The position numbers and the translations under genes were made by a program. A stretch of 64,000 nucleotides of DNA from Bacteroidota bacterium (GTDB lineage Bacteria; Bacteroidota; Bacteroidia; Chitinophagales; Chitinophagaceae): assembly GCA_013288285.1 (NCBI GenBank), contig JABDCE010000004.1:1-64000 (forward strand), read 5' to 3'. The notes under the pieces were generated by a model. That model saw only the letters and a list, made by a program, of their open reading frames with translations, did not search any database and was not told where the DNA came from. Positions within the stretch are counted from its first letter, which is position 1. Each line of letters begins with the position of its first letter. Below, in pieces: positions 1 to 64,000 of this stretch.

Positions 1-1
1 G

Positions 2-1924
2 ATCGAATACCAGTTTTTCGGGCCTAATCCTGCCGTTGGGCACTTTTTCAACATCGTGACGTTTGCGGGCTGTGTGATCATGTTCTTCCTTTTTCTCGAT
101 AAGTTCTTCAGCGGGAAGAAGACCGCTATAGCATTTATCGCCGCTTTGGTCTTTGCGGTGCATCCTATACATACCGAGGTGGTGGCCAACATAAAGAGCC
201 GGGATGAGCTGCTGTGTTTCTTTTTCGCCTTTTTATCTCTGAATCTCTACATGCGGTATATGAAGGAAGGGAAGATGCTGTACCTGGTGTCAGGCATAGT
301 TATCTTTTTTCTATCGCTGATCTCAAAGGAAACAGTGATCACCTTCATGGCCATTATCCCGTTACTTTTCTTCTTTTACCACAACGACAGCAAACAGCGG
401 GCCATATTTATTACCGCAGGGTCGGTTGCGGCTTTGTTGGTATTTATGGCCATTCGCTCATCGGTGCTTAATGCGTACAATGCCAATCAGCCGTCACCGG
501 TAGAATTTATTGATAATGCCCTGGCTGGGGCGCCTAATGCGATGACAAAGTTTGCGACCGAATTTGTAGTGATCGGGAAGTACCTGAAGCTGATGTTCAT
601 TCCTTACCCGCTTTTATGTAACTATTCGTACAATGCCATTCCTTTTGCCGATCTGACAAGTATTAGTTTTTGGTTGTCCCTTATTGCCTATGGCGCTATG
701 ATCTGGTTTGCAGTTACCCGGTGGATAAAAGATAAAAAAGACCCTTGGACATTCGCTATCATTTTCTATCTCGCTACGCTGTCTTTATTTTCCAACTTTC
801 CTTTCCTTATGGGTGCCGAGCTGGCAGAACGTTTTGCGTTCTTTGCGTCAGCAGGTATCTGTATACTTATCGCACTTGCCATTGAGCAGTGGATAATAAA
901 GGCGGAAGCTACAAATATGCTGCTGTTAAAAAGTCCAAAAGTGCTGGCGGTGTTGGTGCCATTGGTACTGCTTTTCAGTGGTTTGACCATAGCCCGTAAC
1001 TTCGATTGGAGAGATGAAGCTGTCTTATACAAGACTGATGTAGAACATTCTCCCAATGATAGCAGGCTTTACCACTATATCGCTACTGCGATCGCTGAAA
1101 AGGTATATCCTAACGAAAAGGATACCCTGAAACAGCATGAACTGGACCAGGAAAGTATCGCTTATCTGAATAGATCACTGGAAATTTATCCTGATTACTC
1201 TGAAGCCCATATCGAACTTGGCCGCATCTACGACCGTATGCGCAGGTATGATTCCGCCGAGTTGCATGATCTTAAAGCAGTTGCTATCAATCCGAATAAT
1301 GCCACCGCGTGCAATAACCTGGGCAGTGTATACCTTGCCACTGCCCGGTACGAGCAGGCAGTGCAACTGTTTAACCAGTCTATTGCGCTTAATCCCACTT
1401 TTAAATATCCGTACTTTAATGCTGCGCGGGCTTTGGTGCAATTGAGGAAATACGATTCTGCAGTCATGTATTTCAGAAAGATGCTCGAACTCGACCCGAC
1501 CTTTGTAGACGCGCACCTGGAAATGGGTATGGCGTTCTTCCAGATGCAGAAGTTCGATTCTGCTGAAGTGCAGATGAAGCAGGTGATGGCGATGAAGCCC
1601 AATGATGCTACTGTGGCCAATAATATGGGGGCCATATACCTGAACACAAAGAAATACCCTGAATCGATAGAATGGTTTAAAAAGACATTGACTATTGATC
1701 CCAATTATGTGAGTGCATATTCCAATATGGGCCGTGCGTATTATTTCACGCAGCAGTATGATGCCGCCATCCAGTGCTTCAATAAGGAGCTGACGATTGA
1801 CCCGAAGAATGGCAGGGACGTTCCGTATATCGCCTTGTCTTATCAGAAGCTGGGTAATATGGATATGGCCCGGCAATATGAAGCTATAGCTAAGCGGATA
1901 TATTCAAATTTCAAGCTGGAATAA
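2..1924 (+). CDS. TMTC-like multipass membrane protein with C-terminal TPRs (5' truncated by window edge)
   Basis: The reading frame is open upstream of the listed GTG start at 56 (IEYQFFGPNPAVGHFFNIVTFAGC...). Motif FAVHPIHTEVVANIKSRDELLCFFFAFLSL resembles the TMTC HPIHTEAVAGIVGRADLL region; at least five TPRs follow. Confidence 0.8.
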   Translation: MEYQFFGPNPAVGHFFNIVTFAGCVIMFFLFLDKFFSGKKTAIAFIAALVFAVHPIHTEVVANIKSRDELLCFFFAFLSLNLYMRYMKEGKMLYLVSGIVIFFLSLISKETVITFMAIIPLLFFFYHNDSKQRAIFITAGSVAALLVFMAIRSSVLNAYNANQPSPVEFIDNALAGAPNAMTKFATEFVVIGKYLKLMFIPYPLLCNYSYNAIPFADLTSISFWLSLIAYGAMIWFAVTRWIKDKKDPWTFAIIFYLATLSLFSNFPFLMGAELAERFAFFASAGICILIALAIEQWIIKAEATNMLLLKSPKVLAVLVPLVLLFSGLTIARNFDWRDEAVLYKTDVEHSPNDSRLYHYIATAIAEKVYPNEKDTLKQHELDQESIAYLNRSLEIYPDYSEAHIELGRIYDRMRRYDSAELHDLKAVAINPNNATACNNLGSVYLATARYEQAVQLFNQSIALNPTFKYPYFNAARALVQLRKYDSAVMYFRKMLELDPTFVDAHLEMGMAFFQMQKFDSAEVQMKQVMAMKPNDATVANNMGAIYLNTKKYPESIEWFKKTLTIDPNYVSAYSNMGRAYYFTQQYDAAIQCFNKELTIDPKNGRDVPYIALSYQKLGNMDMARQYEAIAKRIYSNFKLE

Positions 1925-4129
1925 ATGCCTGCTCAAACCCTGAATGCTACTAATAGCCAACAAAAAAAGTCCGGGACAAAGTTTTCACTGGAGTTGATGT
2001 TATCTGTAGTTCTCGTTCTTATTTCTTGCCTGCTTTATGCCAATACCCTGAAGAACGGATATGTAATGGACGACGGCCTGGTGGTAAGCGAGAACAGAAT
2101 AGTGCAGAAGGGGATCAGTGGTATACCTGAGCTTTTTACAACGCCGCACATGTATGGCAGGCTTATTGCGCCCAATGATATGTACCGGCCATTATCGCTG
2201 ATACTTTTCGCAATAGAGTACCAATATTTCGGACTTGATTCGCTGGTCGGTCATTTATGCAATGTGCTCTTATTTGCTGCTTGTGTTGTATTGTTATTCC
2301 GGTTTCTGGACAAATTTTTTGACCATAGAAAGACGGTCATCGCATTTATTGCTGCGCTATTATTCGCTGTGCATCCCATTCATACAGAAGTGGTAGCTAA
2401 TATCAAAAGTAGTGATGAACTGCTTTGTTTTCTTTTCGCTTTTCTGTCGTTGATCTTTTTTCTCGATTACATGAAGAAAGGAAACGCAATTTTCCTGGCT
2501 GTGGGTTTGGTGTCACTGTCACTGTCTTTTTTATCCAAGGAGACAGTGATCACTTTTTTGGGTGTCGTCCCCATACTGGTCTTTCTTTATGGCAGTAATA
2601 AAACGCGGGCAGCTTTTGTTACCGGGGGGACAGTACTGGTTTCAGTACTCTTTATTGCGGTAAGATGGGTAGTGTTAGCTAAGTATCATGCCAACCAACC
2701 CACGCCTGTTTTATTTATTGACAACGCACTTGCAAGTGTACCCCAGGGCGCATCACGCTTTGCTACAGAGGTAGTCATATTAGGCAGGTACCTGTGGCTG
2801 ATGTTTGTTCCGTATCCGTTGCTTTGCGACTATTCGTTCAATAGCATTCCCTTTGCCAGCTTTAGCAGTATCGGCTTCTGGTGTTCATTGATAGCCTATG
2901 CGTTTTTAGTGTACATAGTTATTTCCCGCTGGGCAAAAGACAAAAGCGATCCCTGGGCATTCGGGATATTCTTCTTTATAGCTACCATCTTTTTGTTCTC
3001 TAACATACCCTTCCTTATGGGGGCTGAACTTGCTGAGCGGTTTGCTTTCTTTCCGTCTGTTGGTTTTTGCCTCATTGCTGCGCTTGCCGTTGAAAAATGG
3101 CTGTTGCCAGCGAATGCGACCGTTAGTACTGTTTTTAAAAACATAAAGGTATTGGCCGTGCTTATTCCTGTACTTGTACTATTCAGTAGCATGACCATAA
3201 TGCGTAATGAAGACTGGAAAGATGAATACACCTTGTTCAGCAAAGACTCAGAGAAGTCTCCCGATAATAGCAGGCTTTGGTATTTCCGGGCCTGTGCTAT
3301 CATAAAGCAAGATGGTGCAGAAAGCGATACCATTGCCCAACCACAAATGGACGAAGAATGCATCGGGTACCTGAGACGAGCAATAGCAGTGTATCCGGGG
3401 TTTTCACAGGCTCACCGTGAGTTAGGAACGATTTTCGACAATGAACACATGTATGATTCCTCCGCTGCGCATGTAAAGATGGCACTCGAGTCGGTGGCGC
3501 CTGACGCCGTTGCTGACAACAATGAAGGGACCAAGTATTACGCAAGGGGCAGGTACCCACTTGCTATCTACCTGTACAGAAAAGCGATAGTCGCCGATCC
3601 GGGTTCAAAATATCCCTGGTATTCAATGGGGCTGGTATATAACCGGTTGAAAGAATTTGACTCGGCGATTTTTTATTTTAACAGATCACTTGTTATAGAT
3701 CCACAAAACATCGATGCCCGTTATCAATTGGCAGCCAGCTTTTACGGCGTTGAGAAACTTGATTCGGTTGAATACCAGATGAAGCAGATACTGCTGTTAA
3801 AGCCTAATGATGTATCTGTGATGAACGATATGGGGAGCGTTTTTGCCAAGGCACAGAATTACGCCAGGGCAATAGGATGGTTTCAAAAGACAATATCAAT
3901 TGACGCCAATAATATCGTGGCAAACAACAGTCTCGGATATTGCTACTACGAGTCGCATCAATACCCCGAAGCGTTGGTTTATCTGGGCAAAGTGATAGCA
4001 GTCGACCCGCAGAATAATTTTGCCATTGCTCATCTTGCCCAGGTGTATCACAAGACCGGAAGTTCAGAACAGGCCGCTAAATACGAGGCTATGGCACGGC
4101 AAACGGATCCCGGTTTCAGGTTCGAATAA
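1925..4129 (+). CDS. TMTC-like membrane protein with C-terminal TPRs
   Basis: 734 aa; NGYVMDDGLVVSENRIVQKG, FAVHPIHTEVVANIKSSDELLCFLFAFLSL, LSKETVITF; C-terminal TPRs. ATG directly follows the preceding stop (TAAATG). Confidence 0.85.
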   Translation: MPAQTLNATNSQQKKSGTKFSLELMLSVVLVLISCLLYANTLKNGYVMDDGLVVSENRIVQKGISGIPELFTTPHMYGRLIAPNDMYRPLSLILFAIEYQYFGLDSLVGHLCNVLLFAACVVLLFRFLDKFFDHRKTVIAFIAALLFAVHPIHTEVVANIKSSDELLCFLFAFLSLIFFLDYMKKGNAIFLAVGLVSLSLSFLSKETVITFLGVVPILVFLYGSNKTRAAFVTGGTVLVSVLFIAVRWVVLAKYHANQPTPVLFIDNALASVPQGASRFATEVVILGRYLWLMFVPYPLLCDYSFNSIPFASFSSIGFWCSLIAYAFLVYIVISRWAKDKSDPWAFGIFFFIATIFLFSNIPFLMGAELAERFAFFPSVGFCLIAALAVEKWLLPANATVSTVFKNIKVLAVLIPVLVLFSSMTIMRNEDWKDEYTLFSKDSEKSPDNSRLWYFRACAIIKQDGAESDTIAQPQMDEECIGYLRRAIAVYPGFSQAHRELGTIFDNEHMYDSSAAHVKMALESVAPDAVADNNEGTKYYARGRYPLAIYLYRKAIVADPGSKYPWYSMGLVYNRLKEFDSAIFYFNRSLVIDPQNIDARYQLAASFYGVEKLDSVEYQMKQILLLKPNDVSVMNDMGSVFAKAQNYARAIGWFQKTISIDANNIVANNSLGYCYYESHQYPEALVYLGKVIAVDPQNNFAIAHLAQVYHKTGSSEQAAKYEAMARQTDPGFRFE

Positions 4130-4152
4130 GGGCCGTACAATTCGCTAATTGA

Positions 4153-6108
4153 TTAATTGATCTTAAAGTCTGGCCGTCCTTTTTGGGCTCTTGCTGCATA
4201 CTTCCTTACGGAATCCATATTGTTTACCGCTTTATAGCAATACGCCAGTAATTCATAAGGGAAATTATAATTAGGGTCTATCGCGATTGCTTTGTTTAAT
4301 ATGCTGATAGCCGAATCGATCCTGCCTAATGAGAGGTAGCAACGCCCTACATTGCTGTAGGCGTTTACATAATCTGGTTTCACAGCTATTGCCTTTTGAG
4401 AAAGATCTATGGACTGCTGGTATTTTTTTTGGAAATAGTATACACTTGCCAGGTTATTGGCCGCCATATTATTTGCCGGGTTGATGCCCAAAGCAATTCT
4501 TTCATGCCTTTCAGCCGAATCGTACTGATTAATACAAAAGAACGCATTACCAAGGTCTGATTGCGCATTGCCAAAGCCCGAATCAATAGCGACGGCTTTC
4601 TCCAGGAAGGCTATTCCTTCCAACCTTATCTGCTTTTGTTTCTCAGGATCTTTTTCGGCATAAGCCACTACTTTCTCCAGTTCCAGGCCATAAAAGTAAT
4701 TCAGCTTACTGGAGTTGGATGATTTACTAACATCAGCTCCATACAGCGTATAATTACTGAACCAGTCAGTATTGCGGTTTACGGCAACAGCAGTGTAGGC
4801 CAATGTGAGTGGGATAACAACTGCCAGCACCTTCGGGCTTTTTATTATATCAAGCGTAGCAGTAGCTGCTGCGCCCACCCATTTTTCCAGTAGTAAGGCT
4901 ATCACCAGGCAAAATCCCAGCGACCCAAAGAAGAGGAATCGCTCACCCATTGTAGCGCCTATCAGGAAAGGTATATTAGAAAACAGTGACATGCTGATCA
5001 GATAAAACAGGATGGCGAAAGCATAGGGGTCTTTTTTGTTTTTGAAGAGCCTGTATACGCCGTAGCCACCTAAAAACAGATAGACAGCCAATGATAGCAG
5101 CACCAGCGAATTGCCGAAAGTGGTAAACGGGATGGTATTGAACGCATAATCGCAGACAAGCGGGTAGGGGATAAAGAGCAATTTCAGGTACATGCCCATT
5201 ATCAGCACTGCCGTGGCCAGTCGTGAGGAAGTAGCGAGTGTTTTCAACGCAAGGCCGTTATCGGCAAAATCAATATCTGCAATGCCATTGGCGTTGTATG
5301 CTGCCAAAACAGAAAACCTCGCATACAGTGCAATCGCAGTCATAGCCACTATTCCGATGGTTATATGCGTGCTGCGTTTCTTATTTTCATCAACGTAAAA
5401 ATAGAATATCAAAGGAATGATAGCGAGGAAGGTGATTACAGTCTCTTTGGAAAGTATAGACAATAAAAAACAGAAACACCCTGCAAGCAGTTGCAGCATC
5501 TTTCCTGTCTGCACATAACGGATAAAAATGTTCAGGCTAAGGAAAACAAAGAAAAAGCAAAGCAGTTCATCCAGGCTTTTAATATTGGCCACTACTTCCG
5601 TATGGATGGGATGTGCCGCAAACAGCAATGCCGCAATAAAAGCCACCGCAGTCTTTTTTCGTTCCAGCAGCTTATCAAGGAAGAGGAATAGCAGGATCAC
5701 GCAGCCCGCAAAAACGAGGATGTTTATCAGGTGATTTGGTTTGGGATTCATGCCCCATATCTCGTATTCAATGGCTATCACTACCAGCGAAAGCGGGCGG
5801 TAAAGGTCGTTGGACGTGACGAAGAATCCCCTGCGGTAGGGTGTCGTTAAGAGTTCCGGAATGGCAGAAATACCTTTCACCACAATCGTATTCTCGGTAA
5901 CAACTGATGAGTCATCAAGCACATATCCATTCTTTATGGTATTGGCATATACCAGGAAAGCGAAAACACCGAGCAATAGTGCCAGCTTGAAATTGAGCGA
6001 CTTAAATAATGATGTTCTCTCCTTAGCTGTTGCTATGCTTGCTTTTGATGCCTGGGGCTGCATAGCCACAGGCTTCGGTATAGGTTTTTTAGATTGTTGC
6101 TTTGCCAT
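4153..6108 (-). CDS. TMTC-like membrane protein with C-terminal TPRs
   Basis: 651 aa; NGYVLDDSSVVTENTIVVKG, AAHPIHTEVVANIKSLDELLCFFFVFLSL; TPRs; basic/Pro-rich N-terminus. Confidence 0.85.
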   Translation of the reverse strand: MAKQQSKKPIPKPVAMQPQASKASIATAKERTSLFKSLNFKLALLLGVFAFLVYANTIKNGYVLDDSSVVTENTIVVKGISAIPELLTTPYRRGFFVTSNDLYRPLSLVVIAIEYEIWGMNPKPNHLINILVFAGCVILLFLFLDKLLERKKTAVAFIAALLFAAHPIHTEVVANIKSLDELLCFFFVFLSLNIFIRYVQTGKMLQLLAGCFCFLLSILSKETVITFLAIIPLIFYFYVDENKKRSTHITIGIVAMTAIALYARFSVLAAYNANGIADIDFADNGLALKTLATSSRLATAVLIMGMYLKLLFIPYPLVCDYAFNTIPFTTFGNSLVLLSLAVYLFLGGYGVYRLFKNKKDPYAFAILFYLISMSLFSNIPFLIGATMGERFLFFGSLGFCLVIALLLEKWVGAAATATLDIIKSPKVLAVVIPLTLAYTAVAVNRNTDWFSNYTLYGADVSKSSNSSKLNYFYGLELEKVVAYAEKDPEKQKQIRLEGIAFLEKAVAIDSGFGNAQSDLGNAFFCINQYDSAERHERIALGINPANNMAANNLASVYYFQKKYQQSIDLSQKAIAVKPDYVNAYSNVGRCYLSLGRIDSAISILNKAIAIDPNYNFPYELLAYCYKAVNNMDSVRKYAARAQKGRPDFKIN

Positions 6109-6241
6109 TTACTTATTCTTCTATTGTTATTTGTAAAAGTAATTTCTGAATGTGATAATTCCACCATTTGCTGTTACTATCCGAAACTGGGTTATTTCTT
6201 CAGCAATATCGGAATATTTTTCTACTGAATGCACTATGGCG

Positions 6242-8161
6242 CTACTTTGCAAGCGCCCTGATCTTTTGTACTATCTCATCATATTTTCTCACTGAGTCTA
6301 TATTTCCTATAGTTTTATAGCCAGACAGCAGCAATTCATAGGATCCTATAAAGCGCGGATCTGCAGATACGCCGGCATTTGCGTAGTAGATAGCAGAATC
6401 GGGCCTGCCTGCACTGATGTAGCAGGCTGCTGTATTGGCATAATTGATGGGATTTTTTGGGTCCAGTCGTATCTCCATCTTATTATAGGCAATGGCTTCA
6501 GCATACCGTTTGCCATTAAAACAGATCCTCGACATGTTGGTAATGGCCGTCATGGCTTTCGGATCAAGTTGTATGGCTCTTTTAGTATGTACCTCCGCAG
6601 AGTCATACATTCCCAGGTCGGAATAAGCTTGGCCCAGGTCAGATTCTGCATTGGTATATGCCGGGTAAATGGACAATGCCCTGCGGAGGTCTGTTATGGC
6701 ATCGTATACTACTTGCTTTTGCTTCTCCGGGTCTGTTTCCCTGCTAAGAATGTCTGATATTAATATATCAGCAACGTATTGGTTCAACCGCGCGTCGTTT
6801 GGTGACTTCTGAAGGTCGGTCTTGTAAAGGGTATAATTGTCAACCCAGTCGGCATTGCGATTAATGGTGATCACAGCATAGATTATACAAACTGGTATCA
6901 ATATCATCAGTAATTTCTTGCCCCGCAACCTGTGCAGCAGAAGCTTATCATTTGCTCCTGCCCATTTGTCAATAAGAAATCCCACAGGCAGACAAAATCC
7001 AACAGAGGGAAAGAACAACAGACGTTCGCCCATAGTGGTGCCAAGCAGGAATGGAATATTGCTGAACAGCGCTATGGTTACCAGGTAAAAGAAGATACCA
7101 AATGCAATAGGGTCTTTCCTGTTATTGATGAATCTATAGATCATAAGCGCGGCAAGGGCAACATACAATACCAATGAAATGATCACAGCCAGATCGCTGA
7201 AATGCGCATATGGTACACTGTTTAGTGAATAGTCGCATACCAACGGGTAGGGGATAAAAAGCAATTTGATGTAGTACCCTAAGATCAGCACTGCCGTCGC
7301 TATTCTCGACATATAAGAGAGCCCAGGAGCGGCCAGCGTATTTTCAATGGCATCGATCTCAGGCTTTGTGGTGTGGTAAACACTGAAGACACAATACCTG
7401 ATGGCGAGATAAGCCATAAACGCGCCTATAGCACCCAATATTATATGCACCGAACGTTTCTTATACTCGTTCCTGAAGACGAAAAAGATCAATGGCACAA
7501 CAGCCAGCATGGTTATGACCGTTTCTTTAGAAAGTATAGATGCCAGAAAACATAACACACCAGCTGCCATGTGCGCGGCCTTTCCTTGCTCAGAATAGCG
7601 CAAGAATAAATTCAAACCCAGGAAGGCAAAAAAGAAACACAGTAATTCATCGCAGCTTTTGATGTTGGCAACTACCTCGGTATGAATAGGGTGTAGGGCA
7701 AACAATAAAGCAGTGATAAAGGCAACTATCGTTTTTTTTCGTTCCAGGAGCCTGTCAAGGAAAAAAAAGAGTAATATCACGCATCCGGCAAATAAAAGTA
7801 TCTCAATGAAATGATAGGGCGCCGGATCAAGTTCCCAGATACTGTATTCAGTCGCAAACAACACCAGTGATAGGGGGCGGTATAGATTGTCATAATCATT
7901 TAAAGACCAGCCATAGTGGTACGGGGTCGCCAGTAGTTTTGGAATGGCGCCTATACCTTGCGTCACTAAGCGGTTATCCCTTATCACTGTATGGTCATCC
8001 AGCACAAACCCATTCCTGAGCGTATTCGCATAGACCAGGAATGAACATACACCAAGCAGTAATGCCAGCTTTATATTGATCGGAAATGGTCGTCGTTCCT
8101 TTGGTTTGCTTTGGGCAGCAGGCACAGCTTTCGTTATATTTTTAGTCGGTCTCTGTGCCAT
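6242..8161 (-). CDS. TMTC-like membrane protein with C-terminal TPRs
   Basis: 639 aa; NGFVLDDHTVIRDNRLVTQG, ALHPIHTEVVANIKSCDELLCFFFAFLGL; TPRs. Confidence 0.85.
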   Translation of the reverse strand: MAQRPTKNITKAVPAAQSKPKERRPFPINIKLALLLGVCSFLVYANTLRNGFVLDDHTVIRDNRLVTQGIGAIPKLLATPYHYGWSLNDYDNLYRPLSLVLFATEYSIWELDPAPYHFIEILLFAGCVILLFFFLDRLLERKKTIVAFITALLFALHPIHTEVVANIKSCDELLCFFFAFLGLNLFLRYSEQGKAAHMAAGVLCFLASILSKETVITMLAVVPLIFFVFRNEYKKRSVHIILGAIGAFMAYLAIRYCVFSVYHTTKPEIDAIENTLAAPGLSYMSRIATAVLILGYYIKLLFIPYPLVCDYSLNSVPYAHFSDLAVIISLVLYVALAALMIYRFINNRKDPIAFGIFFYLVTIALFSNIPFLLGTTMGERLLFFPSVGFCLPVGFLIDKWAGANDKLLLHRLRGKKLLMILIPVCIIYAVITINRNADWVDNYTLYKTDLQKSPNDARLNQYVADILISDILSRETDPEKQKQVVYDAITDLRRALSIYPAYTNAESDLGQAYSDLGMYDSAEVHTKRAIQLDPKAMTAITNMSRICFNGKRYAEAIAYNKMEIRLDPKNPINYANTAACYISAGRPDSAIYYANAGVSADPRFIGSYELLLSGYKTIGNIDSVRKYDEIVQKIRALAK

Positions 8162-8176
8162 CGCGTTGTCCGGTAA

Positions 8177-10318
8177 CTATTGTAACTTATACTTAGGGTC
8201 TATTTTCTGCGCTTCAGCTTCGTATTTCTTTGCTGAGTCCATATTGCCCATTGCTCTATAAGTCAGGGCCATATTTATATAGGCCGATGTGTACTTAGGA
8301 TCTATCGATATTGCTTTATGAAGTATATACACTGCTGAATCGTATGTCCTCATACGCATGTACAATAGGCCTATGTTAGTGTAATTATTTACATCAGTAG
8401 GATTTACTTCCGTTGCTTTCTGGCACAGTTCTATAGCTTCCCGGTATTTCTGTTTTCCAAAATACATACCCGCCAGGTCGTTTATGACTACCGAGGTTGC
8501 GTCAAGCTGCAATGCCCGTATATGGTGCGCCACTGACGAGTCGTACTGCCCGTTCCTGAAGTAGGCGTCTCCCAGTTGCGCATGGGCATAACAGTCATTC
8601 GGGTTAATAGCAAGTGATTTAGTCAGCTCAGCTATCGTTTCTTCCCGCATTAGCTTTTGTTTCACCGGGTCTTTTTCCTGCTTGAACACGCAAAGGATAG
8701 TACTGTTGAGCACGCTTACCGAATAGGCCACCTGGTTGCCGGTATAGTCATAAGGGTGACTCCTGAAATTGGTAATGAAGTAATCGGCATGCTCCGGATC
8801 AGTAAATTTTATCCTATCCCTGTCCTCCGGATGCAGTATCAGCAGGTTATTGGCAAGGAGCACCTGGTTCTCACAGTTCACTAATATAGGCCCCGTGGGG
8901 TTAGCGGTTACAAGGTACTCCAGCCCTTGTTTAAAACTACAGCCCCAGTATTCCAGTTCAAAATTCTTACGCAGCGACTCCTTTCCATGAGAGACAAAAT
9001 AATTGAAATAGACTTGCTCAAACGGATGGTTCTGTAGCATGAACAGGCTGGTAAGCGCTACCTCGGCAATGCAAATTCCCTGCACTATCAGCTTATACTT
9101 AGTCTGCACCATTTTATGCAGAAAATAGATGGCCATCAGCACAAACGGGGGGTACACAAAGTACAGATGTCGCCAGTCGTCATAGATCACCGAGTGCATC
9201 AGTATCACGGCCATAATAGGCGCGAAGAAATTAATCAGGTATATCAGGAAATTCCGCTCAGTAGTATTTTGGAAGAAGACAGCTGGCTTTCTGAAGAAAT
9301 CAATCACGATCCAGACGATACCTGCAAACCCCGTCACTAACCATATCTCCGGGTTACTGATCAGGAACCAGGTAGGGAAATAAGTCCATGGGAGCTTGGT
9401 AGCCGGGATAAACTGGCCGTCCATCAGCACACTGCCTTTCCACATAAAGTGAGACATGGCGCTGAAAGACTCAAAGAAATACTGTATCGGGTGTTTCCAT
9501 AAGTAAGGCCATCCCAGGTACAGCATTAAACAAAAACCGAGGGAAAATAAAAGAATACTGAGCAGGTTCTTTTTTACGTTTTCCTTCTTCGCAAGGGTCG
9601 AGATCAGGTCGATGGCCATAAAAAACAGGATAACCCCGCCCAGCAATACACCCATGATACGTATGCTCGTGGCATACCCGGCAAACAGGCCTGCGATGAG
9701 AAATAGCTTCGGCTTGTTCTTTTCAAATGCTGCCTGGCAGTAGGTAAGCGTTATCGTGATCATACACATGAACGGAATATCCTTACTGTTGAAAAAAGAG
9801 TGTGCATACAGCCTCGGCGCTAATACGAGCATAATAAATGCCATGGACGCTAAAAAACGGTTCTTGAACAGTCGCACAATAAGCACGTAGGCAGACAGCG
9901 CGCTCACAAGGAACAAAACATTAGTCACCAGGTGCCGCATCAGGTATATATCCCTGGAGTCAGTCAGGCCCATTATTTTTTCAAAGATCACCAGTAGCAG
10001 TTCATATCCCGCACCATGATTATCTGAAAATGTATTGAACAGTTCATGGCTACCGTTAAAAATGTAGTCATAACTAAGTACACCGGGCATTCTTTGGTAG
10101 GGTTCATCCCAGCATATACCATAATCCTGGTAGGTACACAGGCAAACAATAAAGAATATAAAAAACAGTGTCAGCCCGGGCAAGTAAGGCGTCAACCCGG
10201 GCCACTTCGATAGTTCTAAATTAAAAGAGGCCTTCTTAGCGTCCTGAGGTTTTGGAGTGCTTGGTTTACTTTGCGGAACCGGATTCTGAACAGGCTTTTT
10301 ATTTTGCTTATTCGCCAT
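8177..10318 (-). CDS. GT39/PMT-like glycosyltransferase core fused to C-terminal TPRs
   Basis: 713 aa; multipass; early DYGICWDEPYQRMPG acidic loop typical of GT-C enzymes; HSFFNSKDIPFM; C-terminal TPRs similar to the neighbours. Confidence 0.75.
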   Translation of the reverse strand: MANKQNKKPVQNPVPQSKPSTPKPQDAKKASFNLELSKWPGLTPYLPGLTLFFIFFIVCLCTYQDYGICWDEPYQRMPGVLSYDYIFNGSHELFNTFSDNHGAGYELLLVIFEKIMGLTDSRDIYLMRHLVTNVLFLVSALSAYVLIVRLFKNRFLASMAFIMLVLAPRLYAHSFFNSKDIPFMCMITITLTYCQAAFEKNKPKLFLIAGLFAGYATSIRIMGVLLGGVILFFMAIDLISTLAKKENVKKNLLSILLFSLGFCLMLYLGWPYLWKHPIQYFFESFSAMSHFMWKGSVLMDGQFIPATKLPWTYFPTWFLISNPEIWLVTGFAGIVWIVIDFFRKPAVFFQNTTERNFLIYLINFFAPIMAVILMHSVIYDDWRHLYFVYPPFVLMAIYFLHKMVQTKYKLIVQGICIAEVALTSLFMLQNHPFEQVYFNYFVSHGKESLRKNFELEYWGCSFKQGLEYLVTANPTGPILVNCENQVLLANNLLILHPEDRDRIKFTDPEHADYFITNFRSHPYDYTGNQVAYSVSVLNSTILCVFKQEKDPVKQKLMREETIAELTKSLAINPNDCYAHAQLGDAYFRNGQYDSSVAHHIRALQLDATSVVINDLAGMYFGKQKYREAIELCQKATEVNPTDVNNYTNIGLLYMRMRTYDSAVYILHKAISIDPKYTSAYINMALTYRAMGNMDSAKKYEAEAQKIDPKYKLQ

Positions 10319-10486
10319 TATTTATTTTGCTTGCAGCCTTTATTAATAATGGTGAAAAATAAGACTTTTTTCCTGTTTAGTGAATCGGCCAACCGAATTT
10401 GACCAATTATTATTAAGATAACAATAACAGGTTAATGATCAGAACATTAGAACAATTAGAAATAAAGCAGTAGTTTTATTTCTGTT

Positions 10487-10975
10487 ATGAAGCGGTTTAC
10501 TCCATTCTATGCATTTTGCGCTATCATTTTGCTTGCAGGTTGCGACCTGTCTAAGTACCCTATTGATGCAACGCCGCAGGTGAAAGTAGACAACCGGTTG
10601 CTGGGGTCATGGTCGGAGAAAAAAAATGAGCCTCTTACTATTGCTGTTATTGTTAAAAAAGCCGATGAGTACAAATACACGATCATAACGTACGACAAGA
10701 AAAAGAAGGATCAGCAGGTATTAACGGCTTTTATGTCGGATGTTGATAAATCCAGCTTTCTGAATGTTTATGGTAAAAATGACTCTGCGGACGGTTACCT
10801 TTTCCTTAGGATACTGGACATAAATGCTGCTGCAAACAAAATTACCGTTGCAACCGTATCAGACACTATGATGCAATACCTCAAAAGCGCACCGGAAACA
10901 CGGGCTTATGTGCAGAAGCATATGAATGAGCGTAGTTTTTATAGCGATACGGGGTATTTGTATAAAGCGAAGTGA
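10487..10975 (+). CDS. small predicted lipoprotein
   Basis: MKRFTPFYAFCAIILLAGC lipobox; 162 aa; similar to the next gene. Confidence 0.75.
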   Translation: MKRFTPFYAFCAIILLAGCDLSKYPIDATPQVKVDNRLLGSWSEKKNEPLTIAVIVKKADEYKYTIITYDKKKKDQQVLTAFMSDVDKSSFLNVYGKNDSADGYLFLRILDINAAANKITVATVSDTMMQYLKSAPETRAYVQKHMNERSFYSDTGYLYKAK

Positions 10976-11037
10976 TCCGGCATTTGTGAAATTTTCAAAA
11001 ATTGAATTAAATTGTAACTTTATTTTAAATCAAGACT

Positions 11038-11544
11038 ATGACGCGTTTTCTTCAATATAGTATTGCCGTATTGTGTGTGGTGCTTCTTTTCAGTTGCAAC
11101 AGGGTTTCCAGGTTTCCTATAGATGATCCTGCAAGGGTGAAAATTGACAATACCCTCCTGGGAAAATGGATGCTCAAAGAAGATACGTCACGGACCAACT
11201 ACTTTATTGTTAAGAAAAAGGACGATTTCAAATATGCTATCACTTATATGAACGAAGGTGGTACGCATATCCAATACGAAGATTTTACCGCGTTCATCTC
11301 TAAGGTGGGCAGTAGCCGTTTCCTTAATGTACAGTATTACTACAAAGACGTACAGGGGTACTTCTTCCTGAAACTTGTAGACATAAATGAAGCAGGTGAT
11401 GAGATCGTCACGGCTACAGTGGCAGACAGTACTATGCTGGAGATCACAGTGCCTGCTGAAGTACGCGCACGTATAACCAGGAATGTAAACAATCCTGCCT
11501 TTTTTGCAGATACCGCTCACTTTTACAAGATAAAAGGTTTTTAG
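11038..11544 (+). CDS. small predicted lipoprotein, paralogue of the preceding gene
   Basis: MTRFLQYSIAVLCVVLLFSC lipobox; shared RFPID..VKIDNTLLGKW and DINEAGDEIVTATVADSTM blocks. Confidence 0.75.
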   Translation: MTRFLQYSIAVLCVVLLFSCNRVSRFPIDDPARVKIDNTLLGKWMLKEDTSRTNYFIVKKKDDFKYAITYMNEGGTHIQYEDFTAFISKVGSSRFLNVQYYYKDVQGYFFLKLVDINEAGDEIVTATVADSTMLEITVPAEVRARITRNVNNPAFFADTAHFYKIKGF

Positions 11545-11576
11545 GCTGATACCGGCATTCCCAGGCGCTCCGCTGT

Positions 11577-14198
11577 TTAAGCAGCGGAGCCGTTCATCAC
11601 TTCATTGCGCATTACCACTACACCGTCAAATACATCTATCAGCACCGGTTTTGACTTGTCTATTTCGCCACCTATTATCTTTTTGCTCAGCATATTGATG
11701 ATGTCTTTCTGGATCACTCTTTTCAGCGGACGTGCGCCATATTGTGGGTCAAATCCGCGGTCAACAAGGTAGTCCAGCGCGTAATCAGTGAATTGCAGGT
11801 CTATGTTTTGAGTCAGCAATTGTTTCTGCAGCAGTTCCAGTTGTATCCTTATGATGCCCTTTATTTCCTTCCTCATCAACGGGTGGAACATGATCACATC
11901 ATCTATCCTGTTCAGGAATTCCGGGCGCATCGACTGGCGCAGTACTTCCATTACCTGCTCCTTGGTGGCGTCTACCACATCATCTATATTCTTGTCTTTC
12001 AGATCGGCAAAGTTTTCCTGGATGATGAGGCTGCCCATATTGCTGGTCATAATGATGATGGTATTCTTAAAGTTGACCACTCGACCTTTGTTGTCCGTCA
12101 GCCGGCCATCATCAAGCACCTGCAATAATATGTTGAATACATCTGGGTGCGCTTTCTCTATCTCGTCCAGCAATATTACTGAATAAGGCTTCCTGCGAAC
12201 GGCTTCTGTAAGCTGCCCACCTTCGTCATAACCCACATATCCCGGAGGAGCGCCTACCAACCGGCTTACGCTGTGTTTCTCCTGGTATTCACTCATGTCT
12301 ATACGGGTCATCATACTTTCATCATCAAACAAGATCTCCGCCAGGGCTTTCGCCAGTTCTGTCTTGCCCACTCCGGTAGTACCCAGGAATATAAACGAGC
12401 CTATTGGTTTGCGCGGATCCTGCAACCCTGCGCGGCCCCGCCTGATGGCGTCAGATACGGCTACAATGGCTTCTTCCTGGCCTACTACACGTTTGTGCAG
12501 TTCTTCTTCCAGGTGCAATAATTTTTCGCGCTCGCCCTGCAGCATCCGCTGCACAGGTATGCCTGTAGCTTTCGCCACATTTTCGGCTATATCTTCAGCA
12601 TCCACCTCCTCTTTCAGCAGGCGTTTGTGCTGGCTGTCCATTTCATTCAGCTCTTTCGATAAGGTATCTATTACAGCTTCCTCCTGCTGCACTTTTCCAT
12701 ATCGTATCTCCGCTACGCGGCCATAGTTGCCTTCACGTTCTGCCTGCTCGGCTTCCAGTTTCAGGTGTTCTATGTTGTTTTTAGCCTTATTTATTTTATC
12801 TACAATTTCTTTTTCTTCCAGCCATTTCGATTTTAATGTATCGCGCTCTATGGTCAGCATAGATATTTCCTGTCCCAGTTCTTTCAGTTTTACATCGTCC
12901 TTCTCGCGTTTTATAGCTTCACGCTCTATCTCCAGTTGACGAATCCTGCGTTCCAGTTCATCCAGCGCTTCCGGCATAGAGTTCAGTTCCAGCTTTAGTT
13001 TTGCTGCACTTTCGTCTATCAGGTCTATAGCCTTATCCGGCAAGAAACGGTCTGACATATAGCGGCTTGACAATTCCACGGCTGCTATTATCGCCTCGTC
13101 TTTTATGCGTACCTGGTGGTGGCTCTCATAGCGGTCTTTCAGTCCTCTCAATATGGATATGGCGTCTTCCTGCGATGGCTCATCTACCAGCACCTTCTGA
13201 AAGCGACGTTCCAGGGCTTTATCTTTTTCAAAGTACTTCTGGTATTCATTGAGCGTTGTAGCGCCAATAGCACGCAGCTCGCCACGGGCAAGGGCAGGTT
13301 TCAGTATGTTAGCCGCATCCATTGCGCCTTCCATCGCACCGGCGCCCACCAGCGTATGTATCTCGTCTATGAACAGGATCACAGCGCCATCACTTTCTGC
13401 CACTTCCTTGATCACAGATTTTAACCGTTCTTCGAATTCTCCCCTGTACTTGGCACCCGCCATCAGTGCGCCCATATCCAGCGAAAAGATCACCCTGGAT
13501 TTGAGGTTATCCGGCACGTCTCCGTTAATGATACGGTGCGCCAGACCTTCCACAATTGCGGTCTTACCCACACCCGGCTCACCAACCAATATCGGGTTGT
13601 TCTTGGAGCGTCGGGACAATATATGCAGTGTACGCCGTATCTCTTCATCCCTGCCTATTACCGGGTCCAGCTTACCATTCCTGGCCAGTTCATTCAGGTT
13701 TTTGGCATAGCGCTGTAGTGAGTTGTATTGCTGGTCAGATGTCTGTGAGTTCACCGTATTACCCTTACGCAATTCTTTGATTGCGGCTGCAAGGCCTTTT
13801 TCTGTAAGACCCGCATCCTTCAATAGTTTGCTGGTATCATCGTTTACCTGCAGCAAGCCTATGAGCATATGCTCTGGCGTCACAAATTCATCGCCAAACG
13901 TTTTCAATACATTGGCCGTTTTCAATAAGGCATTGTTGGCATCACGGCCTATATTTTGTGCCGGCTCGCCACCCTGTAGCTTGGGCATGCGGCTTATCTG
14001 CTCCTGTAGTTTGGTCTCTACAAAGCTTACGTTCACATTGTTTTTCTTCAGCAGGTAGCCAATAGGGCCCTCAGTATCGTTGAGTAAGGCTTTTAAAATG
14101 TGCGCAGTTTCTATGCTCGGGCTTTGGTCATTAAATGCCAGTTGCTGTGCCTGCTGCACTATCTCCTGTGCCTTGATGGTAAAATTATTTAGATTCAT
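11577..14198 (-). CDS. clpB: ATP-dependent disaggregase ClpB
   Basis: 873 aa; two AAA+ modules ([34 protein letters not shown]), middle coiled coil, [10 protein letters not shown]. Confidence 0.97.
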
Positions 14199-14431
14199 AT
14201 GGTTGTTTGTTCAGTGCAAAGGTCCATTACCAGCCATCAAATGTCAATGATTATGGTCAGCTTGTAGTGGATCATAATTATACCCATAAAAAGCGTTCCA
14301 AAGTAATTATACTGAAATTTTGGCATGTAAAATCGCGCCTTCCCGACAGTATGGCTTAAATGTTGGTGGCTAACTGAAAGAATTGCAGGCAATTACCGTT
14401 CTGAAAGTGGTAGTGAACCTTACTATTCTGG

Positions 14432-15700
14432 TCAGCAAATAAGCTCCGCGAACTCAACCGATTTAATTTCCTTTTTCTCCGGCTGGTAACCGTCAATGAT
14501 GCCATCGGGATATAGAATAATGGAGACATCTGGTTGTTTCCACCACAGATCGCTTACCAGTTCGCTGAAATGAATGATGCCGGTAACATGACAGCGGTGC
14601 TCATTGCTGCTCCATTCCAGTATCTTGTCAAAACGTTCATGGGGTACTTGCAGCAACCCTTTGAAACTGATGCACACCTTTATGTAGAAGTCATTGCTAA
14701 GTAAGGAAGGCGTTTGGTAGCGTAGCTTTTTATATTCATACCGGTAATGGTAACGCAGCGCGGATAGATCGCTCAGTACTGCCGATGCCGTAGGAAAGCC
14801 GCCTGCGCCCTTGCCGTAAAAAAATTGCTTATCAGCCAGGCTGCTCTCAATGATCACACCATTGTATTCGTTCTTAACGGTAGATAGCTGGCTGTTCTTT
14901 TTTATAAATTGGGGGAGCACAAAGGCCGCAATATTCCCGTCATCCAGCTTCCTTGCCTGTGCCACAAGTTTTATCTCATAACCTTTTTCCTTAGCAAATA
15001 CGGCGTCGCTGCTGTGCAGGTTGTGTATGCCGGTATGCACAACCGTATGCGGTGGGGTAATGATGCCGTATGCATGGGCCAGCAGTATACTCAGCTTATT
15101 TACGGCATCTATACCCTGCACATCAAGAGACGGGTCGCTTTCTGCAAAACCTGCTTCCTGTGCCTGTCGCAGCGCCGTCTCAAAGCTGATATGTTCTTCC
15201 GATACTTTGGTGAGTATGTAGTTGGTCGATCCGTTTACAATTCCATTGATGCCTTGCAGCAGGTCGTTGTCATAATACTCTTCCAGGTTGCGTATCACGG
15301 GTATGCTGGCACAGCAGGCAGCTTCGTAGAGGAAGGGCACATCATGGGTTGATTGTAAAGCTATCAGTTCCTCCAGGTGTTCCGCTATCATCCGCTTATT
15401 GGCACTCACTACTGCTTTCTTACCTGCCAATGCTTTCGACACAATGCGATAAGCCGCGTTCGCATCATCTATCAGCTCCACGATCACATTAATTTCCGGA
15501 TCGTTAAGTAACAGGTCTGCGTCGGTAGTAAACAATTCACTCGGGGCATTCCGTTCCTTATCTGCCTGCCTGATGCAGACTTTTTTTATCTGCGCATTCA
15601 GAGTTGGCGTATGTGCCAGTACTTTGTATAATCCTTCTCCTACTACGCCGAAGCCGAAGAGGCCAATGGTCAATTTTGTTTGCTGATCTTGTATAGACAT
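14432..15700 (-). CDS. hom: homoserine dehydrogenase
   Basis: IGLFGFGVVGEGLYKVL, VVSANKRMIAEH, NGIVNGSTNYILTK, GFAESDPSLDVQGIDAVNKLSIL. ATG at 15700 (MSIQDQQ) preferred over the longer ORF start at 15742. Confidence 0.93.
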   Translation of the reverse strand: MSIQDQQTKLTIGLFGFGVVGEGLYKVLAHTPTLNAQIKKVCIRQADKERNAPSELFTTDADLLLNDPEINVIVELIDDANAAYRIVSKALAGKKAVVSANKRMIAEHLEELIALQSTHDVPFLYEAACCASIPVIRNLEEYYDNDLLQGINGIVNGSTNYILTKVSEEHISFETALRQAQEAGFAESDPSLDVQGIDAVNKLSILLAHAYGIITPPHTVVHTGIHNLHSSDAVFAKEKGYEIKLVAQARKLDDGNIAAFVLPQFIKKNSQLSTVKNEYNGVIIESSLADKQFFYGKGAGGFPTASAVLSDLSALRYHYRYEYKKLRYQTPSLLSNDFYIKVCISFKGLLQVPHERFDKILEWSSNEHRCHVTGIIHFSELVSDLWWKQPDVSIILYPDGIIDGYQPEKKEIKSVEFAELIC

Positions 15701-15751
15701 GTTTTCGTGATTTAAAATGTTAGAAATTAAGAGTATCCGCACGACTACTGG

Positions 15752-16927
15752 TCAGTTGATGGAAGCGAACCGCGTCTGGCTGATGGTCACTTTATCCAGT
15801 GCCTGGCTTATGTCCTGCACCAGGTCGGCTACATGCTCCAGGCCTACGCTCAGGCGTATGAGACTATCTGCCACACCTGCTGCCTGCCGTTGTGCTGCCG
15901 GTATGCTTTTGTGGGTCATAGTGGCCGGGTGGCACAGCAGGCTTTTCACGCCGCCCAGGCTTTCCGCCAGTTTGAAGAGTTCCGTACTGCACACCACTTC
16001 TTTTGCCGCTTCCGCTGTATCCTGTTTAAGTTTGAAGGAAACAATGCCGCCAAACCCACTCTGCTGCTTAGCCGCAATATCATGGTTATGATGCGTGGCC
16101 AGGCCGGGATAATATACCTGCTCTACAGCGGGGTGCGTTTGCAGGAATTCTGCTACCACCAGCGCATTCCGGGAGTGCTCATTTACCCGCAGGTACAGCG
16201 TTTCCACCCCACGTATCACCAGCCAGCTATCATGTGGCGATAGTATAGCCCCACTCGCATTCTGGATGAATTTGATCTTGTCGCCCAGTTCCTGAGTCTT
16301 GCATACTACTACTCCGGCAATCAGGTCGCTATGGCCGCCCAGGTACTTGGTAGCACTGTGTACCACTATGTCGGCTCCCAGCTTTATAGGTTGTTGTAAG
16401 GCCGGGGATGCGAAGGTGTTGTCTACACACAGCAAGGCTCCGTTCTGTTTGGCTATCTTGGCAATTGCTTCAATATCGCTGATCTTCAGCGTAGGGTTAG
16501 TGGGCGTCTCCAGCCATACCAGCTTTGTTTTGGGGGTGATGGCGTCCAGCACATTCACCACATCGGTGGTATCCACATAGTTTACCGTGATGCCGAACTT
16601 GGCGTAAATATGTGTGAACAACCGGAACGCGCCGCCGTAAATGTCGTCTACAGCAAGTATCTCGTCACCGCTCTCCAGCAGTTTTACTACTGCATCTATG
16701 GCTGCCAGCCCACTGGCAAATGCAGATGCAGCTTTACCATCTTCCAGTTCTGCTACTATCTTTTCCAGTGCCGCCCTTGTAGGGTTGTTACTGCGGGCGT
16801 AGTCATAGCCTTTATGCTCGCCGGGAGCGTCCTGTACGAATGTTGACGTCTGGTAAATGGGCACCGATATGGAACCTGTCAATGGGTCAACCGGGATGCT
16901 GTGTATCAGTTTGGTTGCGTTGCTCAT
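15752..16927 (-). CDS. Cys/Met metabolism PLP-dependent enzyme (cystathionine gamma-synthase/lyase-like)
   Basis: YDYARSNNPTRAALE, HSATKYLGGHSD PLP-lysine motif, RLSVGLEHVADLVQD. Confidence 0.93.
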   Translation of the reverse strand: MSNATKLIHSIPVDPLTGSISVPIYQTSTFVQDAPGEHKGYDYARSNNPTRAALEKIVAELEDGKAASAFASGLAAIDAVVKLLESGDEILAVDDIYGGAFRLFTHIYAKFGITVNYVDTTDVVNVLDAITPKTKLVWLETPTNPTLKISDIEAIAKIAKQNGALLCVDNTFASPALQQPIKLGADIVVHSATKYLGGHSDLIAGVVVCKTQELGDKIKFIQNASGAILSPHDSWLVIRGVETLYLRVNEHSRNALVVAEFLQTHPAVEQVYYPGLATHHNHDIAAKQQSGFGGIVSFKLKQDTAEAAKEVVCSTELFKLAESLGGVKSLLCHPATMTHKSIPAAQRQAAGVADSLIRLSVGLEHVADLVQDISQALDKVTISQTRFASIN

Positions 16928-17037
16928 CTTTCTTTAGTTTTAAATGGTTATAAAATGTTTCAAAATTCTATAGACCACTTAACAAGAAGGATTACCGGCG
17001 CAGCAATTTCGTTTCCACATGCTCGAGTTAGCGGAAA

Positions 17038-17070
17038 TAAAAAAGCTCCACCGATAAATCAGAGGAGCTT
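17038..17070 (-). terminator. intrinsic terminator downstream of the SAM-I aptamer
   Basis: Minus strand AAGCTCC-TCTGATTTATCGGT-GGAGCTTTTTTA, between the aptamer and the PLP gene start. Confidence 0.8.
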
Positions 17071-17116
17071 GAGTATTTGAATTCCTTAAAGGAAGATCAG
17101 CAACTATTGCGTCTGA

Positions 17117-17227
17117 CTTATCTGTCCCAACTTTCGTTGAGATGGAATTAGCACCAGTTTTCCGCCTGCCGGCGGAAGAGGTTGCTAAGGCTTCACAGGG
17201 CCATGACCCTCTGCCTTTCTTGATAAG
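17117..17227 (-). ncRNA. SAM-I (S-box) riboswitch aptamer
   Basis: Minus strand CTTATCAAGAAAGGCAGAGGGTCATGGCCCTGTGAAGCCTTAGCAACC...GGTGCTAATTCC...GGGACAGATAAG: P1 closure, core and conserved blocks all present. Confidence 0.96.
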
Positions 17228-17417
17228 TGATTGTAAAGAACTGGACGCAAAGGTAAGTGCATGCAATCCAATTTTCCAAAAAAATAGCAAAGAAATTATT
17301 TTTGGAAGGTCGAGCATCTGGCTCGAATAAGCCTTGATAGCGCATAATGCCGTGAGGAATGATGACGTTACCTTTGAGCAATAATTTGTAACCGTTGAAA
17401 AATAATTTATTGCACCT

Positions 17418-18068
17418 ATGCCGGTATACCTGCTTGACGAGTCGCTGTGGTTTCCTCCTGTAGAGGAGGCCCTGCCCGACGGCCTGCTTGCTGCCGGTGG
17501 AGACTTAAGTGTGGAGCGGCTTTTGCTGGCGTACCATGGCGGCATCTTTCCATGGTTCAATGAGGACGAGATACCGCTTTGGTGGTCGCCTGATCCGCGA
17601 TTTGTGCTGTTCCCGGATGAACTGAAGGTGAGTAAAAGTATGCAGCAGATCATAAAAAGTGAGGCGTTTGAATTCAGGAGTGATACAGCTTTTGAAGAGG
17701 TGATTGCCAACTGCGCAGCTATACCGCGAAAGGGCATGGATGGCACATGGATAAGCGGTGATGTAATGAACGCGTACATAGAATTACATCGCTTAGGGTA
17801 TGCGCATAGTGCAGAGGCGTGGTCTGAGGGCAGATTAGTAGGCGGGCTGTACGGCATAAAGTTGGGCAATATATTTTTCGGAGAGAGCATGTTCAGTACG
17901 AAAAGCAATGCAAGTAAGTTCGTATTCATCACCTGGGTAGGCCGGTTGAAGGAGAGAGGTGTAAGGCTTATTGACTGCCAGGTGCATACACAACACCTGG
18001 AGAGTCTTGGCGCCAGGATGATCAGTCGTGAGTCTTTTATGAAAATGCTTAGGGAGTACATAAGTTAA
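17418..18068 (+). CDS. aat: leucyl/phenylalanyl-tRNA--protein transferase
   Basis: FPPVEEALPDGLLAAGGDLSVERLLLAYHGGIFPWF, WWSPDPRFVLFPDELKVSKSM, FGESMFS. Confidence 0.96.
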   Translation: MPVYLLDESLWFPPVEEALPDGLLAAGGDLSVERLLLAYHGGIFPWFNEDEIPLWWSPDPRFVLFPDELKVSKSMQQIIKSEAFEFRSDTAFEEVIANCAAIPRKGMDGTWISGDVMNAYIELHRLGYAHSAEAWSEGRLVGGLYGIKLGNIFFGESMFSTKSNASKFVFITWVGRLKERGVRLIDCQVHTQHLESLGARMISRESFMKMLREYIS

Positions 18069-18084
18069 ATGGTAATTTAGCAGG

Positions 18085-19173
18085 GTGGATAAACAACGTA
18101 AAATAATCCATGTAGACATGGATGCGTTTTACGCATCGGTGGAGCAGCGCGATAACCCTGAATACCGGGGTAAGCCGCTGGTAGTCGGAGGCTCGCCCCA
18201 AGGGCGGGGCGGGGTAGTGGCCGCTGCCAGTTATGAAGCCCGCAAATTCGGGATACGGTCTGCCATGCCCTCTAAGAAAGCCCTGGAGCTTTGCCCGGAT
18301 GTACTGTTCGTGAGGCCACGGTTCCCGGAGTATAAAGATGTATCGAAAAAGATTAGGGAGATATTCCATCGCTATACCGACATCATCGAACCTTTGTCGC
18401 TTGATGAGGCCTACCTGGATGTATCTGAAGACAAAATGAAAATTGGTTCTGCTATAGAGATAGCGAGGCAAATAAAAGATGCCATAAAGACAGAACTGAA
18501 ACTGACAGCATCTGCCGGAGTATCCATCAATAAGTTCGTCGCCAAGATCGCTTCTGATATCAACAAGCCGGATGGGCTTACCTTCATTGGTCCCTCGCAA
18601 ATAGAGGAGTTTATGGAGCGCCTGGCTGTAGAGAAATTCTACGGTGTGGGTAAGGTGACGGCAGATAAGATGAAGAAGATGGGATTGCATACTGGTGCTG
18701 ATCTTAAGAATTTAACGGAAGAAGAACTGATATTTAATTTTGGTAAAGCGGGGCGGTTCTACTATGGCATAGTGCGTGGCATTGATGACCGTGAAGTGCA
18801 GCCCGACCGGGAGACCAAATCGCTGGCAGCTGAAGATACTTTTGCCTATGACCTGACCGACCCTGCGGAGATGAATGTGGAGCTCGACAAGATAGCAGCT
18901 ACTGTATGTGACCGCCTGCAGAAGTACAATCTTAAAGGCCGCACGATAACGGTGAAGATCAAGTACAGCGACTTTAAACAGATAACGCGCAGCCGCTCTC
19001 TCGCACAGCCAGTAAACGATGTGGCCACTATTGCCGCCAATGCCAAGAACCTGCTGCTGGCAACAGACCTCACTGATAAAAAAATAAGGCTGCTGGGTAT
19101 CTCGTTATCCAATTTCAGGGAGCAGAAGGAACAGCCCAAAAAGGGAAATGACGCACAGTTAAGCCTGTTCTAA
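18085..19173 (+). CDS. dinB: DNA polymerase IV (Y-family)
   Basis: IIHVDMDAFYASVEQRDNPEYRGKPLVVGG, SLDEAYLDVSEDK; GTG start; C-terminal QLSLF clamp-binding motif. Confidence 0.96.
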   Translation: MDKQRKIIHVDMDAFYASVEQRDNPEYRGKPLVVGGSPQGRGGVVAAASYEARKFGIRSAMPSKKALELCPDVLFVRPRFPEYKDVSKKIREIFHRYTDIIEPLSLDEAYLDVSEDKMKIGSAIEIARQIKDAIKTELKLTASAGVSINKFVAKIASDINKPDGLTFIGPSQIEEFMERLAVEKFYGVGKVTADKMKKMGLHTGADLKNLTEEELIFNFGKAGRFYYGIVRGIDDREVQPDRETKSLAAEDTFAYDLTDPAEMNVELDKIAATVCDRLQKYNLKGRTITVKIKYSDFKQITRSRSLAQPVNDVATIAANAKNLLLATDLTDKKIRLLGISLSNFREQKEQPKKGNDAQLSLF

Positions 19174-19979
19174 CTTTCGATGCTGCATCCAGCAGTGCGC
19201 CTTTCTATGAACCACACACCTAAGTATATAAGTATGGCAGCCAGTGTAATGAGTAATGCCGCCGGCATCTTGCTATACAGACTGTCGAGGTCATAGAGAT
19301 AATTGCCTGCATTATTTACAAAGTGCACAAAAATGCAAGGTAACAGTGAGCGCGTACGGAGGTACAGCCAGCCAAGAAACAAACCCAGGAAAAATGCTTC
19401 AATGCCCTGCCATGGATTGAAATGGATGATGGCGAAAAGGAGCGATGAATAAATGAGTGCCGGTGTAGGCTTGTATGCTTTCAGCAAGCTATCGAGGATG
19501 ATACCCCGGAAAAATATTTCTTCCAATATGGGCGCTGCTACGGAGGTCATCAGGATCATAAAAATATTCGTGGTGCTCATTTCATTAAACAAATGCTCAA
19601 TAAAAGCCGGCATGGGAATTACCGTGATCACCGGAGTTGCCATGATGACAATACAAGCTGCCACTATTACAGCCACCAGGCTGATGCCCGGAGATACCCG
19701 CCTGAACTTCAATCCGGTATAGCCGGTATTTCTTTTCTTCAGTCTGCCGAGCGCAATGGCAATTACCACCAGGAAGGACACGCTATAACAAACCAGGTCG
19801 GCGAGGTATAGCCAATAGGCAGGTATATGAATGCTATTGAGCAGTAACCGGGGTGCGCCGGAGAACAGTTGAGCAAAAAATAACATTACTGTCAGGCCTA
19901 TACACTGTATCAGATCGGGATAATAAGCGCCTGCTTTATTCATTGATCTAAAAGTAGGAATATTTGTGTGTACCGGCAT
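19170..19979 (-). CDS. CPBP-family intramembrane metalloprotease
   Basis: APILEEIFFRGIILDSL (EExxxR), HFNPWQ, FVHFVNNAGNY. Alternative ATG at 19943. Stop codon overlaps the convergent dinB stop. Confidence 0.85.
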   Translation of the reverse strand: MPVHTNIPTFRSMNKAGAYYPDLIQCIGLTVMLFFAQLFSGAPRLLLNSIHIPAYWLYLADLVCYSVSFLVVIAIALGRLKKRNTGYTGLKFRRVSPGISLVAVIVAACIVIMATPVITVIPMPAFIEHLFNEMSTTNIFMILMTSVAAPILEEIFFRGIILDSLLKAYKPTPALIYSSLLFAIIHFNPWQGIEAFFLGLFLGWLYLRTRSLLPCIFVHFVNNAGNYLYDLDSLYSKMPAALLITLAAILIYLGVWFIERRTAGCSIES

Positions 19980-20079
19980 ATTCCTGCAAAAGTGTACATA
20001 TTTACAGCAATCTTTTATTTTTACTGTAAAAAAATCAAGTGATTGATTATCAGTGTATTATTCTGAAAATCCTGAGAAA

Positions 20080-20217
20080 GTGTACACAAAAGTGAACAAA
20101 AACTGTACAAAAACTGTACAAAAAGTGAACAAAAAAAGTGAACCACATACGCAAAAATGCGTCGTCGGCAGGCAAAAATTGTACAAAAACTGAACAGAAA
20201 GTGTACAAAAAGTGAAC
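20080..20217. repeat. 11-bp periodic array of A4-5 + (G/C/T)TG(T/A)AC units
   Basis: Ten hexamers at 20080, 20092, 20103, 20114, 20125, 20138, 20179, 20190, 20201, 20212, mostly 11 bp apart and separated by A-tracts. Confidence 0.85.
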
Positions 20218-20376
20218 ATACCAACGGATAGTCCAGAAAAAACTTTACACCAGGTCAGGCAATTCCTCCTAACAACCGGGAGGTAGAAAATGGCAGTGGT
20301 ATACCACTCTATAATACACAGCAAAAACCCTGCCAGATTTTTTGGCGGTGGCAAAAAGTCGGTTCGGCGGTACCAA

Positions 20377-20787
20377 TCAATCCACTTCGTTATCTCTTAG
20401 TTCCCTGGTCAGTTTGGTGAAGCCAACAACTTCTCCCTGATCATCATGTATGGCGGTAATAAGGATACTGCCCCAGAAGATAGTGCCGTCTCTACGCACA
20501 CGTCTACCCGTATGTTTTGCCCTACCTTCCTTCGCGGCCAGTGCTATCAGTTTTTGAGGAAGCCCAGCCTGCCTGTCATCTGGCATATAAAAAATACTAA
20601 AGTTCTGCCCCAGTATTTCGTCTTGCTTGTATCCTTTTATCTTTTCTACACCTTTATTCCATGTAAGTATGGTGCCATCTACATCAAGTAAAATAATCGC
20701 GTAATCCTGTACTTCTTCAACCATTTTGCGATGCAGGTCTTCCAATCGGTTCTTTTTTTCCACTATCATTATGATCAGACAGGGCAA
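20377..20787 (-). CDS. stand-alone PAS domain protein
   Basis: DYAIILLDVDGTILTWNKGVEKIKGYKQDEILGQNFSIFY...RRDGTIFWGSILITAIHDDQGEVVGFTKLTRELR. Confidence 0.85.
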   Translation of the reverse strand: MPCLIIMIVEKKNRLEDLHRKMVEEVQDYAIILLDVDGTILTWNKGVEKIKGYKQDEILGQNFSIFYMPDDRQAGLPQKLIALAAKEGRAKHTGRRVRRDGTIFWGSILITAIHDDQGEVVGFTKLTRELRDNEVD

Positions 20788-20828
20788 AAACCATGCCGTC
20801 GGACCGCCGGGGTAAATAGAATAAATGC

Positions 20829-20836
20829 TATATTTG
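20829..20836 (+). promoter_or_regulatory. candidate Bacteroidetes -7 element (TAnnTTTG)
   Basis: TATATTTG 28 bp before the ATG at 20864; no convincing -33 element. Confidence 0.35.
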
Positions 20837-20863
20837 TTTTATGCAGGGCTTTAAAAACTATCT

Positions 20864-21571
20864 ATGACATCGAAGGAAATTCTGAAGCAATTAGAAGGCT
20901 TAGGTCAGGACTCCATTAAGAAGGTATTGCTGAAGCACGGCATCAATGAGCCGCTTTATGGCGTGAAGGTGGAGGAACTGAAGAGGATACAAAAGAAAGT
21001 AAAGTTTGATCAAACGCTGGCGATGGAATTATACGCGTCCGGCATTTACGATGCGATGTACCTGGCCGGGCTGATAGCAGAGCCGGAGAAAATGACCGAG
21101 GCAGATCTGCAAAAATGGGTAAAAGGCGCTCATTCAGCCTCGCTATGCAGCTATACTGTGTCGTGGGTAGCCTCAGAAAGCAAGCATGGCATGGCGGTAG
21201 CCATGAAATGGATAGACGCAAAAGAAGAAATGATAGCGAGCGCGGGCTGGGCCACACTGGCTCATATAGCGACCATTACCGACGATAGCGAACTGGATAT
21301 ACCGCTATTGAAGCAACTGCTGGGGCGGGTGGCAAAAAATATACATACCAGCCGTAACCAGGTAAAATCGGCCATGAATGGATTTGTGATAGCGGTAGGC
21401 AGTTATGTGGTACCGCTGAATGAGACTGCAAAGAAAATTGGTGAGAAAACAGGCAAGGTGGCTATAGACGTGGGCGATACGGCATGTAAGGTGCCTTATG
21501 CCCCTGATTATATAGATAAGGCAGTAGGCAGGGGCAGCCTGGGTAAGAAGAAGAAATCTGCGAGGTGTTAG
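20864..21571 (+). CDS. AlkD-like DNA alkylation repair protein
   Basis: KVLLKHGINEPLYGVKVEELKRIQKKV, HEAT-like repeats, SYVVPLNETAKKIGEKTGKVAIDVGDTACKVP. Confidence 0.8.
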   Translation: MTSKEILKQLEGLGQDSIKKVLLKHGINEPLYGVKVEELKRIQKKVKFDQTLAMELYASGIYDAMYLAGLIAEPEKMTEADLQKWVKGAHSASLCSYTVSWVASESKHGMAVAMKWIDAKEEMIASAGWATLAHIATITDDSELDIPLLKQLLGRVAKNIHTSRNQVKSAMNGFVIAVGSYVVPLNETAKKIGEKTGKVAIDVGDTACKVPYAPDYIDKAVGRGSLGKKKKSARC

Positions 21572-21664
21572 CACAGGCCGGTGCATCTGGCCGTTTGGGC
21601 GTATTTCCTGTTTTTCCATCTTAATCCTATCTTTGTCGTTCATTGAAATTTTAGTACTATTTAT

Positions 21665-24061
21665 ATGTCGCAAACAGCTACTGCATCAAAGTCTGCAAGG
21701 TTATCGTTTGAAGAGTTCAAACAGGGGGTGCTGGAAGACTACCGCATGGTGGTTGCCAGCCGGGAGGCAAGCCTTATAGGCCGCCGTGAAGTGCTTACGG
21801 GCAAAGCGAAATTCGGCATTTTCGGAGATGGTAAGGAACTGGCGCAGATAGCAATTGCCAAGTGCTTTAAAGCCGGTGATATACGCAGTGGTTACTACCG
21901 CGACCAGACGCTGATGTTTGCCACAGGCATGAGCGACATTAAGCAATTTTTCGCCCAGTTATATGCCGACATGGATACAGAGCGTGAACCTTCATCGGCA
22001 GGGCGAATGATGAATGGCCACTATGGTACCCGCTGGCTGGATGAGCATGGTGAATGGAAAGACCTGACGAAGGACCCGCAATCGAGCAGCGATATATCGC
22101 CTACAGCCGGGCAGATGGTACGGGCGCTGGGGCTGGCTTATGCCTCTAAGATGTACCGCCATGTAGATGAGTTGCAAACCGGGTTTGAAACGTTTACCAA
22201 TAAAGGCAACGAGGTTGTTTTTTGTACCATAGGCGATGCCTCTACATCAGAGGGTTTGTTTTGGGAGAGCGTAAATGCGGCGGGTGTATTGCAGGTGCCG
22301 CTGGCTATATTTGTTTATGACGATGGTTACGGCATATCTGTGCCGCGTAAGTATCAGACCACTAAGAACTCCATATCTGACGCCCTTGCCGGTATGCAAT
22401 GGGATGATAAGAAAGGAGGCATCAATATTTATACCATAAAGGGATGGGACTATGCATCGCTGGTGCAGCAGATACAGACGGGTATAGCGCGTGTGCGTGA
22501 GGCCCAGGTGCCCGCCATCTTCCACATACAGGAGATGACCCAGCCGCAAGGCCACTCTACATCGGGATCGCATGAGCGGTATAAGAGCAAGGAACGGCTG
22601 GAGTGGGAGAAAGAATGGGACTGTATCGGGCGTATGCGCCTGTTCATACTGGATAACAAAATATCTACCGAAGAAGAAATAGCGGAGGTAGAAGAACATG
22701 CAAAAACCGAAGCGCGCAATGCCAAGCAGCAGGCCTGGGAAGATTTCACAGCGCCTATGAAGGAGCAGGTAGCGCAGGCGACCCGTTTGTGCAACCAGGT
22801 TGTATATGAGGCAGGAGACAGCGCACCTGCCATAGCCGCGCTGGTACAGGAATTGAACCGCATTAAGGAGCCTATACGCAAGGATGTAATGCAGGCTGTG
22901 TACAAGACGCTGAACCTGTGCGCGCACAGCAGCGATGCCGTAAGGGCGTTGCGTAATTTCCACGATAGCATCAGTGCAGACAATAAAGAAAAGTTCTCTT
23001 CGCACTTACACTCGCAGTCGAAATACAGCGCTATGAAAGTGGCCGAGGTACCTGCCGACTTTGGTGACGAGCCACAGGTAATGAATGGCTACGAAGTGCT
23101 CAATAAATTCTTTGATTACACTTTTGCCAACCAGCCCAATGTATTTGCATTTGGTGAAGACCTGGGCAAGATAGGCGATGTGAACCAGGGCTTTGCGGGC
23201 CTGCAGGAAAAGTATGGTGCGCTGCGTATCTGTGATACCGGCATACGCGAAGCTACTATAATAGGGCAGGGCATAGGTATGGCTATGCGCGGCCTGCGCC
23301 CCATAGCGGAGATACAATACCTGGACTACCTGCTCTATGGCTTACAACCATTGAGCGACGATGTGTCCACTATTCAATACCGTACACGCGGCGGACAGAA
23401 GTGCCCGCTGATAGTGCGCACCCGCGGTCACCGGCTGGAGGGGATATGGCACAGCGGCTCGCCTATGGGTATGATACTTAATTCCATTCGCGGTATGTAC
23501 CTGTGTGTGCCCCGCAACATGACACAGGCCGCAGGCATGTATAACACCCTGCTGAAAAGTGATGAGCCGGGACTGGTGATAGAGTGCCTGAACGGTTACC
23601 GCCTGAAAGAAACGCTGCCGCTGAACCTAGGTACTTATACAGTGCCGTTTGGTGTGCCGGAAGTAGTGAAGGAAGGAACAGATGTGACTGTAGTTTCCTA
23701 CGGCTCTACATTGCGTGTGATAGATGAGGCCATCAACCAATACCTGGCGCCGCAGGGCATCAGTTGCGAGGTGATAGATGTGCGCACACTGCTGCCATTT
23801 GATGTGAACCATATGATCGTGGAATCGCTGAAAAAAACCAACCGCATTGTATTCATAGATGAAGACGTGCCGGGCGGCGCGAGTGCTTATATGTTCCAGC
23901 ACGTGATGGAAAAACAAGGCGGCTTCAGGTGGCTCGATGTGGCCCCACGCACCATTACCGCGCAGGCGCATCGTCCTGCATATGCTACCGACGGAGATTA
24001 CTTCTCTAAGCCTAACGCCGAAGATATAGCAGGCGTTATAGCAGAGATGATGCGGGAGTAA
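21665..24061 (+). CDS. fused 2-oxoacid dehydrogenase E1 alpha/beta (TPP-dependent)
   Basis: 798 aa; E1-alpha GDASTSEGLFWESVNAAGVLQVPLAIFVYDDGYGISVP, then E1-beta FAFGEDLGKIGDVNQGFAGLQEKYG. Confidence 0.92.
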   Translation: MSQTATASKSARLSFEEFKQGVLEDYRMVVASREASLIGRREVLTGKAKFGIFGDGKELAQIAIAKCFKAGDIRSGYYRDQTLMFATGMSDIKQFFAQLYADMDTEREPSSAGRMMNGHYGTRWLDEHGEWKDLTKDPQSSSDISPTAGQMVRALGLAYASKMYRHVDELQTGFETFTNKGNEVVFCTIGDASTSEGLFWESVNAAGVLQVPLAIFVYDDGYGISVPRKYQTTKNSISDALAGMQWDDKKGGINIYTIKGWDYASLVQQIQTGIARVREAQVPAIFHIQEMTQPQGHSTSGSHERYKSKERLEWEKEWDCIGRMRLFILDNKISTEEEIAEVEEHAKTEARNAKQQAWEDFTAPMKEQVAQATRLCNQVVYEAGDSAPAIAALVQELNRIKEPIRKDVMQAVYKTLNLCAHSSDAVRALRNFHDSISADNKEKFSSHLHSQSKYSAMKVAEVPADFGDEPQVMNGYEVLNKFFDYTFANQPNVFAFGEDLGKIGDVNQGFAGLQEKYGALRICDTGIREATIIGQGIGMAMRGLRPIAEIQYLDYLLYGLQPLSDDVSTIQYRTRGGQKCPLIVRTRGHRLEGIWHSGSPMGMILNSIRGMYLCVPRNMTQAAGMYNTLLKSDEPGLVIECLNGYRLKETLPLNLGTYTVPFGVPEVVKEGTDVTVVSYGSTLRVIDEAINQYLAPQGISCEVIDVRTLLPFDVNHMIVESLKKTNRIVFIDEDVPGGASAYMFQHVMEKQGGFRWLDVAPRTITAQAHRPAYATDGDYFSKPNAEDIAGVIAEMMRE

Positions 24062-24109
24062 ACCTGCTGTCGATTTACACAATTACTTTAGCTGCAACAA
24101 ACCATATAA

Positions 24110-25798
24110 ATGAAAGACTTCTCAAATGCCATTATAGAGTGCGTGCCCAATTTCAGTGAAGGGAGCAACATGCAGATCATTAAAGCTATTACAGATGAAA
24201 TAGAAAAAGTAGAGGGTGTGCGCCTGCTGGATGTGGATCCCGGCAAAGCCACCAACCGTACAGTGGTTACTTTTGTGGGCCATCCGCATGCTGTTATAGA
24301 GGCTGCTTTTCATGCTATAAAGAAGGCGGGTGAACTGATAGATATGCGCCAGCATACCGGTGAGCATCCGCGTATGGGCGCTACTGATGTATGCCCGCTG
24401 ATACCTATATCGGGTATCACTATGGAGGAAACAGTTGTATTTGCAAAGATGCTGGGCAAGCGGGTAGGAGATGGGCTGGGCATACCTGTGTACCTGTATG
24501 AGTATGCTGCTACTGCAGATTACCGCCGCAACCTGGCTGACATCAGGAGTGGTGAATATGAAGGGTTCAGAGATAAAATAAAACATGCCGACTGGGCGCC
24601 TGATTTTGGCAAGGCAGAATTCAATGAATTCAGCGGAGCTACGGTTATTGGCGCGCGTGACTTTCTTATCGCCTACAACATCAACCTGAATACTACATCT
24701 ACCCGCAGGGCAAATGCAGTAGCGTTTGACATCAGGGAGAAGGGCAGGCAAAAGAAAGATGAAAAAGGTAAGGTGGTGAAGGATGCCAATGGCGATCCGG
24801 TATGGGTACCGGGCCTGCTTAAGAATGTAAAAGCTATTGGCTGGTTCATAGAAGAATATGGCGTAGCGCAGATATCGGTGAACCTCACCAATATGAATAC
24901 CACGCCACTGCATACCTTGTTTGATGTGGCCTGCGAGCGCACAGCCGCACGGGGGATGAGGGTTACCGGTAGCGAACTCGTGGGCATGGTGCCGTTGCAG
25001 GCTTTGCTTGAAGCAGGGAAATATTTTCTGCGCAAACAGCAGCGCAGCACGGGTGTGGGAGAAGCAGAACTGGTGCGGATAGCTATTAAATCATTAGGGC
25101 TGGAAGAACTCGGGCCTTTTGATCCGAAGAAAAAAATAATTGAATACAGCCTGCAGGATAACAACGTTAAAAAACTGGTAGACCTTTCGCTGACAAAGTT
25201 TGCGAGCGAAACAGCGGGCGAAACACCGGCACCCGGCGGCGGCTCTATAGCTGCTTACTGCGGCGTGCTGGGTGCGGCATTGGGTACTATGGTAGCTAAT
25301 CTGTCGGCACACAAAAAAGGCTGGGACGACCGCTGGGAAGAATTCTCTCACCATGCCGATGCGGGCCAGAAGCTGATGAAAGAATTGCTCTTCCTGGTAG
25401 ATGAAGATACGCGCGCCTACAATGTGATCATGAACGCTTACGGACTGCCTAAGAATAATGACGAAGAGAAAGCTGCGCGTAAAGCTGCGATAGATGCGGC
25501 TACGGTCTATGCCATCAAAATTCCGTTCCGCACTATGGAGCTGGCGTTCAGTTCCTTTGCGCTGGCAAAGGCCATGGCAGAGACCGGCAACCCCAACTGC
25601 GCCAGCGATGCAGGCGTGGGCGCACTGTGCGCACGTGCCGCGGTAAAGGGCACTTACCTGAATGTGATCACTAATGCCAAGGGCCTGGATGGCAATGCAG
25701 AAGTGCAGGAAATAATAGCAAAGGCAGAAGTAATGAACGCTGAATGTGATGTGCTGGAGCAGCAGGTGTGGAACATCTCGCTGAGCAAAATGAAGTAG
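24110..25798 (+). CDS. ftcD: bifunctional glutamate formimidoyltransferase / formimidoyltetrahydrofolate cyclodeaminase
   Basis: IIECVPNFSEGSN start; TGEHPRMGATDVCPLIPI; C-terminal cyclodeaminase APGGGSIAAYCGVLGAALGTMV. Confidence 0.95.
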   Translation: MKDFSNAIIECVPNFSEGSNMQIIKAITDEIEKVEGVRLLDVDPGKATNRTVVTFVGHPHAVIEAAFHAIKKAGELIDMRQHTGEHPRMGATDVCPLIPISGITMEETVVFAKMLGKRVGDGLGIPVYLYEYAATADYRRNLADIRSGEYEGFRDKIKHADWAPDFGKAEFNEFSGATVIGARDFLIAYNINLNTTSTRRANAVAFDIREKGRQKKDEKGKVVKDANGDPVWVPGLLKNVKAIGWFIEEYGVAQISVNLTNMNTTPLHTLFDVACERTAARGMRVTGSELVGMVPLQALLEAGKYFLRKQQRSTGVGEAELVRIAIKSLGLEELGPFDPKKKIIEYSLQDNNVKKLVDLSLTKFASETAGETPAPGGGSIAAYCGVLGAALGTMVANLSAHKKGWDDRWEEFSHHADAGQKLMKELLFLVDEDTRAYNVIMNAYGLPKNNDEEKAARKAAIDAATVYAIKIPFRTMELAFSSFALAKAMAETGNPNCASDAGVGALCARAAVKGTYLNVITNAKGLDGNAEVQEIIAKAEVMNAECDVLEQQVWNISLSKMK

Positions 25799-25940
25799 GC
25801 TAGTGTTGCGTTAACCATATTTTGACGTACAGCACGCGATAAATTTTGGCTAAAGCCGAATTAGAAATTCACCGTACCCCGACCTAAAGGCCGGGGCTAT
25901 CAGACAAAATAGACTTGACAGAACACCATACAGTATCCAT

Positions 25941-25979
25941 AAAGAAACAGCCCGCGCAATTTGCGCGGGCTGTTTCTTT
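25941..25979. terminator. bidirectional terminator
   Basis: Perfect 19-bp inverted repeat AAAGAAACAGCCCGCGCAA-T-TTGCGCGGGCTGTTTCTTT between convergent genes. Confidence 0.92.
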
Positions 25980-25997
25980 ATATGATCGTAGGTTGGC

Positions 25998-26432
25998 TTA
26001 CCACCTTGAATACCGGTAGTAGTGGTATTCGTAGTTATGGCCATCCCATCCGTGTTCGTGTTCGTATTCTTTCATGTCAGTTTTCCAGGCTTTCTTGTCC
26101 GCCTTGCGCAACTTCCTTTCTGCTGATTCAGGCCTGTCCTGGTACCAACGCTCCTGTGCTTTGAATTCTTTCTTCTCTCTCTTCAGGTCCTTCCTCCATG
26201 CTTCGTAGCACTTGATATCCTTATCTGTATTACCAGATTCTTTTTCCACAACGGCTACCTTTTTCTCTTCGCGTTTTTCATCGTCATAGCGATCATGATA
26301 GCGGTCGGAATAGTAATGATGGCGTGGGTAGTAATGATCATCATCATAATAGCGCCTGTCCTGTGCAGATACGCTTGCAGTACCAAGTACCATGGTAGAT
26401 AAAAATCCAATAAGGATGTATTGTTTCATCAT
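25998..26432 (-). CDS. small secreted Tyr/His/Asp-rich protein of unknown function
   Basis: Signal peptide MMKQYILIGFLSTMVLGTASVSAQ; RRYYDDDHYYPRHHYYSDRYHDRYDDEKREEKK. Confidence 0.7.
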   Translation of the reverse strand: MMKQYILIGFLSTMVLGTASVSAQDRRYYDDDHYYPRHHYYSDRYHDRYDDEKREEKKVAVVEKESGNTDKDIKCYEAWRKDLKREKKEFKAQERWYQDRPESAERKLRKADKKAWKTDMKEYEHEHGWDGHNYEYHYYRYSRW

Positions 26433-26609
26433 CGTTTTTTTTTCGAAAGTAGAAAGTAATTTTTAAATTTCATAACTATTTTCCCCAATTAAGTATATTT
26501 TTATTCGTAAGGGTCAAAAATGTATGTAACTGATGCGCTGATTATTTTTATTTTGTCATGCCTTTTTAATCTACTGGCATTATTTTTAGTCACATAATTC
26601 TACATAACT

Positions 26610-26969
26610 GTGCAAACCATGATCAGCCAACACGAATTACCGGGATATATAGAAAAGAATCTGCCTGAATTATCAGTAGATAGTACCGGCAGGCAAAATG
26701 TCTACGACATTGTGAAGCAGATGGTGGCGTACACCACCAGCCAGATAGCCCGTCACAACCTCAATGCCGCAAAGCAATGTTTCGCGCTGGCAGGCAAATT
26801 GCATAAGCAGGGAAACTCCTTAATAAAGAACGCTATTGAGAATGTGTATGTGTTCTCTTTTTCTCATGCTTTTTTGTATGATGATGCACTGCGCAGCGAA
26901 ATAACAGAGATACTTCCTCTTTCTTTGTATGAGTTATATAGGAAGCAGGTGATCAATAGCCATTTGTAA
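26610..26969 (+). CDS. hypothetical protein (119 aa)
   Basis: Clean ORF followed by a terminator; no family I can name with confidence. Confidence 0.6.
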   Translation: MQTMISQHELPGYIEKNLPELSVDSTGRQNVYDIVKQMVAYTTSQIARHNLNAAKQCFALAGKLHKQGNSLIKNAIENVYVFSFSHAFLYDDALRSEITEILPLSLYELYRKQVINSHL

Positions 26970-26986
26970 GCAAAGTCATATAATAC

Positions 26987-27027
26987 AAAACCGTCTGAGG
27001 CTTACGCCATCAGACGGTTTTATTGTT
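26987..27027. terminator. bidirectional terminator
   Basis: AAACCGTCTGA-ggcttacgcca-TCAGACGGTTT followed by a T-rich tract, between convergent genes. Confidence 0.85.
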
Positions 27028-27048
27028 TTAGTTGACTAATAGCAAATA

Positions 27049-29823
27049 CTATCGCTCCAGCGTGAACCTTACCACCTCGCTTGCATCATCATTGCGCACC
27101 TTCACAAGGTATATACCATTAGGTATAGCGCTGCCCAGCGTTATGGTTTTATCTATTGTTCCGTTTTGCAGCGTGGCTACATCTGTGTAGACTGTTTTGC
27201 CCAGCATATCCACTATTTCTATTTTCGCGCTTGTTGCAGTTCCGCCATATTGCAGTTCCCCGCTTATGGTCAGTGTGCCCTTGCTTGGATTGGGTATTAC
27301 TGTCAGCGTTGATTCACCGTTTACTGCCTGTACGCCCGCAGGGTTAGCCTGCCGGCCATGGTTCACATCATCACAGCAACTCGACGCCCAGGTGCAGCCC
27401 ATATAGCTCACTGTATTTACACAGACCTTACAGGTGCCTAGCGGGAAAGTGACCGGTGTGCCGGAGGCCGCTATCCGTGCGCCCACAGGTACCGATGTGG
27501 AGGAAATAACAACGCCAATACAGGTCTCAAACGATATGTTGGCTGTAGCACCCGGCGTACCGGTAATGGTAAATACATGGCAGCCGCATGTTGGGTCAAA
27601 GCCCTGCACTACGCAGGCCGTAGCCATTGGTACTACAGTTGCGGTAATGGTTGCTGCGCAGCCCGACCACGTATAGGTGAGCGTAGTAGTGCCGGCCGAT
27701 ACCCCGGTGATAATGCCGCTGCTACCTGAAGTGGAGATAGTAGCTATGCTGGTATTGGCGCTGCTCCAGGTACCGCCCGATGTGCTTGCAGATATAGTAA
27801 CACCACCTGACCCCATACACACCAAGGGGGTGCCCGTGATAGTAGGCGTAGCAGTTACGGACACTGTATATATATCTGCGCCGCAGGCATCGTTATAGCT
27901 GATTATAGCTGTGCCTACTGCAACGCCTGTTACTATACCTGTGGCTGGGTCTACTGTTGCAGCAGATGTATTGCTGCTGCTCCAGGTGCCGCCCGGGATG
28001 CCATCACTGAGCGCTATGGTAGCGCCGGTGCATACCGTTGATGGGCCACTAATAGTACCGGAAGTCATAATGGTAGCCGTGGTGGTGGCCATGCAACCAG
28101 CTATAGAGGTGTAGGTAATAATAGCCGTGCCAGCGCTTACGCCGGTTACATTGGCCGTAAACGCGGAGAGTGTAGATACCGTTGCAACTGCTGTATTGCT
28201 GCTGCTCCAGGTGCCACCGCCCGGCGAATTGCTGATGGTAGTGCTGCCGGTGGAGCATAAGTATACACTTCCGGTTATGGTAGCCATGGTATTAACGGTT
28301 ATAGGGTAGGTAGCTGTACCACATGCCGAAACAAAAGTGATAGTTGCTGCGCCTGCCGACACGCCCGTTACCGTGCCTATGCCATCAACTGTTGCTATAG
28401 CTGTGTTACTGCTGCTCCATGTACCGGACGATGGGACGCTAATGAGGCTAATCGTGCTTCCTCCACAAACTGCTGAAGGGCCGGAGACGCTTGCACTGTT
28501 GACAACCGTGATAGTATCCCACGCTGAAAAACAGGAAGTGGTATAGGTAATAACAGTAGTGCCGAGGGATACACCTGTAACAATACCAGACGATGATCCT
28601 ATTGTAGCTACAGACGTAGCGCCACTGCTCCATGTGCCTCCGGATATGGGGTCGCTCAGAGTTATTGTTGATGTAACGCAAACCGATGAAGGCCCAATGA
28701 TAGGAACTGCAAAAGCCACTTTTCGGATGATGTCATAACCAACATAATAACCTGCGATAAACAGGTCGCCACATGCACCAAAAGAAATTCCATAGGTTGC
28801 ATAAAGAAACGCGTCAGTTGCAGGAATGCCATCACTTACTGAACCGCCACCTCCTGCAATAGGTGTTATTATACCTGATCCATCTATTTTATATACTTCG
28901 CCAAGACCCAAGTCTGATGCATAAACATTTCCCGAACCATCAACCGCAACCCGCACAGGAGCATCAAATTCAGCGGCAGTGGCCGCCCCCCCGGTAATTG
29001 GGACGAGACTTTGTATGCCATTTCCGGCAATTGTGGTAATGGTTCCAGCCCCATCGACTTTACGTATGCAAAAATTTCCATAGTCGGCGATATAAATGTT
29101 GTTGGCTCCATCCACGGCCACACCATTTGGAAAATACAATTGTGCGGCAGTCGCGGGCCCGCCATCGCCCGAATACCCTGCGCCGAGGCTATAATTACCC
29201 GCGATCGTACTGATGATACCGGCAGTGTTTATTTTTCGGATTACATTATTAAATTGATCTGCGACATAAATATTTCCGGCGCCGTCGATGGCGATACCCC
29301 ATGCTATATTAAACGATGCATTAGTAGCGGGGCCATTATCTCCACCATAACCCCAAGAACCACCAGCATAAGTGGTAATAATGCCTGTCGTTCCGTCAAC
29401 TCTTCTAACTTCAAGTCCGTCAGCAATATAGCAATTGCCTGCTGCATCCACGGTAACATCTGCGGGATAATATAATTGCGCAGCTGTTGCAGGTCCGTTA
29501 TTACCGCTGAGACCTGCACCTAAAGCATAATTTCCCGCTATTGTAGTAATTATTCCTGCCGCATCTACTTTACGAACTACATAATTACCTGGATCAGTAA
29601 AATAATAGTTACCGGAACTTGCACAATAAATACCCATAGGCTGGTATAATAGAGCATTGGTTGCCGGTCCGCCATCGCCACTATAACCCGCAGTACCATT
29701 ACCGGCTACAGTGTTAATTATATTTTGCGCCTTTGCCTGCATACAAGTAAACGCAATAAATAAAGCAGCAAAAAGCATCTTCATCTTCCCGCTATGCCGG
29801 AATTGTTGTGTGTTTGTTTTCAT
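27049..29823 (-). CDS. secreted NHL-repeat / Ig-like (BIG2-type) protein with T9SS C-terminal sorting domain
   Basis: 924 aa; signal peptide; repeats of GDGGPATNA...DVTVDAAGNCYIADG; five Ig-like repeats; C-terminus NPSKGTLTISG...GIYLVKVRNDDASEVVRFTLER. Confidence 0.9.
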   Translation of the reverse strand: MKTNTQQFRHSGKMKMLFAALFIAFTCMQAKAQNIINTVAGNGTAGYSGDGGPATNALLYQPMGIYCASSGNYYFTDPGNYVVRKVDAAGIITTIAGNYALGAGLSGNNGPATAAQLYYPADVTVDAAGNCYIADGLEVRRVDGTTGIITTYAGGSWGYGGDNGPATNASFNIAWGIAIDGAGNIYVADQFNNVIRKINTAGIISTIAGNYSLGAGYSGDGGPATAAQLYFPNGVAVDGANNIYIADYGNFCIRKVDGAGTITTIAGNGIQSLVPITGGAATAAEFDAPVRVAVDGSGNVYASDLGLGEVYKIDGSGIITPIAGGGGSVSDGIPATDAFLYATYGISFGACGDLFIAGYYVGYDIIRKVAFAVPIIGPSSVCVTSTITLSDPISGGTWSSGATSVATIGSSSGIVTGVSLGTTVITYTTSCFSAWDTITVVNSASVSGPSAVCGGSTISLISVPSSGTWSSSNTAIATVDGIGTVTGVSAGAATITFVSACGTATYPITVNTMATITGSVYLCSTGSTTISNSPGGGTWSSSNTAVATVSTLSAFTANVTGVSAGTAIITYTSIAGCMATTTATIMTSGTISGPSTVCTGATIALSDGIPGGTWSSSNTSAATVDPATGIVTGVAVGTAIISYNDACGADIYTVSVTATPTITGTPLVCMGSGGVTISASTSGGTWSSANTSIATISTSGSSGIITGVSAGTTTLTYTWSGCAATITATVVPMATACVVQGFDPTCGCHVFTITGTPGATANISFETCIGVVISSTSVPVGARIAASGTPVTFPLGTCKVCVNTVSYMGCTWASSCCDDVNHGRQANPAGVQAVNGESTLTVIPNPSKGTLTISGELQYGGTATSAKIEIVDMLGKTVYTDVATLQNGTIDKTITLGSAIPNGIYLVKVRNDDASEVVRFTLER
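27625..28705 (-). repeat. five tandem Ig-like repeats within the NHL/Ig protein
   Basis: Protein units of the form GPSxVC..(S/T)..GGTWSSSNTxxATV....GIVTGVSAGTxxITY; recurrent CTGCTCCAGGT blocks at DNA level. Approximate boundaries. Confidence 0.8.
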
Positions 29824-30348
29824 AAAATTTAGTTTTTTGAGATGATAAAAAAATGTTTCAAAAAATTGTAAATTGGGATGGGTAGAGAGTTACGTTAGCA
29901 TGGGCAAGAAGTGATCATGTTTGTTTTCATAGGCGTTAATTTTAGAAATGGTGAGTAAAAGAAGGGTGGGTTAAGATACTTTATCAAAAAAAGTATGCTT
30001 ATAGGTAAGACCAATTTACGAATATTATTGAATTGATTGTTGTAGAAATAATTTATTTTTTTAAAATAAAGATGCGTGATACTAATTGGAGAAACTGAAA
30101 TTGTGCGATCCAGCATTATAAAAAGGTTGAGTAAACTTTATTTTTAAATAAATGTATCCCTCCTCCTAACGTTCCTTTTTATAATACCGTCTTATTACAT
30201 AAGAGAAGTGTGTCTTGTAGAAAATGTCTGTTTATTGTGCTGTGTGTATAACTATGTGCAAATAAAATTTTGGTATTGAGAAATTATAATTAAATTCGTT
30301 CTTTATTTTCGGCTTACATTACGTATATTTTAACTGCAAATTAATATT

Positions 30349-33300
30349 ATGAAAAGCAATTTCTACAAACTCCTGGTTGCGACGTGCATACTGCTTAGTC
30401 CGCGCGGCGCCGATGCACAGCTGATCACCACTGTTGCGGGCAATGGTATTGCAGGCAACTCATCGTGGGGCAGCATGGCCACCCTGCAGCAACTGAGCCA
30501 GCCTACCGGTATCTCGTACGACTTCTCTACAGGTACTGCAGGTGTTGTGTATATAGCAGACTCTACCAACAATGTGGTGCGCTATGTGGACGTGGCTACC
30601 GGCATTATATATACCTATGCAGGTGGCAGCACTACCGGCATAGGCGATGGCAAACCGGCCTCTGTGTGCGGCTTTACCAACCCGGTAGGTGTAGCGGCAG
30701 ATGGCTATGGCAACCTGTATATAGCTGACGATAACGCTGATAACCGTGTGCGTATAGTAAATACCAGCGGCATCATTAATACTTTTGTGAATCCTTCGCC
30801 TGCTGCTCCGGGTAATACAGACAATGTGTACAGGCTTACCAATGCCACCCTGAACCAGCCTTACGGCTTAAAGGCCTTTGGCCTGGGCGGGCTGTACATA
30901 GCAGACCGTGCAAATAGCCTGGTACGCAAGGTAGACCCAACAACAGGGTATATCAATACCATTGCCGGCCATTTTGTAGGCTATACACAGGATGGCGGCC
31001 CAGCAACAGTAGCTGAGCTTCATAACCCGGCGGGCATGACTATCAGCTCGGCCGGCGACCTGTATATAGCTGACCAGGCCAATAATGTGGTGCGCCGCAT
31101 CAACCACACGGGTACTCATGTGATATCTACCGTTGCCGGAAATGGCTTTGCGGGTAATGTCGACGGTATTGCAACTTCGGCTATGCTCTACAGGCCTTCA
31201 GGAGTTGCTTTCGACAACCTGGGCAACATGTACATTGCTGATGCAGGGAACAATTCGATACGTAAGGTGACTGCAGCAGGCGCTATAACTACAACTGTCC
31301 TCGGGTTGAATAACCCCACAGGCATATGCTTTGGGGGAATAGCCGGAACTACTGCCTATAACTTGTATGTAGCAGACAAAGGAGATAATGTAATATACAA
31401 GATCTTACCGTCTGGTGTTACATCAATTATAGCTGGCATAGTGGGATCTACCACTACTCCAGGTGATAATAACCTTGCAACGCTAGCTAATTTCAATGCA
31501 CCATCTGGCTTGGTTTGTGATGCCGCTGGTGAAAATATATTTATCGTTGACTCCGGCGCCAGTGTGGTGCGTAAGATATCTTATAATTCCGGGCCGATTG
31601 CTTCGTTAACTATTCTTGGAGGTGGTAGTGGGTACACCCCCGGAGGCGAACCGTGTACCATAACCGGGCCATTAGGTACAGTAGCTGCGAGTGGAAACTT
31701 AACTGTTACTGCAGGTACAGTTACAGGTATAACTATATCTTCTATGCCTAATGCAGGTAACTGGTTCAATGCAACCATGACGGTAACTGTTACCGGTCTC
31801 ACTAGTGGTAGCAGCAACTGTACTGCCAATGTGACCGCCTTCACTCCCGGTTGTATAGGCACTATAGCAGGTAATGGTGTTTTAGGTGATGGCGGCGGCC
31901 TTGGAATTAGTACAGCTTCCAACCTCAGTCACCCTATGAACATAGGAATTGACAACGCGATTCCTCAAAATCTTTATATATCTAATACCGACTCGAATGA
32001 TGTGCGTGAACTGGTAGGCGCTACTAATTTTACGCGCATGATCAAGTTTGCGGGCCTGGGCCATAACAGTCTTTACGGTGGTGAAGGTGTATATGATACG
32101 CTTGCAGGCTTAGGTGGGCCTAATGGTATCGTATTTGACGCTTCTTCCGGTAATTGTTTCATAGCTGCGGGTAAAGATAACCGTATCCGTAGGGCAGACC
32201 CTACATTGCTGAGGATGTATACTTATGCAGGTAATGGCTTTGGCCGCTATGGAGCCGCTGCCACGTATATTGATCTCAACAACCCTACTGCTGTGGCGCA
32301 AGACCCGTCGGGCAATATATATATAGCTGATCGTGAGAATAACGCGATCCGCCTGCTGGATACAAAGGGGGCTATGAGCACATTTGCAGGCACGGGGCTG
32401 GCAGCCGGCTATACCGGTGACGGCGGCCAGGCAAGCAATGCCACATTGAAATTGCCAACAGGCGTCTCTTATTATTCTGGCTCTGGCACAGACTACCTGT
32501 TCATAGCTGATGCCGGCAATAACGTGGTGCGCCAGGTAAATATGACTACCGGCGTTATCACCACAGCCGCAGGCAGCGCAGCAGGCACTCCCGGGTATGG
32601 TGGTGATGGCGCGCCTGCCAACAGTCCTACTGTGTTGTTAAACAGCCCTAATGCGGTGGAGGTTGATCCACTGCATGGCGACCTGTATATAGCAGACAAG
32701 GGCAACAACTGCGTGCGTAAAATTGCAGTTTCCTCTACAGGCTTAATAACCCTTGTAGCAGGCGTGCCGCCAACAGCAGGCGCTATTGGTGATGGTGGCC
32801 CGGCCATCACATCAGAGCTGAACCAGCCTTATTCTGTTTGCGCAGATACTTTCGGTAGTTTCTATGTTGCGGACCGTGCAAATGATATTATACGTAAGGT
32901 GGATAATGCAGGTATCATCAGCACGTATGCCGGCGCCTGGGCCAACTTCTTAGGCCCATCGAGCGTAACCATGGACGCTGCAGGCAATATGTATGTATGC
33001 GACCAGAGCAACAATGTGATCAAAAAAGTAGCTCCAACCGGGGTGATACTCACGGCTTCAGTGGCAACTGGTGGTACTAAATACCTGATCGGTGATCCAT
33101 TCACAATCAATACCGGGCTTCCGTTGGCTAGCTGCATAGTTACAGCTGTGGGCCCAGGTTCAATAAATACATCTTCGCTGGCTTTCGGTGGAACAGGTTA
33201 TGTAATCAATAATACTTTTAATATTAGTGGCGGCACTACAACGGCTACGGGCAAGGTGACATCTGTAGGGCCTGGTTCTATTGTGTCGGCTACGGTTGCA

Positions 33301-35232
33301 GTCGGCTTAGGAGGTACCGGTTGGAGTACCTCTAACACATTTACAGTTACTGGTGGGGGCGGGACAGGCTGCACTTGTCAAGTTACAGGCACTTTAGCCG
33401 GAGCTGTAACTAGTTTCATCATACTCACCGGCGGTTCGGGTTACATTGCCGGCGGTCCATATCTTACCACCGGTCCCGGTTCAGGCCTTTCGGTATCTGT
33501 ACCACTAACCGGAATAGCTGGCCCTATAACAGGCTACACCATACTTACTACAGGTGCTGGTTATACCGTAACTCCGGTTTCTGCTCCTGCTTCCACAACT
33601 GCTACCCTCGGCACAGGTTCCGGGGCTACAATTAATATCCTCAGTATCGCAGGGCCTGTCACTTCTTTTTCAATCACCAGCGGTGGCTCGGGCTATGGGT
33701 TGTCGGGTCTTAGTTATGGCACTACAGGTGGCAGTGGTACACTTCTTAAAGTTGATGTGACCAGGATACAGCGTACTGTGACGATCGTAGCTGGGTCTGG
33801 TGGTATAGGTTTTGCTCCAGGAACTCCGGCTACAAGTGGTACTTTTTATTATCCTATAGCAGTGGCAGTAGATCCCCTTGGCAATAATCTGTACGTTGCC
33901 GACCCTAACAATAACGCTATACGCAAGGTTACACTTACTGGTCCTGGTAGTCCAGCTATGACCACATTTGTAAATACATCAGGTGTAGGCGCATATACCG
34001 GCATCCCCGGAACAGCCTCTGTGGCGCAGATCAATAACCCAAGCGCGCTGGCAGTAGACGCTACAGGTACTAAGCTGTACATAGCTGATGAAACCAACAA
34101 TGCCGTGGAAATGGTAACGCCGCTTACAGGGACGCCTATGATCTCATTAATTGCCGGCTCGCCAACCCTGGGCGGTGGCTATTCAGGTGATGGCGGAGCC
34201 GCTACTGCTGCGAAGTTAAATACGCCAACCGGTATTGCCGTAGATAAGAGTGGTAATGTATACATCTCTGATTTCGGTAACGAGCGTATCCGTAAGGTAT
34301 CGCTCAGCGGAACGATCACTACCGTGGTAGATACCGGCCTTGGCTATGGTTACAGCGGCGATGGCGCCGACGGACGTGGTGCGCAGATCTTCAATCCGCA
34401 GCAGATGGGTGTGGATACATCCGGCAGCCTGTACTTTGCCGATGAAAATAACAGTGTGATCCGTAAAGTGACTACTGTGCTTCTTGCCAGTTTCACAGAT
34501 CCGGTTACGCTCACCTGCCAGGATAGCTGCGTACTCTTTAAGAATACCAGTATAGGCGTTACAGACAGTATCCGCTGGATGGTAAGCCCTGCAGGTCCGG
34601 TTATCTCCAATTCGGCTATAGATACACCAACAATATGCTTCCCTACAAACGGCGTGTTCACTGTTGCGTTACATATCTACTACAAGGGCAGAGACAGCTC
34701 TTTCCAGGTATCTGTTACCTCAAGCGCCACACCGGTGCCTTCGATTACACGTGTTACAGGCACAACTGCCGGCCATACTTTGTCTGTGACTCCTACAGGC
34801 TATAGTTCGTTCCAGTGGTATACAGGTACGGGCACGGGATCGCCAATACTGGGAGCTGTGGTCAACACTTATGTGTTCACCACACCGGGTACGTATACCC
34901 TGCAGGTCGATTCAAATGGTTGTCCGGGCACCAGCAGTATAACGGTGCAAGACCCTACTGATGTGAAGCCGGTGGTACATAACAATAACAAGTACTGGCT
35001 GTCGCAGCAGGGCGAGGACGTGAATACAGTTAATCTGTTCTCCCAGTATCCGGCTGATGACAACATAGCGGTAAATATGTTTGACGCAACAGGAAGAGAA
35101 GTACTGAGCAATAAATGGAATAAGGGCACAAGCACCATACAGATCAAGGCACCTTCACTGGCACCGGGTATGTATATGATCAGGCTCACCAACACCAATA
35201 CTTCTGAAGTACTGAAGTGGCTGAAGGACTGA
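30349..35232 (+). CDS. giant secreted NHL-repeat protein with T9SS C-terminal domain
   Basis: 1627 aa; signal peptide; many YIADxxNNxVRKV blades; C-terminus DATGREVLSNKWNKGTSTIQIKAPSLAPGMYMIRLTNTNTSEVLKWLKD. Confidence 0.9.
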   Translation: MKSNFYKLLVATCILLSPRGADAQLITTVAGNGIAGNSSWGSMATLQQLSQPTGISYDFSTGTAGVVYIADSTNNVVRYVDVATGIIYTYAGGSTTGIGDGKPASVCGFTNPVGVAADGYGNLYIADDNADNRVRIVNTSGIINTFVNPSPAAPGNTDNVYRLTNATLNQPYGLKAFGLGGLYIADRANSLVRKVDPTTGYINTIAGHFVGYTQDGGPATVAELHNPAGMTISSAGDLYIADQANNVVRRINHTGTHVISTVAGNGFAGNVDGIATSAMLYRPSGVAFDNLGNMYIADAGNNSIRKVTAAGAITTTVLGLNNPTGICFGGIAGTTAYNLYVADKGDNVIYKILPSGVTSIIAGIVGSTTTPGDNNLATLANFNAPSGLVCDAAGENIFIVDSGASVVRKISYNSGPIASLTILGGGSGYTPGGEPCTITGPLGTVAASGNLTVTAGTVTGITISSMPNAGNWFNATMTVTVTGLTSGSSNCTANVTAFTPGCIGTIAGNGVLGDGGGLGISTASNLSHPMNIGIDNAIPQNLYISNTDSNDVRELVGATNFTRMIKFAGLGHNSLYGGEGVYDTLAGLGGPNGIVFDASSGNCFIAAGKDNRIRRADPTLLRMYTYAGNGFGRYGAAATYIDLNNPTAVAQDPSGNIYIADRENNAIRLLDTKGAMSTFAGTGLAAGYTGDGGQASNATLKLPTGVSYYSGSGTDYLFIADAGNNVVRQVNMTTGVITTAAGSAAGTPGYGGDGAPANSPTVLLNSPNAVEVDPLHGDLYIADKGNNCVRKIAVSSTGLITLVAGVPPTAGAIGDGGPAITSELNQPYSVCADTFGSFYVADRANDIIRKVDNAGIISTYAGAWANFLGPSSVTMDAAGNMYVCDQSNNVIKKVAPTGVILTASVATGGTKYLIGDPFTINTGLPLASCIVTAVGPGSINTSSLAFGGTGYVINNTFNISGGTTTATGKVTSVGPGSIVSATVAVGLGGTGWSTSNTFTVTGGGGTGCTCQVTGTLAGAVTSFIILTGGSGYIAGGPYLTTGPGSGLSVSVPLTGIAGPITGYTILTTGAGYTVTPVSAPASTTATLGTGSGATINILSIAGPVTSFSITSGGSGYGLSGLSYGTTGGSGTLLKVDVTRIQRTVTIVAGSGGIGFAPGTPATSGTFYYPIAVAVDPLGNNLYVADPNNNAIRKVTLTGPGSPAMTTFVNTSGVGAYTGIPGTASVAQINNPSALAVDATGTKLYIADETNNAVEMVTPLTGTPMISLIAGSPTLGGGYSGDGGAATAAKLNTPTGIAVDKSGNVYISDFGNERIRKVSLSGTITTVVDTGLGYGYSGDGADGRGAQIFNPQQMGVDTSGSLYFADENNSVIRKVTTVLLASFTDPVTLTCQDSCVLFKNTSIGVTDSIRWMVSPAGPVISNSAIDTPTICFPTNGVFTVALHIYYKGRDSSFQVSVTSSATPVPSITRVTGTTAGHTLSVTPTGYSSFQWYTGTGTGSPILGAVVNTYVFTTPGTYTLQVDSNGCPGTSSITVQDPTDVKPVVHNNNKYWLSQQGEDVNTVNLFSQYPADDNIAVNMFDATGREVLSNKWNKGTSTIQIKAPSLAPGMYMIRLTNTNTSEVLKWLKD

Positions 35233-35253
35233 TAATGCCTTACTCATGATTTT

Positions 35254-35291
35254 ACCGCCGGACCGCCAAAAGCGCTCCGGCGGTTTTTTTT
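35254..35291 (+). terminator. intrinsic terminator
   Basis: ACCGCCGGA-ccgccaaaagcgc-TCCGGCGGT followed by TTTTTTT, just after the 35232 stop. Confidence 0.9.
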
Positions 35292-35744
35292 GTGTGGGTC
35301 TGGCTGTTGATAATAATGCCCTGATGACGCGCTGAAACGGCAGGATAGATACACCTTCACCACAGTGTAAAAGGAGTGCAGGCCTGGTCTTCCTTCAGCC
35401 ACCGACGGCAATGAAACTGTGCAATTCAATTTCATCGTTGGCAATGAAGGCAGCCCAGGGACTCCAATAGAGTAAAGACCGGTGAAACCGGTGTGATAGG
35501 TTAGGTTATCACAGCACCTTATTGTAATGTTATTAAATTAAAGAACCCCGGTTGGGGATAGCTATGAGTAGCCCCGATGAAATAGGGGCAAAATGGTAGT
35601 AAGAAAGACAACCTTGCCATGGGTTGAAAGTAGTCGGATTGCTTAACAGAATGACATTGTCCTGGCTAAAGCTTGCAGCTTGTCATTTACAGATCAGGAA
35701 GCATGCCGTAGTTATGCGTTCCATTCGGGCAGCACTTATTTTGA

Positions 35745-35790
35745 GAAAAACAAAAGTCCCGGGGTCAGGTCCGGGACTTCTGTTTTTCAA
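35745..35790. terminator. intrinsic, possibly bidirectional, terminator
   Basis: AAAAACAAAAGTCCCGG-ggtcaggt-CCGGGACTTCTGTTTTT. Confidence 0.85.
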
Positions 35791-35836
35791 AGTTTGATAG
35801 CGTTTACGGAATTGTTTCTATGAATGCAATATGATT

Positions 35837-37501
35837 CTATTTTGAAATAAGTTTGTAGCCAATTGTGAAACGGAAGTAAGTAGAGGCTAATGGGCCGTTT
35901 ACATCATATCCACCTATTGTGGCCGACTTTGCATCCGTTTTTTGTGCCAGCACATCAAACAGCCACCTGTGTGTAAATTCGTAACTGAATCCCAGCATAT
36001 AACCTAAGCGTATAATGCCACCTCCGTGTTGGTTAGCAAATTCCGGAGCAGTGTAAGTGCTATATGAGTTGCCGGCATAAGTGATCACAGCGCTTGTGGG
36101 TAATGGCGCCTGGTTTGTTTTAGTAGAGGAAACTACATTGGCAGTATCTGAAATACCTATACTGGGTGATGTCAAGGTATGCTCAGTAATGGTCGTCAGT
36201 TTGCTGTAGTTTATATTCACGCCGCCATAGAGCGCGAATGTTTTGGTTAGCTTGTATTTCAGCAAAATTGGTAGTTCATATTCGGTATAAGTGCCGCCAA
36301 AAGTATTGGACTTGACAACAGTGTCATGCGATTGCTTATAAGCATATGGCGTTATGTACAGGGATGGCGTGGTGCCGCCTGTAACGGGGTAAACCGGTAC
36401 AGGTGCTCCTGCCTGGATAGCAGTAGTATTACTGTCACCATGTGCATTTATGTACGATTTAGGGTCACCTATGTTCACCGTATATACAGTAGCATACTTA
36501 ACAGCCGGCTGCAGCATAATGGCAAATTTGGGCGATAGATTGTATTGTATATAAGGAGATACCAGGTATTTTCTAGCGGCATCGCTGTTTGCCCATGCTT
36601 CAAAACCAGCCTTCACACCTGCTTCAAACCTGTCAAATATCGGGCGTGGTTTGCTGATCTTTGGCTGCTCTGGCAGTTCGGGTTGGTCGGTTGCAGTTGC
36701 TTTCAATGCAGCTTGTTCTTTGCTTATACTTTGTGATTTGGTGTCAGCTCCCGGTACTCCCTTAAAATTACTGAGTCTTGGAGCGCTGTTCAGTACAACT
36801 GGTTCATTTTCAGCATCATTTGATGGATTATCTGAAGTATGATTGTTGTTTGTGGCAGTAGCCATAGCTGTGCTCCCGGACGTTTTAGTCGATGTGCCGG
36901 CTTGCGGCACTACCACCGCTTGTTGTTGTCTTGCAGTGGAGTGGGGGGTAGTCTTGGCTACACCGGGCTGTTTGGTGTGTGTAGTTGATGCAGTAGCTTG
37001 TTTTATCGGGGTTGCAGGGGCTGGTTGATTATTTGTAGTCGTTGTTTCAGAGGTTTCAGTTTTTACGTTATTTGTTGTGGTTGTTTTTGGTGTTTCTGTT
37101 GTTACGGTATTTGCAGTAGTAGTTTTTGGAGTTTCGGTGGTCAGGTTATTTTCAGTATTCGTCGTCGGTTTTGTTTCAGCAGGCTGGGTAGTGTTTCTGT
37201 TCTTTGGTGTAATAGCTACAGGGGCCGCATCCTGTACCATAGCCACCGGGTTTTGTCCGGGCGTCACAGCTGCCTTGTCCGCGCTGCCGGATAATACACG
37301 GGCCACGGAAACGCTCAGCACAGTGCCGAGCAGCAATAAGCCCAAATAGCCGAGCCTGCGGTAGCCGGTACGCCTGCCGGCGTCGGGCATCCCATTTAAA
37401 CTTTTTTCAAGGGCATCCCATGCGGCGGGAGGCGGAGTTTCGGTGTAGCCACCTAACTTTTCCTTAAAAAGGTCATCAATGTGTTTTTTATTCTTTTCCA
37501 T
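35837..37501 (-). CDS. single-pass membrane protein with Thr-rich linker and C-terminal outer-membrane beta-barrel-like domain
   Basis: N-terminal DDLFKEKLGGYTETPPPAAWDALEKSL, TM segment YLGLLLLGTVLSVSVARVL, T/P/N/Q-rich linker, then a barrel-like region (RFEAGVKAGFEAW...FRFTIGYKLISK). Confidence 0.8.
   Translation of the reverse strand: MEKNKKHIDDLFKEKLGGYTETPPPAAWDALEKSLNGMPDAGRRTGYRRLGYLGLLLLGTVLSVSVARVLSGSADKAAVTPGQNPVAMVQDAAPVAITPKNRNTTQPAETKPTTNTENNLTTETPKTTTANTVTTETPKTTTTNNVKTETSETTTTNNQPAPATPIKQATASTTHTKQPGVAKTTPHSTARQQQAVVVPQAGTSTKTSGSTAMATATNNNHTSDNPSNDAENEPVVLNSAPRLSNFKGVPGADTKSQSISKEQAALKATATDQPELPEQPKISKPRPIFDRFEAGVKAGFEAWANSDAARKYLVSPYIQYNLSPKFAIMLQPAVKYATVYTVNIGDPKSYINAHGDSNTTAIQAGAPVPVYPVTGGTTPSLYITPYAYKQSHDTVVKSNTFGGTYTEYELPILLKYKLTKTFALYGGVNINYSKLTTITEHTLTSPSIGISDTANVVSSTKTNQAPLPTSAVITYAGNSYSTYTAPEFANQHGGGIIRLGYMLGFSYEFTHRWLFDVLAQKTDAKSATIGGYDVNGPLASTYFRFTIGYKLISK
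37025..37141 (-). repeat. 39-bp (13-aa) in-frame tandem repeats, three copies
   Basis: TTETPKTTTANTV / TTETPKTTTTNNV / KTETSETTTTNNQ. Confidence 0.8.
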
Positions 37502-37503
37502 AA

Positions 37504-38097
37504 TTACTTCCTGATAGAATTAATTTTTTCTTTCAATCTTCGCCGGGCGTCGTTCAGGTGCCAGCGGCTGTTATTTTCATTTATATTTAAAATAGCTGCT
37601 ATATCTTTATGAGAATAATTTTCGAATACAAATAGGTTAAAAACCAACCGGTGTGTGTCTGGGATAGAATCAATTATCCGCAACAACTCTTTGTGCGATA
37701 ATTTTTCTACTGATTCACTATTCACATACACATCATCGGGCTGCATTTCTTTAAAATCATGCTCATGTTTTATGTTCTTTCTCAGGTGGTCGGTGACTGT
37801 ATTTACAACCAGTCTCCTGATCCACCCTTCGAAGGACCCCTGGAACGAGTATTGGCCAAGCTTTGTAAAGATCTTCAGAAAACAGTCATTCAATACTTCC
37901 TGCGCCGCCTGCTCACTATTATACAAGTACCGCCTGATAACACCGTAAACAGCCGGCGAGTAATGATCATAGAGTTTTTTCTGTGCGCTGCGTGATCCGG
38001 CAATACAATCCTTCACCAGTACACTGAGTTCGCTGTGTCCACCGGCGCTCTCTTCTGGTATAATGTATTGACCACTTATATTGATTGTTTCAGACAA
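37504..38097 (-). CDS. ECF-type RNA polymerase sigma factor
   Basis: LYDHYSPAVYGVIRRYLYNSEQAAQEVLNDCFLKIFTKLGQYSFQGSFEGWIRRLVVNTVTDHLRK; sigma4 HRLVFNLFVFENYSHKDIAAILNINENNSRWHLNDARRRLKEKI. Confidence 0.95.
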   Translation of the reverse strand: MSETINISGQYIIPEESAGGHSELSVLVKDCIAGSRSAQKKLYDHYSPAVYGVIRRYLYNSEQAAQEVLNDCFLKIFTKLGQYSFQGSFEGWIRRLVVNTVTDHLRKNIKHEHDFKEMQPDDVYVNSESVEKLSHKELLRIIDSIPDTHRLVFNLFVFENYSHKDIAAILNINENNSRWHLNDARRRLKEKINSIRK

Positions 38098-38376
38098 CGC
38101 ATTATAAATTTTAGTTCATCTGGCAGCCTAACAAACTTTCAGTTAATACTATAGACGAGATATGCATGACGATTGTTAGTACCCCAAAAAAATATTTCTA
38201 AGGTACTAACATTTATTGGGGATTGCTCGTCAATGCTACTAGCCATAAGTGTGCCTGTTCTACATATTTTATTTTAGTATAATTATTGTCGCTAATAAAA
38301 AATAATATAGAACAACGAAGAGTGCGGCGGTAATTTGGTTAAATTGCGGTTTGTTTTGTTATAAATAGTTTTTTAG

Positions 38377-39276
38377 ATGAGAACAAGGATATTTTGGATC
38401 ATATTTACGCTACTTAAGATTAGTTTGCTTTCCGGTGCTTATGCTCAGACCGCAGTGACCACATTGCATGAAAATTTTGATGTGGCTTGCGTTTATACCA
38501 CCGGTTTTGCTACAAACTGGATGTCTTTCAATCCCATTGCGTCTACCAGTCCCCAGGGTGCCTGGACTTGCAATCCACAGGATGGCAACTTCGGTACACC
38601 CGGTATGGAATGTACCGGTGTGTGGAGTGCTGATTTTCACCTGGATACTTCTTATCTCATTACGCCAAAGCTGGACCTGTCGGGTTATACCGATTCTGTT
38701 TTCCTCAGGTTTGATCTCAAAACAACCAAAGTATATCTGGGGGCCAAACTATCGGTAGTACATACAGACAATCCGCCTCCTTTTTCTGATACTACTCATT
38801 TCGATAGCACTCATACTTATTCCGAAATGACACCTGCCATTAGCACTAACGACTCTTCGAACTGGGTGACGCACCAGATCAATATTACTGCTTTGAAAAC
38901 GATGACCCCGCTCTACCTGACGTTTATGTACACATCTCCGGCGACTTCAGGCAGTATCTGGTACCTCGACAATGTAGAGATCACCACTTCTTCCATGGTT
39001 GATATTCACAATATTCCCAACCAGTATATGCCATTAACAGTGATAGGTAACAGCAAAAAGAACGAGATCAACATAGCATTTAGTACCCCCAGTCTCGCAA
39101 CCTGCGATCTTTCTATTTTTGACATGTTGGGAAAATGTGTACATTCGGAAAAAATTAACAGCTCCGCAGGGGAGCAGCATTACGCAATACATGGGTTGGA
39201 TCTGCAAAGTGGGTTGTATTGCATAAAGCTGGGAAATGAATACAACTACGGTGTTGCGAAAGTAATGATCCCGTAA
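38377..39276 (+). CDS. secreted protein with choice-of-anchor-like domain and T9SS type A sorting domain
   Basis: Signal peptide; ENFDVAC...FATNWMSFNP; C-terminal FDMLGKCVHSEKINSSAGEQHYAIHGLDLQSGLYCIKLGNEYNYGVAKVMIP. Confidence 0.85.
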   Translation: MRTRIFWIIFTLLKISLLSGAYAQTAVTTLHENFDVACVYTTGFATNWMSFNPIASTSPQGAWTCNPQDGNFGTPGMECTGVWSADFHLDTSYLITPKLDLSGYTDSVFLRFDLKTTKVYLGAKLSVVHTDNPPPFSDTTHFDSTHTYSEMTPAISTNDSSNWVTHQINITALKTMTPLYLTFMYTSPATSGSIWYLDNVEITTSSMVDIHNIPNQYMPLTVIGNSKKNEINIAFSTPSLATCDLSIFDMLGKCVHSEKINSSAGEQHYAIHGLDLQSGLYCIKLGNEYNYGVAKVMIP

Positions 39277-39307
39277 TTTTTTTGATAATCGTGTTTAGGC
39301 ACACACT

Positions 39308-40195
39308 ATGGAAAGGCAATTGCTTATGAGAACTATAGGCCGTCTGGTAGTTGTTATTGCCCTGTTCGCAGGCGTAAGAGCCTATGCCCAGCCTGCAACT
39401 AAGCTCAATCAGAATTTTGACGTACAGTGTGTGTTAAGTACTGACTTTCCTTCAGGCTGGCTCCGATATAATCCGATCCAGACTACTATTCCATTAGGCG
39501 CCTGGAGTTGTACGCCCGAAGGCGGCAGGGACACCACCCCCGGCTTGCAGTGTACCGGCTACTACGACAAAGCGTTTCATCTGGATACGGCATACCTCAT
39601 TTGCCCGCTGCTCAATTTCTCCGGTTATGGTACCAGCAGCGTCTTCTTCCGTTTCGATACCAAAGTGAGCATACCCTCAGGGTCTTCCCTGTCGGTATTT
39701 ACATCGTATACCGATATTTTTTCAGCAGCTGATACAGGCATAGCTGGTATATACCCACCTATGGGCAGCCCCGCCGACACTAACTGGACGACCCGCGAGG
39801 TGGACATAAGCGGCTATAAAGGCAATACCGATTTCTTCCTTGGCTTCAGATATACGTCTACTGATACAAGCGGTACCACATGGTTTATAGACAATATACT
39901 TACGTCTACTTCCCGCTTGTATGTGCCGGTGATAGCCGCCGGGCAACTGCAACTGACACCATTGGGTATAGGTAACAGGAATGGCATTACTTTCTCCTAC
40001 AGTACACCCGATGGTGGCACTTACGACCTTTGCCTCACTGATATGATGGGCCGCATCGTTTACAAGGAACAATTTGTTGCCGGCCAGACCCAAACCACTC
40101 ATTCCATTCCCGCACTGGGCCTCAGAGACGGCATGTACTTTCTGAAGATAGACAATGGTATCAACTATGGTGTAGCCAAAGTGATGGTGCAGTAA
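39308..40195 (+). CDS. paralogue of the preceding T9SS-sorted secreted protein
   Basis: QNFDVQCVLSTDFPSGWLRYNP...LGAWSCTPEGGRDTTPGLQCTGYYDKAFHLDTAYLI; C-terminal DMMGRIVYKE...LRDGMYFLKIDNGINYGVAKVMVQ. Confidence 0.85.
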   Translation: MERQLLMRTIGRLVVVIALFAGVRAYAQPATKLNQNFDVQCVLSTDFPSGWLRYNPIQTTIPLGAWSCTPEGGRDTTPGLQCTGYYDKAFHLDTAYLICPLLNFSGYGTSSVFFRFDTKVSIPSGSSLSVFTSYTDIFSAADTGIAGIYPPMGSPADTNWTTREVDISGYKGNTDFFLGFRYTSTDTSGTTWFIDNILTSTSRLYVPVIAAGQLQLTPLGIGNRNGITFSYSTPDGGTYDLCLTDMMGRIVYKEQFVAGQTQTTHSIPALGLRDGMYFLKIDNGINYGVAKVMVQ

Positions 40196-40271
40196 AACCT
40201 TTGGTACCAGTTCCCCCATAAAATCACCTATCAGAATACTCACAGCTTTACTTAAGTTTGCCCATTAATCA

Positions 40272-42050
40272 TTGCGGATGAAAAGAAACAGTATAATATT
40301 CCTGGCTTTAATATTGCTCAGTTACATGAATACAGCCATTGCAAAGACTACAGGCGCATCTGACGATGCGCGGTTCAATGCTTTTAAAGAACGCTGGGCG
40401 CTGGACCTCTGGGCCGTATATCCCGGCTGGGCCAGCTCAGTAGGCTATCATAAATATGACAGCAAACTGGTGATACCTGATGATAAGTCGCGGGCGCGGG
40501 AGCTGGCGTTCTGCAAAACAGGTCTCGACTCGCTTAAAAAGTTCACGATCTCTGCGCTGTCTGATGCGAATAAGACCGACTACCACCTGATAGAGAACCA
40601 ACTAAAATCAGCAGAGTGGGGGATACAGCAGCAAAAAGCCTATCAGTGGGACCCATCGGGATATAATGTCTGCAGCAGCTTTGCAGACATGCTGGGCAAC
40701 GACTATGCACCGGTAGACGAGCGCCTGCGCAACTTCTATATCCGCATGGATGCAATACCTGCATATTACAAGGCCGCAGCGAGTAACATCAAAGACCCCA
40801 CAGCGGAGCATACGGCACTGGCCATAGAGCAGAACCTGGGCGGCATATCAGTCTTCGAGCAAGACCTGCCTGAAGCGCTGGGCAAATGCCACCTGGATAA
40901 AGCAGAACAGGATGCTATTACGGCCAGGGCCAAAGTGGCTGTAGCAGCCATCAAAGCGTATACCGAATGGCTGAAGGGATTGAAGAATGATCACCCCCGC
41001 AGCTTCAGGCTGGGCAAGGAGTTGTACGATGCCAAATTTGCTTACGATATACAATCGGGCTATACGGCCGAAGAAATATACCACAAGGCGCTGCAACATA
41101 AAGATGATCTGCATAAGCAGATGTATGAGATCACTACGCAGCTATGGCCAAAGTATTTCAGTGCTGCACCTATGCCGACTGACCACCTCACCGCTATACG
41201 GCAAATGATAGATACACTATCCCGGAAACATGTAGAGGCTGACTCGTTCCAGGCGGCTATATCGGCGCAGATACCTGTATTGGAAGCCTTTATCAAAAAC
41301 AAAGACCTCATTTACATAGATCCGTCGAAGCCGCTGGTAGTAAGGAAAGAACCGGCCTACATGGCTGGTGTAGCAGGGGCTTCTATAACCTCGCCCGGCC
41401 CCTACGACAAGAACGGCAATACCTACTACAATGTAGGTAGCCTATCAGGATGGGACAAGCAGAAGGCCGAAAGCTACCTGCGTGAGTACAACCACTACAT
41501 ACTACAGATACTCAACATTCACGAGGCCATACCCGGCCATTACACACAGCTGGTGTATGCCAATCGCTCACCAAGTATCATCAAGGCCATACTGGGAAAT
41601 AATGCCATGATAGAGGGCTGGGCGGTATATACCGAACGCATGATGCTGGAGAACGGCTATGATGGCGACCAGGGTATCAACTCTACACATGCATCGCCGG
41701 AGATGTGGCTGATGTACTACAAATGGAACCTGCGCAGCACCTGCAACACCATACTCGATTACAGTGTACACACCAAGAACATGAGCAAGGAAGATGCGAT
41801 GGACCTGCTGGTACGCCAGGCTTTCCAGCAGCAGGCTGAGGCCGAAGGCAAGTGGAAGCGGGTATCTGTAACACAGGTGCAACTCGACTGCTACTTCACG
41901 GGCTATACCGAGATATATGACCTGAGGCAGCAGCTAAAAGTGAAAATGGGCAGCAGCTTTAACCTCAAACAGTTTCACGAAAAATTCCTTAGCTACGGCA
42001 GTGCACCCGTAAAGTATATTAAAGAACTAATGCTAAGTGACAGCAAGTAA
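40272..42050 (+). CDS. DUF885-family protein (putative metallopeptidase)
   Basis: ILNIHEAIPGHYTQLVYANR and DYxxxENQLKSAEW regions typical of DUF885; signal peptide. Confidence 0.85.
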   Translation: MRMKRNSIIFLALILLSYMNTAIAKTTGASDDARFNAFKERWALDLWAVYPGWASSVGYHKYDSKLVIPDDKSRARELAFCKTGLDSLKKFTISALSDANKTDYHLIENQLKSAEWGIQQQKAYQWDPSGYNVCSSFADMLGNDYAPVDERLRNFYIRMDAIPAYYKAAASNIKDPTAEHTALAIEQNLGGISVFEQDLPEALGKCHLDKAEQDAITARAKVAVAAIKAYTEWLKGLKNDHPRSFRLGKELYDAKFAYDIQSGYTAEEIYHKALQHKDDLHKQMYEITTQLWPKYFSAAPMPTDHLTAIRQMIDTLSRKHVEADSFQAAISAQIPVLEAFIKNKDLIYIDPSKPLVVRKEPAYMAGVAGASITSPGPYDKNGNTYYNVGSLSGWDKQKAESYLREYNHYILQILNIHEAIPGHYTQLVYANRSPSIIKAILGNNAMIEGWAVYTERMMLENGYDGDQGINSTHASPEMWLMYYKWNLRSTCNTILDYSVHTKNMSKEDAMDLLVRQAFQQQAEAEGKWKRVSVTQVQLDCYFTGYTEIYDLRQQLKVKMGSSFNLKQFHEKFLSYGSAPVKYIKELMLSDSK

Positions 42051-42081
42051 CGCTGCCACTTAGCATTATAATATTGTGCTA

Positions 42082-42870
42082 CTAGTTTACCTGCACTACT
42101 TCATAAGCGTCCTGCCCATTCTGGGATATTGGCTCGTAATAAGTGTTGTTATAGAGCAGGTAGTTCTCGCCGTTGATCACCTGTTGGGTAGCCCCGTCAG
42201 GAAGCTCTGTAACTACTGCGCCTACGGGAGCCGGTACCACGCGGTAAGAGTTGCTCTGACCCAGGTAAAATGCGCCGCCGTAATAGTAGTAAACACCATC
42301 GCCCATATCTATTGTCTGGTAGCCATTTGGCAGGTAGGTAACTACTGCGCCTATAGGTGGCGCTACCACCGAATAGCCGTTGCCGGACGGTGCGTAGTAA
42401 ACGCCCTGGTCGTAATAGTACTGCTGATTGGCGAGTGAAAAATAGATAGCATCTGCGGTAAGTGCTGCGGCAAAATAGCCGAACGGATGCCAGTAAGCAC
42501 CCCATGCATAAGGGTGATATGGATGGTAGTAATAAGGGCGTACGCCGCCATTTACATGGTGGTACACACCTTCATTGCGGGTACCAAATCCGCCACGACC
42601 CGGACGTGCTGCTGCCGGCGCAATCTCGTGACTGCCTATGTTGTGGGCGCCGCCATTAAAGCCACGGCCACCACCAAACACCTGGCTAGGACGTGAGCCG
42701 CCGCCACCAGCACCACCACCTCTGAAGCCACCACCACCGCCCCTGCTGCCACCGCCTCCGCCACCACCGTGGCCAAAACGCTGCGCGGAGCTGCTCTGCG
42801 GAACTGAACAGGCTATAAGGCAAAACATAAATACTATACTGGCTGCTTTTATCTGACTGAAGGTTTTCAT
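42082..42870 (-). CDS. secreted Gly-rich protein with C-terminal DUF6515-like region
   Basis: GHGGGGGGGSRGGGGGFRGGGAGGGGS followed by repeats of VVAPPIGAVVTYLPNG / VVPAPVGAVVTELPDG. Confidence 0.75.
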   Translation of the reverse strand: MKTFSQIKAASIVFMFCLIACSVPQSSSAQRFGHGGGGGGGSRGGGGGFRGGGAGGGGSRPSQVFGGGRGFNGGAHNIGSHEIAPAAARPGRGGFGTRNEGVYHHVNGGVRPYYYHPYHPYAWGAYWHPFGYFAAALTADAIYFSLANQQYYYDQGVYYAPSGNGYSVVAPPIGAVVTYLPNGYQTIDMGDGVYYYYGGAFYLGQSNSYRVVPAPVGAVVTELPDGATQQVINGENYLLYNNTYYEPISQNGQDAYEVVQVN

Positions 42871-42897
42871 ATTCGAAAATGGTAAGAGATTAAAGAA

Positions 42898-43638
42898 TTA
42901 TTTTTTAGCTGATAAGGGTTTAAGTTTTATTTTCTGCGCATTTGGCGGAGCCCGGAATTCAAATATGCTCTCAGGCAGGGTAGGGTTGATTTGCCAGTCG
43001 CAGTAGGTAGCTTCATATTGCGGGTTCAGCGGCTTGTCGGTATAGACGATCACCATTTTTACCGGCAGGGAGAACGCATCATCTGCTATCCAGAACTGGA
43101 ATGTTTTATCCTTAGCAGTACCGGCGATATGGAAGCAATCCTTGCCATCTACCTTGGTCATGCCTAGCAGCACTATAGTGCGGGCCTCGTTGATGATATC
43201 ATCTACAAAGCCGGGGTACATGAAGTCAGACATAGGGAAAACAATACCGTAGTCTTTATTCATGTAGTCTATCATGTCCATTACGTTCGATGGTACTTTC
43301 ACCTGCGCATAATGGTTTTTATCTACAGAATAGTAGCTGAGCATTTTACCATTATACATCAGGTAGCGGGTACCCTTGTCGCCTTCTGAGCGTACCAGCA
43401 TCTTATCCGGGCCGCCTACGTACACATGCTCCACATCTGAGTGCTTTACCAGGCCCAGCTGCTGGCTGCTCACGTCGTAATTTGATTTTACCGTGGCGCT
43501 GCATGAACCCAGCTGGCCGATCATCTCGCTCATCCTGTCGAGGATGGATACGGCTACGGTATCAAACTGTGACCTCTGCGCTTCCGTACGGCCCGACAAC
43601 AGGCAAGCGACCATAATGAGAAAAAATCCTTTTTTCAT
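42898..43638 (-). CDS. DUF2092-like secreted protein
   Basis: Signal peptide; VAVSILDRMSEMIGQLGSCSATVKSNYDV; LLGMTKVDGKDCFHIAGTAKDKTFQFWIADDAFSLPVKMVIVY. Confidence 0.75.
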   Translation of the reverse strand: MKKGFFLIMVACLLSGRTEAQRSQFDTVAVSILDRMSEMIGQLGSCSATVKSNYDVSSQQLGLVKHSDVEHVYVGGPDKMLVRSEGDKGTRYLMYNGKMLSYYSVDKNHYAQVKVPSNVMDMIDYMNKDYGIVFPMSDFMYPGFVDDIINEARTIVLLGMTKVDGKDCFHIAGTAKDKTFQFWIADDAFSLPVKMVIVYTDKPLNPQYEATYCDWQINPTLPESIFEFRAPPNAQKIKLKPLSAKK

Positions 43639-43794
43639 TGTGCATTAGTTTTTATAAAAATTCGAAAATGGTATACAAACAGGCGGTTCAATATTCAGAA
43701 ATTGCATACAAAAACCTTGCCACTATTAGTCAGACACTAATTTACTCTGAACGTTTAATCCCTGCAAATTATAGAAATGTTAATGATATTATTA

Positions 43795-44502
43795 TCAATG
43801 TTTCAATATCATATACGCGCTTCTGCCGGCGGCTTTTTCATCTGCACTCGTTTTGTCAGTAGTGGGCTTACTGCTCTTCCTGCCGGTAGCAGTGATGCGT
43901 TTAGGGGTTGCGCCATGCTCCACGAGGTAGTCCTTCACAGCTTCTGCACGCTTCTGTGCCAGGTCTTTATTGGTCGCTTCATCACCTGAATTGTCGGTGG
44001 TGCCTATGATGGTTAGTTTGGCAGCAGGGTCTTTTTCCAGCTCTGCGAGGGCATCGCGGAGTATATCATTATTCTGGTCGGCAATTACATACTTACCGGA
44101 CTCAAACAATATGGGCGTGGCATAATCTACATTGGTGCGCGGGGCCGGAGCCGAGTATGGCGTACGGTCCTTTACAAACCGGTCGTAGGACTTCAACAGG
44201 TCGCGGTACTCATATTGATCGAGCACCTTTTTGTAGTCGGCCATGCGATCAGCGCCGCGGTTGCGCTCAAATACGATCTTATCGGCTACATTAGTGGGCA
44301 GCAGCAGGTAATTGACCAGGGTATCGCGGGTGGCTGTGGACAGCATCTGCTCCAGGCAACTGGTATGGTTGCAGCCCAGCGGCCTGAAGGGAAAATCACG
44401 GCAGTCTTCGCATAGTATGCGCGAGGCCTTAGGGGCCTGCTGGGCAGAGAGTATGCCGTGGCAGCACAATATGGAAGCGATAATGATCAATAGCTTTTTC
44501 AT
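43795..44502 (-). CDS. OmpA-family C-terminal domain protein
   Basis: ILFESGKYVIADQNNDILRDALAELEKDPAAKLTIIGTTDNSGDEATNKDLAQKRAEAVKDYLVEHGATPKRITATG. ATG at 44502 (MKKLLIIIAS) begins a signal peptide; the upstream extension is intergenic. Confidence 0.9.
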   Translation of the reverse strand: MKKLLIIIASILCCHGILSAQQAPKASRILCEDCRDFPFRPLGCNHTSCLEQMLSTATRDTLVNYLLLPTNVADKIVFERNRGADRMADYKKVLDQYEYRDLLKSYDRFVKDRTPYSAPAPRTNVDYATPILFESGKYVIADQNNDILRDALAELEKDPAAKLTIIGTTDNSGDEATNKDLAQKRAEAVKDYLVEHGATPKRITATGRKSSKPTTDKTSADEKAAGRSAYMILKH

Positions 44503-44776
44503 AAGGCTAATATAGTTACCAAAATTGGAAATCAATAACGAGCCTCTCCCGGCCTCTCCAAGCGAGAGGTGACTGCGAGACGAAAAGTGACCCCACCTAT
44601 GCGGAAAGCTTCGGTCGGCAGGCCAAAACTGTACAACTCCCATTGGCGTATAATCCTGATTTTAATTTACAGTGGCGCGATTTTACCGATATTCCCAAGG
44701 AAATAATTAAGCTCCAGTATCCCTAGAACTTTATATGATAACCTGATAGCATAAAAATTATTGGCCTAATCCCATA

Positions 44777-45874
44777 TTAGACGTGGCTAATAATATAGCT
44801 GGTACTTCTGCCGCCGGCGTTTTCTTTTTCTAAAATATTTTGTTCTATCAAATCCTGAATGTCACGCAATGCGGTATCATGTGAGCATTTGGCGATTTTG
44901 CCCCATTTTGCTGCGGTCATTTTTCCTTCGAAGCCATCGAGCATTTTGTTCAGCATTAATTTTTGCCTGATGTTTAATATTGCTTGTGCATAGGTATCCC
45001 AGAATTTTGCTTTTGCAAGAACAGTGGCCAATATATCATCTGTGGCGATCAACGCACGGTCTAAGCAATGCAAGAACCATTCCAGCCAGTTGGTAATATC
45101 TAATGTACCTCTTTGCGTTGCTTCAAGAATCAGATAATAAGAACTATGCTCTTTTTGTATTTGTGCAGACATACTATAAAAGCGCTGGGAACTTTCATCT
45201 GCACGTGCAAGCTGGAGGTCTGTAATCGCCCTGGCTATTCGTCCGTTGCCGTCATCGAACGGGTGAATGGTAATGAACCATAAATGTGCTATGGCGGCTT
45301 TTAAAACAGGGTCAATATTTTTTTCAGCATTGAACCACTCAAAAAATTTGTTCATTTCGCCATCAAGAAGCTCCGCGCCGGGTGCTTCGTAATGGATACG
45401 CTCGTTGCCGATGCCACCCGAAACAACATACATGGGTGAACGCCGCCAATTACCAACGGTTATTTTGTATATGCTACTAGGGCCTGTTGGGAACATAGCA
45501 GCATGCCAGCCGAACAAACGATCACTCTCAAGATCATTTTTAAATTTTTGAGTGGCATCCAACATCATTTCGACAACGCCATCAATGTATCTGTCTGATG
45601 GGACCAGGCCGACAATATCCATTCCTAAATGTCTTGCCAATGACGAGCGCACTTCTTCAGGGTTGAGTATCTCGCCTTCTATTTCATTTGACTTAAGAAT
45701 ATCGAGGGTTAATGTATTTAATGTAGCTTCTGCTCTCAGATTGAAGCCAAGCGCTTCCATTCTACCAACCAGCTTGCCTTGTTTATTCCTGATCGTTGCC
45801 AGTAAAGCAGATATACGTTCAACATCCCAATAGAATTTGGGCCATGAGGTATTTTGATGGATGTATATGCTCAT
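44777..45874 (-). CDS. Fic-family protein with N-terminal inhibitory motif and C-terminal winged-helix-like region
   Basis: Fic motif HPFDDGNGRIAR; N-terminal SNEIEG matches (S/T)xxxE(G/N); C-terminal MTAAKWGKIAKCSHDTALRDIQDLIEQNILEKENAGGRSTSYI. Confidence 0.93.
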   Translation of the reverse strand: MSIYIHQNTSWPKFYWDVERISALLATIRNKQGKLVGRMEALGFNLRAEATLNTLTLDILKSNEIEGEILNPEEVRSSLARHLGMDIVGLVPSDRYIDGVVEMMLDATQKFKNDLESDRLFGWHAAMFPTGPSSIYKITVGNWRRSPMYVVSGGIGNERIHYEAPGAELLDGEMNKFFEWFNAEKNIDPVLKAAIAHLWFITIHPFDDGNGRIARAITDLQLARADESSQRFYSMSAQIQKEHSSYYLILEATQRGTLDITNWLEWFLHCLDRALIATDDILATVLAKAKFWDTYAQAILNIRQKLMLNKMLDGFEGKMTAAKWGKIAKCSHDTALRDIQDLIEQNILEKENAGGRSTSYIISHV

Positions 45875-45976
45875 ATTCTACGCATATTTTGCGTCGATTA
45901 AAATGATTATTCTACGCAAAGTAACGGTATTCTACGCATATTATGCGTAGAATGGGCTATCTATTATACGCATAAT
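45875..45976. promoter_or_regulatory. four-copy operator-like repeat upstream of fic
   Basis: ATTCTACGCATA or close variants at 45875, 45909, 45929 and 45963; the third forms a perfect 12-1-12 palindrome at 45929-45953. Confidence 0.8.
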
Positions 45977-46141
45977 GTATTTTTTGTATATATTGCTGTT
46001 TATTTTGTGTATAGAAGGGCCAATCGACGGTTGACGTCCACTGCAAGGGGGCGTACTCGACCAATATGTCAGTAATATCATTTTTTCCCTTCCCGAATTG
46101 CTAGCCACAATTCAATTTCGACATTCGTGACCTCAAATATA

Positions 46142-46744
46142 TTAGTTCACTAAAAAGACTTTTCTATCGTCTGGCAATAAAAATTTAGTAATAAAAGGCC
46201 CTTCCTCAATGAGCACTTTTATTTTTTCAGCGTTTTTGGGTATTTCAAAAACAAGTTGTGTTTCCAATGATTGATTTAATTCCAGTTTTTGATCTATAGG
46301 TACTTGCTGGCCAAATGTTTTTTCAAGCAGGTGTTGACCCTTGTCTGAAACTGACCAGTAACTCCCTTTTTCATCAATTATATGCACTCTTGGCTTCGAT
46401 GGCTTTTGAGCGATACCTCTTGCGTGGTTGCTGATTTTTATGTGCAGAATCACAAACTGTTCATTGGGGGCAAGTACCTCGTTGTCTTTTTCTATAGACG
46501 GTGTTTTTTCAATTTTTGTAACTGTGATGCACCAGTCATCAAAACAGATATCTGTTCCTAATGGAACTGCCACGTCATTGCTAATAAAATAGAAGAAGCA
46601 CCACAATGAAAAATATGATAACGTGACAAGCGCAATTGCTTTTAAAGTGGTAGCAATGTTTTTACGCTTTATCAGCTTTGCGGTCAGGTTTGCAAGCAAA
46701 ATAAGGAGGGTGACAATTGTTGCCAGGAAAAGTAAAGTTGCCAT
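46142..46744 (-). CDS. membrane-anchored protein, DUF4352-like extracytoplasmic domain
   Basis: Two N-terminal TM segments; ITVTKIEKTPSIEKDNEVLAPNEQFVILHIKISNHARG...LVFEIPKNAEKIKVLIEEG. Confidence 0.6.
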   Translation of the reverse strand: MATLLFLATIVTLLILLANLTAKLIKRKNIATTLKAIALVTLSYFSLWCFFYFISNDVAVPLGTDICFDDWCITVTKIEKTPSIEKDNEVLAPNEQFVILHIKISNHARGIAQKPSKPRVHIIDEKGSYWSVSDKGQHLLEKTFGQQVPIDQKLELNQSLETQLVFEIPKNAEKIKVLIEEGPFITKFLLPDDRKVFLVN

Positions 46745-46802
46745 TTTTCTACTTGTTCGAAAATGAAAATAAGCTTTTTATTTCCGGCAAAGAAATTGCT
46801 CA

Positions 46803-48857
46803 TTACCATCTCAGTAAGGCGCCTATTTTTTCTGCTACTTTGTCTGCATTAGGGAGCATGGCGGCTTCGAGGCCCATGTTCATGGGTACTGCGGGCAAGT
46901 CGAGGGCGCCGATGGTCTGAACCGGGGCATCGAGGTGCGTGAAGCAATGCTGCGCTATGCGGCCGGCGAGGGCTTCGCAGAATGAATTGCGCAACTGCTC
47001 TTCTGTAAGGACGATACACTTGCCGTGCTTTTTCACGGTGCGGTATACCAGTTCTTCATCGAGCGGATATATGGTGCGTAAGTCTATAATCTCCACCTGG
47101 CCGGGATATTGCTTTGCTGCATTTTTGGCCCAGTATACGCCCATGCCATAAGTGATGATGCATATTGAGGCACCGTTATCAATATTGTCTTGCGAGGCTT
47201 CTGTAACGACTGCTCCTTTGCCAAATGGCAGTATGTAATCGCGGTCTGGCTCTACGGTCTTCGCTTCATCGGTACCGGGTACTTTGCTCCAATAGAGGCC
47301 TTTGTGCTCCAACATGACCACGGGATTGCCATCATAGAAGGCAGCTTTTATGAGGCCCTTAATATCTGCTGCATTACTTGGATAGGCTATCTTAATACCT
47401 TTGATGGTGGCCAGCGTACTTTCTACACTGCCGCTGTGATACGGGCCACCGCCGCCATAGGCGCCAATAGGCACACGCAGTATCATGGAGATGGGGAACT
47501 TACCACAACTGAGGTAGCAGGATTTACTGATCTCTGTAACCAATTGATTGAGCCCGGGGTAGATGTAGTCGGCAAACTGAACCTCTACAATTGGTTTGAG
47601 ACCAACGGCATTCATACCAATGGTTGAACCAACAATATAGGCTTCCTGTATGGCCATGTTGAAGACACGGTTGTCGCCGAATTTGTCGGCGAGGGTAGCG
47701 GCCTCGCGGAATACACCGCCCAGGCGTTTACCTACGTCCTGCCCGTAAAACAGGGCTTCGGGATGATCCTGCAATAACTCTTCGACAGCATGCAGCGCGG
47801 CATCGACCATTACTACTTTGTCGCGACCAGCAGGGGAGCGATTGCCTTTTTCTTCCGTTACTGGTGTGGGTACGTACACATGGTCGGCAACGTGGGCGGG
47901 GTCTGGCTCAGGTGAGGCGACTGCGGCATCAAATTCGGCCTGTGCGTATATTCTTTCTTCTTCTTCTATCTGATCGAGGATGGCCTCTGTAATATCTTTC
48001 TGATTCAATAATACCTTTCTGAGCTTGGGACCAGGATCATCGAGCGCGTGCTTGGCGAGGTCTTCAGGGGTACGGTACCATTCTTTACGTACGCCGGATG
48101 TGTGATGCCCGAGTAGCGGTACCTTGGCGTGCACCAATATGGGGCGGCGGTATTCGCGCACCCAATCTATGGTGTACTGCATGGTATTATAGGAGTCGGT
48201 AAAATCGCTGCCATTGACCCTAACGCGCTCCATGCCCTTAAAGCCTGCTGCAAATTCGTAAGCATCCATGGTACGTGCTTCATCGCTGGAGACAGAAATA
48301 CCCCAGTCATTGTCCTGAACGAGATAAATGATGGGTAACTGTTTGAGCACGGCAAACTGGAATGCTTCGCCTACTTCGCCTTCGGTGACGCTGCCATCGC
48401 CGAGTGAGCATATGGTAACCGGCGCAACAGGATATTCTGATAATTTTTGCTTCTCGCGGTACTGTATACCCTGCGCAATTCCGGTGGTGGGGATGACCTG
48501 CATACCGGTAGCGCTGCTCTGGTGAATGATGCCGGGGAAACCTTCGCGGCGGATATTGGGGTGATTGTAATAAGCCCGGCCGCCGGTAAACGGATCTCCG
48601 CCCTTGGCGAGGAGCTGCAGCATGAGCTCATAAGGCCGGTAGCCCATACCGAGCATGAGGCTTTCATCGCGGTAATAGGGGCTAACAAAATCGCATGGTT
48701 TGAGCAGAAAGCCGGTGGCCAGCTGTATGGCTTCGTGACCACGGGAGGTGCTGTGCACATACTTGCATATGGGCCGGTTGGCATCATAAATCTCTGCCAT
48801 TGCTTTGGCAGTCATCATGAGCCGGTAAGCCCTGAGCATTAATTCTTTTGATAGCAT
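46803..48857 (-). CDS. second fused 2-oxoacid dehydrogenase E1 alpha/beta
   Basis: SRGHEAIQLATGFLLKPCDFVSPYYRDE, SLGDGSVTEGEVGEAFQFAVLKQLPIIYLVQDNDWGISV; E1-beta FYGQDVGKRLGGVFREAATL. ATG at 48857 (MLSKELMLRAYR) preferred over 48989. Confidence 0.9.
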   Translation of the reverse strand: MLSKELMLRAYRLMMTAKAMAEIYDANRPICKYVHSTSRGHEAIQLATGFLLKPCDFVSPYYRDESLMLGMGYRPYELMLQLLAKGGDPFTGGRAYYNHPNIRREGFPGIIHQSSATGMQVIPTTGIAQGIQYREKQKLSEYPVAPVTICSLGDGSVTEGEVGEAFQFAVLKQLPIIYLVQDNDWGISVSSDEARTMDAYEFAAGFKGMERVRVNGSDFTDSYNTMQYTIDWVREYRRPILVHAKVPLLGHHTSGVRKEWYRTPEDLAKHALDDPGPKLRKVLLNQKDITEAILDQIEEEERIYAQAEFDAAVASPEPDPAHVADHVYVPTPVTEEKGNRSPAGRDKVVMVDAALHAVEELLQDHPEALFYGQDVGKRLGGVFREAATLADKFGDNRVFNMAIQEAYIVGSTIGMNAVGLKPIVEVQFADYIYPGLNQLVTEISKSCYLSCGKFPISMILRVPIGAYGGGGPYHSGSVESTLATIKGIKIAYPSNAADIKGLIKAAFYDGNPVVMLEHKGLYWSKVPGTDEAKTVEPDRDYILPFGKGAVVTEASQDNIDNGASICIITYGMGVYWAKNAAKQYPGQVEIIDLRTIYPLDEELVYRTVKKHGKCIVLTEEQLRNSFCEALAGRIAQHCFTHLDAPVQTIGALDLPAVPMNMGLEAAMLPNADKVAEKIGALLRW

Positions 48858-49107
48858 GGATTCTGTTTGGCCTATTTTGACATTCTCACTAAGGGTGGCA
48901 AAAGTAAGCGAAAAGGTATAAAGATTTAAACAGAGTAAGGGGGGAGGGGTAAAAATGGTGGTTTGGCCGAGAATAGCCAGTTTAACCATTATTAACCAGG
49001 TTTGTGTACTTCGTCTGCTGTATTGCCGTTAATTTGCAAAGGTTTTTACTCAATTAATTTCGATAAGCGGATAGAAGGTTTATTTTTGTTTTGCTAAAAA
49101 GCACACT

Positions 49108-51525
49108 ATGCAATTTGATCTTAAGAAATACGGGGCAGACATCCTGGCTATTGTATGTTTTATTGTAATATCAGTACTGTACTGCTATCCGACGTTAGAA
49201 GGTAAGAAACTGAGCCGCCATGATAATGCCTCATGGCAGGGGATGGCGCGCGAGGGAATGGCCTACCATGATTCTACGGGAAAGGATGTATTATGGTCGA
49301 ACAGTATGTTTGGCGGTATGCCCACCTATACTACTTATAGTGCAGTATCGCCCGATACTAACTACCCGGCCTACCTGCAAACGTTGCTGAGTAAGGTGGG
49401 TGACCCGGCTTACTTCTTTTTTGTAGCTATGCTATGCTTTTACCTGCTCATGCGCGTGCTGGGCGTAAATAAATGGCTGAGCATGGTGGGGGCACTGGCC
49501 TACGCCTTCTCATCTTACAATGCTATAATTATAGCTGTTGGGCATAACACCAAGATGATGACCATAGGCTACCTGCCGGCAGCAATGGCGGGGCTGTACC
49601 TGGTATTCAAAGAGAAATGGCTTACGGGGGCGGCGCTACTGGCCCTCAGTTTCGAGCTGATATTTAATAATAATCACTTCCAGGTCATTTACTATTCGGC
49701 TATTATGTTCGGGTGTTTTGCGATGGGTATGCTGGTGATAGCCGTGAAAGAGGGCAGGATGAAACAATTCTTTATCTCGTGCGCTATAGCAGCGGGAGCG
49801 GCGGCGATAGGAGTGGGGCCGAGTATTACATCTATACTCACGACATCGGAATACGCAAAGGAAACAATGAGGGGTGGTACGAGTGAACTATCGGGACATG
49901 ATAAGAAAACGAATGGCGGGCTGGATAAAGAATATGCGTTCCGGTGGAGCAATGGTATAGGCGAGACATTCTGCCTGATGATCCCGTACCTGTACGGTGG
50001 CTCGTCAGGCGAATCGGCAGATAAGGCGCCGAAAACATCTGCGGCGATAGGTGGGGCAGCGGAGCAACTGCCTTTGTACTGGGGGCCTCAGCCATTCATC
50101 AGCGGCCCTGTATACTTTGGCGCTATCATTTGTTTCCTGTTTGTGCTGGGTATTATGGTGATCAGGTCGCCGCACAAATGGTGGATAATAGCCGCCAGTG
50201 CGATATGCATCATCATGTCGTGGGGCAAGAACTTCGATAGTATTAATTATTTCCTGTTTGACCATCTTCCGTACCTGAATAAGTTCAGGACGCCGTCTAT
50301 GTCACTAGTTATACCGCAGTTCCTGTTCCCGTTCCTGGGTATATGGGCAGTGCAGGAAGTAATAAACCGCAAGGACGACCCAAAGATGTGGCAGCAGGTG
50401 AAAATAGCAGCAGGCATTACAGCGGGGTTGTGTGTGCTGATAGGCCTGGGGGGTAGTATGTTCTTTGATTTTACCGGTGGATCGGACGCGCAACTGCAGC
50501 CAGAAATGGTGAAGCTGCTGAAGGACGACCGCATATCGCTGGCTATGACCAGCGGCGTGAAGAGCGCCATCTATATATTGCTGGGCGCAGGGCTTTTATG
50601 GGCATTCCTGAAAAATAAGATCACGCAGACTATAATGATAGTGGGTCTGGGAGTGGTAGTGGCCATAGACCTGATACCGGTATCGCTGGATTACCTAAGC
50701 GAGAAAAACTATGTGGATGCTGCGGAATACCAGTCGGAGTTTGAGCCAAGACCAGTGGACCAGCAGATACTGAAAGACCCGGACCCGTATTACCGTGTGC
50801 TGGATCTGAGTCGTGATACCTATAATGATGCAATACAGGCTTACTTCCATAAGTGCGTAGGTGGTTACCACCCGGCGAAAATGGAGATATACCAGGACCT
50901 GATAGAGCGGCAAATGAGCCGGGGTTACAACGCCCAGGTGCTGAACATGCTAAACACCAAGTATATAATAGTGGGCGGACAGAAGAAGGCACCATTCGTG
51001 ATACCGAACCCTACACGGTGCGGCAATGCGTGGTTTGTAGACGAGGTAAAGTGGGCGAATACAGCAGACGAGGAAATGGATGGGCTGAACGCGGGACAGA
51101 TAGGGGATACTACTGAAGTGCCTAACGCCTTCAATCCGAAAAAGACTGCGGTAATGCGCGTTACCTTCAAGAACGATATAGGTAATTATACTTTTGGAAA
51201 GGACAGCAGCGCTTATGTGAAGCTGGCGAAGTATGGCCTGGATGACATCTCGTTCTCATCGAATAATTCAAAGGACGGGCTGGCAGTATTCTCTGATATA
51301 TACTACTCGAAGGGGTGGAAGGCTTTTGTAGATGGAAAAGAAACGCCGATAATGAGGGCTGACTATGTGCTGCGTGTGATAAAGATACCAGCCGGCAGCC
51401 ACAGCATAGAATTCCACTTCAGGCCTGACAGTGTATATAAGACCCAGAAGATAACTATAGTGTGCAGCGTACTGCTGATCTTGCTGTGCATTGGTGCATG
51501 TTACCCAATATTTAAAAAAGGATAA
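49108..51525 (+). CDS. YfhO-family large membrane protein
   Basis: 805 aa; GKKLSRHDNASWQGMAREG; multipass; C-terminal DIYYSKGWKAFVDGKETPIMRADYVLRVIKIPAGSHSIEFHFRP. Confidence 0.88.
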   Translation: MQFDLKKYGADILAIVCFIVISVLYCYPTLEGKKLSRHDNASWQGMAREGMAYHDSTGKDVLWSNSMFGGMPTYTTYSAVSPDTNYPAYLQTLLSKVGDPAYFFFVAMLCFYLLMRVLGVNKWLSMVGALAYAFSSYNAIIIAVGHNTKMMTIGYLPAAMAGLYLVFKEKWLTGAALLALSFELIFNNNHFQVIYYSAIMFGCFAMGMLVIAVKEGRMKQFFISCAIAAGAAAIGVGPSITSILTTSEYAKETMRGGTSELSGHDKKTNGGLDKEYAFRWSNGIGETFCLMIPYLYGGSSGESADKAPKTSAAIGGAAEQLPLYWGPQPFISGPVYFGAIICFLFVLGIMVIRSPHKWWIIAASAICIIMSWGKNFDSINYFLFDHLPYLNKFRTPSMSLVIPQFLFPFLGIWAVQEVINRKDDPKMWQQVKIAAGITAGLCVLIGLGGSMFFDFTGGSDAQLQPEMVKLLKDDRISLAMTSGVKSAIYILLGAGLLWAFLKNKITQTIMIVGLGVVVAIDLIPVSLDYLSEKNYVDAAEYQSEFEPRPVDQQILKDPDPYYRVLDLSRDTYNDAIQAYFHKCVGGYHPAKMEIYQDLIERQMSRGYNAQVLNMLNTKYIIVGGQKKAPFVIPNPTRCGNAWFVDEVKWANTADEEMDGLNAGQIGDTTEVPNAFNPKKTAVMRVTFKNDIGNYTFGKDSSAYVKLAKYGLDDISFSSNNSKDGLAVFSDIYYSKGWKAFVDGKETPIMRADYVLRVIKIPAGSHSIEFHFRPDSVYKTQKITIVCSVLLILLCIGACYPIFKKG

Positions 51526-51536
51526 AAACGGAGCGT

Positions 51537-52073
51537 ATGGGCAATCCTGTGGTGAGTGGACTGAAATCTCTTTTGGGGATGAGGAAGGAAATGAGCTTTA
51601 GCTTCTATGTGCGGGATTTTATTTTCAGGAGGCTGCTGCGGAACAATGCTAAAGTAAAATGGGCGATACACCATACGACCACTATTCACAATCCGCAGAA
51701 CATAAAGCTGGGCAAGGGCGTTTATCCGGGAGATTCGGCGGGGATATATATAAATGCCAAGAACGGGATCATATTTGGCGACTATAGTAATATAGCGCCT
51801 AATGCGGGCATCATATCAGCCAACCACGATTTTATCAATAACGACCTTCATCTGCCGGACCCGCCCATTGAGATAGGGCGGTTTGTATGGGTGGCGATGG
51901 GGGCCATTATACTGCCGGGAGTGAAACTTGGTGATTTTACAACGGTAGGGGCGGGCGCTATAGTAACAAAAAGCTTTCCGGAGGGGTATTGCGTGATAGC
52001 AGGCAATCCCGCAAAGGTGATCAAATACCTAAACAAGGAAGAATGTGATGCCTTCGCTGCAGCTAAAAAGTAA
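51537..52073 (+). CDS. left-handed beta-helix (hexapeptide) acyltransferase
   Basis: GDYSNIAPNAGIISANHDFIN...GRFVWVAMGAIILPGVKLGDFTTVGAGAIVTKSFPEGYCVIAGNPAKVIKYL. Confidence 0.9.
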   Translation: MGNPVVSGLKSLLGMRKEMSFSFYVRDFIFRRLLRNNAKVKWAIHHTTTIHNPQNIKLGKGVYPGDSAGIYINAKNGIIFGDYSNIAPNAGIISANHDFINNDLHLPDPPIEIGRFVWVAMGAIILPGVKLGDFTTVGAGAIVTKSFPEGYCVIAGNPAKVIKYLNKEECDAFAAAKK

Positions 52074-53502
52074 CAGTTTATTCAGTAATTCATTTTTCAT
52101 TTTTGTCATCAGGCTATTTCCATCGCTGGCAAATCTGCTGGTATTGCTGTATTATTCGCGTCACCTGCCGAAGCCTATTTATGGTACTTATCAGAACTTC
52201 TGGATACAGCTTTCTTTTCTTTACCCCATTGCGTGTTTTGGTATACATGCCATTATTACCACGTATTCTGTTTCTACCGTATTGAAGCTGGCGCAGGGTG
52301 TAAAAAAATGGCAGTACATATTGTATGGTGTATGGCTGGTAGTACTGAGCAGCCTGTTTGCGGGACTGCAAAACTCGTCGACAGGGATAGGCTTTGTGAT
52401 ACCGTTTGTGTTCATGCTGTCCTTCGCTGTGGGTATTATTCTTGAGTCGTTCCTGATCGTGGCTAAGAATTTCAAGGCGCTGTCGGCGATCAATATTCTT
52501 TATGCGGTCTGTTACCTGTTTGTTCATAAGTATGTGCTTGATAACGGGTTTTCGTTCCTGAAACTATTCACTTGTTTACTTAGTTTGAACCTGGCGAGAA
52601 TATTGATTTCAGTGGTATTGATAGGGGTGCGAATAAAGCAACACAGTGATGATGGGCACGAAGAATTCAGGAAGGTAGCTGAGATTCGTAAGTTGTGGAT
52701 GCACCTGGGTTTCTACGATATTCTCCAGACCCTGTCGAACTGGGTAGATAAGTTCATTATCTCTGTAGTGCTTACCTCATCTCTGTCGGCGATATATTTT
52801 AACGGGACACAGAATATCCCTTTCTTACCCATCATACTGAGTGCGGCAGGCAGCTCTGTGCTGATGCAAATGACGAAGGTGAAAGAGGCGGATGAACGGG
52901 CGTCGTTGCTGGCATTGATGAACCGCTCTACAAAGTTCCTTTCCAATATTGTTTTTCCGTTGTTTTTCTTTCTTATTTTCTTCAGGTATGAACTCTTTGA
53001 TGTGCTGCTGCCGGGTTATTCGGCATCGGTGCCTATATTCTTTGTGTCGCTCTTTATGCTGCCATTCCGGGCATATAGCTTTATAACGGTATTCCAGAAG
53101 CTGCACCAGGGGCACATCAGCAATATAGGGGCGGTAGGCGAGCTGATACTTGCCTGCTCGCTGATGTACCCGCTCTATCTATGGTTGGGGCTACCGGGTG
53201 TCATGCTGAGTTTTATTATCTCCAGCTACAGCCAGGGTGTCTATTATTTTTATCACATGAGCCGTTTACTGAACACCAAGCCTTACAAACTGGTGCCTGT
53301 GGCTAACCTGACCATCAAGATAATAATTTATGGTTTGTTATTCTTCATTGCGCATTATATCGTAACTTCATTTTTCGGTGAACGCAACGGGTTGTTTATC
53401 GGAATAATGACGATGGTAGTGACAGTAGTTGTGTCGCTGCTCATAGATATAATATCAGTTAAGAATGTCCATTCAAAACAGGCAACGGTTACGGGATATT
53501 GA
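52048..53502 (+). CDS. polysaccharide flippase-like membrane protein
   Basis: Multipass; LFPSLANLLVLLYYSRHLPKPIYGTYQNFW; overlaps the 3' end of the acyltransferase. GTG 52045 / ATG 52048. Confidence 0.8.
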   Translation: MPSLQLKSNSLFSNSFFIFVIRLFPSLANLLVLLYYSRHLPKPIYGTYQNFWIQLSFLYPIACFGIHAIITTYSVSTVLKLAQGVKKWQYILYGVWLVVLSSLFAGLQNSSTGIGFVIPFVFMLSFAVGIILESFLIVAKNFKALSAINILYAVCYLFVHKYVLDNGFSFLKLFTCLLSLNLARILISVVLIGVRIKQHSDDGHEEFRKVAEIRKLWMHLGFYDILQTLSNWVDKFIISVVLTSSLSAIYFNGTQNIPFLPIILSAAGSSVLMQMTKVKEADERASLLALMNRSTKFLSNIVFPLFFFLIFFRYELFDVLLPGYSASVPIFFVSLFMLPFRAYSFITVFQKLHQGHISNIGAVGELILACSLMYPLYLWLGLPGVMLSFIISSYSQGVYYFYHMSRLLNTKPYKLVPVANLTIKIIIYGLLFFIAHYIVTSFFGERNGLFIGIMTMVVTVVVSLLIDIISVKNVHSKQATVTGY

Positions 53503-54466
53503 CAATACGGGTTTTGGGCCTAACAGCAGTGTGGAAGGTGGCCGCCTTATCAATTCGGACGGATCGGCAAATCTGCGCAAGCGTGGTATCCCCATCTGGG
53601 AGCGTACAAGTGTATACCACTCTCTGCTGCGCATGAAGGGTAGTCACTTTATATTAGGTATCTTCCTGTTCTATACATTTATCAACCTGATTTTTGCTGT
53701 TATTTATTTTCTGACCGGGGTCAGTCACCTAACCGGTACAGATGGCGCACATACGACTTCCGAACAATTTATGGAGGCGTTCTTCTTCAGTTCGCAGACA
53801 CTGACCACTGTGGGGTATGGACATGTGGCACCGTCTGGCATGATGACCAATTCCATTGCATCTATCGAGTCGCTGGTGGGGATACTTACATTCGCGCTGG
53901 TAACCGGCCTTATTTACGGAAGATTCTCAAGGCCGCGCGCCTACCTGCTTTTTAGTCCGAGTGTGCTTATAGCTCCGTTTAAAGAGGGCAGGGCTCTCAT
54001 GCTGCGGATGGCGACCTATAAAAATAACCACCTGACAGATGTGGAAGCTAATGTGACGCTGGCCATGCATGAGGAAGAAAACGGAAAGACGGTGACCAAA
54101 TTTTATCCGCTGCCCCTGCAGTTTGCGAAGATCAATTCACTGGCGCTCAGCTGGACTATAGTACATGCGATAGATGAAGACAGCCCATTGTATCACTGCC
54201 GGAAGGAGGACGTGACCGACACCAAGATGGAGGTGATCGTAAACATAAAAGCGTTCGATGATCATTTTTCGAATATAGTGCAGCAGCGAACCTCTTATAC
54301 CCATAACCAGTTTGTGTATGGCGCGAAATTCCTGCCGATGTTTGAAAAAGCGCCGGATGGAGATTATACCATACTGGAGTTGGATAAAATAAATCTGCAC
54401 GAGCTGGTGAAGCTTCCGGATGCGAAGACCCATCACCACAAGGGGAATGTGGAGGTGAACCCTTAA
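53465..54466 (+). CDS. inward-rectifier-type (KirBac-like) potassium channel
   Basis: FFFSSQTLTTVGYGHVAPSGMMTNSIAS selectivity filter; GRFSRPRAYLLFSPSVLIAPFKEGRALMLRMATYKNNHLTDVEANVTLAM cytoplasmic Kir domain. Confidence 0.93.
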   Translation: MSIQNRQRLRDIDNTGFGPNSSVEGGRLINSDGSANLRKRGIPIWERTSVYHSLLRMKGSHFILGIFLFYTFINLIFAVIYFLTGVSHLTGTDGAHTTSEQFMEAFFFSSQTLTTVGYGHVAPSGMMTNSIASIESLVGILTFALVTGLIYGRFSRPRAYLLFSPSVLIAPFKEGRALMLRMATYKNNHLTDVEANVTLAMHEEENGKTVTKFYPLPLQFAKINSLALSWTIVHAIDEDSPLYHCRKEDVTDTKMEVIVNIKAFDDHFSNIVQQRTSYTHNQFVYGAKFLPMFEKAPDGDYTILELDKINLHELVKLPDAKTHHHKGNVEVNP

Positions 54467-54475
54467 TTTTGCTGT

Positions 54476-55708
54476 ATGCCTGTTACTAAAACGATCACAT
54501 CGCTCACGCGGCAGTTTCTTGAAAAAGAGGAAATGTATGGTGCCCATAATTATCACCCGCTACCTGTGGTGCTGACGAAGGGTAAGGGTGTATTTGTGTG
54601 GGATGTTGATGATCGCAGGTATTACGATTTTCTTTCGGGTTATTCCGCCATCAACCAGGGACATTGTCACCCGCGGATCATTGAAACTTTTATAGAGCAG
54701 GCACAGAAGCTTACGCTTACCTCGCGCGCTTTCCATAATGATGTGCTGGGCGAATATGAAGAATTCATTACCAAGTTCTTTGGGTATGATAAGGTGCTGC
54801 CTATGAATACGGGCGTAGAAGCAGTAGAGACGGGGCTGAAACTGGCCCGGCGCTGGGGGTATGAAGTAAAGGGTGTGCCCCGCAATAAAGCAAAGATCAT
54901 TACCTGCGCGCAAAATTTTCATGGACGTACTATCAGCGTTATTTCATTTAGCAGTGATGAAAGTTCGCGTAAGGACTTCGGGCCGTTTACTCCGGGGTTT
55001 GAAACTATACCCTATAATGATATACCTGCGCTACAGATGGCATTGCAGGACGCCAACGTGGTGGGCTTCCTGGTGGAACCTATACAGGGGGAGGCAGGTG
55101 TGATAGTACCGGATGAGGGCTATCTGGCGAAAGCGGCAGCGCAGTGTAAAGAGGCAAATGTACTTTTTATAGCCGACGAGATACAGACCGGCCTGGCGCG
55201 CACCGGCAAAATGCTGGCGTGCGATCATGAGGGTGTACGGCCAGATATATTGTTGCTGGGCAAGGCACTGTCGGGAGGTACGATGCCAGTGTCGGCGGTG
55301 CTTGCTGATGATGAGATCATGCTGACAATAAAACCGGGAGACCATGGGTCGACATACGGCGGTAATCCTATGGCGTGCAAGGTGGCTATGACGGCACTGC
55401 AGGTGCTGGTGGACGAGCAGATGGCGGAGAATTCAGCAGTGCAAGGCGCACATTTCCGTAAGGAGCTCACCGACCTCAGGCACGAGCATATTTCGATAGT
55501 ACGCGGGAAGGGGTTATTTAATGCAATCGTTATCAATCACCCGCAAAAAGATGCCGCGTGGGATATTTGCATAGCTATGAAACAAAACGGGCTGCTGGCC
55601 AAACCCACTCATGGTGACAGGATACGTTTTGCGCCGCCGTTACTTATCAACCAGGAACAGATAGATGACTGTATCGGGATCATAAAGAAAAGCATGGAAA
55701 ACCTGTGA
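54476..55708 (+). CDS. rocD: ornithine--oxo-acid aminotransferase
   Basis: [70 protein letters not shown]. Confidence 0.95.
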
Positions 55709-56449
55709 TCATTTACCAGCACTTTTATCAAGACCTGCTGGTTTCTTGAAGATACTTTCGTCGACCGGTATGTTTATTTTTATTGACTGGAAGGTAACCG
55801 GTCCACCATCGCTTTCAACGAACATAGGAAAAGCGATCCCTTCGGGAAGTTTCTGATAATTGCTATAATCAGATATCGCTTCACCTTCCTTGCCCCCTTC
55901 GCCTTTTACTTTTTCTACTGAGCGGACATGGTAGTAAGTGGATGCGTTGATATACATGGTCTCTTCCTTGCCATTTTTATTGGTTACTTTCAGCTTGTAG
56001 CAGTCAGCTCCGGCAATCTGTTCTTTACCTGTGAATTCTACCTTATTTCCCTTGGCTTTATAGTCTATCAGCGGGCCCTGAATGTCGAGCTGGTCTTGTG
56101 ACCCTTTAACCATTTCTGCAGGCATGGATTCTATTTTGCTTTCCCCATCGGCTGGATTAAACGCCCAACCGGCGGATGTAGTCAACACTTCATAGCCCTG
56201 CTTACCGTCGAGTGTAAATTCCACTTTCTGTCCTTTGCCGTTGAGCGTGGTTATTGTGACCGGAAATTCTTTATCTCCGGCCTTTACTGTGCCGCTCATT
56301 TTCAAAGATTTTATCTTTTTCCAGTTTTCACTTCCTCCTATCGCTTTAATGTGTTTTTGGATGATCTCATCAGCGGTCTGGGCATTTGTGATGACGGTAC
56401 CCACTACCAACATAACGATAGTGGTTACAAAAAAGCGGATATTACTCAT
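55709..56449 (-). CDS. LolA-like / outer-membrane lipoprotein-sorting-like secreted protein
   Basis: TADEIIQKHIKAIGGSENWKKIKSLKMSGTVKAGDKEFPVTI; QGPLIDYKAKGNKVEFTGKEQIAGADCYKLKVT. Confidence 0.75.
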   Translation of the reverse strand: MSNIRFFVTTIVMLVVGTVITNAQTADEIIQKHIKAIGGSENWKKIKSLKMSGTVKAGDKEFPVTITTLNGKGQKVEFTLDGKQGYEVLTTSAGWAFNPADGESKIESMPAEMVKGSQDQLDIQGPLIDYKAKGNKVEFTGKEQIAGADCYKLKVTNKNGKEETMYINASTYYHVRSVEKVKGEGGKEGEAISDYSNYQKLPEGIAFPMFVESDGGPVTFQSIKINIPVDESIFKKPAGLDKSAGK

Positions 56450-56485
56450 ATTGTTGGATCTTGGTGTGTATAAGAAATGAGACTG

Positions 56486-57250
56486 TTATTTCGGGTTGAA
56501 GATCTTTTTATCAACGTCTACATTAATTTCGACGGTATTGATCTTTTGCACGCCGATACCTTCGCTAAACGTCATAGGAACAACTATTCCTTCGGGGAGC
56601 ATTTTGAAATCGGAATAGGATGCTGCCTGTTCCTCAACCCTCTTTCCATTGACAATGAGCGGCTGATGATGTTCTATTGCTTCGTATGTAGTGCGTATGT
56701 GGTAATAATTGACGGTATCTATATAAAAGATGGCACTGTGCCCGCCATTATAGGTGACTCTTATCTTATAGCAAGTAATGCCGGTGTCAGCACTACGTTT
56801 TTTATATACTTCCTTGCCAACATACTCTATTTTATTCCCTTTGGATTTGTAATCGATAAGCGGCCCCTGTAAATCAAGTGTATACTGATTTTTTTTCACC
56901 ATTGTTTCCGGAAACATTTCAGACCTGGACCTAATACCAACCACTGGTATAAAGCGCCATCCTATTTTCTGAGTCAGGGCCTCGTAAGCTGTTTTTTTTG
57001 TTGTAGCGTAAGTGAATTCCTTGTAAATGCCTTCATTGTCGAGTTTAATAGTAGTAAAAAGCACTTCAGCGCCATCAGATGTAAATGTGCCTGTTGTCTT
57101 TATAGAGTTGACCTTTCTCCATTTTTTCTTGCCACCAATGGCTTCGATATGTTTTTGTACGATCTCATCGGCTGTTTGCGCTACAGAGGTAGTAATGCCT
57201 GCAAGCAGGATAGCAGCAGTGAATAGGGTGTATCGCATAGTGTTTATCAT
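56486..57250 (-). CDS. paralogue of the preceding LolA-like protein
   Basis: TADEIVQKHIEAIGGKKKWRKVNSIKTTGTF; QGPLIDYKSKGNKIEYVGKEVY. Confidence 0.75.
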   Translation of the reverse strand: MINTMRYTLFTAAILLAGITTSVAQTADEIVQKHIEAIGGKKKWRKVNSIKTTGTFTSDGAEVLFTTIKLDNEGIYKEFTYATTKKTAYEALTQKIGWRFIPVVGIRSRSEMFPETMVKKNQYTLDLQGPLIDYKSKGNKIEYVGKEVYKKRSADTGITCYKIRVTYNGGHSAIFYIDTVNYYHIRTTYEAIEHHQPLIVNGKRVEEQAASYSDFKMLPEGIVVPMTFSEGIGVQKINTVEINVDVDKKIFNPK

Positions 57251-57353
57251 TGATATGGATTTAAGTGTTTTTTTGAAAAAAATGCTAACCGCAAGGTATG
57301 CAAAAATGTTATTTCCAGACTGCCATTTGTTGCGTTTTAACTTTTGGGTTTAC

Positions 57354-58778
57354 TTAATTAAGCTCCCGTAATTCCAACAATGCCACGTTCTCTATATGGT
57401 GTGTATGAGGAAACATGTCTACCGGACGTAGTCTAGTGATCTTGTATGCCTGATCGAGCAACTGGAGGTCTCGTGCCTGTGTGGCAGGGTTGCAACTGAC
57501 ATATACAATTTTTGAGGCGCGCATTTTTAATAACTGCATCACCAGTTTTTCCGTCATGCCTGCGCGAGGGGGATCTGTAATGATGACATCGGGGCGGCCA
57601 TGTGTTTCGAAAAATGCGTCTGTACATATTTTTTCGACATCGCCGGCAAAAAACAGGCAGTGGCCGATGTTGTTAAGGGCAGCGTTTTCATAAGCATCTT
57701 TAACGGCGTCTTCGACTACTTCTATGCCAATGACCTTTTTCGCTTTCTCAGAACAGAAGATACCAATGCTGCCGGTGCCGCAATACAGATCGTACAGAGT
57801 TTCTGTGCCGGTGAGGCCTGCAAACTCGCGGGTGAGCTGGTAGAGAGCCTCAGCCTGGTAAGTGTTGGTTTGAAAGAAAGACTTGGGTGATATTTTAAAA
57901 CGGAAATTTTCCAGTTTTTCTTCTATATAGTTTTTGCCACTGTAGCAGATCACGTCCTGATCATAAATGGTATCGTTCATCTTGCCATTGAGCGTATAGT
58001 TGAGGGAGGTGATACCCGGTACCTGCTGAAGTATATGCTGTAAAATGGCTTCCCTCGCTTCTTTGTCTTCGTGGTGCATGACCAGGTTTACCAGTACTTC
58101 GCCCGTGGTAGCTATCCGTATTATTACATTGCGCAGCCAGCCATACTGGACCTTAAAATCGTAATACGGAAGGTTGTTTGCGATGGTGTAATCTCTCAAT
58201 GTATTGATCAGCAGGTTGGTGGGCTCGTCCTGCAGGTAGCAGTGATCTATGGCTACTACCTTATCAAAAAGGCCAGGAGCATGGAAGCCAAAAGCGGGTT
58301 CGGGGGTGAATGTCTCACTCCGTTCGGAGATCTCCTCAAAGGTACGGTAACGCTGTGTAGAGAAGGTGAATTCGAGCTTATTGCGGTAGTAACGTTCACG
58401 CGGGCTACCAATTATAGGCTCCAGTTCAGGGAGTGTAACCTGGCCTATGCGCTGCAACTGATCTGCCACCTGTTTTTGCTTGTATACCAGTTGCTGCGAG
58501 TAAGGCAGCATCTGCCATTTGCATCCGCCACATACCCCAAAATGCTTGCAAAACGGCTCAATACGATGTGGGGACGGGGATACCAGTCTTATCATTTTGC
58601 CCTGGGCCCAGCTTTTTTTGTCTTTTGTTATTGCCGCATCTATTACATCGCCCGGAATGGCATTATCTACAAACAATACTTTTCCGTCATCGAGCCGGGC
58701 TACACTCTTACCTTCTGCTGCATAAGCTTCTATTTTAATGTTTAGAAGTGGCAGTGATTTTTTCTTTTTTCTCGACAA
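57354..58778 (-). CDS. rlmD: 23S rRNA (uracil-C5)-methyltransferase, RlmD-like
   Basis: FGVCGGCKWQMLPYSQQLVYKQKQVADQLQRIG; YDLYCGTGSIGIF; ITDPPRAGM; IVYVSCNPATQARDL. Confidence 0.9.
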   Translation of the reverse strand: MSRKKKKSLPLLNIKIEAYAAEGKSVARLDDGKVLFVDNAIPGDVIDAAITKDKKSWAQGKMIRLVSPSPHRIEPFCKHFGVCGGCKWQMLPYSQQLVYKQKQVADQLQRIGQVTLPELEPIIGSPRERYYRNKLEFTFSTQRYRTFEEISERSETFTPEPAFGFHAPGLFDKVVAIDHCYLQDEPTNLLINTLRDYTIANNLPYYDFKVQYGWLRNVIIRIATTGEVLVNLVMHHEDKEAREAILQHILQQVPGITSLNYTLNGKMNDTIYDQDVICYSGKNYIEEKLENFRFKISPKSFFQTNTYQAEALYQLTREFAGLTGTETLYDLYCGTGSIGIFCSEKAKKVIGIEVVEDAVKDAYENAALNNIGHCLFFAGDVEKICTDAFFETHGRPDVIITDPPRAGMTEKLVMQLLKMRASKIVYVSCNPATQARDLQLLDQAYKITRLRPVDMFPHTHHIENVALLELRELN

Positions 58779-58924
58779 AATTTTGTTATAGTTTTTATAA
58801 TAAGCTGCAAATTTAGTCTTAAAGGGGTGGGATACACCAACTTTATGGTTTATTTTTAGCTTTTTAAATAAACACTCAAAGTTTTTTATCTGTCTTAATC
58901 ACGAACAAACCAACTATTGTACGT

Positions 58925-60385
58925 ATGAAGAAAATTACACTCATTGTAACCCTGGCCCTATTGGCTATTACTCAGTTATCATTTGCAGGTATTTCTTACC
59001 ACATCAAACTGAAAATACCAGATGCGAATGATACAATGGTTTATTTACTGCATTACTATGGTAAAGGCAGGCCTACTATTTTCAAGTTAGATTCGGCAAG
59101 ATTTGACAAGTCAGGCAATGCCGAGTTTAAAAGCAGCGATCCTGAATTTGTAGGCGGTATATATATAATGCTGCTTTCAAAGAGAACTGCCGATTTTGAG
59201 TTCCTGCTTAATAAAGGTGATGATATGAGCATCACAGCTAACATTAGTAAGCTGCCCGACGGTGTAAAATTCAAGAATTCGCCTGAAAATGAGCGTTTTG
59301 AAGAGTATATCGGATTTTTGAAAGACTATAGCGCGGGACAAGAGCAACTGAAGAAGGACCTGGAAAAAGCTAAAACTACCGCTGATACTACCGCAGTACG
59401 TAATAAATCTATGGCACAGGCCAAGAAGCTTACGGACTATCGTCGTAACTATATTAAAAACAATCCTGGTACATTGCTCGCCGGTATTTTTGGTGGTATG
59501 GAAGTGCCGGAGATACCAGAAGGTACTCACTACCTGGAAGATGGCGTAACCAAAGACAGTACTTTTGCCTATCATTATTATAAATCCCATTTTTGGGATG
59601 GCTTTAGCTTCCAGGACGACCGTATGATATATACGCCTCTTTATGACCAGAAACTGGAAGAATACTTCAGCAAACTTGTAGTGCCGGTGCCTGACAGCGT
59701 GGAGCATGAAGCTGACATGATACTGCACAAAGCAAAGGGAACAAAGGACGTGTTCCATTACTCGCTGTGGTGGCTGACAAGGTATGCGGAAAATAGCAAG
59801 ATCATGGGTATGGACGAGGTGTTTGTGTACCTGGTGGAGAACTACTACATGAAGGGCGATGCATTCTGGCTGAAAAGCGATGAATTGTCTAAATACTTAG
59901 ACCGTGCGCAGAAAATAGCGCCGAACGTAATTGGCAACATTGCACCGGAAGTAAACCTGCCGAATGTATTTACCCAAAAAGAAGAGAGTCTGCTGAACAG
60001 TAAAGGAAAGTATACAGTGGTGGTATTCTACTCCCCGTCATGCGGCCATTGCCAGCATGAGCTTCCGCAGCTCGATTCAGTTTACAACGCTGTACTGAAA
60101 GCTAAAGGTGTACGAATATTTACGGTAGCTACAGAAGGTGAAGCGACAGCGATAACCGACTTTCTGAAGAAGAACAAGCTGGAAGACTGGACCAACACCT
60201 GGAACCCGGACCATACCAGTGACTACCACAGCAAGTATGATGTGTACAGCACGCCAACGATTTACCTGCTGGACGAGAAGAAGATAATCAGGGGTAAGCG
60301 CCTTGATCACAGCAATATTGTGGGACTGGTAGAGATGCTGGATAAGAAGGGTAAGGAAAAACCTGCGAGCAGCAAGACGAAATAA
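58925..60385 (+). CDS. secreted TlpA/thioredoxin-fold protein with N-terminal DUF4369-like region
   Basis: Signal peptide; VVVFYSPSCGHCQHELPQLDSVY (CGHC); STPTIYLLDEKKIIRGKRLDHSNI. Confidence 0.85.
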   Translation: MKKITLIVTLALLAITQLSFAGISYHIKLKIPDANDTMVYLLHYYGKGRPTIFKLDSARFDKSGNAEFKSSDPEFVGGIYIMLLSKRTADFEFLLNKGDDMSITANISKLPDGVKFKNSPENERFEEYIGFLKDYSAGQEQLKKDLEKAKTTADTTAVRNKSMAQAKKLTDYRRNYIKNNPGTLLAGIFGGMEVPEIPEGTHYLEDGVTKDSTFAYHYYKSHFWDGFSFQDDRMIYTPLYDQKLEEYFSKLVVPVPDSVEHEADMILHKAKGTKDVFHYSLWWLTRYAENSKIMGMDEVFVYLVENYYMKGDAFWLKSDELSKYLDRAQKIAPNVIGNIAPEVNLPNVFTQKEESLLNSKGKYTVVVFYSPSCGHCQHELPQLDSVYNAVLKAKGVRIFTVATEGEATAITDFLKKNKLEDWTNTWNPDHTSDYHSKYDVYSTPTIYLLDEKKIIRGKRLDHSNIVGLVEMLDKKGKEKPASSKTK

Positions 60386-60410
60386 GATATGAAGTGATTA
60401 AAAAAAGCAA

Positions 60411-60440
60411 GGCCCGGATCGCTACGATCCGGGCCCTCTT
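60411..60440. terminator. intrinsic terminator
   Basis: GGCCCGGATC-gctac-GATCCGGGCC between convergent genes, with a preceding A-run (minus-strand T-tract). Confidence 0.88.
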
Positions 60441-60452
60441 ACTTATTAGTGC

Positions 60453-61238
60453 TTAAGGGACTATAATACTTTTTGTGCTCACAGTATGTGCCGAGAAATA
60501 ACCCAGTGCGCCGCCTTTAATATTAGTTAATGGATTGGCAGGGGTTGCTGAATTCTGATCCTCAGTTTGTGCCAGAGAATAGTAATACTGATAGATAGCA
60601 GAATCGATACACTGCAAAGACACCGTTACGTTCTCACCCGGAACCAATTTACCGCCTGCACCCACGGGTTGGCTAATGGTCTGGCCATTCACGAGGTCGT
60701 CATTGCGGATAGATATATTATCGCTGGCGGTATCATTGCGGGATACGAGGAAGTGATAGTAATTGCCTTTAGCTATTGGGTCTGTGTACTGCGGAATGAT
60801 GTCTATGTTGCCGCTAAAAGCGCTCTTTCCGGTGTAGAGGCTATCGAGCGGTACGGGCTGTGGCATCGTTGATGATGCGGTATATACCTGGCTTGATGCA
60901 TTGACATAAAGACTGTAAATATGCCCAGGGGTGCCTTTTAAAATGCTAGTCTGGTAGTTGCCGGGAGTAACCTCTTTCAGTGTATCTGCAAGGCCTGCGG
61001 TCTGGTCAGTGATCACCACTGTAGCACCGCTAACAGCAGGGAATACATTATCCTGGTCGAAGTTGACAGAACGGGTAATGCTTACGAGGTATGGGCCAGG
61101 CTGGTCGGTGACGTTTGCTTCTATTACATTCTTTGCAGCGGCATCGTTAAGGTTCACTTTTATTACCTTCTGACAGGAGCAAAAAGAAGCCAATAACATA
61201 ATGGTGCAACCGGTATTGAAAATATTAGTCTTCTTCAT
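60453..61238 (-). CDS. DUF4249-like lipoprotein
   Basis: MKKTNIFNTGCTIMLLASFCSCQKVIKVNLNDAAAKNVIEANVTDQPGPYLVSITRSVNFDQDN. ATG at 61238 preferred; adjacent to a TonB-dependent receptor. Confidence 0.85.
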   Translation of the reverse strand: MKKTNIFNTGCTIMLLASFCSCQKVIKVNLNDAAAKNVIEANVTDQPGPYLVSITRSVNFDQDNVFPAVSGATVVITDQTAGLADTLKEVTPGNYQTSILKGTPGHIYSLYVNASSQVYTASSTMPQPVPLDSLYTGKSAFSGNIDIIPQYTDPIAKGNYYHFLVSRNDTASDNISIRNDDLVNGQTISQPVGAGGKLVPGENVTVSLQCIDSAIYQYYYSLAQTEDQNSATPANPLTNIKGGALGYFSAHTVSTKSIIVP

Positions 61239-61242
61239 TCGT

Positions 61243-63558
61243 TTAGAATTTAAAATTGTAGGAGATAGATGGCACCCATCTGAATAAGGCTGTCTGTACC
61301 GCCTGTGTTTTGTTAGGGTCGTTAGGGTCGTTCTGGAAGGTAATGATGTAAGGGTTCTCACGGCCATAAGCGTTGTAGAGGCTAAAGTTGAGCTCGGACG
61401 AGAACCGTTTTCTTTTTCTGAGCTGAACGGTGGCGCTCAGGTCGAGGCGGTTATAAGATGGCATGCGGTAGCCGTCTCTTTCTGTGTAATAGAATACAGT
61501 TTGTCCGCCCACAGTATACTTGCCGCTGGGGAAAGAAACTGCGTTGCCTGTATAATAGACAAAGTCTGCCGACAACGACCATTTTGGAGAAAGCTGGTAA
61601 ATGCCTACTACAGAAAGATCGTGCGTTCGGTCTTGGCGCGAGGCATACCAATCGTCGTTGTTGATGCCTTGTATCTGCAACTCTGACCGGGAGAGGGTAT
61701 AGGATACCCAACCGGTAAATTTGCCCACCTTTTTGCGGAACAGAAATTCAAGGCCGTATGCTCTACCAATACCAAAAAGCAATTCAGGCTCGATAGCAGC
61801 GTTGCTGATGACATTTGCACCATCTTTATAATCGACCTGGTTCTGCATGTATTTGTAATAACCTTCTACGCTGAATTCGTATGCACCATTTTTAAGGCTT
61901 CGGAAGTACCCCAGCGAACCCTGGTCCGCAACGCCGGGCTTAATGATATTGTTGCTGGGCACCCATTTATCGGTCGGGTTGCTGGTAGTGGAGTTAGATA
62001 TCAGGTGCAGGTATTGCGCATTCCTGGAGTAGCCAGCCTTAATGGATGATACTTCATTGAGGGTATAGCTACCAGAAACACGGGGTTCAGGTTCCACATA
62101 AGTCTCCACGATCTGGCCTGAGCCATAATGGAGGGTATCTTTGATATTGCCATTAGCATCGAGGGTGTAGTAGTCGGAGCCGCCCAATACGGAAAAGGAA
62201 CTCAGGCGGATGCCATAGTCGATATTCAATCTTGTGCTCACCTTCCAGCTATCAGATATATAGGCTGCGTTCTCCCAACTCTGCTTGTCGGGTTGTGTGC
62301 TGCTGATGATGCCCGACCCAGTAATGGATCCCGGGGTGATAGTGTGAAAAATGGAACTGATGCCGAACTTAATAGTATTGGTGGGGTTTGCAAACAATTC
62401 CAATTCTTCTTTGAGATTCCAGTCGCGTATGTCAGAATGAATATTGGCATCGATGCCCGATGCGTTCACATTGATATTATAACTGTAGTCACTGAATATA
62501 AGGGATGTGTTGGAAAACAGTTTGTCGCTTATAATGTGGTTCCAGCGCAGCGTACCAGTGGCATTGCCCCAGTTGATGCCGAAGAGGCTGCCGAGGCCAA
62601 GGTCGTCCTGCCCGAAGTAGCCGGACAAATAAAGGTGATCTTTCTTAGATAGCTTGTAGTTCAGCTTGGTATTCAGATCATAAAAATAAAGCCTGCTTTT
62701 TTTTATGGTGGTGTCGTTGGAGAGTTTCAGAAACACATCGGCATAGGTGCGCCGTGCGCTGATGAGGAAAGATCCGTCGTCTTTGACAATAGGCCCTTCA
62801 ACATTTATTTTTGAGGAGATGAGCCCGATACCACCGCTTACATGGTAGTCCTGGTCGTTACCGTCATTCATCTTTACATCGAGCACAGATGATAGCCTGC
62901 CGCCAAATTCGGCAGGGGCAGTGCCTTTATACAGCGTTACGTCTTTTATAGCATCGGAGTTGAAGGTGGAGAAGAAGCCGAGGAGGTGTGATGGGTTGTA
63001 TACCACTGCGCCATCGAGCAGTATCAGATTCTGGTCGGCACCGCCGCCACGCACATAAAAGCCGCTATTGCCGTCGCCTACAGACTGCACACCTGGCAGC
63101 AACTGTATGGTTTTCATCACATCTTTTTCGCCGAACAATACCGGTATGGCGTTCATCTCTTTTACCGTGAGCTTGTCCATACCCATCTGAGCCGAGGTAA
63201 TATTGTTCACTTTGCTGGTTATGGTTACTGATTTCAGTTCATTGTCGGTCACCTCCAGTGCGAAATTCATCTCGGTAGATTTGTCGAGCGATACAGAGAC
63301 TTCCTGCTCTTTGTATCCTACATATCCTATAACCAGCTTATAAGCGCCTGTGGGTAAGGTGAGGGAATAAAATCCGAACTCATTGGATGCGGCTCCGAGT
63401 GCAGGTTTGTCGGCGACTTTGATAGTGGCGCCTATGAGCGCTTCCCCGGTTTTTTTGTCTTTAATGGCGCCGCTGATGGTGAATTTGCTTTGAGCGGAAA
63501 GTACGAATGGAAATAACAATATTGCCAATAAGGCAACGGGTCTTACTAAATGACTCAT
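61243..63558 (-). CDS. TonB-dependent receptor with N-terminal carboxypeptidase-regulatory-like domain
   Basis: KFTISGAIKDKKTGEALIGATIKVADKPALGAASNEFGFYSL; plug VKEMNAIPVLFGEKDVMKTIQLLPGVQSVGDGNSGFYVRGGGADQNLILLDGAVVYNPSHLLGFF; C-terminal barrel. Confidence 0.93.
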   Translation of the reverse strand: MSHLVRPVALLAILLFPFVLSAQSKFTISGAIKDKKTGEALIGATIKVADKPALGAASNEFGFYSLTLPTGAYKLVIGYVGYKEQEVSVSLDKSTEMNFALEVTDNELKSVTITSKVNNITSAQMGMDKLTVKEMNAIPVLFGEKDVMKTIQLLPGVQSVGDGNSGFYVRGGGADQNLILLDGAVVYNPSHLLGFFSTFNSDAIKDVTLYKGTAPAEFGGRLSSVLDVKMNDGNDQDYHVSGGIGLISSKINVEGPIVKDDGSFLISARRTYADVFLKLSNDTTIKKSRLYFYDLNTKLNYKLSKKDHLYLSGYFGQDDLGLGSLFGINWGNATGTLRWNHIISDKLFSNTSLIFSDYSYNINVNASGIDANIHSDIRDWNLKEELELFANPTNTIKFGISSIFHTITPGSITGSGIISSTQPDKQSWENAAYISDSWKVSTRLNIDYGIRLSSFSVLGGSDYYTLDANGNIKDTLHYGSGQIVETYVEPEPRVSGSYTLNEVSSIKAGYSRNAQYLHLISNSTTSNPTDKWVPSNNIIKPGVADQGSLGYFRSLKNGAYEFSVEGYYKYMQNQVDYKDGANVISNAAIEPELLFGIGRAYGLEFLFRKKVGKFTGWVSYTLSRSELQIQGINNDDWYASRQDRTHDLSVVGIYQLSPKWSLSADFVYYTGNAVSFPSGKYTVGGQTVFYYTERDGYRMPSYNRLDLSATVQLRKRKRFSSELNFSLYNAYGRENPYIITFQNDPNDPNKTQAVQTALFRWVPSISYNFKF

Positions 63559-63757
63559 TATGAGTGGTTGAGAATATTTTAAATGGTATGCAATTTTATA
63601 CTTTGGTCAAGCACTAAAACTCTGTTTTTTCTAAATTATTGCCAAAACTATCGAACTTAGACCTAAATACAATCTCAAAACAAGATATTACCAGGCAAAT
63701 ATCGTGCTATTGTGTTTGTATCAGGCTTATTTTTGCAATGGTCTGAAAAAAACATAT

Positions 63758-64000
63758 ATGGATACGTTGTCGCATGAAGGCAAGAGGTTTGAGAAGGTGC
63801 AATTTGCTGGCAATGCCGGCAAGGGAGGGGAGTTCCAGGAATGTACCTTTGATAGCTGCGACTTCCAGGGCAGTGATTTCTCATTTGCTGTATTCAGGAA
63901 CTGTACGTTTGAAGGTTGCAATTTTTCGATGATAAAACTGAAAGCGGTTACTCTGAACAATGCAGTATTTAAGAATTGTAAGATGCTGGGTGTTGACTTC
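63758..64000 (+). CDS. pentapeptide-repeat protein (3' truncated by window edge; absent from the ORF track)
   Basis: ATG at 63758, open to the edge: MDTLSHEGKRFEKVQFAGNAGKGGEFQECTFDSCDFQGSDFSFAVFRNCTFEGCNFSMIKLKAVTLNNAVFKNCKMLGVDF. Confidence 0.85.
   Translation, partial: MDTLSHEGKRFEKVQFAGNAGKGGEFQECTFDSCDFQGSDFSFAVFRNCTFEGCNFSMIKLKAVTLNNAVFKNCKMLGVDF

What the first reader, a model, noticed from the sequence alone, without database searches (positions are those of the whole stretch)
45875..45976. Operator-like repeats abutting the fic start codon suggest tight autoregulation
ATTCTACGCATA copies begin at 45875, 45909 (variant ...CAAA), 45929 and 45963 (variant ATTATACGCATA), i.e. spacings of 34, 20 and 34 bp. 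The third is a perfect palindrome ATTCTACGCATA-T-TATGCGTAGAAT. The first has the same 12-1-12 geometry with 9 of 12 matches in the second arm and directly touches the ATG. The Fic protein has a C-terminal winged-helix-like segment, so it may bind these sites itself. Covering the -1 region as well as the promoter is unusual.
Basis: partly seen in the sequence, partly recalled or inferred. Interest (0 to 1): 0.7.

Follow-up and report, generated by a model that had tools for sequence, protein, structure and literature searches.

The report
Self-regulating Fic enzyme's operator array
The repeats in front of this bacterial Fic (AMP-transferase) gene are a widely conserved DNA switch that the Fic protein almost certainly binds with its own tail to control its own production, and comparing more than 200 relatives shows which amino acids read which bases.

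Summary
Six half-sites TGCGTAGAATA lie at 45874-45972, as two copies of a +/-/+ unit 54 bp apart, directly before a DUF4172-Fic gene (44777-45874, minus strand). The repeat family is conserved: 198 of 222 orthologous upstream regions carry paired half-sites, against 0 of 222 shuffles and 4 of 4660 control windows. This holds in Bacteroidota, Alphaproteobacteria and other phyla. The operator sits on the promoter and reaches the start codon. It is private to fic: the only matches in the window's genome, and 16 of 19 sites in ten other genomes. Half-site sequence covaries with the recognition helix of Fic's own C-terminal winged HTH: His332 with TGCGTA (as in the window), Gln/Ala/Pro with TGCGGA, Thr/Ser/Asn with TGCGGT/C, Lys332 plus Ile/Val336 with TGC(A/G)AC, Asn337 with TTCGG. 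Thus Fic itself is very probably the autoregulator, as shown for CccR. One correction: the conserved dimer site is probably the 18-bp-spaced pair TGCGnnGAATA-N7-TATTCnnCGCA, not the perfect 12-1-12 palindrome. Autorepression, and its coupling to AMPylation state, remain inferred. A new variant of a known kind, offering the specific operator the CbFic2 study lacked.

The parts
44777..45874 (-). fic gene, 365 aa, class II Fic protein: DUF4172 + Fic domain (HPFDDGNGR motif, inhibitory SNEIEG) + C-terminal winged HTH
   Evidence: ORF; Pfam DUF4172 5.7e-32 and Fic 2.3e-17; best solved relative 8cil E 1e-93; AF2 mean pLDDT 90; Foldseek 8cil_A TM 0.90
44789..44971 (-). C-terminal winged helix-turn-helix of Fic (residues 302-362)
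   Evidence: AF2 helices 302-312, 321-328, 332-344 and strands 348-350, 360-362
44843..44881 (-). recognition helix (residues 332-344, HDTALRDIQDLIE); His332, Leu336 and Arg337 covary with operator bases
   Evidence: MI scan over 365 residues, tables, AF2
45874..45884 (-). half-site a, TGCGTAGAATA; its last base is the A of the fic ATG; third (+) half-site of the proximal unit
45890..45900 (+). half-site b, TGCGTCGATTA (imperfect), minus member of proximal dimer site O2
45895..45902 (-). predicted (weak) -7 promoter element TTTAATCG, at the position where orthologues have TATATTT
   Evidence: promoter alignment of 180 Bacteroidota-type loci
45908..45918 (-). half-site c, TGCGTAGAATA, first (+) half-site of the proximal unit
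45890..45918 (.). proximal operator pair O2: TGCGTAGAATA-N7-TAATCGACGCA (half-site starts 18 bp apart)
   Evidence: one of only two such sites in own genome
45928..45938 (-). half-site d, TGCGTAGAATA, third half-site of the distal unit
45944..45954 (+). half-site e, TGCGTAGAATG, minus member of distal dimer site O1
45962..45972 (-). half-site f, TGCGTATAATA, first half-site of the distal unit
45944..45972 (.). distal operator pair O1: TGCGTATAATA-N7-CATTCTACGCA
   Evidence: exact match to the pair pattern
   Evidence: this arrangement is absent in the distant clade

Best explanation
The array is the operator of the fic gene, and its ligand is the Fic protein itself. A Fic dimer (joined through the DUF4172 helix) places the recognition helices of its two C-terminal winged-HTH domains on two inverted half-sites whose starts are 18 bp apart (TGCGnnGAATA-N7-TATTCnnCGCA; the bases read by residue 332 are 18-20 bp, about two helical turns, apart). 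In the window two such dimer sites (O1 45944-45972, O2 45890-45918), each followed by an extra half-site (d, a), are spaced 54 bp. O2 straddles the promoter spacer and -7 box, and half-site a covers the region from transcription start to ATG, so occupancy blocks transcription: negative autoregulation limited to fic. Shown here: conserved array, promoter overlap, private to fic, recognition-helix/half-site covariation. Inferred: physical binding, repression rather than activation, the dimer pairing, and cooperation between the two units.
For: Conservation: 123 distinct orthologue upstreams average 4.36 half-sites against 0.15 in shuffles; paired sites in 198/222 upstreams against 0/222 shuffles and 4/4660 control windows. 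Geometry counts +/-18: 170; -/+16 or 15: 131; ++34 or 33: 130. A motif-free inverted-repeat scan peaks at 18 bp in orthologues and in 14 distant paralogues, whose half-site is different (TGAGCCGA). Self-recognition: of 365 Fic residues, residue 332 has the highest mutual information with operator positions 5 and 6 (0.395 and 0.55 bits; next best 0.27 and 0.18), 336 and 332 rank first and third at position 4, and 337 is third at position 2. AF2 puts 332 at the first turn of the recognition helix. His332 goes with GTA in 6/7 (Fisher 1.5e-8); Thr/Ser/Asn against Gln/Ala/Pro/Gly predicts pyrimidine against purine at position 6 (48:3 against 22:98, Fisher 1e-21). On a tree without the HTH, 12 independent supported pairs: about 8 concordant, none opposite. 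Out-of-sample test: 7/7 Lys and 1/1 Asn337 loci as predicted. Private. Promoter overlap: TATATT at fixed offset; sigma70 -35/-10 around the half-site in Alphaproteobacteria. Precedent: CccR autorepression through its HTH (PMC9755527).
Against: No binding or expression data. The window's -7 box is a weak match (TTTAATCG) and no clear -33 box is seen. The His332 rule rests on 7 loci (about 5 independent changes); no new His locus appeared in the out-of-sample set, and one locus (L051) does not fit by its best unit. Three Lys332 loci (L033, L036, L125) keep GG or AG; they have Leu336. The Asn337/TTCGG link is a single evolutionary event. Position-2 and position-4 covariation partly follows clades. 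CccR's footprint has a different geometry (10-bp arms, 26-bp gap).
Confidence: 0.86

Rival explanations
1. The repeats are bound by an unrelated, unlinked transcription factor, and Fic's HTH serves another purpose (for example substrate targeting or nonspecific DNA binding, as proposed as one option for CbFic2).
For: CbFic2 binds random DNA with nanomolar affinity (PMC10628234); no binding data for this Fic.
Against: Operator bases change together with residues 332/336/337 of the neighbouring Fic, repeatedly and independently, and the site occurs only at fic. An unlinked factor would have to be co-inherited and co-mutate across phyla.
Confidence: 0.05
2. The inverted repeats act in the mRNA: a hairpin in the 5' leader hides the start codon (RNA-level control) rather than a protein-DNA operator.
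For: The region folds strongly as RNA (z -3.9), as any inverted repeat would.
Against: From the promoter position only the last half-site would be in the transcript. The array also contains direct repeats and a distal unit upstream of the promoter. Base identity follows the protein's recognition helix, which an RNA hairpin would not require.
Confidence: 0.03
3. The same protein-operator recognition exists, but the details differ: the outcome is activation or a switch (for example the distal unit activates), or the dimer sits on the 12-1-12 palindrome.
For: The -/+16 pair is present in many orthologues (131 counts) and is the most perfect palindrome in the window; two units allow more complex logic.
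Against: Half-sites cover the promoter spacer, -7 box and start region, the usual arrangement of a repressor. The distant clade keeps +/-18 and lacks -/+16. The -/+16 pair would put reading positions only 14 bp apart.
Confidence: 0.2
4. Toxin-antitoxin style regulation in which an unlinked or small antitoxin partner, not Fic alone, is the DNA-binding corepressor.
For: Fic and Doc toxins of type II modules are autoregulated with antitoxins (general knowledge); a small AS1 protein counteracts EcSofic (PMC12249575).
Against: The DNA-reading residues are in Fic itself; no ORF of 60 aa or more lies in the gap between fic and its upstream neighbour; fic carries its own inhibitory helix (SNEIEG).
Confidence: 0.04

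Closest known systems
CccR of Yersinia pseudotuberculosis (PMC9755527)
   Same: Fic enzyme with C-terminal HTH that represses its own gene by binding inverted repeats in its own promoter (shown there by lacZ fusion, EMSA, footprint and ITC).
   Different: Operator sequence and geometry differ: AGATAATCAT-N26-ATGATAATCT, a single site, against TGCGnnGAATA half-sites 18 bp apart in arrays of 3-6 reaching the ATG. Low structural and sequence similarity (7xux Foldseek TM 0.53, 17% identity; that 7xux is CccR is my inference from title and date).
CbFic2 (CBU_0822, PDB 8cil; PMC10628234)
   Same: Closest solved relative: same domain order, 41% identity, TM 0.90. DUF4172-mediated dimer, wHTH residues 300-367; DNA binding shifts it to a deAMPylating dimer.
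   Different: Only random DNA was tested and its authors name the specific binding sequence as an open point. Its recognition helix (TSRTTAYREL in the alignment) differs from the window's, so another half-site is expected.
SoFic (SO_4266, PDB 3eqx) and the SoFic phage-defence family
   Same: Class II Fic with N-terminal helix, Fic domain and C-terminal wHTH; PADLOC SoFic profile E 1.3e-40.
   Different: NCBIfam SoFic equivalog score 57.5 against cut-off 550; DNA binding of SoFic not demonstrated according to PMC10628234.

Membership tests
class II DUF4172-Fic AMP transferase (CbFic2-like) | DUF4172 domain at the N-terminus | tested here: met
   Pfam PF13776 E 5.7e-32
[quoted passage not shown]
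   HPFDDGNGRIAR in the translation; core invariant in 45 orthologues
class II DUF4172-Fic AMP transferase (CbFic2-like) | N-terminal inhibitory motif (S/T)xxxE(G/N) | tested here: met
   SNEIEG, residues 62-67; E66 and G67 invariant
class II DUF4172-Fic AMP transferase (CbFic2-like) | C-terminal winged HTH | tested here: met
   AF2 helix-helix-helix-strand-strand 302-362; 8cil TM 0.90
class II DUF4172-Fic AMP transferase (CbFic2-like) | AMPylation/deAMPylation activity and DNA-induced dimerisation | not testable with these tools
   needs biochemistry
CccR-type autoregulated Fic (works like) | inverted repeats in its own promoter, overlapping promoter elements | tested here: met
CccR-type autoregulated Fic (works like) | recognition by the protein's own C-terminal HTH | tested here: inconclusive
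   strong covariation but no binding experiment
CccR-type autoregulated Fic (works like) | CccR operator geometry, 10-bp arms with a 26-bp gap | tested here: not met
   conserved spacing here is 18 bp between half-site starts (7-bp gap)
SoFic (NCBIfam NF046030 equivalog) | score at or above the curated cut-off | tested here: not met
   57.5 bits against 550
type II toxin-antitoxin module | adjacent antitoxin gene in the same operon | tested here: inconclusive
   no small partner ORF of 60 aa or more in the 267-bp gap before fic; downstream neighbours not examined in depth

The most novel reading that the evidence does not exclude
A phylum-crossing family of Fic enzymes carries a self-encoded, readable DNA-recognition code (residues 332, 336, 337 against half-site positions 2, 4-6). 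Operator occupancy couples two off-switches: the operator-bound dimer both represses the fic gene and is held in the non-AMPylating (deAMPylating) state, so that loss of dimer or operator contact releases expression and enzyme activity together.
Probability: 0.35. Interest if true: 0.82.

Novelty: new variant of a known kind. Interest (0 to 1): 0.64.

Why it matters
The CbFic2 study left open which specific DNA sequence, if any, these Fic enzymes bind (random DNA was used), and DNA binding by SoFic-type proteins was undemonstrated. This analysis gives a specific, conserved operator for hundreds of DUF4172-Fic genes, a testable residue-to-base code, and a defined DNA ligand for asking whether operator binding switches the enzyme between AMPylation and deAMPylation. 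It also offers a compact single-gene case of an enzyme that is its own transcription factor, with many natural specificity variants.

Tried and rejected
A window-wide scan with 3 mismatches is not significant; only clustering and conservation are. Literature search for the half-site string returned only unrelated papers in the 20 listed of 67. No orthologue was found in viral contigs. APC-normalised MI gave spurious top pairs from nearly invariant columns, so I used excess raw MI against permutations. The idea that the perfect 12-1-12 palindrome is the dimer site was set aside because distant paralogues keep the 18-bp pair but lack the 16-bp one. The RNA-hairpin reading was considered and judged unlikely. 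My first statement of the Lys rule ignored three exceptions already in the training set (L033, L036, L125); they share Leu336.

Full report
What is there. The fic gene occupies 44777-45874 on the minus strand (365 aa) and has Pfam DUF4172 and Fic domains, the motif HPFDDGNGR, the class II inhibitory motif SNEIEG and, in an AlphaFold2 model of mean pLDDT 90, a C-terminal winged HTH whose recognition helix is residues 332-344. Its closest solved relative is CbFic2, 8cil (Foldseek TM 0.90, 41% identity). Read on the fic strand, the unit is a half-site TGCGTAGAATA. The order from distal to proximal is + (f 45962-45972), - (e 45944-45954), + (d 45928-45938), + (c 45908-45918), - (b 45890-45900), + (a 45874-45884, its last base being the A of ATG). 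This is one unit, + 18 - 16 +, present twice with a 54-bp period. In the intergenic region 5 copies with at most one mismatch occur; 3000 dinucleotide shuffles gave at most 1.

Conservation. Orthologues were collected from the same order, phylum, class, the class of L122, a Cohaesibacter record, and named GTDB genomes. In 123 distinct upstream regions from the first batches the mean number of half-sites was 4.36 against 0.15 after shuffling, and inter-site distances peak at +/- 18 (170), -/+ 16 or 15 (131) and ++ 34 or 33 (130). Over all batches, 198 of 222 upstream regions (150 bp) hold a +/- pair at 17-18 bp, against 0 of 222 dinucleotide shuffles and 4 of 4660 control windows from the same loci. 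The position weight matrix was trained on part of these upstream regions, so the rate in orthologues is somewhat favoured, but the motif-free test below does not use it. The exact window layout (+-++-+) is seen in 34 of 206 loci; +-+- (51) and +-+ (25) are the other common ones. Hosts by record title include Chitinophagaceae, Sphingobacterium, Flavobacterium, Chryseobacterium, Verrucomicrobia, Omnitrophota, Spirochaetia and Alphaproteobacteria.

Who reads it. Half-sites differ between loci, and the difference follows the recognition helix of the adjacent Fic. In 206 loci (effective 139), a blind scan of all 365 Fic residues against operator bases ranks residue 332 first for positions 5 and 6 (0.395 and 0.55 bits above permutation; runners-up 0.27 and 0.18), 336 and 332 first and third for position 4, and 337 third for position 2. 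The table: His332 with GTA 6 of 7 (the window's case); Gln/Ala/Pro/Gly mostly GGA; Thr/Ser/Asn mostly GGT or GGC (48:3 pyrimidine against 22:98; Fisher 1e-21); Lys332 with Ile/Val336 mostly AAC, GAC or GTC; Lys332 with Leu336 GG or AG; Asn337 with T at position 2, 8 of 8. Fisher values ignore relatedness. On a tree built without the HTH, the Thr/Ser/Asn contrast gave 12 independent supported pairs, about 8 concordant and none opposite (median p 0.008). His332 changes about five times with 2.8 of 3 supported pairs concordant and none opposite; Asn337 is a single event.

Out-of-sample test. A rule was written down before new loci were examined and tested on 101 new upstream regions. All 7 Lys loci and the one Asn337 locus were as predicted. 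Of the other 76 scored loci, 74 had GG at positions 4-5 (exceptions L176 and the Arg-type L187); two further Arg-type loci have A at position 2. Seventeen loci, mostly a distant paralogue clade, were not scored because their helix did not match the search pattern. No new His locus appeared, so the window's own class was not tested out of sample.

Geometry. The distant clade (14 loci, 29-37% identity, 13 of them with helix SKATATRD or a close variant) has a different half-site, TGAGCCGA(A/T)TA, but keeps the +/- 18-bp inverted pair, typically twice, about 45 bp apart, the second running into the ATG, and lacks the -/+ 16 arrangement. I therefore take TGCGnnGAATA-N7-TATTCnnCGCA as the dimer site: O1 45944-45972 and O2 45890-45918. 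The bases read by residue 332 are then 18-20 bp apart (about 61-68 angstrom at 3.4 angstrom per bp), close to two turns; CccR's recognition helices are 70.2 angstrom apart in the apo crystal, though CccR's own footprint has a 26-bp gap, so this comparison is only suggestive. The perfect 12-1-12 palindrome is then the junction of O1's minus half-site with the extra half-site d.

Promoter. Aligning 180 Bacteroidota-type loci on the promoter-proximal + half-site shows TATATT at offset 16, partly outside the half-site, and a start codon most often 44-45 bp from it. In 18 alphaproteobacterial loci the same offset holds CATAAT with a TTG-type -35 box, that is, a sigma70 promoter whose 17-bp spacer contains the half-site, for example L249, L264 and L265. 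The third half-site lies between the expected start of transcription and the ATG. In the window this promoter is a weak match.

Reach. The pair pattern with up to 3 mismatches occurs in the window's genome only at O1 and O2 (the genome is 58% complete). In ten other genomes 16 of 19 sites lie at fic, including all with 0-1 mismatch; the three others carry 2 mismatches. So the operator is local to fic.

Mechanism and status. Shown by computation: conserved operator, promoter overlap, exclusivity, covariation with Fic's own recognition helix. Inferred: Fic binds it and represses its own gene. Precedents: CccR autorepression by its HTH (PMC9755527) and DNA-induced dimerisation of CbFic2 into a deAMPylase, tested with random DNA only and with the specific sequence named as future work (PMC10628234). 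The coupling of operator binding to enzyme state is speculation built on CbFic2. Searches of the held papers, and a 2026 AMPylation review, showed no description of this operator; subscription papers and preprints were not covered.

Noticed in passing
L161-L173: A distant DUF4172-Fic paralogue clade (helix SKATATRD or near variants) has its own operator TGAGCCGA(A/T)TA-N7-inverse, typically twice about 45 bp apart, the second copy running into the start codon.
   Followed up: partly
L236, L237, L230, L174, L193, L213, L266: Rare recognition helices go with rare half-sites (TKMTATRD with TGTTACGAATA, CPAITASRD with TGATRTGAATA, SPSTAARA with TGACACGATTA, HRDTALRD with TACGGC, SLPTAQRD with TGAGGCGAATA), suggesting the code extends further.
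   Followed up: no
L249, L264, L265: In Alphaproteobacteria the first half-site lies inside the 17-bp spacer of a consensus-like sigma70 promoter.
   Followed up: partly
G183:C1:3010847, G183:C1:3243675, G174:C1:1640910: Three operator-pair matches with 2 mismatches away from fic; could be chance or minor extra targets.
   Followed up: no
window 46142-46744 (-): A 200-aa protein with a DUF4352 match lies upstream of fic on the same strand, 267 bp away; no link to fic is evident.
   Followed up: no
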